64,000 bases of DNA. Origin: Martelella lutilitoris (GTDB taxonomy: Bacteria; Pseudomonadota; Alphaproteobacteria; Rhizobiales; Rhizobiaceae). A model generated the notes under the pieces. That model ran no database searches and had not been told where the DNA came from. It saw only the letters and a program-made list of their open reading frames with translations. The translations under genes were made by a program, and so were the position numbers. The stretch lies in NCBI RefSeq assembly GCF_005924265.1, contig NZ_VCLB01000001.1:62001-126000 (forward strand). Direction: 5' to 3'. Shown here piece by piece: positions 1 through 64,000 of this stretch. Within the stretch, counting starts at the first letter, position 1; the number at the start of each line of letters is the position of its first letter.

Positions 1-417
1 GGGCTTTGCCAGTTCGCGGGCAAGCTGGCGCGGCGCATCCGGCTTGGCAAACAGCTTCGTCTCGAAATCCAGCCCGGCGGAAAGCCCCATGAACCCATGC
101 GTCGGCCGGGCAAAACAATAGATGCAGCCATGCTCGCAGCCGCGATAGGGGTTGACCGAGCGCTCGAACGGCACGTCCGGTGAGGTGTTGCGGGTGATGA
201 TCGTCTTTGCCTTTTCCACCTGCACCTCGGTTGCAAGCGTCGGCAGATCATCGTCCAGATCCCAGCCATCGTCGAAGCGCTCGCGCGAGACCGTCTCGAA
301 GCGGCCGTCCGGATTGGCCGTTGCCGCGCGCCCGCGCCGAGCCTCCGGCATCACCGGCTCGAAATGCGGCTCCTGCACGGGACGCGGGGCAAAATCGGTA
401 ATGAAGGCATCATCCAT
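1..417 (-). CDS. PA0069-family radical SAM protein (3' part missing)
   Basis: The frame runs off the left edge, so only the N-terminal 139 residues are visible. The segment CEHGCIYC supplies the CxxxCxxC cysteines that bind the 4Fe-4S cluster of radical SAM enzymes, and the surrounding PYRGCEHGCIYCFARPTH matches the PA0069/spore-photoproduct-lyase-like family. The substrate of this family is not established. The ATG at 417 is preceded by GAGGAGG at good spacing. The N-terminus ahead of the cluster motif is about 90 residues of low-complexity charged sequence, normal for this family. Family call strong; function unknown. Confidence 0.85.
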   Translation of the reverse strand, partial: MDDAFITDFAPRPVQEPHFEPVMPEARRGRAATANPDGRFETVSRERFDDGWDLDDDLPTLATEVQVEKAKTIITRNTSPDVPFERSVNPYRGCEHGCIYCFARPTHGFMGLSAGLDFETKLFAKPDAPRQLARELAKP

Positions 418-565
418 GATCGAACCTCCTCGGCGGTTTGCGGACCGAAACAAGCGGACCGGCGGCAACACATTGCAGCAAACTTAGCGCAATACGGAGA
501 ACAAAACAAGAACATATATCCTCCCCCTTTGCAACAAGCCCTTACTTTTGCAATAAGTACCCATC

Positions 566-1084
566 ATGCTGAGCGTCGTTATCGAAACCAACAATCACGA
601 GGCGGAACTCGCCCACACGCTTTCGACGCTGGTTGTCGGCGCGGTCGAGGGGCTTGTCAGCGATGTCATCGTGCTCGATCACAGTTCCGACGACGGCACC
701 GAGCGCGTCGCCGAGGCGGCCGGCTGCCGTTACCTGCGCGCCTGGGACCTGCCGGACGTGATGCGCCAGGCGCGCGGCGACTGGATCCTCGTTCTGGAAC
801 CCGGCGCCCGCCCGCTTACAGGCTGGGTCGAGGCGATTTTCGAGCATATGGCGCTGGAAACGCGGCCAGCGCGCTTTTCCCGCTCGCGCAGGCATCGCCG
901 GTCGCTCCGGCATGTCCTGTTCAAGCCGCGCTGCCCGCTTGAAGTGGGCGTTCTCCTGCCGAAGTCGCTTGCCGTGGAAAAGGCGGAAGCCTGCGGCACG
1001 TCGCCCTTTGCGCTCGCCCGCCGGCAGATGACGCGCAAGCTCTCCTGCGAGATCATTCCCGCCTGGGCCTCCGTCAGGGTCTGA
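566..1084 (+). CDS. Family 2 glycosyltransferase-like protein
   Basis: A 172-residue protein opening with LSVVIETNN, then a nucleotide-sugar-fold stretch VIVLDHSSDDGTERVAE that matches the GT-A beginning of family 2 glycosyltransferases. A following ARGDWILVLEPGARP occupies the position of the metal-binding DxD strand but has no DxD, so catalysis is doubtful. It is shorter than typical GT2 enzymes (over 230 residues) and has no membrane segments. It converges with moaB 11 bp downstream. It may be a small GT2-related protein of unknown acceptor; function is unproven. Confidence 0.7.
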   Translation: MLSVVIETNNHEAELAHTLSTLVVGAVEGLVSDVIVLDHSSDDGTERVAEAAGCRYLRAWDLPDVMRQARGDWILVLEPGARPLTGWVEAIFEHMALETRPARFSRSRRHRRSLRHVLFKPRCPLEVGVLLPKSLAVEKAEACGTSPFALARRQMTRKLSCEIIPAWASVRV

Positions 1085-1095
1085 CCTCCGCGCAA

Positions 1096-1626
1096 TCAGC
1101 CGCGCTTCAGGTGCTCGTCGAGACGCGGCATGATTTCCACGAAATTGCAGGGCATGTGACAGTAGTCGAACTGTTTTTCCAGAATGCCGTCCCAGGCATC
1201 GCGGCAGGCGCCGGGCGAGCCGGGCAGCACGAAGACGAAAGTCTGGTTGCAAAGCCCGGCTGTCGCCCTTGACTGCACGGTCGAGGTGCCGATCTTCTCG
1301 AAGGAAATCCGGTGGAAGACGGCGGAGAAACCGTCCATGCGCTTCTCGAACATCGGCTCGATTGCGTCGGGCGTTACATCCCGGCCGGTAAAGCCCGTGC
1401 CGCCCGTCGTCAGAACCACGTCGACCGCCTGGTTCCAGCACCAGTCCTTGACGACGGCCGTGATCGCCGCGCGGTCGTCGCCGACGATGCGTCGGTCGGC
1501 GAGCGTATGGCCGGCCCTGGCGATGCGCTCGGCAAGCGTGTCGCCCGAGCGGTCATCGTCAGGCGTACGCGTGTCGGAGACGGTCAGCACGGCGAAGCGG
1601 ACGGGAATGAAGCGGCGTTCAGACAT
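1096..1626 (-). CDS. moaB: Molybdenum cofactor biosynthesis protein B
   Basis: A 176-residue MoaB/MogA-fold protein that would adenylylate molybdopterin during Mo-cofactor synthesis in the cytoplasm. The diagnostic TTGGTGFTGRDVTPDA motif lies near the centre, and AVLTVSDTR near the N-terminus. The start MSERRF at 1626 was chosen over longer in-frame options because the length then matches the family and the ATG overlaps the end of ispE by 8 bp, suggesting coupled translation. It is the last gene of a leftward run TPR-ispE-moaB. No other moa gene is in the window. Confidence 0.9.
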   Translation of the reverse strand: MSERRFIPVRFAVLTVSDTRTPDDDRSGDTLAERIARAGHTLADRRIVGDDRAAITAVVKDWCWNQAVDVVLTTGGTGFTGRDVTPDAIEPMFEKRMDGFSAVFHRISFEKIGTSTVQSRATAGLCNQTFVFVLPGSPGACRDAWDGILEKQFDYCHMPCNFVEIMPRLDEHLKRG

Positions 1627-2542
1627 GATCGTCGTCTCCTTCGGCAAGGGTTGCGGTTGCCGCCACGAACCAGTCCGGGCGGGCATGGGCAAGCCGGTCG
1701 GCAGCCGCCCGCGCGCTTTCAGCATCGTCAAACAGGCCGAAACAGGTCGCGCCCGAACCCGACATGCGGGCAAGCGATGCGCCCGCCGACGACAACGCAT
1801 CGAGCACGCCATGAATGACCGGCGCGATCCGGCTTGCGGCTAGCTGCAGGTCGTTGCGGCTTTCTCGCACGAGGGCGATCCATTCCGACGCGTCCGCCGG
1901 GGTCTGCCCCTCGATGGATAGCGGCGGATTGTGGCGATTCTCCAGGGCCGCAAACACGGCCGGCGTCGCGATCGGCCGCAGCGGGTTCGCGAGCACCATA
2001 TCAAGACCGGGAAATCCGGTCGCCGGCACGATGATATCGCCGATCCCGCGCGCGACCAGCGGGCGGGAGGAGAGGCACATGGGCACGTCCGCGCCAAGCG
2101 AGAGGGCAATCCGCGCCAGCGTCTCCGCGTCGAGCCCGGGCTGCCACAGCCGGTCGAGCCCGCGCAGCACCGCGGCCGCATCGGCGGAGCCGCCGCCGAT
2201 GCCCGCGGCGGGCGGCAGGTTCTTTTCCAGATGGATATGAACCGGCCCGGCGGCTTCGCCGGCTTCAACAGTCGTCTCGCGCAGGCGATTGCGCGCCTTC
2301 AGCACTAGATTGCCGGTTCGGGGATCATCGTGATGCGGCAGGTCACCGGCAAAGCGGCCGGAGAGGGTAAAACGGTCGGATTCGGACGGTGAGAAGGTCA
2401 GCCGATCGCCAAGATCCGCGAAGGTCACCAGCGAATCGAGCAGATGATAGCCATCGCCGCGTTGCCCGGTCACATGCAGCGCGAGATTGATCTTTGCGGC
2501 GGCAAATTCACAAATCGCGCCGCCGGCAGGCGCCTCCGTCAC
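1619..2542 (-). CDS. ispE: 4-diphosphocytidyl-2-C-methyl-D-erythritol kinase
   Basis: A 307-residue GHMP kinase of the MEP isoprenoid pathway that phosphorylates the 2-hydroxyl of CDP-methylerythritol. It begins its fold with AAAKINLALHVTGQRGDGYH, the typical IspE N-terminal strand with the substrate-binding lysine. The ATP-binding GHMP motif is PPAAGIGGGSADAAA at about residues 95-110, and a C-terminal MSGSGATCFGLF glycine loop follows. Its ATG shares four bases with the stop of the upstream TPR gene, so the two are translationally coupled. Confidence 0.95.
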   Translation of the reverse strand: MTEAPAGGAICEFAAAKINLALHVTGQRGDGYHLLDSLVTFADLGDRLTFSPSESDRFTLSGRFAGDLPHHDDPRTGNLVLKARNRLRETTVEAGEAAGPVHIHLEKNLPPAAGIGGGSADAAAVLRGLDRLWQPGLDAETLARIALSLGADVPMCLSSRPLVARGIGDIIVPATGFPGLDMVLANPLRPIATPAVFAALENRHNPPLSIEGQTPADASEWIALVRESRNDLQLAASRIAPVIHGVLDALSSAGASLARMSGSGATCFGLFDDAESARAAADRLAHARPDWFVAATATLAEGDDDHV

Positions 2543-4347
2543 TGAACCGTCCCGCCATCACCCTCCGGCGACTGCGCCAGCGGGCTGTCATCATCTTGCC
2601 TCTCGGCAGGAAGGCCGTGGGCGATCTTCGCCTTGATCTCGGGAATGAGATCCTCGTCCGGCTCGGCGGCCAGCGCCTTGTTCCACTGATAGATCGCCTC
2701 GAGCTTGCGGCCGACCTGCCAGTAGGCATCGCCCAGATGATCGTTGATGGTCGGATCGCCGGTATCGAGCGCGACGGCCCGCTCGAGCTCGCGCAGCGCA
2801 TCCTCGTAGCGGCCGAGCCGGTAATAGGCCCAGCCGAGTGAATCGACGATGTAGCCGTCATCGGGACGCTGGTCGACGGCCTGGTTGATCAGGTCGAGGC
2901 CCTCTTCGAGGTTCATGCCCTGGTCGATCCATGAATAACCAAGGTAATTCAGCACCTGCGGCTGGTCGGGATAGAGCTCGAGCGCGCGCAGGAAATTGGG
3001 CTCGGCCTTGTCCCATTCCTTCAGCCGTTCATAGGCGATGCCGCGGCGGTAGAAAATGCTCCAGTCCTCCGGCGCGGCCACCGGGCCGATACGGCTCGCC
3101 GCGCGGTCGAGCACCTCTGCCATTTCGGCAAACCGCTTTTCGCTGGACAGCACGCCCGAAAGCGCCAGATAACCGCGCCTGTCATCGGGCGCATCCTCGA
3201 CCATGGCGTAGAGCATCTCGACCGCCTCGTCCTTGCGGTCGAGTTCGGCAAGGGCGATCCCCTGCTGCAGCTCGGCAAGGCGATACTGCGTCGCGTCTTC
3301 CGGAATGCGGGAAAAATAGGAGAGCGCGCGTTCCGGCCTGTCATTGGCCGCTTCCACGACGCCGCTCAGATAGAGCACGTCCGGCGAGCCAGGATTGAGC
3401 GCCTCGGCAAGCGCGAGATAGAGCGAGACGATATCGTCGGCGGTGCCCTGATTGAGCGCGGCGGCGATCTCGAACAGCACGCCGGACGCCCCCGCTTTCG
3501 CCGTTTCCGGCAGGCCCATGACCGGCGCGCCTGCCTCGATCCGCTCGCGGATCGGTTCCAGCACGGCGGCATTGAGGCCGTAGGTCTCTGCGACGGAAAC
3601 CGTGTCCAGGGCCTTGCGCGTATTGCCGGCCTGCTGCTCGATCGCGGCGAGGCCGATCACGGTCGCCAGCATGGTGTCGGGCGCGGTGACGCCGCCTTCG
3701 CGGTCGGCAAGCGCGGCGTTGAGATGGGTCCGGGCCTTCGCCGTTTCGCCGGAAAGGGCGGCAATCGCCCCGGCATTGTAGTTGACGAAGAGATCGTACC
3801 AGGGCGGACCGGAAAGCGCCTCCAGCCCGGCAAGCGCGGCATCGGGCTCGCCCTTGCCCGTCAGCGCCCAGGCCTTCAGCAGCGCCGAGACGAGTTCATC
3901 GAGCGCGCTGCCGCCGAAATCATCCAGCATGGTGATCGCGTCGTCGTAGCGTTCCTCGGAAAGGGCGGCGAGCGCCAGCGAAAGCTCGCGCAGGGGCACG
4001 AGTTGCGGCTCGTCCGTGGTCTTGGCCGCCTGGGCCTCGGCGCCCTTCAGGTCGCCGTTGAAGATCAGCGCGATGAACAGCTGATTGTTGGTTCCGGCAT
4101 CTTCCGGCCGGTACTGCAGCGCGCGGCGGAAATAGGCAACCGCCCGGTCGAGATCGTTGTCGAAGGCGGCCGTCTGGCCGGCAAGCAGCGCGCCGGCAAA
4201 GCTCTCCGCGCTCACAGCCTCCATGGCGGCATCGAGCGCTGCCTCGCTGTCGCTGTTCGTCTCGGCGGAAGCCGAGAGGGGCAGCATCAGCGCGGCGGCA
4301 AGGGCTGCCGTCGTCAAGAGCCGTTTCATCGGGATCGTGTTCGTCAT
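2539..4347 (-). CDS. Exported tetratricopeptide-repeat protein
   Basis: A 602-residue protein with a signal peptide (MKRLLTTAALAAALML core ending in SASAE), so it is probably periplasmic or lipidation-free secreted. The rest is helical repeat; recognisable TPR units such as YRRGIAYERLKEWDKAEPNF and LGWAYYRLGRYEDALRELER occur in the C-terminal 250 residues. It resembles rhizobial TPR proteins encoded beside ispE. The start at 4347 has AAAGG upstream; a second ATG at 4329 begins directly at the signal peptide and is possible. No enzymatic motif; probable protein-interaction scaffold. Confidence 0.88.
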   Translation of the reverse strand: MTNTIPMKRLLTTAALAAALMLPLSASAETNSDSEAALDAAMEAVSAESFAGALLAGQTAAFDNDLDRAVAYFRRALQYRPEDAGTNNQLFIALIFNGDLKGAEAQAAKTTDEPQLVPLRELSLALAALSEERYDDAITMLDDFGGSALDELVSALLKAWALTGKGEPDAALAGLEALSGPPWYDLFVNYNAGAIAALSGETAKARTHLNAALADREGGVTAPDTMLATVIGLAAIEQQAGNTRKALDTVSVAETYGLNAAVLEPIRERIEAGAPVMGLPETAKAGASGVLFEIAAALNQGTADDIVSLYLALAEALNPGSPDVLYLSGVVEAANDRPERALSYFSRIPEDATQYRLAELQQGIALAELDRKDEAVEMLYAMVEDAPDDRRGYLALSGVLSSEKRFAEMAEVLDRAASRIGPVAAPEDWSIFYRRGIAYERLKEWDKAEPNFLRALELYPDQPQVLNYLGYSWIDQGMNLEEGLDLINQAVDQRPDDGYIVDSLGWAYYRLGRYEDALRELERAVALDTGDPTINDHLGDAYWQVGRKLEAIYQWNKALAAEPDEDLIPEIKAKIAHGLPAERQDDDSPLAQSPEGDGGTVQ

Positions 4348-4402
4348 CAGGAACCTTTCATCGGCGATACGGTGGGAAAGGCGGGCCCGCCCGCCACCGG
4401 CG

Positions 4403-5419
4403 TCAACTGATGCGGGCGATGCAGTAATCGATCACTTCTTCGAGCGCATGCCGGCCGGTCGACATGGGAAGCGGCGCCAGCGCCGCCCGCGCAGCATCGC
4501 CATAGGCAAGCGCCCGGGAAATCGAATCGGAAAGCGCGTTGTGTTTGGCGATCAGCCGGCGCGCCTTCTCAAGCGCGACATCGTCGTTCTCGCCGTCCTC
4601 GATCGCGCTGCGCCAGAAAGCCTTCTCCTCGGCGTCGCCCCGCTGATGCGCGAGGATCACCGGCATGGTCACCTTGCCCTCGCGGAAATCATCGCCGACA
4701 TTCTTGCCGAGATCGGCGCTGGATCCGCCATAATCCAACACGTCATCGACAAGCTGGAAGGCAAGGCCGAGCGCCATGCCATAGTCGCGCAACGCCGTGC
4801 GTTCGGCGTCCGACGCCCCGGCGATGATCGGACCGACTTCCGCTGCGGCAGCGAAAAGCTCGGCCGTCTTGCCGCGGATGACGGCGATATAGTCGTCTTC
4901 CGTGGTGTCCATCTTCTTGGCGACGGAAAGCTGCAGCACCTCGCCCTCGGCAATCACGGCGGCGGCGTTGGAAAGCACCTTCAGCGCCTCCATCGAACCG
5001 GTCTCCACCATCATGCGGAAGGCCTGGCCGAGCAGGAAATCGCCGACAAGCACGCTCGCCTGGTTGCCCCAGATCATCCGTGCGGACGACTTGCCGCGCC
5101 GCATGTCGCTCTCGTCAACCACGTCGTCATGCAGCAGGGTGGCCGTATGCATGAACTCTACGCTGGTGGCGAGATAGACGTGATAATCGCCGCGATAGCC
5201 GAACATCGCGGCGGTCGCGAGCGTCAGCATCGGACGCAGGCGCTTGCCGCCGGACGAAATCAGGTGATTGGCAACTTCCGGTATCATCTCGACATCGGAG
5301 CCTGCCTTTGACAGGATAAGCTTGTTGACACGCTCCATGTCCGCCGCGGTCAGGTCCACGATGGGCTTGACCGAGCCTGTTGGTTTGTTCTCTTTTGCCA
5401 GCGATGTAACGGCGCCCAA
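4403..5419 (-). CDS. ispB: Trans-polyprenyl diphosphate synthase (ubiquinone side chain)
   Basis: A 338-residue long-chain polyprenyl synthase that elongates with isopentenyl diphosphate to make the quinone tail; rhizobia normally use ten isoprene units, but chain length cannot be read from the sequence with certainty. Both aspartate-rich motifs are present: LLHDDVVDESDMRRG and LVDDVLDYGG. I prefer the TTG at 5419 because AGGAG lies nine bases upstream and the length then fits the family; longer in-frame starts would run into the divergent DUF2007 promoter region. The gene is monocistronic or leads toward the TPR gene after a 55-bp gap. Confidence 0.92.
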   Translation of the reverse strand: MGAVTSLAKENKPTGSVKPIVDLTAADMERVNKLILSKAGSDVEMIPEVANHLISSGGKRLRPMLTLATAAMFGYRGDYHVYLATSVEFMHTATLLHDDVVDESDMRRGKSSARMIWGNQASVLVGDFLLGQAFRMMVETGSMEALKVLSNAAAVIAEGEVLQLSVAKKMDTTEDDYIAVIRGKTAELFAAAAEVGPIIAGASDAERTALRDYGMALGLAFQLVDDVLDYGGSSADLGKNVGDDFREGKVTMPVILAHQRGDAEEKAFWRSAIEDGENDDVALEKARRLIAKHNALSDSISRALAYGDAARAALAPLPMSTGRHALEEVIDYCIARIS

Positions 5420-5521
5420 AGCAGCACGCTCCTGTTGAATTCTGTTCGCCGACAATAGGGAGCGGCAGCGGGAGCGACAAGGGGCAAATTGTTCCTTTTC
5501 ATTCAAAATCGGGAGTTTGAT

Positions 5522-5752
5522 ATGGGCCTGACCAATCTGATGCGCACCAATGACGCCGTGGTTCTGGGCCTTGCCGAGAGCCTTCTGAAAGATGCCGGCA
5601 TTCACTTTTTCGTGGCCGACCGGTCAATGAGCGTCATGGAAGGCTCGCTCGGCCTGTTGCCGCGCCGGCTGATGGTGGAGGAGGACCAGCTGGCGGAAGC
5701 GCGCGCGATCCTGACCGAGGCGGGGCTTGGCAAGGAGCTGAAACCTGAATGA
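5522..5752 (+). CDS. DUF2007 domain protein
   Basis: A 76-residue protein of the DUF2007 (putative signal-transducing protein) family, beginning MGLTNLMRTNDAVVLGLAES and ending with the family's PRRLMVEEDQLAEARAIL stretch. GGGAG precedes the ATG at 5522. It overlaps the next gene by four bases (ATGA), so it is coupled to the methyltransferase. Rhizobial relatives often sit in this same place between the polyprenyl synthase and the methyltransferase. Biochemical role unknown. Confidence 0.85.
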   Translation: MGLTNLMRTNDAVVLGLAESLLKDAGIHFFVADRSMSVMEGSLGLLPRRLMVEEDQLAEARAILTEAGLGKELKPE

Positions 5753-6549
5753 GCGCGATGCCTGAAAAGACGATCGACGCCTTCCATCGCGGACGCTTCT
5801 TCCTTGTCCAGCCGAAAGGCCGGGGCCACCGGGCCGGCATGGACGCCATGCTCCTGGCCGCGATGGTGGAGGGCGACGGCCGGCTTAAGGTCGCCGATCT
5901 CGGCGCAGGCGCTGGCGCGGCCGGCCTTGCCGTTGCCGCGCGCCTGCCGCAAGCCGAAGTGCGCCTCTACGAGATTTCCGCCGAAATGGCGGATTTCGCC
6001 CGGCAGACGCTGGCCCTTGCGGAAAATGCCGCGCTCTCCGGTCGCGTTGTCGTGCATGAAGCCGATGTGACGCTGAAGGGTGCAGCCCGCAACACCGCCG
6101 GCCTCACCGATGACGCGTTCGACCATGTGATCATGAACCCGCCCTTCAACTGGACGGCGGACCGCCGCACGCCCGATGCGCTGAAGGGCGTCGCCCATGC
6201 CATGACGGACGGGCTTTTCGAACAGTGGATCCGCACCGCCGGCGCCATTTTGAAGCCCGGCGGCGTGCTCTCGCTGATTGCAAGGCCGCAGTCGATCGGC
6301 GAGATCATCGCGGCATGCGGAAAGCGCTTCGGCGGGATCGAGATCACGCCGGTGCATGCCCGCAGCGGCGAGGAAGCGTTCCGCATTCTCGTCTCCGCCG
6401 TCAAGGGATCGCGCGCCCGGCTTTCGCTGCGCCCGGCCCTCGTTATGCACGCAAGCGACAGCCACGCCTTCCTGCCGCTCGTCGATGACCTCAACAACGG
6501 CCGCGCATCCTATCCGCGCAACGGCGTGACGCGACGCGCGAATCTTTAA
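5749..6549 (+). CDS. TrmN6-like SAM-dependent methyltransferase
   Basis: A 266-residue class I methyltransferase. The SAM-binding strand is VADLGAGAGAAGLAVAAR and the catalytic motif for methylation of an exocyclic adenine amino group is NPPF (in HVIMNPPFNW). This combination fits the tRNA1(Val) adenine-37 N6-methyltransferase group; the actual RNA target is not proven here. It overlaps DUF2007 by four bases and ends 68 bp before the S49 peptidase gene. Confidence 0.85.
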   Translation: MSAMPEKTIDAFHRGRFFLVQPKGRGHRAGMDAMLLAAMVEGDGRLKVADLGAGAGAAGLAVAARLPQAEVRLYEISAEMADFARQTLALAENAALSGRVVVHEADVTLKGAARNTAGLTDDAFDHVIMNPPFNWTADRRTPDALKGVAHAMTDGLFEQWIRTAGAILKPGGVLSLIARPQSIGEIIAACGKRFGGIEITPVHARSGEEAFRILVSAVKGSRARLSLRPALVMHASDSHAFLPLVDDLNNGRASYPRNGVTRRANL

Positions 6550-6617
6550 AGCTCGCCCTTGTCTTTGCTGCGGCTGCGCATACATGCGTTGAAACGATTT
6601 TGCGAGGCGAGGACAGG

Positions 6618-7484
6618 ATGAAGAGGCTGGTTTCCGGGTTGATCCCCAAGCGGTTCCGCAAGGACAAGACGATCATTCCGGTGGTGCGGCTTTCCGGCGC
6701 GATCATGGCCGGCGGCTCCCCCGGACGGCGCAGTCTCAACCTCGCCTCCGTCTCTGCCGCGCTCGACAAGGCGTTTTCGCTGAAGGCGAGCCCATGCGTT
6801 GCCATCTCGCTCAATTCGCCCGGCGGCTCTCCCGTGCAGTCGCGTCTGATCTTCAGCCGCATCCGCGCGCTTTCCGAGGAAAAGAACAAGAAGGTGCTGA
6901 TCTTCGTCGAGGACGTCGCGGCCTCCGGCGGCTACATGATCGCGCTCGCCGGTGACGAGATCTTCGTCGACCCGACCTCGATCGTCGGCTCCATCGGCGT
7001 CGTCTCCGGCGGCTTCGGCTTTACCGGGCTGATCGAGAAGATCGGCGTTGAGCGGCGCGTCTATACCGCCGGCGAGAACAAGGTGATGCTCGACCCCTTC
7101 CAGCCGGAAAAGGAAAAGGACGTCGCCTTCCTCAAGGACCTGCAGGGCGAAATCCACCAGGTCTTTATCCAGATGGTGAAGGAACGACGCGGCGAAAAGC
7201 TTGCCGACGACCCGGACCTCTTCTCCGGCCTGTTCTGGAGCGGCATCAGGGGCGCGGAGCTCGGTCTGGTCGACGGTATCGGCGAGATGCGCGCGACGCT
7301 GAAGGCGCGTTACGGCGACAAGGCGGAGATGAAGCTCGTCTCGACGCCGACCAATCTTCTCGGCCGCGCCAAGCCGGGGGTTGCCGGCATCGGCCTTTCC
7401 GCCCCGGAAATCGGCGCGGGCCTCGCTTCGGGGCTTGCCGAAACGGCGGAAGAACGCGCATTATGGGCGCGCTACGGTTTGTGA
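6618..7484 (+). CDS. S49 family serine peptidase (SppA/SohB type)
   Basis: A 288-residue single-domain signal-peptide-peptidase-like enzyme. The nucleophile serine sits in VEDVAASGGYMIALAGDEI, followed by PTSIVGSIGV, and the likely general-base lysine lies in GENKVMLDPF, as in SppA relatives. An obvious N-terminal membrane anchor is absent, so it may be cytoplasmic or peripheral. The ATG at 6618 has AGGCGAGGA upstream; a TTG 18 bases earlier is less likely. It is followed after 10 bp by a small anchored protein, probably in one operon. Confidence 0.9.
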   Translation: MKRLVSGLIPKRFRKDKTIIPVVRLSGAIMAGGSPGRRSLNLASVSAALDKAFSLKASPCVAISLNSPGGSPVQSRLIFSRIRALSEEKNKKVLIFVEDVAASGGYMIALAGDEIFVDPTSIVGSIGVVSGGFGFTGLIEKIGVERRVYTAGENKVMLDPFQPEKEKDVAFLKDLQGEIHQVFIQMVKERRGEKLADDPDLFSGLFWSGIRGAELGLVDGIGEMRATLKARYGDKAEMKLVSTPTNLLGRAKPGVAGIGLSAPEIGAGLASGLAETAEERALWARYGL

Positions 7485-7494
7485 GGAGGCCGAT

Positions 7495-7689
7495 ATGGGA
7501 CGGCTTATGGTTCTCGCCGCCATTGCGGGCGGCGGCTACATGCTCTACCGCAAGTTCATCAACGACGCGGAAGCCGTCACCGCGCGCGGCGAACAGAAGC
7601 GCGCCGAGCAGAAAAACGGCGCCACTGGCACGCTGGTGAAGGACCCGGCGACCGGCGAATATTACGTGAAGAAGACCGACGCGCCCTGA
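7495..7689 (+). CDS. Small membrane-anchored hypothetical protein
   Basis: A 64-residue protein with an N-terminal hydrophobic segment (MVLAAIAGGGYMLYRKF) and a charged C-terminal tail ending in DPATGEYYVKKTDAP. The ATG at 7495 follows a strong GAGGAGG. It lies 10 bp after the S49 peptidase gene and is probably co-transcribed. I do not recognise the family; the tail could be an adaptor or a metal-free remnant of small YHS-like proteins, but there is no cysteine to support that. Confidence 0.7.
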   Translation: MGRLMVLAAIAGGGYMLYRKFINDAEAVTARGEQKRAEQKNGATGTLVKDPATGEYYVKKTDAP

Positions 7690-8031
7690 AGCGGGCGCCT
7701 TCAGTCCGCGACGCCGCGCGGGCATCGGAGGGCCACCGCCGCCCTCCGCCGCATAATTGACATTTTTCAACCGACTTGCCGCCACTTTCATCAAAGTGTT
7801 ACACTTTGTCTGTGAACGGCAAAATCCAATCGCCGACAAGCTGCGAACCGTTCACGCGGAGTTGCGCAATGCGCCGATTCTGACGGGGTGACCCTTCCCT
7901 GCCATATCCCTGGCGCGAGGGTTTTTCGGTCAGGCAACTCCCCGGAAAACGGAAGGCGCGGCGGCCTGAGGCGCTCGCGATTTCCTCTCGAGGAACCGGA
8001 TCGGTTCAGACCTCCAGCAAGGGAACCTGCC
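7690..8031. other. 342-bp gene-free region upstream of putP
   Basis: No convincing gene. It starts with a GC-rich hairpin (GCGCCC/GGGCGC, about 7681-7700) right at the preceding stop codon and a second one (GGAGGGC/GCCCTCC, about 7726-7747), neither with a T-run. A promoter-like TTGCCG (7776-7781), 18-bp spacer and TACACT (7800-7805) would start a leader of more than 200 nt before putP. The palindrome at 7792-7808 covers this -10 box. Confidence 0.5.
7792..7808. promoter_or_regulatory. 17-bp perfect palindrome, candidate putP operator
   Basis: CAAAGTGTTACACTTTG has two exact 8-base arms around a single central T. It overlaps a possible -10 element (TACACT) 227 bp ahead of putP, as expected for a repressor site. 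No regulator gene lies next to it, so the binding protein is unknown. Confidence 0.5.
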
Positions 8032-9525
8032 ATGAGCTTCGGCGTCACTGTCAGTCTGACACTCTATTTCGTTCTGATGATCGCCATCGGCATTTATGCC
8101 TGGCGCAAATCCACGTCCAATTCCGAAGAATACATGCTCGGCGGGCGTCAGCTTTCGCCGGCCGTCGCCGCACTTTCGGCCGGCGCATCCGACATGAGCG
8201 GCTGGCTCCTGATGGGGCTTCCCGGCGCGCTCTTCGTATCCGGCCTGACGCAGAGCTGGATCGGGATCGGCCTTGTCATCGGCGCCTTCTTCAACTGGAT
8301 CATCGTCGCGCCCCGGCTGCGCGAGCAGACCGAGCGCTATGACAACAGCCTGACCATTCCGGAATTCCTGTCGAAACGCTTTCCCAGCAAGGCGATGGCG
8401 CTTCGAAGCGTGTCGGCGATCGTCATCGTCGTCTTCTTCGCCGTCTATACCGGCTCCGGACTTGTCGCCGGCGGCAAGCTGTTCGACACCGCTTTCCCCG
8501 ACCTCATCCACATCGGCAGTCTCTCCGCCTACCAGACCGGCATCATCCTGACGATGGGCATTGTTCTGGTCTACACGCTGATCGGCGGCTTTCTTGCCGT
8601 CAGCCTGACCGACTTCGTCCAGGGTTGCATCATGATGCTGGCGCTCGTGATCATGCCGCTCGTCGTCGTTTACAAGGCCGGCGGCGTCGGCGTGTCGGAA
8701 GCGCGGATGCTGAGCGTCGACCCGAACTTCCTGTCGATGTTCCACGGGCTGACCGTGGTCGGTTTCTTCTCGGCGGTCGCCTGGGGGCTCGGCTATTTCG
8801 GCCAGCCGCACATCATCGTCCGCTTCATGGCCGTGCGTTCGGTCGAGGACGTGCCGAAGGCGCGCAATATCGGCATGGCCTGGATGATCATCTCGCTGGC
8901 CGGCGCCGTCGGGCTCGGTATTTTCGGGCGCTCCTATGTGGTCGGCAACAATATCGACATCGCCGACCCCGAGACCATCTTCATCGTTTTGGCCAACCAG
9001 CTCTTCGTTCCGCTGGTGACCGGTTTCCTTCTGGCGGCGCTGCTGGCGGCGATCATGAGCACGATCTCGAGCCAGCTTCTGGTGGCCTCGTCCTCGCTGA
9101 CAGAGGATTTCTACCGCCTGTTCCTGCGCCGCCATGCGAGCGAGCGGGAAATGGTCAATATCGGCCGCTTCTTCGTGCTGGTCGTTGCCATCGTCGCCGC
9201 AATCATCGGCTGGGACCCGGATTCGAAGGTTCTCGGCCTCGTCTCCAATGCCTGGGCCGGCTTCGGTGCCGCCTTCGGTCCGCTGATCATCCTGTCGCTC
9301 ACCTGGCGCGGCATGTCGGGCGCGGGCGCGGTCGCGGGTCTCGTCGCCGGCGCGCTCACCGTCATCATCTGGATTTCGCTCGGCTGGGGCTCGAGCTTCC
9401 TCGGCGGCCCCGGCGTTTACGAGATCATCCCGGGCTTCATCGTCGCCTTCATCGCCATCTGGGTGGTGAGCCTGATGACGCCGACCAAGGACGAGTTCCG
9501 CCCGCTTTCGCCCGCTGCGGAATAG
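8032..9525 (+). CDS. putP: Sodium/proline symporter
   Basis: A 497-residue SSS-family transporter with about 13 membrane segments that imports proline with sodium. Family landmarks include SAGASDMSGWLLMGLPGA near residue 55, the WGLGYFGQPHIIVRFMA block in the middle, and STISSQLLVASSSLTEDFYR, which contains the Na+-coordinating serine region. ATG at 8032 follows AAGGGAACCTGCC. It is flanked by a long leader with a palindrome upstream and a strong terminator downstream, so it is probably monocistronic. putA is not in the window. Confidence 0.93.
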   Translation: MSFGVTVSLTLYFVLMIAIGIYAWRKSTSNSEEYMLGGRQLSPAVAALSAGASDMSGWLLMGLPGALFVSGLTQSWIGIGLVIGAFFNWIIVAPRLREQTERYDNSLTIPEFLSKRFPSKAMALRSVSAIVIVVFFAVYTGSGLVAGGKLFDTAFPDLIHIGSLSAYQTGIILTMGIVLVYTLIGGFLAVSLTDFVQGCIMMLALVIMPLVVVYKAGGVGVSEARMLSVDPNFLSMFHGLTVVGFFSAVAWGLGYFGQPHIIVRFMAVRSVEDVPKARNIGMAWMIISLAGAVGLGIFGRSYVVGNNIDIADPETIFIVLANQLFVPLVTGFLLAALLAAIMSTISSQLLVASSSLTEDFYRLFLRRHASEREMVNIGRFFVLVVAIVAAIIGWDPDSKVLGLVSNAWAGFGAAFGPLIILSLTWRGMSGAGAVAGLVAGALTVIIWISLGWGSSFLGGPGVYEIIPGFIVAFIAIWVVSLMTPTKDEFRPLSPAAE

Positions 9526-9541
9526 GCGAAGCTGAAAAAGG

Positions 9542-9578
9542 GGGGCGGGGCATCGTGCCGCCGCCCCTTCCTTTCCTT
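9542..9578 (+). terminator. Rho-independent terminator after putP
   Basis: An 11-pair interrupted GC stem (GGGGCGG plus GGCA pairing with TGCC and CCGCCCC, one bulged G) and TCG loop at 9542-9567 is followed by a pyrimidine tail TTCCTTTCCTT. It begins 16 bp after the putP stop. Confidence 0.7.
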
Positions 9579-9667
9579 CTCGGCCCGGCTGCCCGGCCTT
9601 CCGCCACTTGACCCCTCGCCGCTTTAGTGGCACTTCACCGGTCATTCTTCCAGAGAGACCGAATGCC

Positions 9668-10621
9668 ATGTCCGAGATGTCCGAAATCAAGCCGCATATG
9701 CACCCGAAGCGCTCCTTTCAGGGGTTGATCCTGACGCTGCAGGCCTATTGGGCCGACAAGGGCTGCGCCATTCTTCAGCCCTATGACATGGAAGTGGGCG
9801 CCGGCACGCTGCATCCCTCGACGACGCTCAGGGCGCTCGGACCGAAGCGCTGGAACGTCGCCTATATACAGCCCTCGCGCCGGCCCGCCGACGGGCGTTA
9901 CGGCGAAAACCCGAACCGGCTGCAGCATTACTACCAGTGTCAGGTGCTCCTGAAGCCCTCGCCGCCGGACCTGCAGGAGCTCTATCTCGGCTCGCTGAAG
10001 GCGATCGGCCTTGATCCGCTGCTGCACGATATCCGCTTTGTCGAGGACGACTGGGAAAACCCGACGACGGGCTCCTGGGGCCTTGGCTGGGAATGCTGGT
10101 GCGACGGCATGGAGGTCTCGCAGTTCACGTATTTCCAGCAGGTCTGCGGCATCGAATGCGCGCCGGTGGCCGGCGAACTGACCTATGGCCTTGAGCGGCT
10201 GGCCATGTATGTGCAGGGCGTTGACAATGTCTACGACCTCAACTTCAACGGCCGCGAGGGCGACGAGAAGGTCACCTATGGCGAAGTCTTCCTGCAGACC
10301 GAGCAGGAATATTCGCGCCACAATTTCGAATATGCCAATACCGAGATGCTGCACCGCCACTTTCTCGACGCCGAGGCCGAATGCCGAGCGCTGCTTGCAG
10401 CCGGCGCGCCGGGCGATGCGGCCAGCCTGCACAAATGCGTCTTTCCGGCCTATGACCAGTGCATCAAGGCCTCGCATCTCTTCAACCTGCTGGATGCGCG
10501 CGGCGTGATCTCGGTCACCGAGCGGCAGAGCTATATCCTCAGGGTCCGCACACTGGCCAAAGCCTGCGGAGAAGCCTATCTTCTGACGGAAGCAGGCGGG
10601 TTCCAGCCGAAAGCGGCCTGA
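9668..10621 (+). CDS. glyQ: Glycyl-tRNA synthetase alpha subunit
   Basis: A 317-residue catalytic subunit of the bacterial heterotetrameric glycyl-tRNA synthetase, charging tRNA-Gly in the cytoplasm with GlyS. Class II motifs are clear: [19 protein letters not shown] at the start, [21 protein letters not shown], and [20 protein letters not shown]. The ATG at 9668 was chosen because homologues begin shortly before the MHPKRSFQ segment. glyS lies 4.9 kb downstream on the same strand, with lemA, aroA and DUF2207 in between; in many genomes the two subunit genes are closer. Confidence 0.95.
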
Positions 10622-10676
10622 CCTGATCAAGGGGGCGTTATTGACCGCGCCTGATCGTTGAGCTTGGGAGACGCGC

Positions 10677-11240
10677 ATGCTGACAACCCTTATCATCCTG
10701 ATCGTGATCATCGGCGCGATCGCGGGCTTCGTGATTTCGCTCTACAACGCGCTGGTGCGCGCGCGCCAGACGGCCGAGGAGGCCTGGTCCGGCATCGACG
10801 TGCAGCTCAAACGCCGCGCCGATCTCATCCCGAACCTGGTCGAGACCGTGAAGGGCTATGCGAGCCACGAGCGCGGCACGCTGGAAGAGGTTGTCGAAAA
10901 GCGCAACAAGGCGCAGTCGGTCGCCGCCAATGATGTTACCGGCCGCGCCCGGGCCGAGGGCGAGCTGACCCAGGCGCTCGGTCGCCTCTTCGCGCTCTCG
11001 GAAGCCTATCCGGATCTGAAGGCCAACCAGAACTTCGCCGATCTGCAGGCCTCGCTCGAAAAGACCGAAAGCGAAATCCAGATGGCGCGGCGCTACTATA
11101 ACGGCGCGACGCGGGAGCTGAACGTCAAGGTCGAGAGCTTCCCGAGCAATATCGTCGCCGGTCAGTTCGGCTTTGAAAAGCGCGACTATTTCGAGATCGA
11201 AGAGCCCGCCGACCGGGCGGTCCCCAACGTCTCGTTCTGA
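10677..11240 (+). CDS. LemA family protein
   Basis: A 187-residue protein with one N-terminal transmembrane helix (LTTLIILIVIIGAIAGFVIS) and the LemA hallmark QLKRRADLIPNLVETVKGYA at about residues 40-60, followed by long helices. Bacterial LemA proteins are membrane-anchored helical bundles of unknown biochemical role and often pair with DUF2207 proteins. Here the DUF2207 partner lies downstream with aroA between. Confidence in the family is high; function is unknown. Confidence 0.92.
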   Translation: MLTTLIILIVIIGAIAGFVISLYNALVRARQTAEEAWSGIDVQLKRRADLIPNLVETVKGYASHERGTLEEVVEKRNKAQSVAANDVTGRARAEGELTQALGRLFALSEAYPDLKANQNFADLQASLEKTESEIQMARRYYNGATRELNVKVESFPSNIVAGQFGFEKRDYFEIEEPADRAVPNVSF

Positions 11241-11245
11241 TTTTT

Positions 11246-11296
11246 TCGCGTGTCCGGACGGAAAACCGGCATCCACTTTTCCTGGGCGCGCTCTGG
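11246..11296. repeat. Short rhizobial intergenic repeat copy
   Basis: The stretch has the core GTCCGGACGGAAAACCGG, then CCACTTTTCC and a GCGCTCT end. This order matches a short, highly repeated motif I know from intergenic regions of Rhizobiales genomes (GTCCGnAAACCGnnnnCCACTTTTC). Only one copy is in the window, so repeat status rests on memory of other genomes. It fills the gap between lemA and aroA. Confidence 0.5.
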
Positions 11297-11311
11297 ATGA
11301 AAGTCTTACGC

Positions 11312-12577
11312 ATGAACAAGGACAGGCTCACTGTCATTCCGCCCGGCCATGCCCTTTCCGGCAAGGTCAACCCGCCCGGCTCCAAGTCGATCACCAACCG
11401 CGCGCTGCTGCTCGCAGGCCTTGCCCGCGGCACCAGCCGGCTGACGGGAGCGCTGAAGAGCGATGACACGCGCTACATGGCCAATGCGCTGCGCGCCATG
11501 GGCGTTTCCGTGGACGAGCCCGACGAAACAAGCTTCGTCGTCACGGGAACGGGGCGTCTTCAAGCGCCCTCCGGTCCGCTCTTCCTCGGCAATGCCGGCA
11601 CGGCGACGCGGTTTCTGACGGCAGCCGCCGCAGCCGTCGAGGGCATTGTGATCGTCGACGGCGACGAACACATGCACAAACGCCCGATCGCCCCCCTGGT
11701 GATCGCGTTACAAAGCCTCGGAATCAAGGCGGAAGCGCCGACCGGCTGCCCGCCGGTGACGATCGAGGGGCAGGGCCATTTCGGCACGGGCCGGGTGGAG
11801 ATCGACGCCGGGCTGTCCAGCCAGTATGTCTCAGCCCTGCTGATGGCAGCCCCGCTTGCGCCCGAGGGCACGACGGAACCGGTGACGATTGCGCTGACCG
11901 GCAAGGAGATCGGCGCGCGCGGCTATATCGGCCTGACGCTGGATGCCATGGTCGCCTTCGGCGCCAAGGTCGAGCAGGTGGACGAGGCGACCTGGAAAGT
12001 GCTGCCGACCGGCTACCGCGCGGCCGACTTCCACATTGAGCCGGATGCGTCTGCCGCGACCTATCTATGGGCGGCAGAAAAGCTCACCGGCGGATCGATC
12101 GACATCGGCACGCCGGCGGAAAGCTTCACCCAGCCCGATGCCAAGGCCTATGGCGTGATCGCCTCCTTCCCGCACATGCCGGCGGAAATCGACGGCAGCC
12201 AGATGCAGGACGCCGTGCCGACGCTTGCCGTGCTCGCCGCCTTCAACAATTCGCCCGTACGCTTTACCGGCATCGAGAACCTGCGCGTCAAGGAGTGCGA
12301 CCGCACGCGGGCGCTGTCGCTGGGACTGAACGCGATCCGCGAGGGACTGGCGGAGGAAGATGGCGATGACCTCATCGTCCATGCCGATCCCGCCCTCGCC
12401 GGTCAGCATCTGCCGGCCGAAATCGACACTTTTGCAGATCATCGCATTGCCATGTGCTTTGCGCTTGCGGGCCTGAAGATTTCCGGCATCACCATTCTCG
12501 ATCCCCTTTGCGTCGGCAAGACCTATCCGGGATATTGGGACGCGCTCGCTTCGCTGGGCGTTAAGTACGAAACCTGA
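11312..12577 (+). CDS. aroA: 3-phosphoshikimate 1-carboxyvinyltransferase (EPSP synthase)
   Basis: A 421-residue EPSP synthase of the shikimate pathway. It carries [20 protein letters not shown] (substrate lysine) and [15 protein letters not shown] at about 91-104. The latter is the class I glyphosate-site motif with Gly96, but with Phe at the position of E. coli Pro101, as in fungal AROM enzymes. The class II form (GNAATG) typical of many rhizobial aroA genes next to cmk is absent. ATG at 11312 matches homologous starts; another ATG at 11297 is possible and neither has a clear ribosome site. It interrupts the usual lemA-DUF2207 pairing, so it may be a second, transferred copy. Confidence 0.9.
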
Positions 12578-12588
12578 GGGGAAGCACC

Positions 12589-14727
12589 ATGGCGAACCGG
12601 ACACTGTCAGATTTGCGGGGTTTTGCCATGCGGTGGGTCTTGTGGGCTCGCGCGAACTTCGCAGCGGCACACCCTTCAATCTCCCCCCTTGAGGTGCAGA
12701 GAGGGGCGCAGCGAAAGCCGCGCACTCTGAGTCCGATCGAGAGGGTTCACCCCCCTCTGTCGCTTTCGCGACATCTCCCCCTCAAGGTGGGAGATCGGCG
12801 GGCACCCTTCGCCGCCACCCTCCTCGCAACGCTCCTTCTTGCCGTCACCCCCGTCCAGGCAGCCGAGGTCATCAACAGCTTCACCTCCAATGTCACCGTC
12901 GAGAAATCCGGCCTCTACGACGTCACCGAGACGATCGCCGTCCACGCCGAAGGCGACCAGATCAAGCGCGGCATCTATCGCGATTTCCCGCTGACCTTCC
13001 GCAATGACGATGGCCGTTCCGGCCAGGTGACCTTCGACCTGAAATCCGCGACGCTCGACGGCAAGCCGGTTGACCACCATACGGAGAGCATATCGGGCGG
13101 CATCCGCATCTATCTGGGATCGGCCGATGCCACGGTTTCGCCCGGCAACCACACCTATCAGCTCACCTACGAGACCGACCGGCAGGTGCGCTATTTCGAC
13201 GATCACGACGAGATCTACTGGAACGCGACCGGCAATTTCTGGGCTTTCCCGATCGAAAAGGCGACAGCGGTGATCACCCTCCCTGAGGGCGTGAAGCCGA
13301 CGGACACGACCTTCTATACCGGCGCCTACGGTTCGCGCGACAAGAACGCCACGGTTTCGACCGACGGCAATGTCGTCACCTTCGAGACGACGGCTCCCCT
13401 TGGACCGAAGGAAGGCCTTTCCGTCGTCATCGCCGTGCCCAAGGGGGCGATCGACGCGCCGACCGATGCCGAGAGCGCCAGCTGGTTCCTGAGCGACTAT
13501 CGCAATTATTTCATTGGCTTTGCCGGTCTTTTGCTGGTCTTTGCCTACTATCTTCTCTCATGGCTGCGCGTGGGCCGCGATCCGCCGGCCGGCATCGTCG
13601 TGCCGCGCTGGGACCCGCCGGAAGGCCTTTCACCGGCGCTCGTCTCCTATGTCGAGAACCAGGGTTTCGGCTCCAGCCGGTTTGACGCGATCGCGGCAAC
13701 GGCGATCGACCTCGCGGTCAAGGGCTTCCTGATCATCGACGAGCCGAAGAAGGGCATGACGCTGAAGCGCACCGATAAGCCCTTCGACCCCGCTTTGCCG
13801 CCCGGCCAGAAGGCGCTGCTGAAGGCCGTCGACGATGCCGGCGGCGTCTTCATCGTCGACAAGGCCCATGGCAAGTCGGTCGCCTCCATGGCAAGCGCCT
13901 TCACCTCCGCCATCACGCGCGAGCACCGCGGCGATTATTTCGTCACCAATATCGGTTACACGATCGGCGGCGTCGCGCTTTCGGTTATCTCCGTCATCGC
14001 GCTCTTCGCCTTCGGCTATATCTCCAAAGATGTGGTGCCGGTTCTGCTGGTATCGGGGTTTATGTCAATCGTCATCAGCACTTTCGCGGCCTCCTTCGCC
14101 CGCAGTTTCCGCCGGCGCGGCCGCAGTTTCGGTTCGGCCGTCGGCCTGCTGATCGGCATCGGCATATTCGGCTTCTTCGCCGTCCACGCGCTCGGCGGCC
14201 TGCTGCTGACGCTCGCAAGCTCGCATCTTTACGCCGAGGACTGGGCGGTGATCGCCTCCGTCGGCGGGGTCGTGCTGATGAACCTCCTGTTCTTTTTCCT
14301 GATGGGCGCGCCGACGCCTTCGGGTCGGAAGAAAATGGACGAGATCGCCGGGCTGAAACAATATCTGACTCTTGCCGAGGCAAACCGCATGAACCTTGCG
14401 GGCGCGCCGGAAATGTCGCCGCAGCACTTCGAGACGCTGCTGCCCTATGCCGTGGCGCTCGGCGTTGAAAAACCATGGTCGAAGACCTTCGACACATGGC
14501 TGACGGCGGCAATCGCGGCGGGCACGGCGAGCTATTATTCGCCCTACTGGTATTACGGGGATTTTCGCCACCAGAACCTGTCCGACCAGATCGGCAGCTT
14601 CTCCTCCTCCATGGCGTCCACCATGTCGTCCTCCATGCCGACGCAAAACACCTCGTCCTCCGGTTTTTCCGGCGGCGGCGGCTTCTCCGGAGGCGGAGGC
14701 GGCGGTGGTGGCGGCGGCGGCTGGTAG
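12589..14727 (+). CDS. DUF2207 membrane protein with repeat-derived N-terminus
   Basis: DUF2207 proteins are predicted membrane proteins with an extracytoplasmic N-terminal domain. Here the signal peptide core ([20 protein letters not shown]) only appears about 70 residues after the ATG at 12589. The preceding residues are encoded by a palindromic repeat (12677-12798), which is open in this frame. GAGGGGAAGC before 12589 is a good ribosome site. If translation began there, the signal peptide would be buried; a GTG at 12787, inside the repeat, would give a normal signal peptide. After it come the DUF2207 domain ([21 protein letters not shown]), membrane helices near 270, 440 and 500, and a Ser/Gly tail ending in nine glycines and Trp. 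Partner of LemA by family association. Confidence 0.85.
12677..12798. repeat. RIME-like palindromic repeat inside a coding region
   Basis: The left end CAATCTCCCCCCTTGAGG and the inverted right end (CTCCCCCTCAAGGTGGGAGAT) match the ends of the repeat at 27738-27888. The right inner arm also has the TCGC-TTTC-GCGA hairpin. The left inner hairpin is deleted. It lies between the start codon and the signal peptide of the DUF2207 gene. Confidence 0.85.
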
Positions 14728-14732
14728 GCGGC

Positions 14733-15326
14733 TCAGTCCTCGACCCTGACGAAGCTTATCGGAGACGACGTCTCGGGAAAGCCGCCATCGGCCTCGTTCT
14801 GCCAGCTGAGCGGAAGATGGCCGAAGGATATCCGGTCGCCCTTGATCCAGAGCCGGTCCTTCAGCCTGGAGCCGACCTCCGGGAAGGTGTAGGGCGCGCA
14901 GGTCTTGCCCGAAACATCGCGCGGGACGCCGGTTTCCCAGTCACCGATATCGCAGCCGGCGGAGCCGATATTGGCGTTGTAATAGGTCGTCACTTCGGGC
15001 AGCAGCAATGTGTAGAGGAACGGACCGGTGCGCTGAACGAAATCGATATGGTTTTCCTGGCGGCTGGCCTCCTCGATAACGCCGCGATACTCCGCCTTCA
15101 CGGTCGGGACATCGCAGTTGTCATGCGCATAGGATTGCGCGGTCGCCGACAGAACTGCGCCTTCGATCGTCACCTCGGCGATAAAGCCGTGGCGGTCATT
15201 CTTGCCGATCGGCAGGCAGGCCGTCTTGTAGTGGCCCTGCGGCAACATCGTTTCCGCCTGGGCGGGCGCGGCGGCAAGCGCCATAAGGGCAAGCGCGGAG
15301 AATGGGACTGCGATTTTTCTGTTCAT
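14733..15326 (-). CDS. Exported protein of unknown function
   Basis: A 197-residue protein with a clear signal peptide (MNRKIAVPFSALALMALAAAPAQAE). The mature part looks beta-rich and contains four cysteines (HYKTACLP, HDNCDVP, SAGCDIGDW, GKTCAPY), suggesting two disulfides in the periplasm. It has no motif I can assign. It converges with the DUF2207 gene, with only 5 bp between stop codons. The start ATG at 15326 directly precedes the signal peptide. Confidence 0.8.
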   Translation of the reverse strand: MNRKIAVPFSALALMALAAAPAQAETMLPQGHYKTACLPIGKNDRHGFIAEVTIEGAVLSATAQSYAHDNCDVPTVKAEYRGVIEEASRQENHIDFVQRTGPFLYTLLLPEVTTYYNANIGSAGCDIGDWETGVPRDVSGKTCAPYTFPEVGSRLKDRLWIKGDRISFGHLPLSWQNEADGGFPETSSPISFVRVED

Positions 15327-15479
15327 GCTGCATGATGGATCCCAAAATCCGGCAATTGCGTGGCGCGGCGGCGCTTCTGTGCCGTCGGACCTTCCAAAAC
15401 CTCTATTCCCGGATGACTTTTGCCGCCGGGCTTGCTAACACGCCGTCACCGACATTCAGACCACGATAGAAGCTGTCCC

Positions 15480-17594
15480 ATGCCCGACCTTTTGCTTGAA
15501 CTCCGTTCCGAGGAAATCCCCGCCCGCATGCAGCGCCAGGCGGCAGGCGAACTGAAGAAGCGCGTGACCGATGCGCTGGTGGATGCGGGTCTGACCTATG
15601 AGGGCGCGCGCGAATATTTCACCCCGCGCCGGCTGACGCTCGACATCCACGGGCTGACGGCGCGCTCGGCCGATGTGCGCGAGGAGCGCAAGGGCCCGCG
15701 CGTCGGCTCGCCGGAAAAGGCGGTCGCGGGCTTTCTGCGCGGCGCTGGCCTTGACGACATTTCCCAGGCGCAGATCCAGTCGGACCCGAAGAAGGGCGAT
15801 TTCTACGTCGCCGTCATCGAAAAGCCCGGACGCGATGCCGAAGAGATCATCCGCGACGTGATGCCCGGCATCATCCGCAACTTCCCATGGCCGAAATCGA
15901 TGCGCTGGGGCGCTGCGTCTTCCGAGCCCGGCGCGCTGCGCTGGGTGAGGCCGCTGCAGTCGATCGTTTGCACCTTCGGCACGGAGATCGAGGAAACCAG
16001 GGTCATCGATTTCGAGATCGACGGCATTGCCGCCTCGAATGTCACCTATGGTCACCGTTTCCACGCGCCGGAACCCTTCGAGGTCAGGCGGTTCGCCGAT
16101 TATGCGGCGGGCCTGGAAAAGGCCTGCGTCATTCTCGATGCCGACCGGCGCAAGGATATCATCCGCGATGACGCCGCCAATCTGGCCTTTGCCAACGGGC
16201 TCGACGTGGTCGAGGATGAGGGGCTTCTGGACGAGGTTGCCGGCCTTGTCGAATATCCGCAGGTGCTGCTCGGCGAATTCGAGGAAGCCTTCCTCGAAAT
16301 CCCGGACGAGATCATCCGCCTGACGATCAAGACCAACCAGAAATGCTTCGTCGTCAGGAAGCATGGCGAGGACAGCCTCACCAACAAGTTTATCCTGGTT
16401 GCCAACATCGCCGCCACCGACGGCGGCAAGGAAATCCGCTACGGCAACGGCAAGGTCGTGCGCGCGCGCCTCTCCGACGCGCTGCATTTCTGGCATATGG
16501 ACCAGCGCGACCTGCCGGACCTTGCGACGCTTAAGAAATCGGCGGCGCAGTTCGGCCTCGACCTGAAGAAACCGCTCGACCAGCGCATGGCCAAGCTCGA
16601 CGCGCTGAACGTGACCTTCCACGCCAGGCTCGGCAGCCAGGGCGCCCGCGTCGACCGCATCCGCAAACTGGCAGGGGATCTGGCCCCGATCGTTGGCGCC
16701 GATGCGGCCGAGGTGGACCGCGCCGTGGTTCTGGCAAAGGCGGATCTTCGCACCGAGGCCGTCGGCGAATTCCCCGAGCTTCAGGGCGCCATGGGCCGCA
16801 AATACGCGCTTCTGCAGGGCGAGAGCGAGGATGTCGCGGCCGCCATCGAGGAACACTACAAGCCGCTCGGCCCCTCCGATGTCGTACCGCGCAACAAGGT
16901 CTCGCTGACGGTGGCGCTCGCCGACAAGCTCGACACGCTGACGGGCTTCTGGTCGATCGACGAAAAGCCGACCGGTTCCGGCGACCCCTATGCTTTGAGG
17001 CGCGCCGCGCTTGGCGTCATCCGCATCATACTGGAGCGCGGCGTCCGCCTGCCGCTGCTTTCGGTCTTCGACGACCGCGACCTGCTCTCCTTCTTCCACG
17101 ACCGCTTCAAGGTCTATCTGCGCGACATGGGCGCGCGTCACGATCTGATCGACGCGGTATTGTCGGCGGACGCGGATGATCTGGAAGTCGTTGCCCGGCG
17201 GGTGGAGGCGCTGACGAAATTCCTCGATTCAGAAGACGGCAGGAACCTGCTGGCGGGCGAAAAACGCGCCGGACAGCTTCTCGCTGCGGAAGAAAAGAAG
17301 AAGACGCGGGTTGCCGACACGGTTGATCCGGCGCTGTTTGAAACCGATGCCGAAAAGGCGCTCCACGACGCCATTCTTGCGGCGGAGAAGAGGGCGCGCG
17401 AAGCCTCGAAGCGGGAAGACTACTTTGCCGCCATGGAGGCGCTTTCGGCGCTGCGTGCACCCGTCGACGCCTTCTTTGAGGATGTGCTGGTCAATACCGA
17501 GGACGAGGCCGTGCGGGCAAACCGCCTGGCGTTGCTGGCGATGATCCGCGAGGCGACCGGCACGGTGGCGGACTTCTCGAAGATTGCCGGCTGA
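15480..17594 (+). CDS. glyS: Glycyl-tRNA synthetase beta subunit
   Basis: A 704-residue GlyS that recognises tRNA and completes the synthetase with GlyQ. It starts with [20 protein letters not shown], the conserved N-terminus, and contains [17 protein letters not shown] and the HD-like and anticodon-binding regions toward the C-terminus ([30 protein letters not shown]). The chosen ATG fits homologue lengths. It converges with a small membrane protein gene 28 bp downstream. A GC hairpin GAGGGC/GCCCTC overlaps its stop but lacks a T-run. Confidence 0.95.
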
Positions 17595-17622
17595 GGGCCG
17601 CCGCCCTCCGCCGACGACGCTC

Positions 17623-17829
17623 TCAATCGTGCCAGATCACATGCCGGACGAAGCGCAGCACGAGATGCAGCGCCAGAAGCAGGGCGCCGACCAGGAGGAC
17701 GAGATGGGCGAGCGGGGTCAGAAGACTGCCCTCGATATCGCCAGCGACGTCGCGATAGTGATAAAGGCCGAAACGGATGGTCAGGGTGGCAAGGCCGATC
17801 ACCACCAGCACCAGGCCGGCTAGTTTCAT
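17623..17829 (-). CDS. Small two-helix membrane protein
   Basis: A 68-residue protein with two hydrophobic segments: LAGLVLVVIGLATLTIRFGL and LAHLVLLVGALLLALHLVLR. The ATG at 17829 follows GGGAGATCGG. It is in the place where a ThiZ ATPase could be expected downstream of thiXY, but there is no ATP-binding motif and it is separated from thiY by a hairpin. Unknown function. Confidence 0.65.
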   Translation of the reverse strand: MKLAGLVLVVIGLATLTIRFGLYHYRDVAGDIEGSLLTPLAHLVLLVGALLLALHLVLRFVRHVIWHD

Positions 17830-17930
17830 GTTCCGATCTCCCTGAGGCTGAAAAGCGCATGATCGAGATCGGTCTTCCTCGGGACGACGCGCCGCCGTCC
17901 GTCTTTCAACTTAAAAAGACCGAAACGCGA

Positions 17931-17951
17931 AAGACGGCCAGTGGCCGCCTT
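17931..17951 (-). terminator. Hairpin after thiY, possible terminator
   Basis: On the minus strand a 9-bp stem (AAGGCGGCC/GGCCGTCTT with one wobble pair) and ACT loop lies 55 bp after the thiY stop; T-rich sequence (TCGCGTTT, then TCTTTTT) follows with a gap. Moderately convincing terminator. Confidence 0.4.
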
Positions 17952-18005
17952 CCTGTATTTCGTTCCTTCTAATCCGGTTTTGTGGCGATTTGAGGCCGGA
18001 AAGGC

Positions 18006-18947
18006 CTATCCCTCGTAAAGCGAAACCGAGATGTCCGAAACCTCGGGCGCCTCCTCGATCAGTCCGTTTTCCGCCATGAATGCGCCGAACCGCTGGTAGC
18101 GGCCGGCATCGAAGGCGGCGGGGCTCTTGCTAAAACGAGTGATGGTATCGGCAAAGGCCGTGCGGTTCAGTTCGTCGTCGAGATCGGGATAGGCCTCGGC
18201 GAAAGAGTTCCAGGCCTCGTCCGGGTGGTTGGTGATGAAGATCGTCGCGCGTTCCACCGCGTCGAGGAAGCGCGGCAGGCGATCATCGTCGATGAGGTCG
18301 CTGCGGGTCACATAAATCAGCTCGTCATAGACCGGGACGCCGTTCTCCTCCGGGAAAAAGGCCTTGCCCTCCTCGCCTTCGATCGCCATCTGGGTCAATT
18401 CGAAATTGCGGAACGCGCCGATCGTGGCATCGACCTGACCGGAGAGGAGCGACTGGGTAAGCGCGAAATTGACATTGACCAGCGTGATGTCGTCTCGCGT
18501 GAGCCCGGCACTCGAGAGCATGGCGGAAACCACCGCCTCCTCGATGCCGGCGACCGAAAAGCCGATCTTGCGGCCCTTCAGGTCGGCGAGCGACTGCACC
18601 GGTCCGTTTGCCATTACCGTCAGCGTGTTGAGCGGTGTGGAGACCAGCGTGCCGAAGCGCTTGATGTCGATGCCGGCGGCATGGTCGAGATAGAGGTTCG
18701 GCTGGTAGTGAACGCCGATATCGGCCCGGCCGGCGGCGACCATGCGCGGCACCATGGACGGATCGGCCGGCGGCACGAGGTCCACGTCGAGCCCCTCGTC
18801 GGCGAAATAGCCGTTTGCCTCGGCAATCACCATTGGTGCGTGGTCCGGGTTCACATACCATTCGAGAATGACGCTGAGCTTGTCATTGGCGGCGGCAAGG
18901 CCGGGCAGAAGCGCCAGGGCGGCCGCGAGGGCTAGTCTTTTGAGCAT
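18006..18947 (-). CDS. thiY: ABC substrate-binding protein for a thiamine pyrimidine precursor
   Basis: A 313-residue NMT1/THI5-like binding protein with a signal peptide (MLKRLALAAALALLPGLAAA). The fold opening LSVILEWYVNPDHAPMVIAE is characteristic of ThiY, which binds formylaminopyrimidine/HMP-type precursors in the periplasm. AAGGAGG precedes the ATG. It follows thiX by 30 bp and the pair lies downstream of a TPP riboswitch, so expression should fall when thiamine is plentiful. The matching ATPase ThiZ is not encoded next to it. Confidence 0.9.
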   Translation of the reverse strand: MLKRLALAAALALLPGLAAANDKLSVILEWYVNPDHAPMVIAEANGYFADEGLDVDLVPPADPSMVPRMVAAGRADIGVHYQPNLYLDHAAGIDIKRFGTLVSTPLNTLTVMANGPVQSLADLKGRKIGFSVAGIEEAVVSAMLSSAGLTRDDITLVNVNFALTQSLLSGQVDATIGAFRNFELTQMAIEGEEGKAFFPEENGVPVYDELIYVTRSDLIDDDRLPRFLDAVERATIFITNHPDEAWNSFAEAYPDLDDELNRTAFADTITRFSKSPAAFDAGRYQRFGAFMAENGLIEEAPEVSDISVSLYEG

Positions 18948-18977
18948 TTGATCCTCCTTGGGAAATCGCGCGGCCGC

Positions 18978-19733
18978 TCATTGGGCGGGCGACCAGCGGG
19001 TGAAAAAGGGCGCGGCAAGATCCACCGCCTTGCGAAACAGGACGGCCTCGAGCGCCAGGATGAACATGGCGGCAAACACCGTATCGGCCTGCATACGGGC
19101 ATTGGCCTGCACCATGACGAAACCGAGACCGCCGGCAGCGCCCACCCATTCGCCGACGACGGCGCCGAGAGGGGCAAGGGGTGCTGCGATGCGCAGGCCC
19201 GAAAACAGTTGCGGCATGGCGAGCGGCAGCCGGATGAGAATGAGAAGTTGCCAGTGTCCGGCCCCATCGAGATGCGCCGCCTTGACGATGGCGCTGTCGG
19301 TGCGGGCAAGCCCGTCGGCGAAATTCGAGGCGACCGGAAAGAAGACGATGATCATCGTCATCACCACCTTGGACGTCATGCCGAACCCGAACCAGAGCAC
19401 CAGCATGGGCGCGATGACGAAAACCGGGAAGGATTGCAGCACGACGAGCGCCGGCCAGACGAGACGTCCGAACCGGGGAAAACCGGCGAGCAGAAAGGCG
19501 GCGCCCGCGCCAAAAACCGCGCCGGCGGCAAAGCCGGCGATGATCTCGCGCAGCGTGATGAGGGCATTCGTCAGCAGAGAAGCATGGCCGGTCCACAGCC
19601 TTGCGGCAACGGCTGAGGGCGCGGGCAGGATATAGCGCGGCAGCTCAAGCGCCGTGACGACCGCCTGCCACAGCAGGACGAGTGCAAGCACCACCAGAAG
19701 AGATCTGAAAACGGCGACAAGGCTTTGTCTCAA
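18978..19733 (-). CDS. thiX: ABC permease for a thiamine pyrimidine precursor
   Basis: A 251-residue BPD-type inner-membrane permease with about six helices. The EAA loop is visible as ARTDSAIVKAAHLDGAGHWQ. TTG at 19733 is the longest plausible start; GGGGAC lies only 1-2 bases upstream of it, so a GTG about 13 codons further in cannot be excluded. It is the first gene after the TPP riboswitch and forms a two-gene unit with thiY. A ThiZ ATPase must come from elsewhere. Confidence 0.87.
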   Translation of the reverse strand: MRQSLVAVFRSLLVVLALVLLWQAVVTALELPRYILPAPSAVAARLWTGHASLLTNALITLREIIAGFAAGAVFGAGAAFLLAGFPRFGRLVWPALVVLQSFPVFVIAPMLVLWFGFGMTSKVVMTMIIVFFPVASNFADGLARTDSAIVKAAHLDGAGHWQLLILIRLPLAMPQLFSGLRIAAPLAPLGAVVGEWVGAAGGLGFVMVQANARMQADTVFAAMFILALEAVLFRKAVDLAAPFFTRWSPAQ

Positions 19734-19811
19734 GTCCCCTCTCCCCGGCGCAGCCGGGCAGCGGACGTAACAAAACAGGCTGATTTTATGGGCGTATCGC
19801 TCAACACCAAA

Positions 19812-19905
19812 CTCCGTTCCTACGCCGGCATGACCCGGATCAGGTTCAAGGGTTCGGCTTCAAGCCATCTCAGCATCCTCTGACGAAGATCGCACCCCTC
19901 GGATG
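19812..19905 (-). promoter_or_regulatory. TPP riboswitch (THI element)
   Basis: On the minus strand the conserved boxes appear in order: GGGGTGC, GGATGCTGAGA, GAACCCTTGAACCTGATCC and GGGTCATGCCGGCGTAGG, with ATCCG pairing to CGGAG as the closing P1 stem. These are the thiamine-pyrophosphate aptamer signatures. It ends 79 nt ahead of thiX. Binding of TPP is expected to repress translation or transcription of thiXY. Confidence 0.95.
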
Positions 19906-19911
19906 CGCTCA

Positions 19912-19940
19912 TCTATGCCCGTGTCGTGCGGCCCGGTCAA
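19912..19940 (-). promoter_or_regulatory. Promoter of the thiXY transcript
   Basis: TTGACC (19940-19935), 17-bp spacer and CATAGA (19917-19912) would place the transcription start at the 5' edge of the riboswitch. The -35 is 5/6 and the -10 is 3/6 to the consensus. Confidence 0.45.
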
Positions 19941-19982
19941 GAAGCGCCGACACTCCTTGCGGCCGCGAAAAGGCGAATTGAG

Positions 19983-20018
19983 TTGACAACAAGGGCGATT
20001 CTCATCTTCAAGTTGTCA
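19983..20018. promoter_or_regulatory. Inverted repeat TGACAAC/GTTGTCA before the MFS gene
   Basis: TGACAAC (19984-19990) and its exact reverse complement GTTGTCA (20012-20018) are separated by 21 bp, 126 bp before the transporter start. The left arm lies in a TTGACA -35-like box. Possible operator; no adjacent regulator gene. Confidence 0.35.
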
Positions 20019-20143
20019 GGAAACCTTGGCTGCAGGCGAAATTTTCAGCTAGCGTTCACAAAAAAAGACTAAGGGTCGGAAAACAGAAAAAACTGACAGG
20101 CGTGCCGGAAAGCCGGCTGCGCCTTATTTTGCGGAGGAAACCA

Positions 20144-21475
20144 ATGCTTATCGCCATCGTCATCGTGGCGGCACTGTTCGGCATGCTCTTCGGCTTTGAC
20201 CAGGGCGTGATTTCCGGCGCTTTGCCGTTCATCAAACAGGATTTCACCATCACGCCTTTCATGGAGGGCGTGATCACCTCGGCCGTGCCGCTCGGCGCGG
20301 TGGCGGGTACGCTGCTTGCCATGGTTACCACCGACCGCTACGGACGAAAGCCGATGCTGATCCTCGGCGCCGTGATCTTCCTCGTCGGCTCGCTGATTTC
20401 CGCTTTCGCCTTCAACCAATATGTGCTGACGCTCGCCCGCCTTCTGATCGGCGTCGGCATCGGCGCATCGGCCATGACAGCCCCGATGTTCCTGGCGGAA
20501 GTGGCGCCGGCACGCATTCGCGGCACCATCGTTTCGGCCTTCCAGTTGATGATCACCATCGGCATCATGATTTCCTACATGTCGGACGCGGCCTTCGGCG
20601 GCACCGGCGACTGGCGCTGGATGATCGGCGTCGGCGTGTTCCCGTCGATCATCGCCCTTGCCGGCATCCTGCTCTCGCCGGAAACGCCGCGCTGGCTGAC
20701 GCTGAATTCGAACGCCGACAAGGCGCGCGACATCATCGCCAAGCTGCAGCCGGAGAGTTCCGATGCCGAAATCGATGAAATCATCGCCGAGATCAAGGAA
20801 AGCGCGAGGGATGAAGAAGCAACCCCCGCATGGAGCACCTTTCTGAAAAAGGGCATCCTGCCGGTCACGAGCTTTGCCATGATCGTGTTCGTGCTGCAGC
20901 AGCTCTCCGGCATCAACGCGATCATCTATTACGCGCCGGAAATCTTCAAGAGCGCCGGCTTCTCCGGCACCATGACCCAGCTTCTGGCCACCGTCGGCAT
21001 CGGCGTCGTCAATGTGGCGCTGACGATCGTCGCCATGTATCTGGTTGAATCCATAGGCCGGCGCAAGCTGCTGATCCTGGGCTTTCTCGGCACCGCCGCC
21101 TCCATGGCGCTGGTAACCGTCGCGACCATGATGGATGTCGCCGCGACCCCCTATCTGGCCTTGATCGGGATCTTCGCCTTCATCGCCTTCTTCGCCGTCA
21201 GCCTTGGCCCGTTGCCCTGGCTCTACATGGCCGAACTGTTCCCGCTGAGACTGCGTCCGCGCGGCATGGCGCTGGCATCGATCGCCAACTGGTTCTTCAA
21301 CTTTGTCGTCGCCCTGCTGTTCCCCGAACTTCTGGCGGGCATCGGCATCGTCGGGACTTTCGGGATCTTCACCGGCTTCTGCGTGATCGGCATTTTCTAC
21401 GCGATCGCCGTGGCGCCGGAAACCAAGGGCATCACGCTTGAGGAAATCGAACAGCGCACGGTGGCTGCGGACTGA
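20144..21475 (+). CDS. Sugar-porter family MFS transporter
   Basis: A 443-residue, 12-helix major facilitator protein. Sugar-porter motifs are present: LFGFDQGVISGALPFI in helix 1, TDRYGRKPMLILGA after helix 2, AEVAPARIRGTIVSAFQ and, in the second half, VLQQLSGINAIIYYAPEIF and AELFPLRLRPRG. It probably imports a hexose or related sugar with protons; the sugar cannot be told. ATG at 20144 has GCGGAGGAAACCA upstream. A perfect terminator follows, so it is a single-gene unit. Confidence 0.92.
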   Translation: MLIAIVIVAALFGMLFGFDQGVISGALPFIKQDFTITPFMEGVITSAVPLGAVAGTLLAMVTTDRYGRKPMLILGAVIFLVGSLISAFAFNQYVLTLARLLIGVGIGASAMTAPMFLAEVAPARIRGTIVSAFQLMITIGIMISYMSDAAFGGTGDWRWMIGVGVFPSIIALAGILLSPETPRWLTLNSNADKARDIIAKLQPESSDAEIDEIIAEIKESARDEEATPAWSTFLKKGILPVTSFAMIVFVLQQLSGINAIIYYAPEIFKSAGFSGTMTQLLATVGIGVVNVALTIVAMYLVESIGRRKLLILGFLGTAASMALVTVATMMDVAATPYLALIGIFAFIAFFAVSLGPLPWLYMAELFPLRLRPRGMALASIANWFFNFVVALLFPELLAGIGIVGTFGIFTGFCVIGIFYAIAVAPETKGITLEEIEQRTVAAD

Positions 21476-21498
21476 TCCGCCCGCATAGCCTGAACGCG

Positions 21499-21524
21499 AC
21501 GGCCCGCCATGCGCGGGCCGTTTT
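21499..21524 (+). terminator. Rho-independent terminator after the MFS gene
   Basis: A perfect 9-bp stem ACGGCCCGC/GCGGGCCGT with a 5-base loop (CATGC) is followed by TTTT. Confidence 0.9.
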
Positions 21525-21566
21525 GCGTGAAACCGCCAAATTGCCTAAGACTAATGGCTGCATTGT

Positions 21567-21585
21567 CGCCGATGGACAATCGGCG
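21567..21585. promoter_or_regulatory. Inverted repeat in the prpD leader
   Basis: CGCCGAT and ATCGGCG form exact 7-base arms around GGACA, 46 bp before prpD. The nested TTGTC/GACAA arms overlap it. It may be an operator or an mRNA hairpin. Confidence 0.35.
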
Positions 21586-21631
21586 CCAAACAGAGGACAA
21601 CGGCGTTGGCATTGAAGCGGGAGGAGACGTC

Positions 21632-23143
21632 ATGCTCGAGCACAAGGTGCGCACCCACAAATCATCGGAAAACCTGAAACGCGAAGACCAGCTTGCCTGG
21701 AAGATCGCCGAGGTCGCGGCAGACCCCGTGGCGCTTGACGATGACGTGGTGGAGATGATCGGCAACCGGATCATCGACAATGCCGCCGTGGCCGCCGCCT
21801 CCGTCGCCCGCAGGCCGGCCGTGAGCGCACGGGCGCAGGCAACCGCCCATCCGTTTACCCCCGGCGCGACCATCTTCGGCCTTGCCGCCGACAAGCGCTT
21901 TTCGCCGGAATGGGCAGCCTGGGCCAATGGCGTTGCCGTGCGCGAGCTTGATTATCATGACACTTTCCTTGCGGCAGATTACTCCCACCCCGGCGACAAC
22001 ATTCCGCCGATCCTGGCCGTCGCCCAGCATTGCGGGCTTTCCGGCGAGGCCTTGGCGAGGGGTATTGCAACCGGCTATGAAGTCCAGGTCGATCTGGTCC
22101 GCGGCATCTGCCTGCACGAGCACAAGATCGACCATATCGCCCATCTGGGACCGTCGGCGGCTGCCGGCATCGGCACCGCGCTCGGGCTTGATGCCGAGAC
22201 CATCTACCAGGCCGTGCAGCAGGCGCTGCATGTGACGACCACGACACGGCAGTCGCGCAAGGGCGAGATCTCAAGCTGGAAGGCCTATGCGCCGGCCTTC
22301 GCCGGCAAGATGGCCGTCGAGGCCGTTGACCGGGTGATGCGCGGTGAAGGCGCGCCGTCGCCGGCCTGGGAGGGCGAGGACGGCTTCATCGCCTACCTCC
22401 TTTCCGGCCCCGGCGCCGAATACACCGTGCCGCTGCCGGAAAAGGGCGAAGCAAAACGCGCCATCATGGACACCTACACCAAGGAGCACTCGGCCGAATA
22501 CCAGAGCCAGGCGCTGATCGACCTTGCCCGCCGCATGGGCCCCGCGATCGGCGATCTTTCCAAGGTGAAGTCGATCCTGATCGAGACCAGCCACCACACC
22601 CATTATGTGATCGGCACCGGCGCCAACGACCCGCAGAAGATGGATCCCAACGCCAGCCGCGAGACGCTCGACCACTCGATCATGTACATCTTCGCCGTGG
22701 CGCTCGAGGACGGCGGCTGGCACCACGAGCGCTCCTATGCGCCGGAACGGGCGAAACGCCCGGAAACGGTTGCGCTGTGGCACAAGATCGCCACGGCCGA
22801 GAACCCGGAATGGACGCGACGCTATCACAGCCATGATCCAGCCGAAAAGGCTTTCGGCGGCCATGTGATCGTTACCATGGAGGACGGACGGATCATCGAG
22901 GACCAGTTGGCCATCGCCGATGCCAATCCGCTCGGAAACCGACCCTTTTCGCGGCCCGATTATGTGAAGAAATTCCGCATGCTGGCCCATGGCGTGGTGG
23001 CGGCAGGCGAACAGGACCGCTTTCTTGCAACCGTCGAGCGGCTGACCTCGCTTGCGCCGGAGGAACTTTCCGGCCTGAATTTCGTCGTCGCGCCCGACAA
23101 GCTCGGTGCACCGGCGAAAACCGGCATTTTCGACTGGAGATAA
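21632..23143 (+). CDS. prpD: 2-methylcitrate dehydratase
   Basis: A 503-residue MmgE/PrpD-family enzyme that removes water from 2-methylcitrate in propionyl-CoA breakdown. Conserved parts include [25 protein letters not shown], the [20 protein letters not shown] block and [29 protein letters not shown] precedes the ATG. It is first in prpD-prpC-prpB; a separate aconitase-type AcnD or hydratase step must be supplied elsewhere. The upstream leader has an inverted repeat. Confidence 0.95.
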
Positions 23144-23211
23144 GAACCGAGCCGCCGGTTCGGCCTTGAGGAGGGCCGACGCCGCGCGGCGCATGATCGG
23201 GAGGAGAGATC

Positions 23212-24354
23212 ATGACTGAAGCAAGGAAACCGAAGAAATCCGTGGCGCTTTCCGGCGTCGTCGCCGGCAATACGGCGCTGTGCTCCGTCGGCCAAAGCGG
23301 CAACGACCTGCATTATCGCGGTTATGACATTCTCGACATTGCCGACACCTGCGAATTCGAGGAAATCGCCTATCTTCTGGTCTATGGCGCATTGCCGAGC
23401 GCCGCCACGCTTGCCGCCTACAAGGCCAAGCTTTCCGCCCTTCGCGGCCTGCCGTCCGCGGTGCGCGGCGCGCTGGAGCTTTTGCCGGCGGCCACCCACC
23501 CGATGGACGTGATGCGCACCGGCGCCTCCGTGCTCGGCTGCGTGCTGCCGGAGGCTGCGGACCACAACAAGGCGGGCGCGCGCGACATCGCCGACCGGCT
23601 GATGGCCTCGCTCGGCTCGATGCTGCTCTATTGGTATCACTTCTCCCATAATGGCCGGCGGATCGATGTGGAGACCGATGACGCCTCGATCGGCGGGCAC
23701 TTCCTGCATCTTCTCCACGGCAAGGCGCCGAGCGAGAGCCATGTGCGGGCGATGCACACCTCGCTCATTCTCTATGCCGAGCACGAGTTCAACGCCTCGA
23801 CCTTCACCGCCCGCTCGATCACCGGTACCGGCACGGATTTCTATTCCGCCGTCTGCGGCGCGATCGGGGCCTTGCGCGGGCCGAAACACGGCGGCGCAAA
23901 CGAGTTCGCCTTCGAGATCCAGAAGCGTTACGACACGCCTGAAGAAGCCGATGCCGATATCCGTGAACGGGTGGCGCAGAAACAGGTGATCATCGGCTTC
24001 GGGCACCCGGTTTATACGGTCTCCGATCCGCGCAACAAGGTGATCAAGGAAGTCGCCCGCAGTCTCTCCGAGGAAGCCGGCTCGATGAAGATGTTCGACA
24101 TTGCCGAAAAGATCGAGACCACCATGGCGGATGCGCGCAGCATGTTCCCCAATCTCGACTGGTTCTCGGCCGTTTCCTATCACATGATGGGCGTGCCGAC
24201 GGCGATGTTCACGCCGCTCTTCGTGATTGCCCGCATGGCCGGCTGGGCGGCCCATATCATCGAGCAGCGCGAGGACGGCAAGATCATCCGCCCCGCCGCA
24301 AATTACACCGGCCCGGACAACCGGCCCTTCGTGCCCATGAATGAGCGAGCCTGA
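23212..24354 (+). CDS. prpC: 2-methylcitrate synthase
   Basis: A 380-residue citrate-synthase-fold enzyme that condenses propionyl-CoA with oxaloacetate. It begins [19 protein letters not shown] and shows catalytic-histidine regions [11 protein letters not shown] and [13 protein letters not shown] plus [13 protein letters not shown], matching 2-methylcitrate synthases rather than hexameric GltA. It lies 68 bp after prpD and its stop overlaps the possible early start of prpB. Confidence 0.94.
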
Positions 24355-24367
24355 CAGGATTATTGCC

Positions 24368-25285
24368 ATGCCCTATCTGATTTCCGCCGACCTTCCGCAA
24401 GAACCCGCAGGCCTGCGCCTCCGCCGCCAGGTGGAGGCGGGCGACATCGTCACCATGCCCGGCGTGCACAACGGCATGGCAGCCCTCCAGGCGAAGAAGG
24501 CCGGCTTTGACGCGCTTTATCTTTCGGGCGCGGCGATGACCGCTTCCATGGGCATTCCGGACCTTGGCATGATCACGGTGGACGAGGTTGCCTTCTTCAT
24601 CCGCCAGATCACCCGGGCCAGCGGCCTGCCGCTGCTTGTCGACGGCGACACCGGCTACGGCGAGGCGCTGAACGTGATGCACATGGTCCGCACATTCGAG
24701 GATGCAGGGGCGGCCGGCGTCCATATCGAGGACCAGCTTCTGCCGAAGAAATGCGGCCACCTGAACGACAAGAAGCTCGCCGACCCGCATGACATGGCCG
24801 CCAAGATCGCCGCAGCGGCCAAGGCCCGCCGCAATCTCTACGTCATCGCCCGCACCGACGCTGCGGCAAGCGAGGGGATCGACGGCGCGGTGGCGCGGGC
24901 GAAACTGTTCATGGAGGCCGGCGCCGATGCGATCTTCCCCGAGGCGCTGACCAATGTCGATATGTTCCGCGAATTTGCCGCCCGCATGGAGGGCGTGCCG
25001 CTTCTCGCCAACATGACCGAGTTCGGCCGCACGCCCTATATGACAGCGTCGGAGTTCGAGGAAATGGGCTACCGCATGGTGATCTTCCCGGTCTCCTCGC
25101 TGCGGGTCGCCAACAAGGCGCAGGAGCGGTTGTTTTCAACATTGAAGGAAACCGGCTCGACCAAGGCCATGCTGGACGACATGCAGACCCGCGCCGAGCT
25201 CTACGAGACGATCGACCTCGCAGCCTACGAAAAGCTCGACGCCTCGATCGTCGCGACGGTGCTGCCAACGATGGACAAGGAATAA
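24368..25285 (+). CDS. prpB: Methylisocitrate lyase
   Basis: A 305-residue ICL/PEP-mutase-family enzyme that cleaves 2-methylisocitrate to pyruvate and succinate. The active-site signature KKCGH (in LLPKKCGHLNDKKL) and the metal-binding VDGDTGYGEALN and RTDA segments are present. ATG at 24368 starts at the conserved MPYLISADLP; an upstream ATG at 24341 overlaps prpC by 14 bases and lacks a ribosome site. It ends the prp operon and converges with hutC. No prpR/prpE seen. Confidence 0.94.
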   Translation: MPYLISADLPQEPAGLRLRRQVEAGDIVTMPGVHNGMAALQAKKAGFDALYLSGAAMTASMGIPDLGMITVDEVAFFIRQITRASGLPLLVDGDTGYGEALNVMHMVRTFEDAGAAGVHIEDQLLPKKCGHLNDKKLADPHDMAAKIAAAAKARRNLYVIARTDAAASEGIDGAVARAKLFMEAGADAIFPEALTNVDMFREFAARMEGVPLLANMTEFGRTPYMTASEFEEMGYRMVIFPVSSLRVANKAQERLFSTLKETGSTKAMLDDMQTRAELYETIDLAAYEKLDASIVATVLPTMDKE

Positions 25286-25323
25286 AGCGAGAGCGCTCTG
25301 CTTGTCGCACAGCCCTGCGCCCG

Positions 25324-26088
25324 TCACCCCGGCCTTGCCGACGGGGCGAACTGGGCGACGAGGGTGTGCATGTCGCCGGGATAGGTGAGATTGACCTGGG
25401 TGATCGAGCCGGAAGCGTTCCAGGTCCGCCTTTCGATCACCAGACAGGGGGCGCCCTCGGCAAGGTCGAGGACATCGGCGATATCACGATCCGCGCCCGT
25501 GGCGCGAATGCGATGTTCGGCGGCGCTCCACGGCACCTGCTCCAGCAGCCAGGTGCCCGGCGGATTACGTGAAAAATCCGCTTCCAGCGCCTGCGGCACT
25601 TCTTCGAGGCTGATCAGTCGGTCTTCGAGGCAGAACGGGCGCTGGCCGGCCGTGTGCAGACCCTTGAGGCTCAGGACCCTGCCCGACCGCGGGAGACGCA
25701 GCCGCTTCCGGTCGCCGTCATCCGCTGTCCGCTCTTCCCGTTCGATCAGCCGAAAATCGTAAGCCAGTCCGAGCGCCCTGACCTCACGCTCCAGCTGGTG
25801 GATTTCCAAAACGGCGGACAAGACTTCCGGCTGGCGCACATAGGAGCCGGACTTGCGGCGGCGCTCGATCAGGCCCTTCTTGACGAGTTCCGACAGCGCC
25901 TTGTTCACGGTCATGCGCGAACAGCCATATTCGGCGGTCAGCTCGTGCTCGAAGGGAATGCGCGTGCCCGGCGGCCATTCACCGGACACGATCCGGTCTT
26001 CGACATCGCGCTGGATGCGGGCGTGCAACGCCAGCGGCTTTGTCTCGATCTTTCGGGAAACGCTTTTGCGCGCGCGCTCTTCTGCCAT
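25324..26088 (-). CDS. hutC: GntR-family histidine utilisation repressor
   Basis: A 254-residue HutC-type regulator. An N-terminal winged helix (IQRDVEDRIVSGEWPPGTRI... CSRMTVNKALSELVKKGLIERR) is followed by a UTRA ligand-binding domain that in HutC senses urocanate. The ATG at 26088 has AGAAGGA upstream; an in-frame GTG at 26103 overlaps the ATPase stop. It is the last gene of an SBP-permease-ATPase-hutC unit, so it is likely autoregulated. Two palindromes of the GTnTAnAC kind over hut promoters are its probable targets. Confidence 0.9.
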   Translation of the reverse strand: MAEERARKSVSRKIETKPLALHARIQRDVEDRIVSGEWPPGTRIPFEHELTAEYGCSRMTVNKALSELVKKGLIERRRKSGSYVRQPEVLSAVLEIHQLEREVRALGLAYDFRLIEREERTADDGDRKRLRLPRSGRVLSLKGLHTAGQRPFCLEDRLISLEEVPQALEADFSRNPPGTWLLEQVPWSAAEHRIRATGADRDIADVLDLAEGAPCLVIERRTWNASGSITQVNLTYPGDMHTLVAQFAPSARPG

Positions 26089-26099
26089 CGGCGTCCTTC

Positions 26100-26891
26100 T
26101 CACCCCCGACTTGCGGCGGCCACCACCTCGGCGCGGATTTCCTCCGTCAGCTTCATCCGAAGCCGGGCGAATTCGGGATCGGCCTTCAGGTGATAGTCGC
26201 GCGGATGCGGGAAATCGACCGGCGTGATCGACGAGATGCGTCCGGGACGGGCCGACATGGTGACGACGCGGGACGCCATGAACACGGATTCCTCGATGTC
26301 ATGGGTGACGAAGATCACCGTCTTCTTTTCCCGCTCCCAGATGCCGAGCAGAAGCTCCTGCATCAGCCCGCGCGTCTGGTTGTCGAGCGCGCCGAAGGGC
26401 TCGTCGAGAAGCAGGATCTTCGGATCATTGGCAAGGGCGCGGGCAATGGCCGTACGCTGCTGCATGCCGCCGGAAAGCTGTTTAGGCCAGTGATCGGCAA
26501 AGGCGGAAAGCCCCACCCGGTCGAGATAGAGGTCGACTGCCTCTCGAACCTGCTTGTCTCGAACGCCCTTTTCGCGCAGGCCGAAGCCGACATTCTCGCG
26601 GATCGTCAGCCAGGGAAACAGCGTGTAGGATTGGAACACCATGCCCCGGTCTGCGCCCGGCCCCTTGATCGCCTTGCCCTCCAGCAGAACCTCGCCGGTG
26701 GTCGGCTTGTCGAGACCGGCAACGATGCGCAGGAGCGTTGACTTGCCGCAGCCGGACGGGCCCAGAATGGTGACGAAATCGTTCTTTGCGAGCGTAAGGT
26801 CCGTGGGCGAAAGCGCCTCGATGGGCGCACCGCCCTTGCGGCCCGGAAAGACGCGCGAGACGCCCTTGATCTCAAGTTCCGGCGCGCTCAT
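26100..26891 (-). CDS. ABC transporter ATP-binding protein (TauB/SsuB type)
   Basis: A 263-residue ATPase with Walker [10 protein letters not shown], signature LSGGMQQRTAIARAL, Walker B ILLLDEPFGALD and H-loop VTHDIEESV. It energises import by the permease encoded just upstream, with which it overlaps by four bases (ATGA). Family members carry taurine, sulfonates, nitrate or pyrimidines; location inside the hut regulon suggests histidine, urocanate or a related compound, which is inference. Confidence 0.92.
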   Translation of the reverse strand: MSAPELEIKGVSRVFPGRKGGAPIEALSPTDLTLAKNDFVTILGPSGCGKSTLLRIVAGLDKPTTGEVLLEGKAIKGPGADRGMVFQSYTLFPWLTIRENVGFGLREKGVRDKQVREAVDLYLDRVGLSAFADHWPKQLSGGMQQRTAIARALANDPKILLLDEPFGALDNQTRGLMQELLLGIWEREKKTVIFVTHDIEESVFMASRVVTMSARPGRISSITPVDFPHPRDYHLKADPEFARLRMKLTEEIRAEVVAAASRG

Positions 26892-27661
26892 GCGAACCTC
26901 CAGGCAAACAGGGCGCGATTGGCCATCTTGAAGGCAAAGTCGGAGATCAGGCCGATGACGCCGATGACGATGATGCCGAAGATGATCTGGCCGGTTGCCA
27001 TCAGCGCCTGGGAATTGATGATCATGTAGCCGATGCCGGATGATGCGCCGATCAGCTCGGCAACGATCACATAGGTCCAGGCCCAGCCGAGCACGAGGCG
27101 CAGCGTCTCGGCGATGTCGGGGGCGGAGGCCGGCAACAGCACGCGCCGGACGATGCCGCGATGCGAGGCGCCGAGCGTATAGGCGGCCTCGACCAGATCA
27201 CGCCTGGTATTGGCGACATAGACGGCGACCATGAGAATGATCTGGAACACCGCGCCGATGAAGATGACGAGCAGTTTCTGCATTTCGCCAATGCCGGCCC
27301 AAAGGATCAACAGCGGCACGAAGGCAGAGGCCGGCAGGTAGCGGGCAAAGGAGACGAAAGGCTCCAGCAGCGCCTCGATCGGCTTGTAGGCCCCCATGGC
27401 GATGCCGAGCGGCACGGCGATGACCGAGGCCAGCACGAAGCCGCCAACCACGCGCCAGACGGTGATGCCGATATCGCCGAGAAAGCCGCGCTTCGACAAG
27501 AGCCACCAGCCGTCCTGCAGCATGGTGATCGGGTCCGCCAGGAAGGTTTTCGAGACAAAGCCGCCAAAGGTCGCAAACGACCAGCCGGCAAAGAAGATGG
27601 CGAAGAACAGGATGCCGAGAGATATTCTCAAGCGTGGGCTGATCGGCTCAAGCGGTTTCAT
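26888..27661 (-). CDS. ABC transporter permease (TauC/SsuC type)
   Basis: A 257-residue BPD permease with about six helices; the EAA loop reads VEAAYTLGASHRGIVRRVLLP. The ATG at 27661 is preceded by GGAAAACCCA; a longer open frame upstream is encoded by the repeat and is not counted. It is separated from the binding-protein gene by 244 bp that contain a palindromic repeat, so transcription must read through strong hairpins to reach it. Confidence 0.9.
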   Translation of the reverse strand: MKPLEPISPRLRISLGILFFAIFFAGWSFATFGGFVSKTFLADPITMLQDGWWLLSKRGFLGDIGITVWRVVGGFVLASVIAVPLGIAMGAYKPIEALLEPFVSFARYLPASAFVPLLILWAGIGEMQKLLVIFIGAVFQIILMVAVYVANTRRDLVEAAYTLGASHRGIVRRVLLPASAPDIAETLRLVLGWAWTYVIVAELIGASSGIGYMIINSQALMATGQIIFGIIVIGVIGLISDFAFKMANRALFAWRFA

Positions 27662-27737
27662 TGGGTTTTCCGTGGTTAGGGCAGCGGTGGGTTGCGATCC
27701 CTTGTTGCATCTGGTTGCGCTCGCCTCGCACTCCCAC

Positions 27738-27888
27738 CAATCTCCCCCCCTTGAGGGGGAGATGTCGCGAAAGCGACAGAGAGGGGTAGAGGGCGCAAGC
27801 CCTATAAGCCGCAATCTCCGTGCTCTCGGATAGGGTTTACCCCCCTCTGCCCCTTGTCGGGGCATCTCCCCCTCAAGGGGGGAGATTG
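27738..27888. repeat. RIME-like palindromic repeat inside the hut transporter operon
   Basis: About 150 bp with inverted ends: left CAATCTCCCCCCCTTGAGG and right CCTCAAGGGGGGAGATTG (one C extra at left), each followed inward by GGGGAGATG and a small hairpin. The left inner hairpin is TGTCGC-GAAA-GCGACA, the right one CCCC-GACAA-GGGG, so the stems differ in sequence but both pair. The same ends recur at 12677-12798. Confidence 0.88.
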
Positions 27889-27905
27889 AATGAGGGCGTT
27901 TCGTG

Positions 27906-28856
27906 TTACTCCTGGATAAACGAGGGATCGGCCAGCGTCGAAAGGTCCGGGATCTCGCGGATCACGCCGGCATCGAGCAGAAGCTCGGCTGCGTCGGAGG
28001 AGAAGTCGTTGAACTCGCCGCCGAAAAAGGCGATCGCCGCATCGCGGTCCTGCCATTCGAGATACTGCGCCGAGCCGGCAAACTGCTCTGCCGACTGGTT
28101 CACGTCCGCGCCCATGATGCCATAGGCTTCTTCCGGGCTTTCGGCAATCATGTCGAGCGCTTCGTAATAGGAGGTGGCGAGCGCTTTCGCCGCATCCGGG
28201 TTTTCCTCCAGGAAGGCCGGCGTGCAGCCGAACGTGTCCATGACGGCCGGATAGTCGAGCGTGGTGGCGATGATCTTGCCGGCATCGGGCGCTTCGCGGA
28301 CGGACGACAGATAAGGCTCGTAGGTCATCGCCGCGTCGTTCTGACCGGCGATGAAGGCCTGGGCGGCCGGGCCCGGCTCCAGATTGACGACCTTGACGTC
28401 ATCCATCGTCATGCCGTTTTCCTTGAGGATCCAGGCGAGATAGAAATAGGGCGAGGTGCCCGGCGCGGAGGCCGCGACGGTCTTGCCCTTCAGGTCGGTG
28501 ATCTTCTCGATATCGGAGCGCACGACCATGCCGTCGGCGCCGTGGGACTTGTCAAGCTGGAAGATCTGCGTGGTCGGCACGCCGGCTGCGGCCCAGACGA
28601 TCCAGGTCTCGACCGTCGTTGCCGCGCACTGGATATCACCGGAGGCGAGCGCCAGATGGCGGCTGGCCTGCGGGATCTTGACGAGATCGACATCAAGCCC
28701 GTTCTTCTCGAAAATGCCGGCTTCCTTGGCGAGCGTCAGCGGCGCGAAACCGGTCCAGCCGGAAAGCCCGACGGCGACCTTCGTCTCCTGCGCCTGAGCG
28801 CCGGTAGCCAGAGACGAGACGGCGATAGCGGTGGCTGCAAGCCATTTGAATGTCAT
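27906..28856 (-). CDS. ABC substrate-binding protein (NitT/TauT type) of the hut regulon
   Basis: A 316-residue periplasmic binding protein with signal peptide (MTFKWLAATAIAVSSLATGAQA). The core VAVGLSGWTGFAPLTLAKEAG places it in the NMT1/SsuA-like group. It would deliver its ligand to the permease and ATPase encoded downstream. AGAGGGGTTCC precedes the ATG. An operator-like palindrome and a promoter lie 80-95 bp upstream, suggesting HutC control. Ligand probably a histidine-pathway compound, not proven. Confidence 0.88.
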   Translation of the reverse strand: MTFKWLAATAIAVSSLATGAQAQETKVAVGLSGWTGFAPLTLAKEAGIFEKNGLDVDLVKIPQASRHLALASGDIQCAATTVETWIVWAAAGVPTTQIFQLDKSHGADGMVVRSDIEKITDLKGKTVAASAPGTSPYFYLAWILKENGMTMDDVKVVNLEPGPAAQAFIAGQNDAAMTYEPYLSSVREAPDAGKIIATTLDYPAVMDTFGCTPAFLEENPDAAKALATSYYEALDMIAESPEEAYGIMGADVNQSAEQFAGSAQYLEWQDRDAAIAFFGGEFNDFSSDAAELLLDAGVIREIPDLSTLADPSFIQE

Positions 28857-28914
28857 GTTGGAACCCCTCTTTGCTTTATTTTGAGCAGTTTTGCTGATTG
28901 CTATTCCGATGGGC

Positions 28915-28950
28915 ATATTAGTCAGGCGTCCGATAATTTGTCTAGACAAA
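28915..28950 (-). promoter_or_regulatory. Promoter with HutC-like operator before the hut transporter genes
   Basis: TTTGTCTAGACAAA (28937-28950) is a perfect 14-bp palindrome with the GTnTAnAC form of HutC/GntR sites. Reading leftward, TAGACA (28944-28939) as -35, an 18-bp spacer and TAATAT (28920-28915) as -10 form a promoter, so the palindrome covers the -35. Confidence 0.6.
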
Positions 28951-29002
28951 ATATCGCATCACCAATCGGCCGGCATTTTGAGATGCATCGGGTTGACGCA
29001 TG

Positions 29003-29809
29003 TTACTGGAATTGAGCGGCAAGCGCTGGCCATTCGGACAGAAAGGCGTCCCGTGCATGAAGCCCGGCAGAGCCCTTCATTCTCTCGCGTGTCTGTGTCA
29101 GCCGGACGAAGATCAGCGTTTGATCGGTCTCTTCAGCCCACCCGATATACCAGCCCCACCCGTGCGCATAGTCGAAACTGCGATCCGCCCGGCGGGGATA
29201 GGCCGCGCCGGTTTTGCCGTGCACCAGCCAGTCGCCGGCCTGTCGGGTCTCGACGATGGCGCGCGTGCGGGCCATGGCATCTTCGCGCACCGGCAGCGCA
29301 CCGAGAAGAAGGGCGCGCAGGAAACGCACCTGCTCAGCGGGCGAAACCTGAAGAGAGGACGCGATCCATGCCCGATCAAGCCCGTTGTCAAAACCCGCAT
29401 CGCCGGAAAAATCGGCGTTGCCGTAGCCGAAGGCTTGCGCAAAGGCCGTCAGCGCCTCTGCCCCCAGCGCATGGGTGATACGCTGTGAATACCATACGAC
29501 CGAGTAACGCAGCCAGTCCGCCGGATTGGTATCGCGCCGCCAGTTCGCCCCGCCCCAATCGGGATCGCCCTCCTGATAGGCCAGAACAGGATGCGCGGCG
29601 TCTTTCAGAAATCCGGCGTCATATCCCATCACCGCCAGCGGCACCTTGAAGGTGGAAGCCGGCGTGACCCTGACCTGACAATCGCCCTCTTCCAGCAACA
29701 CAGCACCCGTTGCCGCATCGGCAACGAGCGTGCAGAGCGTTTCGGCAAGGGCAGCCCGTGCCGGTATTGTGATGGCAAACGAAACGAGGATGGCGGCGAA
29801 CCAGCGCAT
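29003..29809 (-). CDS. Class D (OXA-type) beta-lactamase homologue
   Basis: A 268-residue exported protein with signal peptide. It keeps all class D landmarks: STFK at 52-55 (acylated Ser and carboxylated Lys), SVV at 103-105, WYS 106-108, YGN 129-131, Trp148 and KTG at 199-201. Cys26 and Cys44 may form a disulfide. It should hydrolyse beta-lactams in the periplasm, but could act on another substrate. GGAGGAATTTC precedes the ATG. It lies 111 bp after hutU on the same strand and just before the hut transporter unit, an unexpected place for a resistance-type gene. Confidence 0.9.
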   Translation of the reverse strand: MRWFAAILVSFAITIPARAALAETLCTLVADAATGAVLLEEGDCQVRVTPASTFKVPLAVMGYDAGFLKDAAHPVLAYQEGDPDWGGANWRRDTNPADWLRYSVVWYSQRITHALGAEALTAFAQAFGYGNADFSGDAGFDNGLDRAWIASSLQVSPAEQVRFLRALLLGALPVREDAMARTRAIVETRQAGDWLVHGKTGAAYPRRADRSFDYAHGWGWYIGWAEETDQTLIFVRLTQTRERMKGSAGLHARDAFLSEWPALAAQFQ

Positions 29810-29920
29810 GAAATTCCTCCCGGCACGCATTGGAGAACCACAGACACGCCAAATGCGCAGTCTTGCACCCGAATGCCCGGTTCGGGTAAATATTTCAAAA
29901 ATGCCAGACGCCCTGGACCT

Positions 29921-31597
29921 TCAGTTGCCCAGAATCCCCGGCAGGCGAAGGCCGTTTTCCTTCGCGCATTCGATGGCGATGTCGTAACCCGCATCCGCAT
30001 GGCGCATGACGCCGGTGGCCGGGTCGTTCCAGAGCACGCGGCCGACGCGGCGGGCGGCATCGTCGGAACCATCGCAGCAGATCACCATGCCGGCATGCTG
30101 GGAAAAGCCCATGCCGACGCCGCCGCCGTGATGCAGCGACACCCATGTGGCGCCCGAGGCCGTATTAAGCAGCGCGTTCAAGAGCGGCCAGTCGGAGACG
30201 GCGTCGGAACCGTCCAGCATCGCTTCTGTCTCTCGGTTCGGCGAGGCGACCGAGCCTGAATCGAGATGGTCGCGACCGATCACGATCGGGGCCTTCAGTT
30301 CGCCGTTCTTCACCATCTCGTTGAAGGCGAGGCCGAGCCGGTGACGATCGCCGAGGCCAACCCAGCAGATGCGCGCCGGCAGTCCCTGGAAATGGATGCG
30401 TTCGCGGGCCATGTCGAGCCAGTTGTGCAGGTGGGTGTTGTCCGGCAGCAGTTCCTTGACCTTGCGGTCGGTCTTGTAGATGTCCTCCGGATCGCCGGAA
30501 AGGGCAGCCCAGCGGAACGGGCCGATGCCCCGGCAGAACAGCGGGCGGATATAGGCCGGCACGAAGCCGGGAAAATCAAAGGCGCGCTCGCAGCCTTCTT
30601 CCTTGGCCATCTGGCGGATATTGTTGCCATAATCGACCGTCGGAATGCCCATGTCCCAAAAGGCGAGCATCGCCTCCACGTGGGTGCGCATCGAGGCGCG
30701 CGCCGCCTTTTCGACCGCCTTCGGATCACGCTCGGCCTTGTCGCGCCATTCGCCGAGACTCCAGCCCGCGGGCAGATAGCCGTTGACCGGATCATGCGCC
30801 GAGGTCTGGTCGGTGACGATATCGGGCCGGACGCCACGCTTCACAAGCTCGGGAAGAATTTCCGCGGTATTGCCGAGCAGGCCGACGGATTTCGCCTCGC
30901 CGGCCTTGGTCCAGGCGTCGATCATGGCGAGCGCCTCGTCGAGCGTCTCGGCCTTTTCATCGACATAGCCGGTGCGGATGCGGAAATCGATGCGGGTCGG
31001 ATCGCATTCCACCGCAAGGCAGCAGGCGCCGGCCATGACGGCAGCCAGCGGCTGCGCGCCGCCCATGCCGCCAAGACCGCCGGTCAGGATCCACTTGCCC
31101 GAAAGATCGCCGTTGTAATGCTGGCGACCGGCCTCCACGAAAGTCTCATAGGTGCCCTGCACGATGCCCTGCGCGCCGATATAGATCCACGATCCGGCCG
31201 TCATCTGGCCGTACATCATCAGGCCTTTCTTATCGAGCTCGTGAAAATGGTCCCAGTTGGCCCAGTGCGGCACGAGGTTGGAATTGGCGATCAGCACGCG
31301 CGGCGCATCGGCATGGGTGCGGAACACGCCGACCGGCTTGCCGGACTGCACCAGCAGCGTCTCGTCATCTTCAAGCGTCTTCAGCGTCTCGACGATCCTG
31401 TCGAAATCGTCCCAGGTGCGGGCGGCGCGGCCGATGCCGCCATAGACGACAAGTTCATGCGGCTTTTCGGCGACGTCCGGATCGAGATTGTTCATCAGCA
31501 TCCGGAGCGGCGCTTCGGTGAGCCAGCTCTTGGCATTGAGCTCCGTGCCGGTCGGGGCGTGAATTTCGCGGGCGTTGTGTCGCGGATTGTCGGTCAT
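29921..31597 (-). CDS. hutU: Urocanate hydratase
   Basis: A 558-residue NAD-dependent urocanase, step two of histidine breakdown, converting urocanate to imidazolonepropionate. Length and landmarks fit the family: [21 protein letters not shown] near the N-terminal third, [21 protein letters not shown] as the NAD loop, and [19 protein letters not shown] and [16 protein letters not shown] near the C-terminus. It begins 15 bp after the hutG stop and is part of hutI-H-G-U. Confidence 0.96.
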
Positions 31598-31612
31598 GGC
31601 GTGTTCCCTCTG

Positions 31613-32416
31613 TTACATGCGCGCGGAGAACGACAGGCGTTCGATCCGCTCGAGAATATCCTGCAGATGGCGGCGCAGCTTTTCCGCTTTCTCCTCGTCA
31701 TAGGCGAATGGCGGCGCTTCGGCGGCAAGATGGGTCGACTGCGCCAGTTCCATCTGGATGGCGTGAATGCCGGTCTCCGGCCTGCCGTAATGCCGCGTCG
31801 TCCAGCCGCCCTTGAAGCGGCCATTGACGGCATAATCGTAGCCCGGCGCCAGCGAAACGACGCTCTCCACGGCTGCTTCAAATTCCGGCGCGCAGGTTGT
31901 GCCGAGATTGGTGCCGATGTTGAAATCCGGCAGCTTGCCCTCGAACAGAAACGGAATATGCGAGCGGATCGAGTGGCAGTCATAGAGAATGGCGATGCCG
32001 TGCTCCTGACGTACCCGCTCAAGCTCGGCTGCAAGGGCTGCATGATAGGGCCTATGGAAGGCCTCAAGCCGTTCGGCGCTATCGGCATCGTCCGGCGCTT
32101 CGCCATCCTTCCAGATCGCGACGCCGTCGAAATCGGTTTCGGGTACCAGACCGGTCGTATTCTGACCCGGATAGAGGCTGACGCCCGCCGGATCGCGATT
32201 GGCATCGATGACATAGCGATGGAAATTCGCCTTCACCGTGGTCGCGCCGTCGAGCAGACCATCATAGAGCCGGTCGACATGCCAGTCGGTATCGGCCAGC
32301 AGGCGGCCGTTCTCGTTCAGCCGCGCCTCGATTTCGGGCGGGACAAAGGTGCCGGTGTGGGGGAAGCCCAGAACGACGGGCGATGCGCCCTGTTTGACGA
32401 TAACGGGATCGATCAT
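31613..32416 (-). CDS. hutG: N-formylglutamate deformylase
   Basis: A 267-residue zinc hydrolase that releases formate from N-formylglutamate, the last step of the five-step Hut route. Conserved parts are GFPHTGTFVPPEI, DTDWHVDRLYDGL, LYDCHSIRSHIPFLFEGKLPDFNIGTN and MELAQSTHL. Its partner HutF, which makes formylglutamate, is encoded divergently. It is separated from hutH by a 238-bp gap carrying a palindromic repeat. Confidence 0.94.
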   Translation of the reverse strand: MIDPVIVKQGASPVVLGFPHTGTFVPPEIEARLNENGRLLADTDWHVDRLYDGLLDGATTVKANFHRYVIDANRDPAGVSLYPGQNTTGLVPETDFDGVAIWKDGEAPDDADSAERLEAFHRPYHAALAAELERVRQEHGIAILYDCHSIRSHIPFLFEGKLPDFNIGTNLGTTCAPEFEAAVESVVSLAPGYDYAVNGRFKGGWTTRHYGRPETGIHAIQMELAQSTHLAAEAPPFAYDEEKAEKLRRHLQDILERIERLSFSARM

Positions 32417-32459
32417 GGGACAATATTCCTACGTCTAGTGTTACTGCTTGCGCCGCTTG

Positions 32460-32608
32460 CCCTCATCCGGCCTTCGGCCACCTTCTCCCCAAGGGGAGAA
32501 GGGCACGCCGGCGAGGCTCTGCCTGTCCGCGCGTTCCGGCGCTGGCTGCTTCGCTCACCCTCGCCCCGCGGGGGAGAGGGTGGCGCGGATGCGCCGGGTG
32601 AGGGGCGG
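32460..32608. repeat. Second RIME-type palindromic repeat, between hutH and hutG
   Basis: About 149 bp with diverged inverted ends: left CCCTCATCCGGCCTTCGGCC then ACCTTCTCCCC-AAGGGGAGAAGG, right mirrored as CACCCTCGCCCC-GGGGGAGAGGGTG, GCGCGGATGCGCC and GGGTGAGGGG. The general pattern (CTCATCCG...CACCTTCTCCCC) is that of RIME elements of Rhizobium and Sinorhizobium. It differs in sequence from the repeats at 12677 and 27738. Confidence 0.85.
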
Positions 32609-32654
32609 AACCCCGGTGTGGGCGGTCGCACACCTTCCCTTTCCACAAGTGCCA

Positions 32655-34190
32655 TCAAACCTTCAACTCCGGCAACACCCCTGCCCCGACCGCATCGATC
32701 AGTACGCCGTCGCGCACCGCCATCGCAGCCTTCTCAAGATCGTCGGCCATGTAGCGGTCGTCTTCGAGCGTCGGCACCAGTCCTCGGAATGCGGCAATCC
32801 CCCCTTGCAGAGCCGGACTGGTGGAAAGCGGCGCGCGCAGTTCCACGCCCTGAACGCTGCAAAGCGCCTCAATGCCGATGATGTCCGCAAGATTTTCCGT
32901 CATCTGCAGCAGGCGACGAGCGCCGTGGCAGGCCATGGACACATGGTCCTCCTGGTTGGCGGAGGTCGGCGTGGAATCGACAGACGCCGGGTGCGACATC
33001 TGCTTGTTCTCGCTCATCAGCGCGGCGGAGGTGACCTCGGCAATCATCAGCCCGGAATTGAGCCCCGGCTTCTTCGACAGAAAGGCCGGAAGCCCGAAGG
33101 AGAGCGCCGGGTCCACCAGAAGCGCAATGCGGCGCTGGGCAATCGCGCCGAGCTCCGAAACGGCAATGGCAATCTGGTCGGCGGCAAACGCCACCGGCTC
33201 GGCGTGGAAATTGCCGCCGGAAACGACGCTGTCGTCGGAAAGCACCAGCGGATTGTCTGTCGCCGCATTGGCCTCGATTTCCAGCGTGCGACCGGCCTGG
33301 CGCAGAAGATCGAGGCAGGCGCCATCGACCTGCGGCTGGCAGCGGATACAGTACGGATCCTGCACCCGCTCGTCGCCTTCGATATGGGACACGCGGATTT
33401 CGGAACCTTCGAGCAGACCGCGCAGGCTGGCGGCGGCATCGATCTGGCCCTGGTGGCCGCGCAACGTGTGGATATCCGGATGGAAGGGCGCGGGCGAGCC
33501 CATCGCCGCATCGGTGGACAGCGCGCCGGTGATTAGCGCCGTCTGGGCACAGCGGAAAGCGCGGAAGAGCCCGGCAAGTGCGAGCGCAGTGGAGACCTGC
33601 GTGCCGTTGATCAGCGCGAGGCCTTCCTTGGCTGCCAAGGTGACCGGGGTCAGCCCCGCCCGTGCCAATGCCTCAGCGCCGGAAAGCCGCTCTCCGGCAA
33701 AGAAGGCCTCGCCCTCGCCCATCATCACCGCCGCCATATGGGCAAGCGGCGCAAGATCGCCGGAGGCGCCGACGGAGCCCTTTTCGGGGATCAGCGGGGT
33801 GACGCCCTTTTCGATCATCGCCTCGATCAGACGGACGAGTTCCAGGCGCACGCCGGACGCGCCGCGCCCGAGCGAGATCAGCTTCAGCACCATGATCAGA
33901 CGGACGATCTCGGCGGACAGCGGCGCGCCGACCCCGCAGCAATGCGAGAGGATCAGATTGCGCTGCAGGGTCGCCGTATCGGCGGCGTCGATCTTGATCG
34001 AGGCGAGTTTGCCGAAACCGGTATTGATGCCGTAGACCGGCGCGTTGCCGGCGGCGATCCGGGCAATGCGGGCGGCCGCCTTTTCGATGGCAGCGTCGCA
34101 GGACGGCGCAAGCCTTGCCGGCTCGACACCGCGATAGACCTCTTCCAGCACGGCAAGCGTAACGGAACCGGGTTCAAGGGTGATCGTCAC
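32655..34190 (-). CDS. hutH: Histidine ammonia-lyase
   Basis: A 511-residue lyase that removes ammonia from L-histidine to give urocanate. The ASG triad at 142-144 ([15 protein letters not shown]) cyclises to the MIO electrophile, and NTGFGKLA at about 56-63 carries the active-site region. It starts with GTG at 34190, sharing four bases (GTGA) with the hutI stop, so translation is coupled. The 511-residue length is standard. Confidence 0.96.
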
Positions 34191-35404
34191 AGCCGGACCT
34201 CCCGACCTTCAGCGTAAAGGCGATCAAGCGGATTGAAGCCGATGCGGTAGACCAGCTCTGCCGGCGCATCGATATCCCAGATGGCGATGTCCGCCGCCTT
34301 GCCGGCTTCGAGCGTGCCCGTTTCTTCCGAAAGGCCGAGGGCGACCGCCGCGTTGCGGGTGACGCCGGCGAGGCATTCCGAGACGGTCAGGCCAAACAGC
34401 GTTGCGCCCATGTTCATGGTCAGGAGAAGCGAGGTCAGCGGCGAGGTTCCGGGATTGCAGTCGGTCGCAAGCGCGATCTTCGCACCGGCCTCACGCAGGG
34501 CGGCGACGGGCGGAAGCTGCTTTTCCTTCAGCGTGTAGAACGCGCCGGGCAGGAGCACCGCGACCGACCCGGCTTCAGCCATTGCCTTCGCGCCGGCCGC
34601 ATCGAGATACTCCAGATGATCGGCGGAAAGCGCGCCGAAGGAGGCCGCCATTTCCGCGCCGTGAAGGTTGGAAAGCTGTTCGGCATGGAGCTTGACCGGC
34701 AGGCCGAGCGCCGTTGCCTTTTCGAACACCGGCTTCAGTTCGTCTGGCGAAAAGGCAATGCCCTCGCAGAATGCATCGACGGCATCGACAAGGCCCTGCG
34801 CATGGGCAACCTCGAGACCGGGCAGGACCACCTCCGCGATATAGTCGCCGTTACGTCCCCCGTATTCCGGCGGCGTGGCGTGGGCAGCAAGCCAGGTGGT
34901 CTTGATGCGAACGGGCCGCAGCGCGGCAAGACGGCGGGCGGCGCGCAGCATCTTCAGTTCGGCCTCGACATTGAGCCCGTAGCCGGATTTGATTTCGATG
35001 GTGGCCACGCCCTCGGCAATCAGCGCGTCGAGGCGCGGCAGGGCCGTTTCGACCAGGTCATCCTCCGAAAGCGCATTGGTGGCCGAAACCGTTGAGACGA
35101 TGCCGCCGCCGGCGCGGGCGATCTCCTCATAGGGCACGCCCTCGAGCCGCATCTCGAATTCCTTCGCGCGGCTGCCGCCATAGACGATGTGGGTGTGGCA
35201 ATCGATCAGCGAGGGCGTGACCAGCCTGCCGCCGCAATCGACCGTCTCGAAACCGGCGCAGTCCGGCGGGAGCCCGTCTTCGGGCCCGACATAGGTAATC
35301 CGCCCGTCGCGGACGGCCAGAACACCGGAAACTGGCGCGATGTCGCCGCCGGTCATCGCGGAAATCCGGGCATTGGTAAAAAGCGTGTTCGGCGCAGAAC
35401 GCAT
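34187..35404 (-). CDS. hutI: Imidazolonepropionase
   Basis: A 405-residue amidohydrolase that opens imidazolonepropionate to formiminoglutamate. Metal ligands are seen in HTH at 70-72 ([12 protein letters not shown]), KLHAEQLSN and [10 protein letters not shown]. The ATG at 35404 follows GGGGGAAGAG. It is first in the hutI-hutH-hutG-hutU unit and shares an 88-bp promoter region with divergent hutF, where the HutC-like palindrome lies. Confidence 0.95.
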
Positions 35405-35417
35405 CTCTTCCCCCTTA

Positions 35418-35464
35418 TTGTCTTGGTTGATTATTATGTATATACATAACGAAACGATCAGCAA
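35418..35464. promoter_or_regulatory. Bidirectional hutI/hutF promoter with HutC-like operator
   Basis: TTATGTATATACATAA (35434-35449) is a perfect 16-bp palindrome containing GTATATAC, the GTnTAnAC form. For hutF, TTGTCT (35418-35423), 17 bp, TATACA (35441-35446); for hutI, TTGCTG (35464-35459), 16 bp, TATACA (35442-35437). Both -10 boxes lie in the palindrome, so one repressor could block both genes. Confidence 0.65.
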
Positions 35465-35492
35465 GAATAAATTTCGAGGCGGAACCGACCAG

Positions 35493-36854
35493 ATGCCCCA
35501 GACGCCAATGACGATCTTCGCAGAAAACGTGCTGACACCGGAAGGCTGGCGCTCGAATGCGCGTCTTTCGCTCGCAGAAGGGCGCATTTCCGGCCTTGCC
35601 TTCGAGCAGGCGCCGGAGGCCGGGGACGAGCGACACGGGACCATCGTGCCGGCTGTGGCCAATCTCCATTCCCATGCCTTCCAGCGCGCCATGGCCGGCC
35701 TTGCCGAACGCCGCGGCCCGGCCAGCGACAATTTCTGGAGCTGGCGGGAAGTGATGTACCGCTTCACCTTCGCCATCGAACCGGACGAGGCCGAGGCGAT
35801 CGCGGCGCAGCTTTACATGGAAATGCTGGAAGCGGGCTTTTGCCGCGTCGGCGAGTTCAACTATCTGCACAATGACAAGGACGGCAGCCATTACGGAAAC
35901 ATCGGCGAGATGGCCGAGCGCATTGGCGCTGCGGCGTCTGAAACCGGCATCGGCCTGACGCTGCTGCCGGTCTTCTACGCCCACTCGAATTTCGGCGGCG
36001 CGGAACCGAACAATGGCCAGCGCCGCTTCATCCATGATCGCGACAGCTTTCAGCGGCTGATGGAAGCCTCGGCAAAAGTGGTTGCCGGGCTGGAAAGCGC
36101 CGTTCTCGGCGTCGCCCCGCATTCCCTGCGCGCCGTCACCCCGGAAGAGCTCGCATTTTCCGAAAGCATGACGGACGGCCCGGTGCACATGCATATCGCC
36201 GAGCAGACGAAGGAAGTCGACGACTGCCTTGCCTGGAGCGGAAAGCGCCCGGTTGAATGGCTGCTCGACAATACCGGCGTCGATGGGCGCTGGTGCCTGA
36301 TCCACGCGACACACATGACCGACGCCGAGACCGATGGCCTTGCAAAGTCCGGCGCGGTCGCCGGCCTTTGCCCCGTGACCGAAGCCAATCTCGGCGACGG
36401 CATCTTCCCCGCAAGCCGGTTCCTTGGCGCAGGCGGCCGCTTCGGCATTGGCTCGGACTCCAATGTGCTGATCGGCCTTGCCGATGAGTTGCGCCAGCTC
36501 GAATATGCCCAGCGTCTCGGCGAACGGGCCCGCAACGTCATCGCCGAAACCGGCGGCACGACCGGTCGCCGCCTGTTTGACGGCGCGCTTGCCGGCGGAG
36601 CTCAGGCCATGGGGATCGAGGCTGGCATTTTCAAAGGCGCGCCGGGAAACTTCTTCTCGCTCGACGATAGCGCCGCCCCGTGGCTGAAGGACGATCAGGC
36701 GCTCGACGGCTTCATCTTCGCAAACCAGGTGAAGCCGGATTGCGTCTGGGTGAACGGCACAAAACAGGTCGAGGGCGGGCGTCACCGCAAACGCACGGCG
36801 ATTTCGGCCCGCTTCCGCAAGGCCATGACGGCGCTGATGGAACGCTCGGCATAG
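35493..36854 (+). CDS. hutF: Formimidoylglutamate deiminase
   Basis: A 453-residue amidohydrolase that turns formiminoglutamate into formylglutamate, the distinguishing step of the five-enzyme Hut pathway. Conserved stretches include [41 protein letters not shown] and [17 protein letters not shown] at 35493 has GAGGCGGAACC upstream; a later ATG at 35508 is also possible. Divergent from hutI and sharing its operator. Confidence 0.94.
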
Positions 36855-36933
36855 GCGCATACCCCTTTGGCAGGCTCGGGAGGCGTGCTAGGAGGAAACA
36901 ACCGTCCTTCCCCCTCCCTCCCAAGGAGCGCCC

Positions 36934-37461
36934 ATGTCTGACGCACACCCCCTTCCCAAAGCCCAAGACCTCCCCTACCGCCCCAATGTCGGCGTGATGA
37001 TCCTGAACCCTGAAGGCAAGGTCTGGCTCGGCCGCCGCCTTTCGGAGGGCAATTCGGAATCCGACGGTTCACCACAGCTCTGGCAGATGCCGCAGGGCGG
37101 CATCGATCCGGGCGAGGCCCCGCTCGAGGCAGCCAGGCGCGAGCTCTACGAGGAGACCGGTATGAAGACGGTCAAGCTTCTCGGCGAATCAAAGGGCTGG
37201 ATCAATTACGACCTGCCCGACCACCTGATCGGCATCGGGCTCAAGGGTCGCTATCGCGGCCAGACCCAGCGCTGGTTCGCCTTTCGCTTTCTTGGGTCTG
37301 ACGGCGAGATCGCGATCAACCCGCCGCCGGAGGGCCACATGCAGGAGTTCGATGCCTGGCAGTGGACCGATATCGACGAACTTGCCGGCCTGATCGTCGA
37401 TTTCAAGCGTGCCGTCTACGAGCAGGTGGTGGCCGAATTCCGGCATCTGGCCAAGGGCTGA
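36934..37461 (+). CDS. rppH: RNA pyrophosphohydrolase
   Basis: A 175-residue Nudix hydrolase that removes pyrophosphate from the 5' end of mRNAs and so initiates their decay. The Nudix box runs from Gly55 ([22 protein letters not shown]), and [11 protein letters not shown] and WQMPQGG are typical of RppH/NudH. AAGGAG lies at the right distance from the ATG. It converges with bfr across a terminator. Confidence 0.93.
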
Positions 37462-37471
37462 CCCGGAACGT

Positions 37472-37505
37472 GAAAAAGGCCCGAACCGCTTTGGTCCGGG
37501 CCCTT
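37472..37505 (-). terminator. Terminator after bfd-bfr
   Basis: On the minus strand a strong GC-rich stem (AAGGGCCCGGACC pairing with GGTTCGGGCCTT, two bulges) is followed by TTTTTC, 23 bp after the bfr stop. In the plus direction the hairpin follows rppH but has no T-run. Confidence 0.75.
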
Positions 37506-37527
37506 GAAATACAAAAGCGAATGCGCC

Positions 37528-38013
37528 TTACTCGGCTTCGTCGGTCGCGCCGGCGTTCAGCTGGGCGTATTTTTTCTCGCCGAGCGATTCCAGGAGTTCG
37601 AGCTGGGTTTCGAGGAAGTCGATATGGCCTTCTTCGTCGATCATCAGCTCCTCGAACAGCTTCATGCTGACGTAATCGCCGGCCTCGTGACAGATATCAC
37701 GGGATTCCTTGTAGGAATTGCGCGCCTCATATTCGCCGGCGAGATCGCCCTCGAGCACTTCCTTCACCGTCTGGCCGATACGCAGCGGCGCCACGGTCTG
37801 GAGGTTCGGATGGCCTTCGAGGAAGATGATGCGGTCGGTCAGCTTGTCGGCGTGGTGCATCTCTTCGATGGACTCGGCACGCTCCTTGGACGCCAGCTTG
37901 GTCAGGCCCCAGTCCTGCAACAGACGGTAATGCAGCCAGTACTGGTTGACGGCGCCGAGCTCAAGAAACAGTGCTTCGTTCAGCCGCTCGATTACTTTTT
38001 TGTCGCCTTTCAA
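37528..38013 (-). CDS. bfr: Bacterioferritin
   Basis: A 161-residue, four-helix ferritin that stores iron in a 24-mer. Ferroxidase and haem residues are visible: [17 protein letters not shown] (Glu18), [10 protein letters not shown] (Met52 haem ligand, Glu51 and His54), and [16 protein letters not shown] (Glu127, His130). It overlaps the 3' end of the upstream ferredoxin gene by 53 bp, indicating coupling. Ends 23 bp before the terminator. Confidence 0.95.
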
Positions 38014-38302
38014 CGTCCGTTCTCCTTTTTTCTTCTTGGAACTTCTTCAGGCGGCTCAAAAAATCACAAAACTCAGCGCCGGTCGAGTCGCGATTGACGT
38101 GATACTGCTCGGAGGTCCGGACGATGATATCGATGACGTTGGGGAAGCAGCCGCAGCAGCGGCCGCGCTTCTGCATGCGGTTGTAAACCGTGCCGGGAAC
38201 GATGATGCGCCAGCAATCCTCATCGAGGAGCTCGTTCACCACGTCGACGATTTCTTTTTCAGTTACAAAATTACAGCTGCAGACAAGCATGCGCTTCACC
38301 AT
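37961..38302 (-). CDS. bfd: Bacterioferritin-associated ferredoxin, extended
   Basis: A 113-residue protein whose first 75 residues are a BFD-type 2Fe-2S domain with CSC at 8-10 and CxxC at 49-52. The ferredoxin reduces Bfr haem to release stored iron. E. coli Bfd is 64 residues; the extra C-terminal 35-40 residues here are charged and run 53 bp into the bfr gene. The start could also be Met5. Transcribed with bfr, usually under iron control; I see no convincing Fur/Irr box. Confidence 0.88.
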
Positions 38303-38416
38303 TGACGTTCGTCAGCGATCTTCCCTTATTTGCAAAAGGAGAGGGTCGCTGTCAAGATTAAACGCTATCGCCAGCGCTCACGTCACGTTGAAGCAGCATC
38401 TGCCGCCGAAAGGTCT

Positions 38417-38566
38417 TTATTTGATGGAGGCCATGGCGCAGGGATCGATGCCATAGGAGGGCGCGCAGCCCGGCTTGCCTGCCGCGATACTGCCCGGCGC
38501 GGCCAGAGACGCCGCCATGATGATCAAAGCCGCACCTGCAAACAGAACAGCAATTGACTTACCCAT
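38417..38566 (-). CDS. Small exported protein with two cysteines
   Basis: A 49-residue frame beginning MGKSIAVLFAGAALIIMAAS, a clear signal-peptide or anchor sequence, followed by a short mature part GKPGCAPSYGIDPCAMASIK with two cysteines. AAGGTG lies 9 bases upstream of the ATG. Codon use and the coherent signal peptide support a real gene. I do not recognise the family; a secreted, disulfide-closed peptide is plausible. Confidence 0.55.
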   Translation of the reverse strand: MGKSIAVLFAGAALIIMAASLAAPGSIAAGKPGCAPSYGIDPCAMASIK

Positions 38567-38715
38567 TTTCAAAGACACCTTGTTTCAGTAGGACCGGCAA
38601 GGTCATCTTCCCGATGACCTTTCAATAATTGGTAAAGACGTAAGCCATGTGACGGGTTCCGCAGAACACGCGCATTTTTCTCTCGTTCAGGCGAAAACCC
38701 CGCCATGTGGGCTGT

Positions 38716-39687
38716 TCAGGCGGTTCGGCCGAACTGGCCGTGCTGGCGATATTGCACGAGGTAAGTCGGCAGGATCGCGTCAAGCTGGGCGGGGCGAATG
38801 CCGAGACCTGCAAGCGTGCGGCCCTCGGCAGCTGCCTCCTCGGAGACGACATTGTCCGCCTTCAGGAGCTTCACCTGATCGGCCGTCAGCGGCGGAGCGA
38901 TCAGCGGTACGGAACCGGCAATGCCGCCGAAGAACGAAGCGAGGCCGAAGGGCAGCGACACGAGACCGCGCTTGCGACCGGTCACGCGCAGCACCTCCTC
39001 GAGACATTCGCGGAAGGTCAGCACATCGCGACCGCCGAGCTCGTAGACCTTGCCGCCTTCGACCTTGCCGTCGACGGCGCGGGCGATCACTTCGGCGACG
39101 TCAGCCACATAGACGGGCTGGAACTTCGTCTTGCCGCCGCCGATCAGAGGCAGGAAGGGCGAGATCAGCGACATCTTGCCGAACTTGTTGAAGAAGTCGT
39201 CCTCCGGTCCGAAGATGATCGAGGGACGGACGATCACGGCTTCCGGCAGGATCTCCCGGACGGAAGCCTCGGCCTTGGCCTTGGAGCGGGCATAGTGCGA
39301 TTCGCTTTTCTCGTCGGCGCCGATTGCCGAAACGTGGGTCAGCGTGGCGCCGGCATCGCGCGCGCATTCGGCCACGAGGCGGGCGCCGTCGGCCTGCACC
39401 GCGTTAAACCCGTTCTTGCCGCTTTCAAACAGGATGCCGACGCAGTTGACGACATGATCGGCGCCTTCAACAGCCCGACGCACCGAGTCGGGATAGCGCA
39501 GATTGGACTGGAAGAAGGTGATCTGCCCGACATTGCCGAGCGGCTGCAGGAACAGCGCGAGATCCGGCCGGCGCACGGCAACGCGGATGCGATAGCCCCG
39601 CTTTGCGAGCGCGCGGACAACATAACGCCCGACGAAACCCGACCCGCCGAAAACCGTGACCAGCGGAGGAATGTTCGATAGCGTCAT
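38716..39687 (-). CDS. NDUFA9-like NAD(P)-binding protein
   Basis: A 323-residue atypical short-chain dehydrogenase related to NDUFA9, the accessory subunit of complex I. The Rossmann motif is VTVFGGSGFVGRYVVRAL, followed by ADHVVNCVGILFE and VRPSIIFGPEDDFFNKFG. In alphaproteobacteria it probably associates with respiratory complex I or isoprenoid/quinone metabolism. AGGAGCTAGGC precedes the ATG at 39687. A GTGTC-CAAAGT-GACAC hairpin lies about 130 bp upstream. Confidence 0.88.
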   Translation of the reverse strand: MTLSNIPPLVTVFGGSGFVGRYVVRALAKRGYRIRVAVRRPDLALFLQPLGNVGQITFFQSNLRYPDSVRRAVEGADHVVNCVGILFESGKNGFNAVQADGARLVAECARDAGATLTHVSAIGADEKSESHYARSKAKAEASVREILPEAVIVRPSIIFGPEDDFFNKFGKMSLISPFLPLIGGGKTKFQPVYVADVAEVIARAVDGKVEGGKVYELGGRDVLTFRECLEEVLRVTGRKRGLVSLPFGLASFFGGIAGSVPLIAPPLTADQVKLLKADNVVSEEAAAEGRTLAGLGIRPAQLDAILPTYLVQYRQHGQFGRTA

Positions 39688-39843
39688 GCCTAGCTCCTGA
39701 AATCGCCGAAAGCCGAATTGATTATATGAGTGCAATAGCCCAAACCGGGCCGAAGGTGAAGGGTCAAGCTGACGCAGTTTTCGCAGGCGCAGCAGACCTC
39801 ACATTATTTCCCGCCTGGCGTGTCCAAAGTGACACATTGCCCC

Positions 39844-40557
39844 TTATGCGAACCCTGTTCCTACTGACATAGCGTTCTCGATATCGGCGACAATGGCCTT
39901 AGCCGCCGCCTTCGGATCGTCCGCCCGGAGGATCGGTCGGGCGACGACGAGGTGGGACGCGCCGGCGGAAATGGCCTTGGCCGGCGTCATCACCCGCTTC
40001 TGGTCGTCCGAGGATACACCCGAAGGCCGGATGCCGGGCGTGACGATGGCGCGATCGGGGCCGATGATATCGCGCACCAGCACCGCTTCGGCCGCCGAAC
40101 AGACGATGCCGCCCATGCCCGCGTCCGCCGCCTGCGCGGCGCGGCGCTTCACCAGCGCCTGCGCATCGCCCGGATAGCCGGCCTCGGCAAGATCGGCGTC
40201 ATCCATCGAGGTGAGCACCGTCACGCCGAGAAGGCAGAGCCCGGAGCCCTCGGCCGCTTCCACGGCCGCGCGCATGGCTTTGGGATAGGCATGCAGCGTC
40301 AGCATCGACATGCCCATCTTGGCGATGTTCTCGACACCCTTGGCGACCGTATTGTCGATGTCGAGCAGCTTCATATCGAGGAAGATCTGCTTGCCGTCGG
40401 CAGCCAGTTCGCGGGCAAAGGATAGCCCGCCGGCGAAGGCAAGTTGGTAGCCGATCTTGTAGAAGGAGACGCTGTCGCCGAGCCGCGCGACCATCTGCGC
40501 CGCCTCGTCCACACTCGGGACATCCAGTCCCACGATCAAGCGTTCGCGTGCGCTCAT
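39844..40557 (-). CDS. pyrF: Orotidine 5'-phosphate decarboxylase
   Basis: A 237-residue TIM-barrel decarboxylase that makes UMP. The catalytic DxKxxD sequence is DMKLLDID at about 59-66, and the phosphate loop [12 protein letters not shown] is near the C-terminus. The start [14 protein letters not shown] at 40557 has GGGGAATGGC upstream and fits the family; a longer frame from 40605 is not needed. Confidence 0.93.
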
Positions 40558-40638
40558 GCCATTCCCCTTCTTGCCGATAGCCGTTCTGGGAGCCTCAAGT
40601 CGCACAAAACCGCTCGGATGGGAAGCAAAAAGGCCGGG

Positions 40639-41757
40639 TCAGACCCGCATCGGCATCAGCACATAAAGCGCGTTCTCGCTGTCAGTGTCGCGCACCAGCG
40701 TCGGCGAGCCGGCGTCGGCGAACAGGAAGATCGCCTCGTCGCCGGTCAGCTGCGAGGTGATGTCGAGCAGATATTTGGCATTGAAGCCGATATCCATGGC
40801 CTCGCTGTCATAGCCGACGGCGAGTTCATCGGTGGCGCTGCCCGAATCGGGATTGTTGACGGTGAGCGTCAGCTGGCCTTCGGCAAGCGACAATTTGACG
40901 GCGCGGCCGCGCTCCGACGAAACGGTCGACACGCGATCGACCGCCTTGGCGAAGGCATCGCATTCGATCCGCATCTCGCGGTCGTTATTGGCCGGGATGA
41001 CGCGCTGGTAATCCGGGAAGGTGCCGTCGATCAGCTTGGAGGTGATGACCACTGAGCCGATGGTAAAGCGGATCTTCGCGTCTGAGACTTCGACACTGAC
41101 AATGATCTCAGGGTCATCGACGAGCTTCTGCAACTCGCCGACGGTCTTGCGGGGTATGATGACGCCCGGCATGTTCTCGCAGCCGGACGGCGCATCGATC
41201 TCGGCGCGCGCCAGACGGTGGCCGTCGGTGGCGACCGCGCGCAGCTTCAGCTCGGAGCCTTCGGTCATGGCGTGGAAATAGATGCCGTTGAGATAGTAGC
41301 GCGTTTCCTCGGTCGAGATCGCGAACTGGGTGCGGTCGATCAGCATCTTCAGATCGGCGGCCTTCAGCTTGAAGGCATGGCTGAACGTGCCGGCGGTCAG
41401 GTCCGGGAAATCCTCCTGCGGCAGGCACTGCAGCGAGAACTTGGACTTGCCGGAGGCGACCGAAATGGTCTGGCCGTCTGAGGCCGTTGCCAGCGAAACC
41501 TCGGCGCCGTCGGAAAGCTTGCGCACGATCTCGTAGAGCAGGTGGGCCGGAACGGTTGTCGCGCCCGCCTGCTCGACCATGGCCGGCGTCTTCTCGGTGA
41601 TCTCGAGGTCAAGGTCGGTCGCCTTCATTTCGAGATCATTGCCCTCGGCCTTCAACAGAACGTTGGAGAGAATCGGAATGGTGTTGCGGCGCTCGACCAC
41701 GCGGTGAACATGGTTCAGGGACTTCAGAAGGTCGGATCTTTCGAGCGTGATACGCAT
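40639..41757 (-). CDS. dnaN: DNA polymerase III beta subunit (sliding clamp)
   Basis: A 372-residue beta clamp with the standard three-domain length, starting MRITLERSDLLKSLNHVHRVVERRNTIPI and ending YVLMPMRV, the usual C-terminal YxxMPMR. It tethers DNA polymerase III to DNA. The start at 41757 is the conserved one; upstream in-frame sequence is not needed. It is divergent from rsmI across 232 bp with no other gene. In rhizobia dnaN often lies apart from dnaA, as here. Confidence 0.96.
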   Translation of the reverse strand: MRITLERSDLLKSLNHVHRVVERRNTIPILSNVLLKAEGNDLEMKATDLDLEITEKTPAMVEQAGATTVPAHLLYEIVRKLSDGAEVSLATASDGQTISVASGKSKFSLQCLPQEDFPDLTAGTFSHAFKLKAADLKMLIDRTQFAISTEETRYYLNGIYFHAMTEGSELKLRAVATDGHRLARAEIDAPSGCENMPGVIIPRKTVGELQKLVDDPEIIVSVEVSDAKIRFTIGSVVITSKLIDGTFPDYQRVIPANNDREMRIECDAFAKAVDRVSTVSSERGRAVKLSLAEGQLTLTVNNPDSGSATDELAVGYDSEAMDIGFNAKYLLDITSQLTGDEAIFLFADAGSPTLVRDTDSENALYVLMPMRV

Positions 41758-41989
41758 GACTTTCGCTTTCACTCTTTCGCACGGGTCAAATGCCGGACGG
41801 CAATCGAACGGGGCCACGCGTCCGAAAAGGCCACGGGCGGGGAGACAAAATGACAGCAAATCCGCGCCGATTGCAAGGCCCGCCATCAAGCCTCCACCCA
41901 TATTCCGCCCACCCCCGGGCCGCAGAGATGCCCTCTCCCCTTGTCGCGGCCTGACGGCCATGATCAAAGAGGGAAACCGGGGACGTGAG

Positions 41990-42883
41990 ATGAGCGACGG
42001 CAACAGATTTGAAATCGCGGGACATTCGATCGAGGCAAGGCCCCTTTCGCCCGGCCTCTACCTTGTCGCCACCCCGATCGGCAATCTCGGCGATATCACC
42101 GTGCGCGCGCTCGAGACCCTTGCCGGCGCGGACATCCTCGCCTGCGAGGATACGCGCGTGACCCGCAAGCTGCTCGACCGCTTCGCCATCGCCAAGCGCC
42201 CCTTCGCCTATCACGAGCACAATGCGGAAAAGGCCGGGGAGCAGCTGATGACGGCCCTTCGCGCGGGAAAGAGCGTCGCCCTCGTCTCCGATGCCGGAAC
42301 GCCGCTCGTCTCCGACCCCGGCTACAGGCTCGCAGGCCTGGCGATCGCCGAGGACATCAAGGTTGTGCCGATCCCCGGCGCTTCCGCGCCGCTGGCAGCC
42401 CTTGTCGGCGCGGGGCTGCCCAATGATGCCTTTTTCTTTGCCGGCTTCCTGCCGCACAAGGACAAGGGCCGCCGCGACCGGCTGGCGGAACTGGCGGATA
42501 TTCCGGCAACGCTGATCTTCTTCGAATCGCCCCATCGCATCGGCGCGACGCTTGAGGCGGCAAGTGCGGTACTCGGCGAAAGCCGGCAGGCCGCCGTCTG
42601 CCGGGAATTGACCAAGACCTATGAGGAATTCCGGCGCGGCACGCTTGGCGAGCTTGCGGAGGCCTATCGCCAAGCGGAGGTCAAAGGCGAGATCGTGCTC
42701 GTCATCGGCCCGCCGCCCGAGCCGGAAGCGCCGGGGGAGGCGGATGTCGACGCGCTTCTGCAGGCGCTTGTCGCCGATATGCCTGCGGCAAAGGCTGCAG
42801 CGCAGGCGGCGAGACAGACCGGCCTTGCGCGCAAGGATCTCTACCAGCGACTTCTCGACCTGAAGCACGGCGATGGCGCGTGA
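41990..42883 (+). CDS. rsmI: 16S rRNA (cytidine-1402-2'-O)-methyltransferase
   Basis: A 297-residue tetrapyrrole-methylase-fold enzyme that methylates 16S rRNA in the decoding centre. Family motifs: YLVATPIGNLGDITVRAL, ACEDTRVTRKLL, SDAGTPLVSDPGYRL and FFESPHRI. ATG at 41990 has GGGGACGTGAG upstream. It overlaps yraN by 11 bases, a common alphaproteobacterial pair. Confidence 0.94.
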   Translation: MSDGNRFEIAGHSIEARPLSPGLYLVATPIGNLGDITVRALETLAGADILACEDTRVTRKLLDRFAIAKRPFAYHEHNAEKAGEQLMTALRAGKSVALVSDAGTPLVSDPGYRLAGLAIAEDIKVVPIPGASAPLAALVGAGLPNDAFFFAGFLPHKDKGRRDRLAELADIPATLIFFESPHRIGATLEAASAVLGESRQAAVCRELTKTYEEFRRGTLGELAEAYRQAEVKGEIVLVIGPPPEPEAPGEADVDALLQALVADMPAAKAAAQAARQTGLARKDLYQRLLDLKHGDGA

Positions 42884-43235
42884 GGCGACGAGACGGCGGG
42901 ATGCGGAACGCCGCGGCCGGCGCGCGGAAAGCCTTGCCGCCCTTTACCTTCGCCTGAAAGGTTACCGCATCCTTGCCATGCGCTTCAAATGCCATGCCGG
43001 CGAAATCGACATCATCGCCCGCAAAGGCGACCTCGCCGTCTTTGTCGAGGTCAAGGCGCGCGTCAGCGAGCAGCTCGCCGTCGACGCCGTGACCGCCTCT
43101 GCCCAAAGACGCATCCGCGCGGCCTCCGATGTCTGGCTCTCGCGGCAGGCCGACGCCCATCGCCTGTCGCAACGATACGACATCCTCGCCTGCCTGCCCC
43201 GCCGCCTGCCGCGGCATTTCCCCGATGCATTTTGA
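42873..43235 (+). CDS. yraN: YraN (UPF0102) nuclease-fold protein
   Basis: A 120-residue protein of the UPF0102 family. The PD-(D/E)XK-like residues are in CHAGEIDIIARKGDLAVFVEVKAR. The exact substrate is unknown, though this fold is associated with DNA or RNA cleavage. It is coupled to rsmI by an 11-base overlap and is followed by the ugp operon 153 bp downstream. Confidence 0.9.
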   Translation: MAREATRRRDAERRGRRAESLAALYLRLKGYRILAMRFKCHAGEIDIIARKGDLAVFVEVKARVSEQLAVDAVTASAQRRIRAASDVWLSRQADAHRLSQRYDILACLPRRLPRHFPDAF

Positions 43236-43388
43236 CGATACGAACATTGAAGATGCGCAAATGAAAGGATGAGCGCCTTCGGTTTTATAAAAGTGAAACA
43301 AATTCGTCGTTCAGACGTCACGCAACAACGATACCCCCGCTTCCATCATCCATCACGATGATTACTCAGATTCTGAACGGGGACTTTC

Positions 43389-44711
43389 ATGATGAAGAAA
43401 TTTGTTCTGGCCGCGCTGACCGTCGGCCTTTCAAGCTCGACGGCCTTCGCCGCAACCCAGGTGCAGTGGTGGCATGCCATGGGCGGTGAACTTGGCAAGA
43501 AAGTTGACGAGATCGTCGCTGGTTACAACGCCTCCCAGGACGAATACGAAGTGGTCGCTTCGTACAAGGGCGGTTATGCCGACACGATGAATTCCGCGAT
43601 CGCGGCCTTCCGCGCAGGCCAGCAACCGGCCATCGTTCAGGTTTACGAAGTCGGCACCGGCACGATGATGGCCGCCAAGGGCGCGATCTATCCGGTCTAT
43701 CAGCTGATGAAGGAAACCGGCGAAGATTTCGATCCGAACGCCTTCCTGCCTGCAGTAGTCGGCTACTACACCGATACCGACGGCAACATGCTGTCCATGC
43801 CCTTCAACTCCTCCACGCCGATCCTCTATTACAACAAGGACGTCTTCGAAAAGGCCGGTCTCGACCCGAACACGCCGCCGAAGACCTGGGCCGAGATGGA
43901 AGAGTTTTCCAAGAAGATCGTCGACAGCGGTGCGGCTGACTGCGGCTTCACCACGGGCTGGGTCTCCTGGATCCAGACCGAGAATTTCTCCGCCTGGCAC
44001 AACGTCCCGCTCGGCACCGAAGAAAACGGCTTCGGCGGCCTCGACGCCCGTCTGACCATGAACGGACCGGTTCAGGCCAAGCACTGGGGCAACATGAAGA
44101 AGTGGGCTGACGAGGGTCTTTACAAATATGCCGGCCCTGTCGGCGGCGACGATGCCCAGCCGCTCTTCTATGCCCAGACCTGCGCCATGATGATGAACTC
44201 GTCCGCTTCGCGCGCCGGCGTCATGGCCAACGCCAAGGACTTCGACGTCGGCTTCGGCATGCTGCCCTATTACGACGACGTCGACGGCGCTCCGCAGAAC
44301 TCGATCATCGGCGGCGCAACGCTTTGGGTTCTCCAGGGCCAGAAGGACAATGCCGTCTACGAGGGCGTGGCCGACTTCTTCTCCTACCTGTCCTCGCCGG
44401 AAGTCCAGGCCGACTGGCACCAGTTCTCCGGTTATCTGCCGATCACCAATGCCGCTTACGAACTCGGCCAGGAACAGGGCTATTACGAAGCCAATCCGGG
44501 CGCCGATGTCGGCATCAAGGAAATCACGCTGAACCCGCCGACCGCCAATTCCAAGGGTCTTCGCTTCGGCAACTATGTTCAGATCCGCAACATCATCGAC
44601 GATGAATTCGAAGCCATGCTCAACAACAAGAAGGACGCCCAGGGCGCTCTCGACAGCGTTGTTTCGCGCGGCAACGAGCTGCTCGTCGAGTTCCAGGCCG
44701 CCAACCAGTAA
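43389..44711 (+). CDS. ugpB: sn-Glycerol-3-phosphate ABC transporter binding protein
   Basis: A 440-residue periplasmic binding protein with signal peptide ([19 protein letters not shown]). The mature start [19 protein letters not shown] and the later [19 protein letters not shown] and NYVQIRN-like C-terminal segments match UgpB. It delivers glycerol-3-phosphate or glycerophosphodiesters to UgpAE. First of ugpB-A-E-C. I see no clear PhoB box upstream. Confidence 0.93.
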
Positions 44712-44809
44712 ATCCGGCACCTGGCAACAAACGGGTCCGCACTTTTCTGTGCGGACCTTCTTCTGTCTTCCGACACGCTTGCGCGTCGGCATTTTTCCAA
44801 AAGCACACC

Positions 44810-45694
44810 ATGTCAACGAAGCGCACGATCTTCCGCAATCCGGTTTTGCCGTATCTGCTGCTGGCCCCCCAGATGGCGATTACGGTGATTTTCTTTTTGT
44901 GGCCAGCCGGACAGGCGATCCGACAATCCTTCCTTCGCGAAGATGCTTTCGGCTTCAAGACCACCTTCGTGGGCCTTGCGAACTATACTCGTCTGTTTCA
45001 TGACCCGGTTTATATCAACTCGGCAAAGGTGACCGTCGTCTTCGCGCTATCGGTCGCGCTGCTCTCGATGGGGCTTGCGCTGTTGTTTGCCGTCGCGGTC
45101 GACCGCCTGGTGAAATCGGCGCAGACCTATACGACGCTTCTGGTCTGGCCCTATGCCGTCGCGCCTGCGGTGGCGGGCGTTTTGTGGTGGTTCATCTTCA
45201 ATCCGACCCTCGGCGTCTTGCCCTATCTGCTCAGACAGGTCGGCTATGATTTCAGCCAGACGGCGTCTTCGACGGACGCCATGATCCTTGTCGTGATCGC
45301 GGCAAGCTGGAAACAGGTAAGCTACAATTTCCTGTTCTTTCTGGCCGGCCTGCAATCGATCCCGCGCGCGCTTCGCGAAGCCGCTGCAATCGATGGCTCC
45401 GGTCCGTTCAAGCGCTTCTGGACGATCACGTTTCCCCTGCTCTCCCCGACGACGTTTTTCCTGATGGTCGTCAACGTCGTCTACACCATGTTCGACACCT
45501 TCGGCGTGATCGATGCGACAACGGCAGGCGGGCCCGCGCAGGCCACCAACATCCTCGTCTACAAGGTCTATCAGGACGGCTATATCGGCCTCAACCTCGG
45601 TTCCTCGGCCGCCCAGTCCGTGGTCCTGATGCTCGTCGTGATCGCACTGACGGTGATCCAGTTCCGCTTCATCGAACGCCGCGTCGAATACTGA
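44810..45694 (+). CDS. ugpA: Glycerol-3-phosphate ABC permease UgpA
   Basis: A 294-residue inner-membrane permease with six helices; the EAA loop is [19 protein letters not shown]. It pairs with UgpE. It lies 98 bp after ugpB and 10 bp before ugpE, in one operon. Confidence 0.93.
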
Positions 45695-45704
45695 GGAAAA
45701 AACC

Positions 45705-46553
45705 ATGGTTGAAAACAAGCGCTGGCTCGACGTCCTCGCCCATGCCGTCTTGCTGCTCGGGCTGCTGGTTGTCGCCTTCCCGGTCTATATCGCGGTGATT
45801 GCCTCGACCCATGCATCCGGCGATTTTCTGTCGGGCATGATCCCGCTCCTGCCCAGTACGCATGCGTTCGAAAACTACAAGGCCATTCTCTTCTCGGGGA
45901 TCGACAACTCCGGCACGCCGCCGATCTCGCTGATGCTGTTCAACAGCCTGCTGATGGCCCTGATCGTCGCCATCGGCAAGATCGCGATCTCGATCACCTC
46001 GGCCTTTGCGATCGTCTATTTCCGGTTCCGCTTCCGCATGCTCGCCTTCTGGCTGATCTTCGTCACGCTGATGCTGCCCGTGGAAGTCCGCATCATGCCA
46101 ACCTACAAGGTGGTTGCCGATCTCGGCATGCTGAACAGCTATGCGGGGCTGTCGCTGCCGCTGATTGCCTCTGCCACGGCAACATTCCTGTTTCGTCAGG
46201 TTTTTCTCACCATGCCGGACGAACTGACCGAGGCCGCCCGCATCGATGGCGCAGGCCCGATGAAATTCTTCAAGGATATGCTGCTGCCGCTCTCCCGCAC
46301 GAACATGGCAGCGCTGTTCGTCATTCTCTTCATCTTTGGCTGGAACCAGTATCTCTGGCCGCTGCTCGTGACCACGGATGAGCGTTTTTACACCATTGTG
46401 ATGGGCATCAAACGCATGTCGGATGCCGTTGACGCCGAGCCGCGCTGGCACCTGGTGATGGCATCCGTGACGCTGGCCATGCTGCCGCCGGTTCTGGTCG
46501 TCATTTTCATGCAGAAGCTCTTCGTGAAGGGCCTCGTCGAGACGGAGAAATAA
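45705..46553 (+). CDS. ugpE: Glycerol-3-phosphate ABC permease UgpE
   Basis: A 282-residue permease with the EAA loop [19 protein letters not shown] and six helices, beginning [18 protein letters not shown] in the usual UgpE manner. It is 2 bp from ugpC. Confidence 0.93.
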
Positions 46554-46555
46554 AC

Positions 46556-47635
46556 ATGGCCTCAATAACGCTTGAGAACATTGCGAAGGTCTATCCCGGC
46601 GGCACCAGAGCCGTCAGCGATATCAATCTCGACATTGCCGATGGCGAGTTCATTGTGCTCGTCGGGCCGTCCGGATGCGGCAAATCCACTCTGCTGCGCA
46701 TGGTTGCCGGACTGGAGACCATTTCCGACGGTCAAGCCCGGATCGGAGACAAGACGGTCAACACTGTCGAACCGGCCGATCGCGACATTGCCATGGTGTT
46801 TCAAAACTATGCGCTCTATCCGCATATGAGCGTCTACAACAATCTCGCCTATGGCCTGAAGAACCGCAAGACACCGAAAAACGAGATCGACAGGCGAATC
46901 CGGGCGGCAGCGAAAATGCTGGAGATCGAACAATATCTCGAACGCAAGCCGCGCGCCCTTTCCGGCGGGCAGCGCCAGCGCGTCGCCATGGGTCGCGCGA
47001 TTGTCCGCGAACCGAAAGCCTTCCTGTTCGACGAGCCGCTGTCGAACCTCGACGCCAAGCTGCGCGTTTCGATGCGCGGCGAGATCAAGCATCTGCAGAA
47101 GCGCCTCGGCACCACCTCCATCTACGTCACCCATGACCAGCTCGAGGCGATGACGCTGGCTGATCGGCTGGTCGTACTGAATGCGGGCCGCATCGAGCAG
47201 ATCGGCACGCCGCTCGAGGTCTACCACAAGCCGGCCTCGACCTTCGTCGCCAACTTCATCGGCTCGCCGGCGATGAACCTGCTGTCCGCGGAGCTCAACG
47301 GTGACCGTCTCGCCGTCGGCTACAATGTGCTGGACATGACGCGCGACCTGCCGGTTGACGGCCTGCTGACGGTCGGCATCCGCGCCGAGGACCTGCAGGT
47401 CGCCGAGGATCCGGCCGCGCAGACGATCACCGCCAAGCTCGACTATGTCGAGGAGCTGGGCGCAACGCGTCTTGCCCATTGCCTGATCGGCGAGCAGAGC
47501 CTGACCGCCGCCCTTTCGCCCGCAATTCCGCTTTCCGACGAGATGCGCTTTTCGATTGATCCGGCGAAACTCCATTTCTATGATCGGGAAACCGGCAAGC
47601 GGATCCATTCCCGGAGCGCGACGGTTACAGCCTGA
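46556..47635 (+). CDS. ugpC: Glycerol-3-phosphate ABC ATPase UgpC
   Basis: A 359-residue ATPase with Walker [10 protein letters not shown], signature [15 protein letters not shown], Walker [16 protein letters not shown] and a C-terminal TOBE-like regulatory domain. It energises UgpAE. A phosphodiesterase-like gene follows 10 bp later, where ugpQ is found in other bacteria. Confidence 0.94.
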
Positions 47636-47645
47636 AGCAACGCCC

Positions 47646-48650
47646 ATGCCGGAACTTTTCACCGATTGCGTCCACACCCTTGATGCGCCCGGCCGCGTCG
47701 AACGCGCGCGCATACTGGGACTGGAAAAATCGACGCATGTTCATGATCGCTGCCGGCAAGAACTCTCCTGCCTGCAGACGATCGAGACCGGCGAGGGCAT
47801 GTCTACGAGAGACCCGCTCGCTTTCCCCTTTCAGGCGGCCGCCTGGAACCTGCAGCGCGGGCTGTTCTCCGAAAAGAGCGCCGTAAAGCTCGCCGCCGAA
47901 CAGGCCGGCCTGGTGATGCTCTCGGAGATGGACAACGGCATGGCGCGCACCGCCCAGCGCCACCCGACCGCCGAGATCGCCAGCGCGCTTGGAATGGCCT
48001 ATGCCTACGGCGTCGAGTTCCTCGAACTCGGCCTCGGCAATGCGGCGGAACGGCCTTATTGCAGCGATGATTTCAATGCCAAGGGCTTCCACGGCAATGC
48101 GCTTCTTGCCGCCACGGCGCTGGAGACCCCTTTCATGCTGCCGCTTTCCGGCCCGCCGATCTGGTTTTCAGAAGACAACGACCAGCCGCGCATCGGTGCG
48201 CGCATGGCGATCGGCGCGAAGATCGAGACCACCGGGGGCCCGGTCGTCGCGCTGTCGACCCACCTGGAAAGCCACGGCGACATTGAACTGCGCGAACGCC
48301 AGATGGCCGACATCTTCGACCTGATCGACTGGCATTTTTCCGACCTGCCGGTGCTGATCGGCGGCGATCTCAACACCGGCAACCGCACCGGCGGCGACCC
48401 GGACGCAGAAACCCTTTTCGATCTGGCGCGCGACAGGGGCTATCAGCGCCATGGCGGCCCGAAAGACAGGATCACCACGCGCCCGAGCCTGATCTCCGGG
48501 ACGGCCCCCAAGCCGATGAAGCTCGACTGGTTTTTGTCGCGCGGCCTTCAGATTGCCGAAAGCCGCGTGATCGACGCGCTGGATGACGAGGGCACGCCCC
48601 TTTCGGATCACGATCTGCTGATCTGCACGGTCTCGGGCATCTCCGCCTGA
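47646..48650 (+). CDS. Endonuclease/exonuclease/phosphatase-family protein
   Basis: A 334-residue EEP-fold phosphodiesterase. Active-site landmarks: AAWNLQRG, LSEMDNGMARTAQR, ALSTHLESHGD, GGDLNTGN and PLSDHDLL, which together form the metal and catalytic centre. It lacks a signal peptide. Directly after ugpC it may release glycerol-3-phosphate from glycerophosphodiesters inside the cell, taking the place of UgpQ; that role is inferred. Start at the ATG 10 bases after ugpC. Confidence 0.85.
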   Translation: MPELFTDCVHTLDAPGRVERARILGLEKSTHVHDRCRQELSCLQTIETGEGMSTRDPLAFPFQAAAWNLQRGLFSEKSAVKLAAEQAGLVMLSEMDNGMARTAQRHPTAEIASALGMAYAYGVEFLELGLGNAAERPYCSDDFNAKGFHGNALLAATALETPFMLPLSGPPIWFSEDNDQPRIGARMAIGAKIETTGGPVVALSTHLESHGDIELRERQMADIFDLIDWHFSDLPVLIGGDLNTGNRTGGDPDAETLFDLARDRGYQRHGGPKDRITTRPSLISGTAPKPMKLDWFLSRGLQIAESRVIDALDDEGTPLSDHDLLICTVSGISA

Positions 48651-48726
48651 CTGAAGGCGATTGCCAAGCGCCCGCGCGGTGACTACATATCGAGGCGCTT
48701 CAAACCAGACCGGGGGCTCCAGTTTC

Positions 48727-49674
48727 ATGGCCGCAATCAAAAAAGTCGCCGTCCAGATGGACCATATCTCCACTGTGAAGATTGCGGGCGATTCCACCTT
48801 CGCCATGTCGCTGGAGGCGCAAAACCGCGGCTATGAGCTTTATCACTACACCCCCGACCGGCTGACGCTGAGGGACGGCAAGGTGATTGCCGCCGTCGAG
48901 AAGATGACGCTGCGCGATGTGGAGGGAGACCATTACACGCTCGAGCCCGCCGAACGCACCGACCTTTCGACCATGGATGTGGTGCTGCTGCGCCAGGACC
49001 CGCCCTTCGACATGGCCTATATCACCTCGACCCACATGCTTGAGCGCATCCACCCCAAGACGCTGGTGGTCAACGACCCGGCCTGGGTGCGCAACTCGCC
49101 GGAGAAGATCTTCGTCACCGAATTCGCCGACCTGATGCCGCCGACGCTGATCACCAAGGATGTCGGCGAGATCGCGCGCTTCCGCGAGGAAATGGGCGAC
49201 ATCATCCTGAAACCGCTCTACGGCAATGGCGGTGCGGGCGTGTTCCATTCCACCCGTGACGACCGCAATTTCACCTCGCTTCTGGAAATGTTCGAGCAGA
49301 TGTTCCGCGAGCCCTATATCGCCCAGGCCTATCTGCCGGCCGTGCGCAAGGGCGACAAGCGGATCATCCTCGTTGACGGCGAGTTCGCCGGCGCGATCAA
49401 CCGCGTGCCGGCAGAGACCGACAGCCGCTCCAACATGCATGTCGGCGGACGCGCCGAGCCTTCCGAACTGACGGCGCGCGAGGAAGAGATTTGCGCGCGC
49501 ATCGGCCCCTCGCTGAAGGAGCGCGGCTTCATTCTCGTCGGGATCGATGTGATCGGCGATTACATGACGGAAATCAACGTCACCTCCCCCACCGGCATTC
49601 GCGAGGTGAAGCGGTTCGGCGGCGCCGATATCGCGAGCCTGATGTGGGACGCGATCGAGAAGAAGCGCGGCTGA
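48727..49674 (+). CDS. gshB: Glutathione synthetase
   Basis: A 315-residue ATP-grasp ligase that adds glycine to gamma-glutamylcysteine. It begins [21 protein letters not shown], has [19 protein letters not shown] and the ATP-grasp [12 protein letters not shown], and ends with [20 protein letters not shown]. The chosen ATG at 48727 fits homologues. It converges with the TM2 gene, with 4 bp between stops. Confidence 0.95.
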
Positions 49675-49678
49675 GGCT

Positions 49679-50011
49679 CTACTTGTTTTGTGACACCAGC
49701 GCCTGCTGCGTGAGCGAATTGCGCAGCGCGCTCTTCTGGGCGTCGATCATGCCGGAGATCAGGAACAGGTCGACCAGCCACCAGATGCCGAAAATGGCGA
49801 GAAACAGAAAACCGACAACGAAGACGGCGGTGAACCAGCCGACGACATTGAGAAGCAGCATGGCGATCGCCGACCCCGGTCTGCCGAGATAGAAGCGGTG
49901 CGCGCCGGCCCAACCGACGAAGAACCACAGGAGATACGCCGCCGCCGCCGATTTCGCGCCGTTTGTCACCCGCTGCTCGATCAGGATCTGTTCTTCGGTC
50001 GAAAGTCCCAT
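49679..50011 (-). CDS. TM2-domain membrane protein
   Basis: A 110-residue protein with the TM2 pattern AAYLLWFFVGWAGAHRFYLG then two hydrophobic helices. TM2 proteins are small inner-membrane proteins of unclear role. GGAGAATGGC before the ATG at 50011 supports this start over an ATG five codons earlier. Confidence 0.85.
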   Translation of the reverse strand: MGLSTEEQILIEQRVTNGAKSAAAAYLLWFFVGWAGAHRFYLGRPGSAIAMLLLNVVGWFTAVFVVGFLFLAIFGIWWLVDLFLISGMIDAQKSALRNSLTQQALVSQNK

Positions 50012-50230
50012 GCCATTCTCCGCCATTCTGCTTCGGCAAACCTTTTCCGCCTGTGTACGGCGGCGCCAACGCAAATGTCCATCCCACAGGCGCCAATGCA
50101 CGGCTGAATGAAAAGAAGTTCATCTTTTGTTCTTGCATATCGGCGCGCATTGTGGAATCCTTACAACCATTGGGTTTGATGAGACGCTGTTCTTGAGGGG
50201 ACGCCGGGTGGGGCCGGCGCGGGGCTTTAC

Positions 50231-51769
50231 ATGGTATCCAGGGTTCAAACGGTTGCATTTCAGGGGATCGAGGGTGTGCCGGTCGATGTCCAGGTGATGG
50301 TCGCGCCGGGCAAGATCGGCATGCAAATCGTCGGCCTGCCGGACAAGGCCGTGGCCGAAAGCCGCGAACGGGTGCAGGCCGCGCTCCACGCAACGGGCCT
50401 CGCCTTGCCGGCCAAGCGCGTGACGGTCAATCTTGCGCCCGCCGACCTGCCGAAGGAGGGTTCGCATTTCGATCTCGCCATAGCACTGGGCCTGATGGCA
50501 GCGCTCGGCGCGGTTCCGGCTGACGCGCTGGCGGATTACGTCGTCATCGGCGAGCTCAATCTCGACGGCACGATCGCCGCCGTGACCGGCGCGCTCCCCG
50601 CGGCGATGACCGCCAATGCCATGGACAAGGGCCTGATTTGCCCGGCGGACTGCGGGCCGGAAGCGGCATGGGCCGGCGCCGATATCGATGTCCTCGCGCC
50701 CAAAAGCCTGATTGCGATCGCCAATCATTTCAAGGGAACCCAGGTGCTCTCCCGCCCCGCCCCCGCCGTGCGCGCCGCAGCGCATGACCTGCCCGACCTT
50801 TCGGAGATCAAGGGGCAGGAAAGCGCCAAGCGCGCACTGGAGGTGGCGGCCGCTGGCGGCCATAACCTTCTGATGGTCGGCCCGCCGGGCGCCGGAAAAT
50901 CGATGCTGGCCGCACGCCTGCCCTCCATCCTGCCGCCGCTCCTGCCGCAGGAACTGCTGGACATGTCGATGGTGCATTCGATTGCCGGCAAGCTTGCCGG
51001 CGGGCGGCTTTCCGACCGACGGCCCTTCCGTGCGCCGCATCATTCCGCCAGCATGGCCTCGCTTGTCGGCGGCGGCATCAAGGCAAGGCCCGGCGAGGCC
51101 TCGCTTGCCCATCACGGCGTTCTGTTTCTCGACGAACTGCCGGAGTTTTCACCGCAGGTGCTCGATGCGCTGCGCCAACCGCTGGAAAACGGTGAGTGCG
51201 TGATTGCCCGCGCCAATCATCGCGTCTCCTATCCGGCTGCCTTTCAGCTTGTCGCCGCCATGAACCCGTGCCGCTGCGGCATGGCAGGGGAGCCGGGCCA
51301 CAGCTGCGCGCGCGGGCCGCGCTGCGCAAGTGAATATCAGGCACGGATTTCCGGACCGCTGATGGACCGGATCGACATCCGCATCGACGTGCCGGCGGTT
51401 GCCGCCATCGACCTCATCGGCGCAAGCGCAACCGGCGAGACCAGCGCCGCCGTCGCCCGCCGCGTTGCCCGCGCCCGCGAGGCCCAGCGCGAACGCTTCG
51501 CGGGCCTTGGAGAAAGCGCGGCAACCGTCAACGCCCGCGCATCGGCCAACATGATCGAGAAACTCGCCGAGCCCGATGCCGCGGGCCTCGCGCTGCTCCG
51601 GGAAGCGGCCGAAAAGATGCGGTTTTCGGCGCGCGGCTATCACCGCGTTTTAAAGGTCGCGCGCACCATTGCCGATCTCGACGGCAAGGCAAAAGTCGGC
51701 AGGGTCCATATCGGCGAGGCCATCGCCTACCGGGTCTCGGCAGCCGAGCGGATCACCACGGCAGCCTGA
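50231..51769 (+). CDS. YifB/ComM-like AAA+ ATPase
   Basis: A 512-residue Mg-chelatase-like ATPase. The N-terminal ChlI-related domain starts RVQTVAFQGIEGVPVDVQV; Walker A is GPPGAGKSM at about residue 218; FLDELPEFSPQVLDALRQPLE is the Walker B region. A zinc-finger-like CRCGMAGEPGHSCARGPRC lies toward the C-terminal third. ComM helicases assist branch migration during natural transformation, but the role here is not shown. No competence genes are nearby. Confidence 0.92.
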   Translation: MVSRVQTVAFQGIEGVPVDVQVMVAPGKIGMQIVGLPDKAVAESRERVQAALHATGLALPAKRVTVNLAPADLPKEGSHFDLAIALGLMAALGAVPADALADYVVIGELNLDGTIAAVTGALPAAMTANAMDKGLICPADCGPEAAWAGADIDVLAPKSLIAIANHFKGTQVLSRPAPAVRAAAHDLPDLSEIKGQESAKRALEVAAAGGHNLLMVGPPGAGKSMLAARLPSILPPLLPQELLDMSMVHSIAGKLAGGRLSDRRPFRAPHHSASMASLVGGGIKARPGEASLAHHGVLFLDELPEFSPQVLDALRQPLENGECVIARANHRVSYPAAFQLVAAMNPCRCGMAGEPGHSCARGPRCASEYQARISGPLMDRIDIRIDVPAVAAIDLIGASATGETSAAVARRVARAREAQRERFAGLGESAATVNARASANMIEKLAEPDAAGLALLREAAEKMRFSARGYHRVLKVARTIADLDGKAKVGRVHIGEAIAYRVSAAERITTAA

Positions 51770-52143
51770 GCCCTCTGCCGTGCAGAAGGGCCAGACTGCA
51801 AAGGAAACGCCCTGTCGAGGACGGCGCGCGCGGGCAACGCCGCAGGGCGGCGTAACTCGCGATGACAATTGCGTCGGGCCGTTCTGGCGACACGGAAGTC
51901 CGCTGGAGACGGCACGGGATACAGGACAATCCGGCGACCCAGAACGCCTGCCCGCGCATGGCGGCCGTTTCTGCCTCGCCGCGCCCCTCCGCTCATATCG
52001 GCTTCATCACGCGATCGATGCCCTGAGGGCTTTTTCACCCGGCGCACAGCGATGCCCGGGCACGGCCCACCCTTTTCCCCGTCGCACAGGGCGGGGCTAG
52101 GCTTGTCCCATCAGGTCCAGCGACCACACAAAGGGAGTTTTTC
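51770..52143. other. 374-bp stretch without a recognised gene
   Basis: Open frames on both strands are compositionally odd and show no known domain. There is no terminator with a T-run and no clear promoter. It separates yifB from the lone DUF2793 gene and may be a decayed remnant; I see nothing definite in it. Confidence 0.4.
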
Positions 52144-53181
52144 ATGTCGGATCAGACAGCCAGGCTTGGCCTGCCCTTCATTCTGCCCGCCCAGGCGCAA
52201 AAACACGTCACCCACAACGAGGCGCTGCAGCGGCTCGACGCAATCGTTCATCTCGCCATTTCCGGCGAAGGCAACACCCCGCCTTCGAGCCCCAATGAGG
52301 GCGCCTGCCATCTGGTGGCGGCAGGCCCGACCGGCGAATGGGCGGGCCATGCCGGCGCGCTCGCGCTGTTTCAGGACGGCTACTGGCAGTTCATTGCGCC
52401 TGTCGCCGGCTGGTCGGCCTGGTTCGTGTCGGAAAACGCAGTGCGCGTGTTTGACGGCAGCGCCTGGATTTCCCCGCCGCCTAGTCCGGACCTCGAACTC
52501 CCGACGCTCGGTATCAACGCCACGGCAAATGCCACCAACCGGCTTTCGGTTTCCGCGCCCGCAACCCTTTTCAACAATGCCGGCAGCGGGCATCAACTGA
52601 AGATCAACAAGGCCACGGCCGGCGATACGGCCTCCCTGCTCTACCAGACCGGCTGGTCCGGCCGCGCGGAGATGGGGCTTTCCGGTTCCGACAGTTTCGC
52701 GATCAAGACGAGCCCCGACGGCGCAAGCTGGCACGAGGCGGTGAGGATCACGCCGGCGGGCGCGGTCACCATGCCGTCGCGCCCTCTGGCCCGCGCCGCG
52801 GCGCCGGCCGGCTCGGCGCTGATTGCAGGGCCGGCAAACCGCGGCTTCGGCACGCTTCACGTCGGCGAAGGCGGATTTTCGCTGGGCGCCGCCGTGACCG
52901 GCGGCGGCAACAGGCTGGTCTTTCCGGCAAGCGGCTATTACGCGGTGAGCCTTACCGTGACCGCCACGGCGGCGGGAAGCTACTGGGTAGCGCTTGAAAA
53001 GAACGGTTCGGAAAACTGCGCAACCCTTAGCGGCATCGCAACCGGCGGCGATCCGCTGTCGCATTCCGCCTCCGCGATCAGCTATTTTTCGGCCGGTGAC
53101 TATGCGCGCCTCGCCTTTTCCGGCACTGCGACCTATGCGCTCGGCTACGGCCAGACGGAAATGACAGCCATGCTCCTTTGA
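52144..53181 (+). CDS. DUF2793 phage-tail-like protein with C-terminal beta domain
   Basis: A 345-residue protein with an N-terminal DUF2793 domain (RLGLPFILPAQAQKHVTHNEAL, then WSAWFVSENAVRVFDGSAWI), known from tail-fibre-related and gene-transfer-agent regions. The last 130 residues (GFGTLHVGEGGFSLGAAVTG to the end) have a pattern of short beta strands and a GYYAVSLTVTATAAG stretch like a C1q/TNF-type jelly roll. No other phage gene is near. Could be a horizontally acquired surface-binding module. Confidence 0.75.
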   Translation: MSDQTARLGLPFILPAQAQKHVTHNEALQRLDAIVHLAISGEGNTPPSSPNEGACHLVAAGPTGEWAGHAGALALFQDGYWQFIAPVAGWSAWFVSENAVRVFDGSAWISPPPSPDLELPTLGINATANATNRLSVSAPATLFNNAGSGHQLKINKATAGDTASLLYQTGWSGRAEMGLSGSDSFAIKTSPDGASWHEAVRITPAGAVTMPSRPLARAAAPAGSALIAGPANRGFGTLHVGEGGFSLGAAVTGGGNRLVFPASGYYAVSLTVTATAAGSYWVALEKNGSENCATLSGIATGGDPLSHSASAISYFSAGDYARLAFSGTATYALGYGQTEMTAMLL

Positions 53182-53248
53182 AGCCGGCTTGCCATCGGCC
53201 GCCGTTCCCCGCTATGCCTTTCAGGACCAAAAACCTCGGAGGCGGCCC

Positions 53249-53488
53249 ATGGCTGGCAAGATCGACTGGCGCGAGAGCTTCAATCTCAAACACCCATCGC
53301 TGAAACCGCTCTGGGTCCGCGTGCTGGCCGTCGCGCTGTGCGGCGGCTGGGCGGTCGCCGAGATCTTTATCGGCTCGCCCTTCTGGTCGGTGCTGTTCGG
53401 CGCGGCGGCTGCCTACATGGGCTATGTCTTCTTCATTTCTCCAGAGCGCGCCTATTTCAACAGCCGCGATGACGAGCCGGAAGAATAG
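53249..53488 (+). CDS. Small two-helix membrane protein
   Basis: A 79-residue protein beginning MAGKIDWRESFNLKHPSLKP, then two hydrophobic stretches (VLAVALCGGWAVAEIFIG and SVLFGAAAAYMGYVFFI) and an acidic end DDEPEE. CGGAGG precedes the ATG. Unknown family; it converges with the MATE gene. Confidence 0.7.
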   Translation: MAGKIDWRESFNLKHPSLKPLWVRVLAVALCGGWAVAEIFIGSPFWSVLFGAAAAYMGYVFFISPERAYFNSRDDEPEE

Positions 53489-53497
53489 GATCGAAAC

Positions 53498-54838
53498 TCA
53501 GCCCGGGTAGTTCCCGGCAAAGGTCCTGTCTGCCAGCTTCGGCAGCATGAAGCGGAAAGCGACCGAGCGAACGCCCTGAAACAGCAGCATGGCGATCCAC
53601 AGACCGTGATTGCCGAAGAGCGGCTGCAGCACGGCCCAGGCCGCAAAATAACAAGCAAGCGAAAACAGCATCAGCGTGCGCATCTCGCGTGACCATGTGG
53701 CGCCGATGAAGACCCCGTCCATCTGGAAGGCGATGACCCCGACCAGCGGCATGATCGCGGCATAAGGCAGGTAAACATGGGCCAGGGCCTGTGTCTCGGC
53801 GATCGGCGCGATCAGCGCCACCACGTAAGGCCCGGAGATGAAGAAGGCCCCGGAGACGGCAACGGCCATGGCCACGCCCCAAAGCGTCGTCAGCCTGATC
53901 ACGCGGTCGAAGGCCGGGCGGTAAAAGGCGCCGACGGCGCGGCCGGCAAGCTGCTCGGCCGCCGTGGCGAAGCCATCGAGAAAGGCGACGCCGAAGAAAT
54001 AATAGCGCAGCAACACCGTGTTGGCGGCAAGCACATCAATGCCCAGCACGCCCGATTGCCGGGTGAAAAAGGAAAGCCCGATCAGAAGCGCGAAGGAACG
54101 GATCATCATGTCGCGATTGACCGAGAACAGCCGCTTGACGGTGGAAATATCCGGCACTTCCCATTTGTGCCGGTCGGTGCGCCGCAGGATCAGGATGACG
54201 CCGGCAATCGCCGTAACGCCCTCGGCAACCAGGCTTGCCGCCCCCGCCCCGGCGAGACCGTAATTCAGCCACAGCACCCAGAAAAAGGCGAAGAACAGGT
54301 TGAGCGCGTTGAGCGCCACCTGCAGCAACAGCGCCGTCACCGCCTCGCCGCGACCGATGACCCAGCCGAAGACGACGAAATTGAACAGCGCAAAGGGCGC
54401 CGACCACACCCGCCAGGCATAATAGGTCCAGGCCGCCTCCCCCACCGCGCCATCGGCGCCGAGTACGTAAAGGCCGAGCCGGCCGATCGGCACATGCAAA
54501 AGCATGATCAGAAGGCCTGAACCGACCGCGATCAGGATGCCGCCAAGCAGCATGCGCTGTTCGGCCCGGCGGTCTTCCGCGCCGACGGCCTGAGCCGTGA
54601 AGCCGGTCGTTGCGCCGCGCAGAAAGTTGAAGGTGGTGAACAGCACGTCGAAGATCACCGCCGCCAGCGCCACGCCGCCGATCAGCACCTCGTCGCGCAA
54701 TTGCCCAACCACGCCGGTCGCCGCAAGGCTCACCAGCGGGGTGGAAAAATGCGCGATCATCATCGGCAAAGCGATGGTGAGCACCTGCCGGTGCGTCACC
54801 GAAAAGGGGCGCGGGGTGCGACCGGCGGTGTTTTCCAA
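53498..54838 (-). CDS. MATE family exporter
   Basis: A 446-residue, 12-helix multidrug and toxin extrusion protein (DinF-like branch). It begins with RQVLTIALPMMIAHFSTPLVS and has internal duplication of six-helix bundles. It starts with TTG at 54838 and lies only 6 bp after the AhpD-like gene, so it could be the last member of the racemase-transporter-oxygenase operon and export a product or toxic intermediate. Substrate unknown. Confidence 0.9.
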   Translation of the reverse strand: MENTAGRTPRPFSVTHRQVLTIALPMMIAHFSTPLVSLAATGVVGQLRDEVLIGGVALAAVIFDVLFTTFNFLRGATTGFTAQAVGAEDRRAEQRMLLGGILIAVGSGLLIMLLHVPIGRLGLYVLGADGAVGEAAWTYYAWRVWSAPFALFNFVVFGWVIGRGEAVTALLLQVALNALNLFFAFFWVLWLNYGLAGAGAASLVAEGVTAIAGVILILRRTDRHKWEVPDISTVKRLFSVNRDMMIRSFALLIGLSFFTRQSGVLGIDVLAANTVLLRYYFFGVAFLDGFATAAEQLAGRAVGAFYRPAFDRVIRLTTLWGVAMAVAVSGAFFISGPYVVALIAPIAETQALAHVYLPYAAIMPLVGVIAFQMDGVFIGATWSREMRTLMLFSLACYFAAWAVLQPLFGNHGLWIAMLLFQGVRSVAFRFMLPKLADRTFAGNYPG

Positions 54839-54844
54839 CGGAAC

Positions 54845-55423
54845 CTATTCCTTGACGTGCGGCTCGCCCAGCGTGTGCATCAGCCGGTTGGCCCAGCCGA
54901 AAATGGCGATGGCATGGATTAGGTCGAGGATCTCGAGGTCGTCAAGGCCCGTTTCCCGCAAATGATAGAACTGGTAGACGCCGACATTGTCCGGGTGCGC
55001 CGTCAGATCGACGCCGAAATTGAACAGCGCCTGGTCATAGTCCGGAAGGTCCGCCTCGAGCCCCTTCTCATAGATCGCCTCGATCACCTCCGGGCGCTTC
55101 TCGACCTGAATATGGCGGTTGGCATGCACGGCCGCGCAATAGATGCACTTGTTGACGAAGGAGGCCGCTAGCGCGCCCATCTCGCGCCCACCGCGCGAAA
55201 GACCCTCCTTGGAATACATGATGTCGTTGAAGAGCGGCGAGCGCTCCTTCAGCGTTTCCGGCTCCTGCGCCAGCACCAGAACATAGTCGGACACCTTGGT
55301 GTTGGACGGCGTGATCTGCAGGGCGTCGCGCTGTTCGTCGTTCGCGGTTTCCAGGTCGACGGGCTTCACGTAGGGATGCCAGTCGAGCGGCTTCAGGGTG
55401 AATTCGTGAACGGGTTCGGACAT
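54845..55423 (-). CDS. AhpD-like alkylhydroperoxidase (Avi_7169 type)
   Basis: A 192-residue carboxymuconolactone-decarboxylase-fold protein. The redox centre Cys93-x-x-Cys96-x3-His100 (NKCIYCAAVHANR) is intact, so peroxide reduction is plausible. It resembles the Avi_7169 family, which is always paired with a CMD protein like the one encoded 1 bp upstream. Cytoplasmic. Part of the ten-gene operon. Confidence 0.85.
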   Translation of the reverse strand: MSEPVHEFTLKPLDWHPYVKPVDLETANDEQRDALQITPSNTKVSDYVLVLAQEPETLKERSPLFNDIMYSKEGLSRGGREMGALAASFVNKCIYCAAVHANRHIQVEKRPEVIEAIYEKGLEADLPDYDQALFNFGVDLTAHPDNVGVYQFYHLRETGLDDLEILDLIHAIAIFGWANRLMHTLGEPHVKE

Positions 55424-55424
55424 G

Positions 55425-55907
55425 TCAGTGGTCCCTCAGCATCTTCAGCCCGGCAACGACCAGGATCTGGTAATTGACGAAGGCCGTCAGGCTTGCCAGC
55501 GTCACGATGTCCCGGTCATCAAGCCCGGCGGCATAGAGTTTTTCAACGTCCGCGCGGGTCGCCTCCTTCGGCGTCAGCGTCACCTTGTCGACCCGCTCGA
55601 GGATGGCATCGAGCTTCGCATCGGCCTTTCCGGGCCGGAAGCCCGTGTCGAGGATCGCGTCGAAGGCGGTCTCACCATAGCTCTCCAGCAGATCGCGGTA
55701 ATGCGCCTCAAGCTCGGCGGCCCTCCACAGCGCGCACATGCGCGCGGCAAGGGCTGCGCGCAACGCAAAGCTGAAATTGCCGGGCTCCTTCGGCGTCAGC
55801 GCCGCCTCGCAGCTTGCCTGCGTCTTCTGTTTCAAGAGTTCGCGCCGGTTTCTGAGCGCAATCATGTCGGCATCCTCGCCGAGCACCTTGTCGATCACAT
55901 CGACCAT
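55425..55907 (-). CDS. CMD-domain protein without CxxC (Avi_7170 type)
   Basis: A 160-residue partner of the AhpD-like protein. The fold matches the Avi_7170 CMD family (VDVIDKVLGEDADMIALRNRR and VTLASLTAFVNYQILVVAGL), but the CxxC redox pair is missing; only isolated cysteines remain. It may be a structural or regulatory subunit of a heteromeric complex. Its stop is 1 bp from the next start. Confidence 0.8.
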   Translation of the reverse strand: MVDVIDKVLGEDADMIALRNRRELLKQKTQASCEAALTPKEPGNFSFALRAALAARMCALWRAAELEAHYRDLLESYGETAFDAILDTGFRPGKADAKLDAILERVDKVTLTPKEATRADVEKLYAAGLDDRDIVTLASLTAFVNYQILVVAGLKMLRDH

Positions 55908-55919
55908 TGAAGTCTCCCT

Positions 55920-56513
55920 TCAGTCTTCCGACAATGCTTCGTCGAGAAAATCGAGCCGGTCCTGCCCCCAGTAGAGCACGTCCTTGTAGATCCACGTCGG
56001 CGTGCCGAACACGCCGCGCGCGGTCGCCTCGGCATGGCTGTCATGCCAGGCCTGAACGATTTCGGGCTCCTCTTCCATCGCCTGCAGCGCCGTGCCGTCA
56101 AGGCCGATGCGGTTGGCAACGTCGATGCGCACTTCGGGCTGGGTGACATCCAGTTCCTCACTCCACAACGCATGCAGAAGCGCGTGGGAGAGTTCGAGCG
56201 CCGGCAGGCCCTCGCGGTCGGCGGCAATCACCATGCGGGCGGAGAACTCGTTGTTGGTCGGATAATGCGCCGGTTTGAGAACCAGCGGCATGTTGAGACG
56301 CTTGCGCCAGCGATCAAGCTCCACGGCGTGGTAATCCTGGCGCGGCTGCGGGCGCGAGCGCAGCGGCACGCCGCCATTGTCCGGCACGATCCGGGTCGGA
56401 CGGACGACGACATCGAGGTCATGCTTTTCGATCAGCGCCTTGAACTGCGGCCAGCCGAGATAGGCCCAGGGAGACGAGAGCGCGTGATAATAATAGACGG
56501 TCTTTTTGGTCAT
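55920..56513 (-). CDS. DsbA-fold HCCA isomerase/kappa GST-like protein
   Basis: A 197-residue thioredoxin-fold protein of the 2-hydroxychromene-2-carboxylate isomerase group. The usual CxxC is replaced by Ser13-Ser14-Pro15-Trp, as in isomerases/kappa GSTs that use serine with glutathione, and GVFGTPTWIY carries the cis-proline. It probably isomerises or conjugates an electrophilic product with glutathione. No signal peptide. GAAGGACAAGACC precedes the ATG. Confidence 0.82.
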   Translation of the reverse strand: MTKKTVYYYHALSSPWAYLGWPQFKALIEKHDLDVVVRPTRIVPDNGGVPLRSRPQPRQDYHAVELDRWRKRLNMPLVLKPAHYPTNNEFSARMVIAADREGLPALELSHALLHALWSEELDVTQPEVRIDVANRIGLDGTALQAMEEEPEIVQAWHDSHAEATARGVFGTPTWIYKDVLYWGQDRLDFLDEALSED

Positions 56514-56524
56514 GGTCTTGTCCT

Positions 56525-57970
56525 TCAGGCCTGCTCGGCGGCCACGGCGTCGGCATCGGTCCATTCGCTGCCGTCAAGCTCCGGGCTCTCGTAGCTGAGC
56601 AGATCCTCCCAATGCTGTTCCAGATCCTTGCGGAACAGGCTGGAGGCGACCCCGCGCGCAAGCCAGAGCGCGCCCTCGCTGATCGCCGGAATGTCGCCGG
56701 AGACCTTGCCGAGGCTCATGGCCGAACTGTAATTGAAGCTGTGAATATCCGCGAGGAAGGGTGCAGCGCCTTCCTTCTTTTCCGAAAAGGAGAAATCGGG
56801 GTTGAGCCAGGGAAAACGCCCGAGACCGGGGTTCCGCTCTTCCGGCGGCGGCGTGTAGCGGTCTTCCCAGCAGGCGATCTCGGCGTTGAAGGGCGCAAAT
56901 TCCGGTCGCGCCATCGGGTCAACGGTAAAGCCGGTGCCCAGGATCAGGAAATCGCAGCGGAATTCGCGGCCGGTCACCGTGGTGATCACCACTTCAGCGC
57001 CGTCCTGCTCCACCTTGGCGATGCCGCAGTTGAAATGGAAGTAGGCGTTCTCGTGGCGGCTGACGCGCAGGGTCGAACCGTGCGGGGCCGGCGTCTGCTG
57101 CTTGTCGCCGTAATCCATGATCCGCCAGCGCCACTCGGGCGAAAGATCCGGCAGGCCGGCCGTCACGCCATAGGAACCGATGCCCATCAGCTTGTTGATC
57201 GTCGGCATCTTCTTGCGCCGCGCCAGAAGGCGGACTTCCGCAGCCCCATGTTCCAGGGCTTCCGCCGCATTGTCGACGGCGGATGCGCCGACGCCGATGA
57301 CGACGACGCGCTTGCCTTTCCATTTGTCGAAATCGATCTCGTCGGCCGAATGCGCCCAGCTTTCGCGCGGCAGGCCGGAGACGAAGCCCGGAACCGTGCC
57401 CTTGCCAAGCCCGTCGCGCCCCGTCGCCCAGATCAGCTTGCGGGTGAGGATGATGTCGCCATCGGCCATTTTCAGGGCCAAAAGCCCGTCTTCGCGCGGG
57501 ATGACGCGTTCGACCTTCAGGCCGTTTTCAACCGGCGCGCCGGTCACCTTGCGGTACCAGACGAGATAGTCCTGCCACATCGGCCGGGGAATGCGGTAGA
57601 GTTCGTCCCAGGCCTTTGTGCCGAACTGGGCGCGATACCAGGCCTGAAAGGTGAGCGAGGGAATGCCGAGCGCAGGACCGAGCAGGTTTTTCGGCGAGCG
57701 CAGCGTCTCCATGCGCGCATAGGTGAGCCACGGGCCCTCCTTGCCCTCCGGCGCCATATCGATGAGGCGGGTATTGTGCATGCCCTGGCGCTTCAGCTGC
57801 AGCCAGGCGGCGAGCCCGCACATGCCGGCGCCGACGATGACGATATCGCTCACCGGCGTGCCGTCGACCGGGCCAACCGGTTTGACCCAGTTGGCGGAGG
57901 GAAAGTTCAGATAATCAAGATCCTGGCGAACCCGTTCGTTCAGCGCGTCAAGCGCTTTTTCATTGGTCAT
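56525..57970 (-). CDS. Flavin-dependent monooxygenase-like protein
   Basis: A 481-residue two-dinucleotide-domain flavoprotein. FAD loop GAGMCG at 47-52; NADPH loop GVGASA at 226-231. Between them F196-x2-G199 and H207 form a stretched variant of the BVMO/FMO fingerprint. It should oxygenate an N-, S- or carbonyl-containing substrate, class B type. It lies between the transporter ATPase and the HCCA-isomerase-like gene, implying action on the imported compound. An oxidoreductase without oxygenation is possible. Confidence 0.82.
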   Translation of the reverse strand: MTNEKALDALNERVRQDLDYLNFPSANWVKPVGPVDGTPVSDIVIVGAGMCGLAAWLQLKRQGMHNTRLIDMAPEGKEGPWLTYARMETLRSPKNLLGPALGIPSLTFQAWYRAQFGTKAWDELYRIPRPMWQDYLVWYRKVTGAPVENGLKVERVIPREDGLLALKMADGDIILTRKLIWATGRDGLGKGTVPGFVSGLPRESWAHSADEIDFDKWKGKRVVVIGVGASAVDNAAEALEHGAAEVRLLARRKKMPTINKLMGIGSYGVTAGLPDLSPEWRWRIMDYGDKQQTPAPHGSTLRVSRHENAYFHFNCGIAKVEQDGAEVVITTVTGREFRCDFLILGTGFTVDPMARPEFAPFNAEIACWEDRYTPPPEERNPGLGRFPWLNPDFSFSEKKEGAAPFLADIHSFNYSSAMSLGKVSGDIPAISEGALWLARGVASSLFRKDLEQHWEDLLSYESPELDGSEWTDADAVAAEQA

Positions 57971-58000
57971 GTCTTCAGTCCTTCACGAATTCCAGGGCCT

Positions 58001-59071
58001 TCAATCGGCCAGCACCACAGCGTCTTCCTCGCGCCAGCCGATCCAGACATCGTCGCCCTCCAGATGCGCGAGCGCCACGGGGTCAAGCTGGGCGACGAGC
58101 GACTGCCCCTCGTTGAGGCCGACGGTGAGCGCGGTGAAATTGCCCTTGAACAGCCGGTTGGTGATCCTGCCGGGAAGCGCAATCCTGCGGTCCGGCTCGC
58201 GGCTGACCGCATAGATTGCTTCCGGTCTCAGCGCCACGGTGACATGGCTGCCAACCTTGGCGGCGGGGCCGGTGAGCGTGGCGTGGATGATGTGGCCGCA
58301 CCAGTCGAGCGTGGCGATATTGCCTTCGACGGAGCGCAGTTCGGCATCGAGGAAGTTCGATTCGCCGATGAAGGTGGCGACGAAGCGGTTGACCGGCCGG
58401 GCGTAAAGCGTATGGGGATCGCCCATCTGCTCGACCCTGCCGTTGTTCATCACGACAATGAGGTCCGACATGGTCAGCGCCTCTTCCTGGTCATGGGTGA
58501 CGAAGAGGAAGGTCTTGCCGGTCTTTTCCTGAATGCTCTTGAGCTCGATCTGCATCTGGTGGCGAAGCTTCGCGTCAAGCGCCGACAGCGGTTCGTCCAG
58601 CAGCAGCACATCGGGATCGGGCGCCAGCGCGCGCATCAGCGCCACGCGCTGGCGCTGGCCGCCGGAAAGCTGGTCGGGCATGCGGTCGGCGTAATCCTGA
58701 AGCTCCACAAGCGCCAGAAGATCCATCACCCGGGCATGGATCTTCTCCGATGGCATGCCCTTCAGCTCAAGCCCGAAGGCAATGTTGCGACCAACCGTCA
58801 GATGCGGAAACAGCGCATAGTCCTGGAACACGATGTTGACGTTGCGCCGGTGCGGCGGCAGGTGGGTCACATCCTTGCCATCGAGCAGGATCGCGCCGGA
58901 GGACGGGTCCTCAAAACCGCCCAGCATGCGCAGCGAGGTCGATTTTCCGCAGCCTGACGGGCCCAGAAGGGTGACGAACTTGCCGCGCTCGATCTTGAGG
59001 TCGAGATTGTTCACGGCAAGCGACTTGCCATAATATTTGTTGACGTTCTTGAAGTGGACGAGCGGTTGCAT
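58001..59071 (-). CDS. Polyamine-type ABC transporter ATPase (PotA-like)
   Basis: A 356-residue ATPase with Walker [23 protein letters not shown], signature [15 protein letters not shown], Walker B LLLDEPLSALDAKLR and a C-terminal TOBE domain. It energises the two permeases encoded 1-800 bp upstream. PotA-type transporters carry spermidine/putrescine, 2-aminoethylphosphonate, opines or similar; substrate unknown here. Confidence 0.92.
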   Translation of the reverse strand: MQPLVHFKNVNKYYGKSLAVNNLDLKIERGKFVTLLGPSGCGKSTSLRMLGGFEDPSSGAILLDGKDVTHLPPHRRNVNIVFQDYALFPHLTVGRNIAFGLELKGMPSEKIHARVMDLLALVELQDYADRMPDQLSGGQRQRVALMRALAPDPDVLLLDEPLSALDAKLRHQMQIELKSIQEKTGKTFLFVTHDQEEALTMSDLIVVMNNGRVEQMGDPHTLYARPVNRFVATFIGESNFLDAELRSVEGNIATLDWCGHIIHATLTGPAAKVGSHVTVALRPEAIYAVSREPDRRIALPGRITNRLFKGNFTALTVGLNEGQSLVAQLDPVALAHLEGDDVWIGWREEDAVVLAD

Positions 59072-59072
59072 T

Positions 59073-59864
59073 TCAGTTCCTTGAGCGGCGGACGCGGCGC
59101 TCGGCGTAAAGCCCGACGGCGCCGGTGGCGATGAGGACGAGTGTTGCCATGGCGTTGATTTCCGGCGACATGCCGCCCGAAATCTTGGCGAAGATCAGCA
59201 TGGGAAGGGTGGTCTGGTAGCCACCGAGGAAGAAGGTGCGGACGAAATCGTCGATACTGGTCAGCGCGCAGAAGATCATGCCGCCAACCAGCGCCGGGCC
59301 GAGATAGGGCAGCGTGACGCGGAAGAAGGCGATGAAATTGTCGGCGCCGAGATCACGCGCGGCATCGATGAGGCTTGAGGGCATCGAGCGCAGCCTGGTC
59401 ATCGCCATGATCACCACGAAGGGTACGGCATGCACCGTATGGCCGAGGATGATGGCGAAGGTGCCGGTCGGCACATCGATGGCGCGGATGAAGATGCGCA
59501 TCGAGATCGCCTGGATCATGCCCGGCACGACGGCAGGCAGACAGGCGAGCGCGAAGATGAGGGCCTTGCCCCAGATCGCCTCGTTGGAAGCAAGAAGCGC
59601 AATCCACACCCCGACCGCCGTCGCAACGATCGTGACGATGAAGGCGATCATCAGCGAATAGCCGACGGCGCTCAGGAACTGTTCGTCCTGCACCACCTGC
59701 ACGTACCATTTCATCGTGAAGCTATCGATCGGAAACGAGATGAAGTTCGAATCCTTGAAGCTCATCGCCGTCATCAGCATCAACGGCACGAAGAGATAGG
59801 CAACGAAAGCCCAGTAGAAGCCAGTGAGGAAGACGTTTTGCGGGTTCTTCATGTAAAATCGCAT
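59073..59864 (-). CDS. Polyamine-type ABC permease (PotC-like)
   Basis: A 263-residue permease with six helices; EAA loop PSSLIDAARDLGADNFIAF. GAGGGACGG precedes the ATG at 59864; a second ATG at 59852 is possible. One bp separates it from the ATPase gene. Confidence 0.9.
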   Translation of the reverse strand: MRFYMKNPQNVFLTGFYWAFVAYLFVPLMLMTAMSFKDSNFISFPIDSFTMKWYVQVVQDEQFLSAVGYSLMIAFIVTIVATAVGVWIALLASNEAIWGKALIFALACLPAVVPGMIQAISMRIFIRAIDVPTGTFAIILGHTVHAVPFVVIMAMTRLRSMPSSLIDAARDLGADNFIAFFRVTLPYLGPALVGGMIFCALTSIDDFVRTFFLGGYQTTLPMLIFAKISGGMSPEINAMATLVLIATGAVGLYAERRVRRSRN

Positions 59865-59874
59865 TGTCCGTCCC

Positions 59875-60858
59875 TCACATCAGTTTCACGTTGCGCCCGC
59901 CGACAACCCGCATGAACAGGCCGACCGTGGTGAGCGAGATCAACAGCATGATGATCGAGAAGGCGGCGCCCGCCGGCCATTTGTCGTTGGAGCCGTGGAA
60001 CAGCTGGGCGATGATTTCCGGAAAGATCACCGTGTTGGGACCGCCGAGCAGAAGCGGCGCGGCGAAGACGCCGATCGAGGTGAGGAACACCAGGCTGCAG
60101 CCCGAGACGATGCCATCGCGCGACAAGGGCAGGATCACCCGGCGGAAGCGCTGCAGCGGACCGGCGCCGAGATCGGAGGCGGCGTCGAGCAGGCTGTTCG
60201 GGATCTTCTCGATCGAGGAATAGAGCGGCAGCAGCATGTAGAGCGCGATCAGGTAGACGACGCCGAAGCTCAGCGAAAAATAGGTGTAGAGCATCGGGAT
60301 CGGCCGGTCGATCATGCCAAGCTCGCGCAGGAGCGCGTTGACGGCGCCGCGGTTGGCCAGAAGCATGATTACGGAAAAGACGCGGATGATCTCGCCCGCC
60401 CAGAACGGCGTCAAGAGCAGCAGCAGCGCCTTGTTGCGCGAGGCGGGGCGGATGACCTTGCCGATGTAATAGGCGACCGGATAGACCACGACCAGCGTTG
60501 ACGCCGTCACCACGATGGAAAAGACGAGGCTGCGCAGGAAGGGCACGAAATAGAGGCTTTCCTGGAAGAACAGCGCGTATTGCGAGAAGGTATAAACCGG
60601 CTCGGCGCCATCCAGCAGAGGATAATTGGCAAGCAGCGAGATATTGCCCATCTGCAGGATCGGGCCGATATTGAAGAAGGCGATCCAGGCCAAGGGCACG
60701 GCGAGCAGGACGACAAGCCGGGCCAGCCGGTTTTCGGCAACAAGGCCGATCGTGCCGCGGTAGGCCGGAGAGTTGGCAACCTTGCCGATCCAGCTTGAAT
60801 AGCGCGCGGTCGATTTCTTTGCGCCCTGCCCCTCACTGGCCAAAACATCATTGGTCAT
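59875..60858 (-). CDS. Polyamine-type ABC permease (PotB-like)
   Basis: A 327-residue permease with an extra N-terminal charged tail before the first helix (LVVLLAVPLAWIAFFNIG) and EAA loop PNSLLDAASDLGAGPLQRF. Start at 60858 or 60873, neither with a clear ribosome site. It heads the permease pair. Confidence 0.88.
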   Translation of the reverse strand: MTNDVLASEGQGAKKSTARYSSWIGKVANSPAYRGTIGLVAENRLARLVVLLAVPLAWIAFFNIGPILQMGNISLLANYPLLDGAEPVYTFSQYALFFQESLYFVPFLRSLVFSIVVTASTLVVVYPVAYYIGKVIRPASRNKALLLLLTPFWAGEIIRVFSVIMLLANRGAVNALLRELGMIDRPIPMLYTYFSLSFGVVYLIALYMLLPLYSSIEKIPNSLLDAASDLGAGPLQRFRRVILPLSRDGIVSGCSLVFLTSIGVFAAPLLLGGPNTVIFPEIIAQLFHGSNDKWPAGAAFSIIMLLISLTTVGLFMRVVGGRNVKLM

Positions 60859-60939
60859 AGTGTGAAAATCCATAGATTGAAAAAGCTGCGCGGTGGCGCA
60901 GACGGCCGGGCGGACAACGCTGCCCGGCCGTGGCATTGA

Positions 60940-62040
60940 TCAGGCAGCCTTGATTTCGGCAACGGCCCTGTCGATCATCTCGTTCTTCATGTCGCGGTTT
61001 TCTTCGGCGAAGAACTGGATGCGGGCGATCTGCTCTTCCGGCAGCGCGATCGCGGCGCGCTCGCGATCCGTCAGAAGCTGGTCGACGCCGGAAAAGGCGC
61101 TGGCAAAGCCGGACTGGCGCGTCATCGCTGCGCCGACTTCCGGATTGGCGAGAAGCGCGGAGAAGAACGTGTAGGCCGCATCCACGTTCGGCGCATGGTT
61201 GACCAGGTTGAAGGAGTAGAGGAAGCCGTAGGTGCCTTCCTTCGGGATCGACAGTTCGATCGGAAAACCGTCCATGATCAGCTTGGCGGCCGGGCCCGAC
61301 CATGTCTGGGCGACATAGACGTCCTCGTTGACCAGCATCTGCTGCACTTCGGCGCCGCCGTCATAGAACTTGCGGACCATATCCTTGTGTTCGATCAGGA
61401 AGTCGCGAGCCGCGTTCACCGCCGCCTGGGCCTCTTCCGGTTTGTCGACATAGGCGACGAAGTCACCGTCATAGCCGAGATATTTCATGGTGATCGAAAC
61501 GAAGTCGGAGATGATGTAGGTGGTGAAGCCCTTGTATTCCGGATCGAACATCAGGCCCCAGCTGTCGGACGGCTTGGTGTAGTCGGTGTTGCGGACCATG
61601 CCCTCGAAGCCGGCGAGCAGCGGAATGCCGTAGACCTCGCCCTTGCGGATAAGCTGCGGTGCGCCCTTGTAGGGCCCGGCGAGATTATCCCAGGTGGAGA
61701 TGCGGGACGGATCGATCGGCTGCAGGAGATCGGAGGCCATGAACTGGCTGAGACGGTGACCGGCGACGGTGACGATATCGGTGGTCGGATCTGCGCCCTC
61801 GGCGGCGAGCAGGTTGTACTGCTTGCCCTGGTCGTCTGTCAGGCGAATGCGCACCTCGATGCCGGTATCCTTCTCGAACTGCTCGACGAAGCCTTCGGGG
61901 AGGAACTTGTCGTAGGTAGTGATGTTGAGGACATTGCTCTGGGCATAGGCCGGGCGAATGATGGACGGTGCGGCGATGAGACCAGCACTTGTCCCCATCA
62001 TCTTCAGGGTCGTGCGCCGTGTCGGATTGCGAAGTGTCAT
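60940..62040 (-). CDS. Tat-exported polyamine/opine-type binding protein
   Basis: A 366-residue extracellular solute-binding protein related to PotD. The leader carries twin arginines (Arg8-Arg9 in TRRTTLKMM) and a hydrophobic stretch ending PAYAQ, so Tat export of a folded protein is likely. AGGAGATCGAG precedes the ATG. First transporter gene, after the racemase gene, in the operon. Confidence 0.88.
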   Translation of the reverse strand: MTLRNPTRRTTLKMMGTSAGLIAAPSIIRPAYAQSNVLNITTYDKFLPEGFVEQFEKDTGIEVRIRLTDDQGKQYNLLAAEGADPTTDIVTVAGHRLSQFMASDLLQPIDPSRISTWDNLAGPYKGAPQLIRKGEVYGIPLLAGFEGMVRNTDYTKPSDSWGLMFDPEYKGFTTYIISDFVSITMKYLGYDGDFVAYVDKPEEAQAAVNAARDFLIEHKDMVRKFYDGGAEVQQMLVNEDVYVAQTWSGPAAKLIMDGFPIELSIPKEGTYGFLYSFNLVNHAPNVDAAYTFFSALLANPEVGAAMTRQSGFASAFSGVDQLLTDRERAAIALPEEQIARIQFFAEENRDMKNEMIDRAVAEIKAA

Positions 62041-62110
62041 TCTCGATCTCCTGGTTTGTTCGTCCCGCGTCCGGTCCCTCTCGGCCGGAGCGCGGGCGTT
62101 TCTCGCCGAC

Positions 62111-62854
62111 CTAGTGGACTGGAACGGGCCGGCTTTCTTTCCCCTCCGCTGAAAGCTCGTCTTCCAGGGAGAACCTGACGGCCGCCTCTGCGTGAAGCAG
62201 CGTCGAATCAAAACTCGGTATGTCGAAATCGTCCGGACGGACCAGAAGTCCGACCTCGGTGCAGCCGAAGATGATGCAGTCGGCGCCCTTCTGCCTGGCT
62301 CGCTCGGCGATCGCGATATAGCGTTCGCGCGATGCGCCGCTGAGCACCCCGCAGCAGATCTCCTCAAAGATCACATCATGCACCGTGGCCCGGTCGGCCT
62401 CTCCGGGAATGACCGGATCGAGGCCGAAATGGTCCTTGAGGTAACCGACATAGAACGGCTTCTCCATCGTGTAGCGCGTGGCCAGAAGCAGCGGCCGCTT
62501 CTTTCCGGCCTTCTTCACCGCAGCGCCCGTCACCTCGGCGATGTGGATCAGCGGAATATCGATCGCCGCCTGCACCTCGTCGGCGAGAATGTGCATCGTG
62601 TTGGTGCAGATCAGCACCATGGCGCAGCCGCATTGTTCCAGTTCGCGGGCAACCGAGATCAGCGTTTCGGCCGCAAGGTCCCAGCGTCCGGCCTTCTGCT
62701 GCGCCACGATCTCGGAAAAATTGACGGAGCGCAGACAAAGATCCGCCGAAGCCAAGCCGTCGCCCATCAGGCGCCGGACCTCCTCGTTGATGTGCTTGTA
62801 ATACACCGCGGTGCTCTCCCAGCTCATGCCGCCGATCAGGCCTATCCTTTTCAT
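62111..62854 (-). CDS. Aspartate/glutamate-type racemase
   Basis: A 247-residue cofactor-independent racemase. The two catalytic cysteines are Cys83 (LICTNTMH) and Cys198 (FGCTEVGLL), and the start MKRIGLIGGMSWESTAVYY matches Asp/Glu racemase proteins such as YgeA. It probably inverts an amino acid released from, or similar to, the imported compound. It opens the leftward operon, 71 bp before the binding protein. Confidence 0.88.
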   Translation of the reverse strand: MKRIGLIGGMSWESTAVYYKHINEEVRRLMGDGLASADLCLRSVNFSEIVAQQKAGRWDLAAETLISVARELEQCGCAMVLICTNTMHILADEVQAAIDIPLIHIAEVTGAAVKKAGKKRPLLLATRYTMEKPFYVGYLKDHFGLDPVIPGEADRATVHDVIFEEICCGVLSGASRERYIAIAERARQKGADCIIFGCTEVGLLVRPDDFDIPSFDSTLLHAEAAVRFSLEDELSAEGKESRPVPVH

Positions 62855-63252
62855 TGTCTCGTTCTCAATTCTGTTTCAGGTACGAACATAATCAGCGTAG
62901 CGGACCTGACAGAAGAGAGTTTTCTTATTTTTGCACAAAGGCAAAAATCCAAGCAAATATGTCCTACTGAACCTCAAATAATGCGGAAATTTTCTCTCTT
63001 TTGAAAACTTGACATAAATCCCATACTCGTGCACAAATTTTACTCAATAGATACAATTCACCAAAACTTGAGCAAAGCATGCGGAATTTTCTGCATTTTG
63101 ACAAGGGTCAACCGTCCAATTTAGCCATATCTGCAGTTGCGTTGCGGCGTCAGATTTTGTCGAAATGGCAAGGCATATGAAAATTTCTTCTCAATTTTCA
63201 GACAGTTCTGAGAATTTCATCCCGACCGCAGGATATCAGGGGAGCCCCGAGA
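62855..63252. promoter_or_regulatory. 398-bp AT-rich divergent control region
   Basis: No gene. AT-rich compared with neighbours. TTGACA boxes occur at 63009 and 63098; the second is in TTGAC-AAGG-GTCAA. Three similar motifs with ATG starts at 62981, 63079 and 63177 are exactly 98 bp apart, each followed by an A/T core. Likely holds the promoters of the racemase operon and of the Lrp gene and several Lrp sites. Confidence 0.6.
62981..63202. repeat. Three motif copies with 98-bp period
   Basis: ATGCGGAAATTTTCTCTC (62981), ATGCGGAATTTTCTGC (63079) and the weaker ATGAAAATTTCTTCTC (63177). The octamer TGCACAAA also recurs 98 bp apart at 62932 and 63030. Probable decayed tandem duplication kept as regulator sites. 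Confidence 0.6.
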
Positions 63253-63714
63253 ATGTTTGACGAGATCGACCGCAAGATCGTCGATATCCTGCAGCGCCAG
63301 GCGGACCGGACGGTCAGCGAGATCGCCGAGGAGGTCGGCCTTTCGCACACGCCTTGCTGGCGGCGGATCAAGCGCATGGAGGACCTCGGCTTCATCCGCG
63401 CCCGCGTTGCCCTCATCGACCGCAAGATGGCCAATATTCCGATGACCATCTTCATCGCCGTCAAGGCGCCGCGCCACGCCATTGAATGGTTCGACGAGTT
63501 CCGCAAGCAGATCAGGGATATCCCCGAGGTGACGGAGGCCTACCGGCTGACCGGCGATACGGACTACCTGCTGAGGATTGTCGTGCCCGACATCGAGACC
63601 TATGACCAGGTCTACAAGAACCTGATTTCGCGGCTGGAGTTTTCCGACATCAACTCCTCGATCGCGATGGAGGAGCTGAAATTCACCACGGCGCTGCCGA
63701 CCAACTACATGTAA
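63253..63714 (+). CDS. Lrp/AsnC family regulator
   Basis: A 153-residue feast/famine regulator: N-terminal helix-turn-helix (VSEIAEEVGLSHTPCWRRIKRM at about 20-42) and a C-terminal RAM ligand-binding domain (VTEAYRLTGDTDYLLRIVVPD). It likely senses an amino acid and controls the divergent operon, itself and the following dehydrogenase gene 22 bp downstream. Normal length. Confidence 0.93.
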   Translation: MFDEIDRKIVDILQRQADRTVSEIAEEVGLSHTPCWRRIKRMEDLGFIRARVALIDRKMANIPMTIFIAVKAPRHAIEWFDEFRKQIRDIPEVTEAYRLTGDTDYLLRIVVPDIETYDQVYKNLISRLEFSDINSSIAMEELKFTTALPTNYM

Positions 63715-63736
63715 GAAGACAAAGGCTCGAAGACCC

Positions 63737-64000
63737 ATGAAAATCGCAATTCTCGGCGCTGGAAACAACGCCTACGGCCTTGCTGCCTTCATCGCCGATG
63801 CCGGCCATGCGCCCGTGCTCTGGTCTCCTTCCGGCACGAATGCCCTGGCGCTTGCCGAGGGCACGGCGCTGATGGCCACCGGCGCGGTGGAATTCGAAGG
63901 TCCCGTTGGCGTGGCCGCCTCATGCGAAGAGGCCGTCAGCAGCGCCGATCTGGTGATGATCGCCATGCCGGTCAACGGCCACAGGGCGGCAATCGACGCC
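63737..64000 (+). CDS. Opine-dehydrogenase-like protein (5' end only)
   Basis: The frame continues past the window edge; 88 residues are visible. The N-terminal Rossmann loop KIAILGAGNNAYGLAAFIAD followed by GHAPVLWSP resembles NAD/NADP octopine/nopaline dehydrogenases. It would reductively join or oxidatively split an amino acid and a keto acid. Its neighbours (racemase, polyamine/opine-type transporter) support an opine-like theme. Confidence 0.7.
   Translation, partial: MKIAILGAGNNAYGLAAFIADAGHAPVLWSPSGTNALALAEGTALMATGAVEFEGPVGVAASCEEAVSSADLVMIAMPVNGHRAAIDA

What the first reader, a model, noticed from the sequence alone, without database searches (positions are those of the whole stretch)
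53498..64000. Uncharacterised racemase-transporter-monooxygenase module under Lrp control
Ten leftward genes, mostly 1-30 bp apart (some 70-80 bp), combine a Cys/Cys racemase, a Tat-exported binding protein, PotBCA-type transporter, flavoprotein monooxygenase, HCCA-isomerase-like protein, an active and an inactive CMD protein and a MATE exporter. An Lrp regulator and an opine-dehydrogenase-like gene start divergently. Neither part matches a pathway I know. Reading: uptake of an amino-acid- or opine-like compound, oxygenation, glutathione-linked processing and peroxide defence.
Basis: partly seen in the sequence, partly recalled or inferred. Interest (0 to 1): 0.78.

Follow-up and report, generated by a model that had tools for sequence, protein, structure and literature searches.

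The report
Conserved flavin-monooxygenase/CMD-pair amino-acid utilisation operon
A bacterial gene cluster pairs an oxygen-using enzyme with two partner proteins that recur together in many bacteria, and its neighbours suggest that it takes up and breaks down an unusual cysteine-derived compound.

Summary
Ten leftward genes (53498-62854), with gaps of 1-81 bp, face a rightward Lrp gene and an opine-dehydrogenase-like gene that ends beyond the window. All twelve recur in three named genomes. The core is smaller: a flavoprotein monooxygenase plus an inactive/active CMD pair. At least one CMD partner is near in 77 of 80 named loci, found with a CMD-linked query; transporters differ, and the CMDs are fused in 11. 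The module is broad in range but sparse (3 of 384 other class genomes). Racemase, GST-kappa-like protein and MATE are optional. The importer is Pot-like, but the polyamine site is lost. The substrate is not shown. Neighbours of relatives point to a cysteine-derived compound, chiefly a desulfurase-like PLP enzyme, which also co-occurs with the inactive CMD across genomes (10/19 against 22/132, p=0.001). Against this: of the sulfur genes I looked for, none is in the window operon and only that enzyme appears, in 2 of 14 close family loci; and the monooxygenase model is nearest to amine N-hydroxylases. I read it as a FAD-type variant of the CMD-pair/monooxygenase systems.

The parts
62111..62854 (-). 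YgeA-type Asp/Glu racemase family protein with both catalytic cysteines (C83, C198); optional part of the module
   Evidence: in 3 of 80 named loci and in family locus L053
60940..62040 (-). PotD/PotF-like solute-binding protein with twin-arginine signal; PotD Trp255 and Asp257 replaced in 34 of 34 copies
59875..60858 (-). PotB-like permease (alternative start at 60936)
59073..59864 (-). PotC-like permease
58001..59071 (-). PotA-like ATPase (TIGR01187 373.4 bits, cutoff 355.6)
56525..57970 (-). FAD-type flavoprotein monooxygenase-like protein (two dinucleotide-binding motifs); core gene
55920..56513 (-). HCCA-isomerase/GST-kappa-like DSBA-fold protein; optional part
55425..55907 (-). Inactive CMD protein (AhpD fold, no CxxC); core gene
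54845..55423 (-). Active CMD/peroxidase-related protein with E81-C93-C96-H100; core gene
53498..54838 (-). MATE family exporter (TTG start); optional part
63253..63714 (+). Lrp/AsnC family regulator, divergent from the operon
63737..64000 (+). NAD(P) opine-dehydrogenase-like gene (first 264 bases in the window; whole gene 358 aa in L003 11738-12814)
62855..63252 (.). 398-bp divergent region between racemase and Lrp genes

Best explanation
A catabolic operon for a modified amino acid, most likely a cysteine-derived sulfur compound (S-substituted or cyclic). SHOWN: gene content, order, motifs and the recurring core. INFERRED: a Pot-like ABC importer that no longer fits polyamines brings the compound in. 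The YgeA-type racemase sets the alpha-carbon configuration, or handles D-cysteine that is released. The FAD/NAD(P)H monooxygenase oxygenates the compound (at S, or at N or C next to it) so that a C-S or C-N bond breaks. The inactive and active CMD proteins work as one unit (they are fused in 11 loci) and reduce or cleave the oxidised intermediate with the CxxC thiols. The GST-kappa-like protein may deliver glutathione. The opine-dehydrogenase-like enzyme handles the carbonyl or imine fragment. MATE exports surplus product and the Lrp protein senses an amino-acid product. Confidence that it is a catabolic monooxygenase/CMD module: about 0.9.
For: Core: all 14 fetched family relatives with FMO identity of 52% or more carry both CMDs, 12 of 14 the same SBP-PotBCA and 11 of 14 the opine-dehydrogenase-like gene. 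In 80 named loci the active CMD is near in 76 and the inactive one is separate in 66 or fused in 11; the pair directly follows the FMO in 55, and in 4 more after the isomerase-like gene. Sulfur: (1) a PLP enzyme of the SufS superfamily (142 bits, SufS cutoff 475) in 18 of 80 loci, all 18 with RGGC[AS]CAG, whose second Cys aligns with the Cys of the RxGxxCAxP loop of the window genome's own SufS-like protein (its catalytic role is recalled). It occurs in Pot, TRAP, Opp and His transporter contexts. (2) It is followed by a persulfide-dioxygenase-like gene in L073, L125, L135, L207, L209, L210, L212, and by TauE/SafE in L073 and L207 (NF040641 533 bits, cutoff 625); a TauE/SafE gene also lies beside ODH in S. 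meliloti. (3) Cds1-like protein in L124 and L138 (547.5 bits, cutoff 600). (4) BisC-family S/N-oxide reductase-like protein in 5 loci (754.5 bits, cutoff 1017.55). (5) The binding protein of one His-type variant (L126) is nearest in the PDB to YtmK (E 4e-17). (6) Over 151 genomes the PLP enzyme (E 1e-90) is in 10 of 19 genomes with the inactive CMD (E 1e-15) and 22 of 132 without, Fisher p=0.0012 (p=0.0006 without one weak CMD match); it is adjacent in only 2 of the 10. Racemase (E 1e-75) as control: 4 of 19 and 22 of 132, p=0.74. (7) Lrp relatives (68%) lie within 1.4-6.4 kb of a related PLP enzyme in L221 and L222, with an ATC-hydrolase family gene in L221.
Against: None of the sulfur genes (TauE, persulfide dioxygenase, Cds1, BisC, PLP enzyme, ATC hydrolase) is in the window operon, and among the 14 close family loci only the PLP enzyme is found, in 2 (L040, L042). 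The window genome has no ortholog of the PLP enzyme (best 31%, its SufS-like protein) and no Tdh match at E 1e-40. The FMO model is nearest to amine N-hydroxylases, and a Pfam Lys/Orn oxygenase match passes its cutoff. By NCBIfam, the L126 binding protein scores higher for lysine/arginine/ornithine (54.8 bits) than for cystine (41.4), both far below cutoff. More distant FMOs sit among genes that look like amidohydrolases and creatininases (by eye). Kbl-Tdh in 6 of 14 family loci is not explained by sulfur. The racemase shows no genome-level link to the module and never co-occurs with the PLP enzyme at the thresholds used (0 of 32 against 26 of 119, p=0.0013). The co-occurrence thresholds were chosen by me and the genomes are related, so p-values are optimistic.
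Confidence: 0.42

Rival explanations
1. The monooxygenase is an N-hydroxylase or amine N-oxygenase: the operon degrades a sulfur-free amine or N-heterocycle by N-oxygenation and C-N cleavage, the CMD pair reducing the N-oxygenated intermediate.
For: Predicted FMO structure is closest to putrescine, lysine and ornithine N-hydroxylases; Pfam Lys_Orn_oxgnase 32 bits over cutoff 21.3; FMOs of 34-40% identity lie among genes that look by eye like amidohydrolases, creatininases and amidases; HyuAB-like genes in L053 (caprolactamase models, below cutoff) and L124.
Against: The structural match is weak (TM about 0.6, 14-18% identity) and may only reflect the common two-Rossmann fold. Those amidohydrolase-type loci lack the CMD pair. 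Sulfur genes recur in several transporter contexts of the CMD-linked FMOs.
Confidence: 0.27
2. Opine utilisation: an N-(carboxyalkyl)amino acid is imported, split by the opine-dehydrogenase-like enzyme, and the amino acid is racemised and oxidised.
For: The ODH is a family member (PF02317 122.1 bits, cutoff 30; 1BG6 E 1.4e-32), in 11 of 14 close family loci and, at any similarity found, in 43 of 80 named loci.
Against: It does not explain why the FMO and CMD pair are the recurring core, nor why ODH was not found in 37 of the 80 named loci.
Confidence: 0.15
3. Polyamine or gamma-aminobutyrate-type uptake and oxidation.
For: Transporter subunits are best matched by PotA, PotB, PotC and PotF models.
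Against: PotD Asp257 is S/T/N and Trp255 is V/L/C in 34 of 34 relatives; Glu36 is K 14, D 11, N 5, S 2, E 1, G 1.
Confidence: 0.04
4. Efflux or detoxification island: MATE export of a toxic compound with CMD peroxide defence, the importer being incidental.
For: MATE at the operon end; a racemase-MATE-Lrp cassette without FMO in L191.
Against: MATE is in only 9 of 80 named loci, whereas an importer was seen near the FMO in 63 of 81 rows.
Confidence: 0.06

Closest known systems
Avi_7169/Avi_7170 CMD pair with KPN_01858 luciferase-like monooxygenase (TIGR04030, TIGR04029, TIGR04027), e.g. Pantoea alfalfae L076
   Same: An inactive-type and an active-type CMD (fused in Pantoea) next to a monooxygenase and an ABC importer
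   Different: The monooxygenase is luciferase-like there and FAD type here; an amidohydrolase gene follows there and none is among the twelve genes here; the window CMD proteins score below both cutoffs, while the A. fabrum C58 inactive CMD passes TIGR04029 (101.9, cutoff 100.75)
S-alkylcysteine salvage: Scm/Yxe and CmoO/CmoJ (PMC9706529 and PMC12757645, passages seen; PMC10863075, abstract and opening seen)
   Same: Flavin-dependent oxygenation that frees cysteine; YtmK-like binding protein in one His-type variant here
   Different: Those use N-acetylation and deacetylation around the monooxygenase; neither enzyme is among the twelve genes here
Agrobacterium fabrum C58 pAt cluster ATU_RS25880-25930
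   Same: ODH-like, SBP, PotBCA-like, FMO, HCCA-isomerase-like, CMD, peroxidase-related and MATE genes in the same order
   Different: LysR instead of Lrp; no racemase; no functional study found
N-hydroxylating flavoprotein monooxygenases (putrescine N-hydroxylase 7us3, lysine 6-monooxygenase 5cqf, PvdA, SidA)
   Same: Best structural matches to the FMO model
   Different: 14-18% identity; known from siderophore-type synthesis, not with CMD pairs (recalled)

Membership tests
TIGR04029/TIGR04030 CMD-pair system | Inactive CMD reaches TIGR04029 cutoff 100.75 | tested here: not met
   Window 91.9 bits; C58 ortholog 101.9 and an Achromobacter fused form 112.6 do reach it
TIGR04029/TIGR04030 CMD-pair system | Active CMD reaches TIGR04030 cutoff 233.15 | tested here: not met
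   149.1 bits; broader peroxid_rel TIGR01926 is met, 222.4 over 81.8
TIGR04029/TIGR04030 CMD-pair system | Luciferase-like monooxygenase neighbour (TIGR04027) | tested here: not met
   FAD-type flavoprotein instead
AhpD-type CMD thiol enzyme | Glu, CxxC and His arranged as in AhpD (arrangement recalled) | tested here: met
   E81, C93, C96, H100 invariant in 15 rows; CxxCxxxH 77 of 77
S-alkylcysteine salvage (scm/ytn type) | N-acetyltransferase and N-acetylcysteine deacetylase in the cluster | tested here: not met
   Neither among the twelve genes
S-alkylcysteine salvage (scm/ytn type) | Substrate is an S-substituted cysteine | not testable with these tools
   Only neighbour evidence
PotABCD polyamine importer | Polyamine-binding residues of PotD (Glu36, Trp255, Asp257; roles recalled) | tested here: not met
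   Replaced (alignment; 34 copies)
Asp/Glu-type amino-acid racemase (TIGR00035) | Family score and two catalytic cysteines | tested here: met
   217.1 bits over 93.1; Cys in both motifs in 7 of 7
YgeA aspartate/glutamate racemase equivalog (NF007569) | Score over cutoff 417 | tested here: not met
   249.5 bits
Octopine/nopaline dehydrogenase family | PF02317 domain; active-site His of CENDH (role recalled) | tested here: met
   122.1 bits over 30; His aligned
Class-B flavoprotein monooxygenase | Two dinucleotide-binding motifs in one chain | tested here: met
   GAGMCG and GVGASA, invariant glycines in 17 rows
Class-B flavoprotein monooxygenase, FMO-like Pfam family PF00743 | Score over gathering cutoff 22 | tested here: not met
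   18.3 bits; Pyr_redox_3 62 over 30 and Lys_Orn_oxgnase 32 over 21.3 are met
Class-B flavoprotein monooxygenase | NAD(P)H- and O2-dependent oxygenation | not testable with these tools
   needs an enzyme assay

The most novel reading that the evidence does not exclude
An undescribed route, spread across several proteobacterial classes, that frees cysteine from S-conjugated or cyclic cysteines without N-acetylation, using a FAD-type flavoprotein monooxygenase and an obligatory pseudoenzyme-enzyme CMD pair, with interchangeable importers and a racemase version that would also use D-configured substrates.
Probability: 0.27. Interest if true: 0.75.

Novelty: new variant of a known kind. Interest (0 to 1): 0.55.

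Why it matters
If right, several uncharacterised families (inactive CMD, peroxidase-related CMD, this FMO subfamily, a SufS-like PLP enzyme beside a persulfide-dioxygenase-like gene) would share one pathway that is found on the pAt plasmid of A. fabrum C58 and on S. meliloti plasmids, so it could be tested in standard laboratory strains. A recurring pair of one active and one inactive CMD also makes the role of CMD pseudoenzymes testable.

Tried and rejected
Polyamine transport was rejected on binding-site residues. The racemase as a core part was rejected: it is in 3 of 80 named loci and shows no genome-level association. The Lrp-racemase pair is a separate recurring unit: both genes, divergent, are in 10 of the 14 further family loci examined. 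Peroxide defence as the main role was set aside because the CMD pair follows the monooxygenase through changes of transporter. A conserved Lrp site was sought: the four-way alignment of the divergent region shares only short stretches away from the gene ends, and promoter- and terminator-like sites are no more frequent than in shuffles. A class-wide search with the single inactive CMD matched 3 of 384 other genomes: the module is sparse, or one short divergent sequence is a poor query; in the window's family an alignment query matched 19 of 151, one of them weak and partial. The binding protein of an Opp-type variant matched dipeptide-, nickel- and opine-binding proteins alike in the PDB and told nothing.

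Literature: searches found no paper on function of these genes; the locus tags searched were guesses from memory. Searches gave comparison papers only. Recalled, not found in the library: a 2SC route with a carbamylated intermediate, and CyuR being of the Lrp family (a search for Lrp in PMC11408624 found 0 occurrences). Selection: one search gave 31 FMO places besides the operon's own; 30 were fetched (G117 was left out). Alignment A1, used for the 80 named loci, held 17 FMOs, all CMD-linked; the 14 of 30 fetched places whose FMO lacks CMD neighbours were left out of it, so the 77 of 80 is partly chosen. Of 32 genomes with the PLP enzyme, 20 were looked at. In the control loci my gene caller found very few genes in L063, so the ten-locus control is in effect smaller.


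Full report
What is there. The window is bases 62001-126000 of contig 1 of a 4.45-Mb genome. Its family is taken to be Rhizobiaceae, because one family member (G071) has a contig of the same length as the named Ensifer sesbaniae record found later. On the minus strand ten genes follow one another from 62854 down to 53498: racemase, solute-binding protein, two permeases, ATPase, flavoprotein monooxygenase (FMO), GST-kappa/HCCA-isomerase-like protein, inactive CMD protein, active CMD protein, MATE exporter. Gaps are 70, 81, 10, 1, 30, 11, 12, 1 and 6 bp; a terminator-like stem lies in the 81-bp gap. Across 398 bp lie, on the plus strand, an Lrp/AsnC regulator and, 22 bp further, an opine-dehydrogenase-like gene that ends outside the window.

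Is it conserved? FMO relatives at E 1e-60 occur in 30 of 151 family genomes, the window's own included. I fetched 15-20-kb surroundings (11 kb where the contig was short) of 30 of the 31 other FMO places. All 14 with identity of 52% or more (L034-L047) carry both CMD genes; 12 of 14 carry the same binding protein and PotBCA-like genes, 11 of 14 the opine-dehydrogenase-like gene. Among the 16 others, two (L048, L053) have the CMD pair and 14 do not; L053 also has Lrp and racemase relatives. A scan of named bacterial genomes with an FMO alignment gave the best 80 loci. In these, the active CMD is near in 76 and the inactive CMD is separate in 66 and fused to the active one in 11. L132 has the inactive CMD at the end of the stretch held; L111 ends just after the FMO; L119 and L128 have no CMD in view. 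The alignment held only CMD-linked FMOs, so this frequency is partly chosen. Still, the transporter label changes 12 times on the FMO tree (Pot 34, Opp 15, His 8, TRAP 3, Liv 3, none seen 18 of 81 rows, 'none seen' counted as a label) while the CMD pair stays. The range is broad but the module is sparse: a class-wide search with the window's inactive CMD matched 3 of 384 other genomes. The cluster lies on pAt of A. fabrum C58 and on S. meliloti and Shinella plasmids. The twelve-gene set of the window recurs in L082, L083 and L087.

What is core and what is optional. Core: FMO, inactive CMD, active CMD. The active CMD keeps E81, C93, C96 and H100 in 15 aligned rows and CxxCxxxH in 77 of 77; the inactive one has CxxC in 0 of 67. 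Profile comparison links the two (probability 95.8%), and a model of the inactive one (pLDDT 91) matches peroxidase-related AhpD folds (TM 0.68, E 2e-4). Fusion in 11 loci argues that they act as one unit (inference). Optional in the 80: racemase (3), GST-kappa-like (5), MATE (9), any Lrp relative (23), any LysR relative (32). Lrp and racemase form a divergent pair by themselves elsewhere (10 of 14 further family loci), once with MATE but without FMO (L191).

Transport. The binding protein belongs to the PotD/PotF family. Read from the alignment with 1POT, PotD Trp255 and Asp257 are replaced in all 34 relatives aligned (V/L/C and S/T/N) and Glu36 is K 14, D 11, N 5, S 2, E 1, G 1; Trp229 is kept. 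The roles of these PotD residues are recalled. A polyamine is therefore unlikely.

Chemistry of the monooxygenase. It has two dinucleotide-binding motifs. Its model (pLDDT 84.5) is closest to amine N-hydroxylases (7us3, 5cqf, PvdA, SidA; TM about 0.6, 14-18% identity), and it passes the cutoff of Pfam's Lys/Orn oxygenase model but not of the FMO-like model. That is a point for N-oxygenation; the level of similarity does not exclude S-oxygenation.

Neighbours that point to sulfur. (a) A class-V PLP enzyme of the SufS superfamily (142 bits, far below the SufS cutoff 475) in 18 of 80 loci, all with RGGC[AS]CAG. Its second Cys aligns with the Cys of the RxGxxCAxP loop in the window genome's SufS-like protein. 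It is near the FMO in Pot, TRAP, Opp and His contexts. (b) In the 20 of 32 genomes with this enzyme that I looked at, it lies divergently beside an Lrp-type gene in 17 and is followed by a persulfide-dioxygenase-like gene in 4 (L207, L209, L210, L212), with TauE/SafE in L207. The same order lies near the FMO module in L073 (with TauE/SafE), L125 and L135. (c) A Cds1-like protein in L124 and L138, and a BisC-family reductase-like protein in L128, L132, L135, L136 and L138; these and the dioxygenase score below NCBI's equivalog or subfamily cutoffs. (d) The binding protein of one His-type variant (L126) is nearest to YtmK in the PDB (that YtmK binds cystine-like compounds is recalled), though NCBIfam scores it higher for lysine/arginine/ornithine than for cystine, both below cutoff. 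(e) Lrp relatives of 68% lie near a related PLP enzyme in L221 and L222, with an ATC-hydrolase family gene in L221. (f) Genome co-occurrence in the 151 family genomes: PLP enzyme in 10 of 19 genomes with the inactive CMD and in 22 of 132 without (Fisher p=0.0012; 0.0006 without the weak match in G026); the two are adjacent in only 2 of the 10 (G024, G125). Racemase, used as control: 4 of 19 and 22 of 132 (p=0.74). The sulfur set was not found near the ten more distant FMO places without CMD (L054-L063; few genes were called in L063).

Results against. The window operon has none of these sulfur genes; of the 14 close family loci only two (L040, L042) have one, the PLP enzyme. The window genome has neither the PLP enzyme nor, at E 1e-40, Tdh (a search without a positive control). 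Kbl and Tdh (glycine C-acetyltransferase and threonine 3-dehydrogenase, over cutoff) lie in 6 of 14 family loci and Kbl in 5 of 80 named loci, and beside the PLP enzyme without FMO in L223; sulfur alone does not explain them. The racemase and PLP enzyme exclude each other at the thresholds used (0 of 32 against 26 of 119, p=0.0013), which may mean alternative solutions or only different clades; a weaker racemase relative (47%) does lie near the PLP enzyme in L208.

Known relatives. NCBI's models TIGR04029, TIGR04030 and TIGR04027 describe a similar CMD pair with a luciferase-like monooxygenase. The Pantoea copy scores over all three cutoffs, while the window CMD proteins fall below theirs. Known S-alkylcysteine salvage uses N-acetylation, a flavin monooxygenase (or a lyase) and deacetylation (passages of PMC9706529 and PMC12757645; abstract and opening of PMC10863075). 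[quoted passage not shown] The present module has neither acetyltransferase nor deacetylase among its twelve genes, so if it does handle S-conjugates it does so in another way. I found no functional paper on it.

Verdict. The best mechanism is catabolic oxygenation of a modified, probably cysteine-derived, amino acid by FMO plus CMD pair; the substrate remains inferred.

Noticed in passing
G000:C15:87165-88541 (L054): A second FMO of the same family (36%) in the window's genome, among genes that look by eye like amidohydrolases, a creatininase and a sugar-type ABC importer; similar genes recur in several of L055-L061.
   Followed up: partly
L051 and L063 (G006, G111): FMO relatives of 41-42% kept in two family genomes of only 1.1-1.5 Mb, with no other module gene found nearby by tblastn.
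   Followed up: no
L205-L224: The SufS-like PLP enzyme and the YgeA-type racemase never occur in the same one of 151 genomes at the thresholds used, though both often lie divergently beside an Lrp-type gene.
   Followed up: partly
L035, L040-L042, L044, L045, L117, L223: Kbl-Tdh gene pair recurs beside the FMO/CMD module or beside the SufS-like enzyme.
   Followed up: partly
L050 and L069 (Martelella mediterranea pMM593): Lrp, racemase, Liv-type importer, ATC-hydrolase family protein (PF14196) and FMO (43-44%) form a related cluster without CMD genes.
   Followed up: partly
L191 (G145): Lrp (77%), racemase (62%) and MATE (69%) relatives form a cassette without FMO, as if this cassette and the module had been merged in the window.
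   Followed up: no
L049: FMO (44%) followed by the GST-kappa-like protein and a dipeptidase-like gene, with a gamma-glutamyltransferase-like gene and a peptide importer on the other strand (labels by eye from sequence).
   Followed up: no
window 60901-60886, minus strand: Terminator-like stem with a T-run in the SBP-PotB gap; could lower expression of the downstream genes, or be chance.
   Followed up: no
window 50231-51769: A Mg-chelatase/ComM-like ATPase gene (by eye) just beyond the cluster; unrelated.
   Followed up: no
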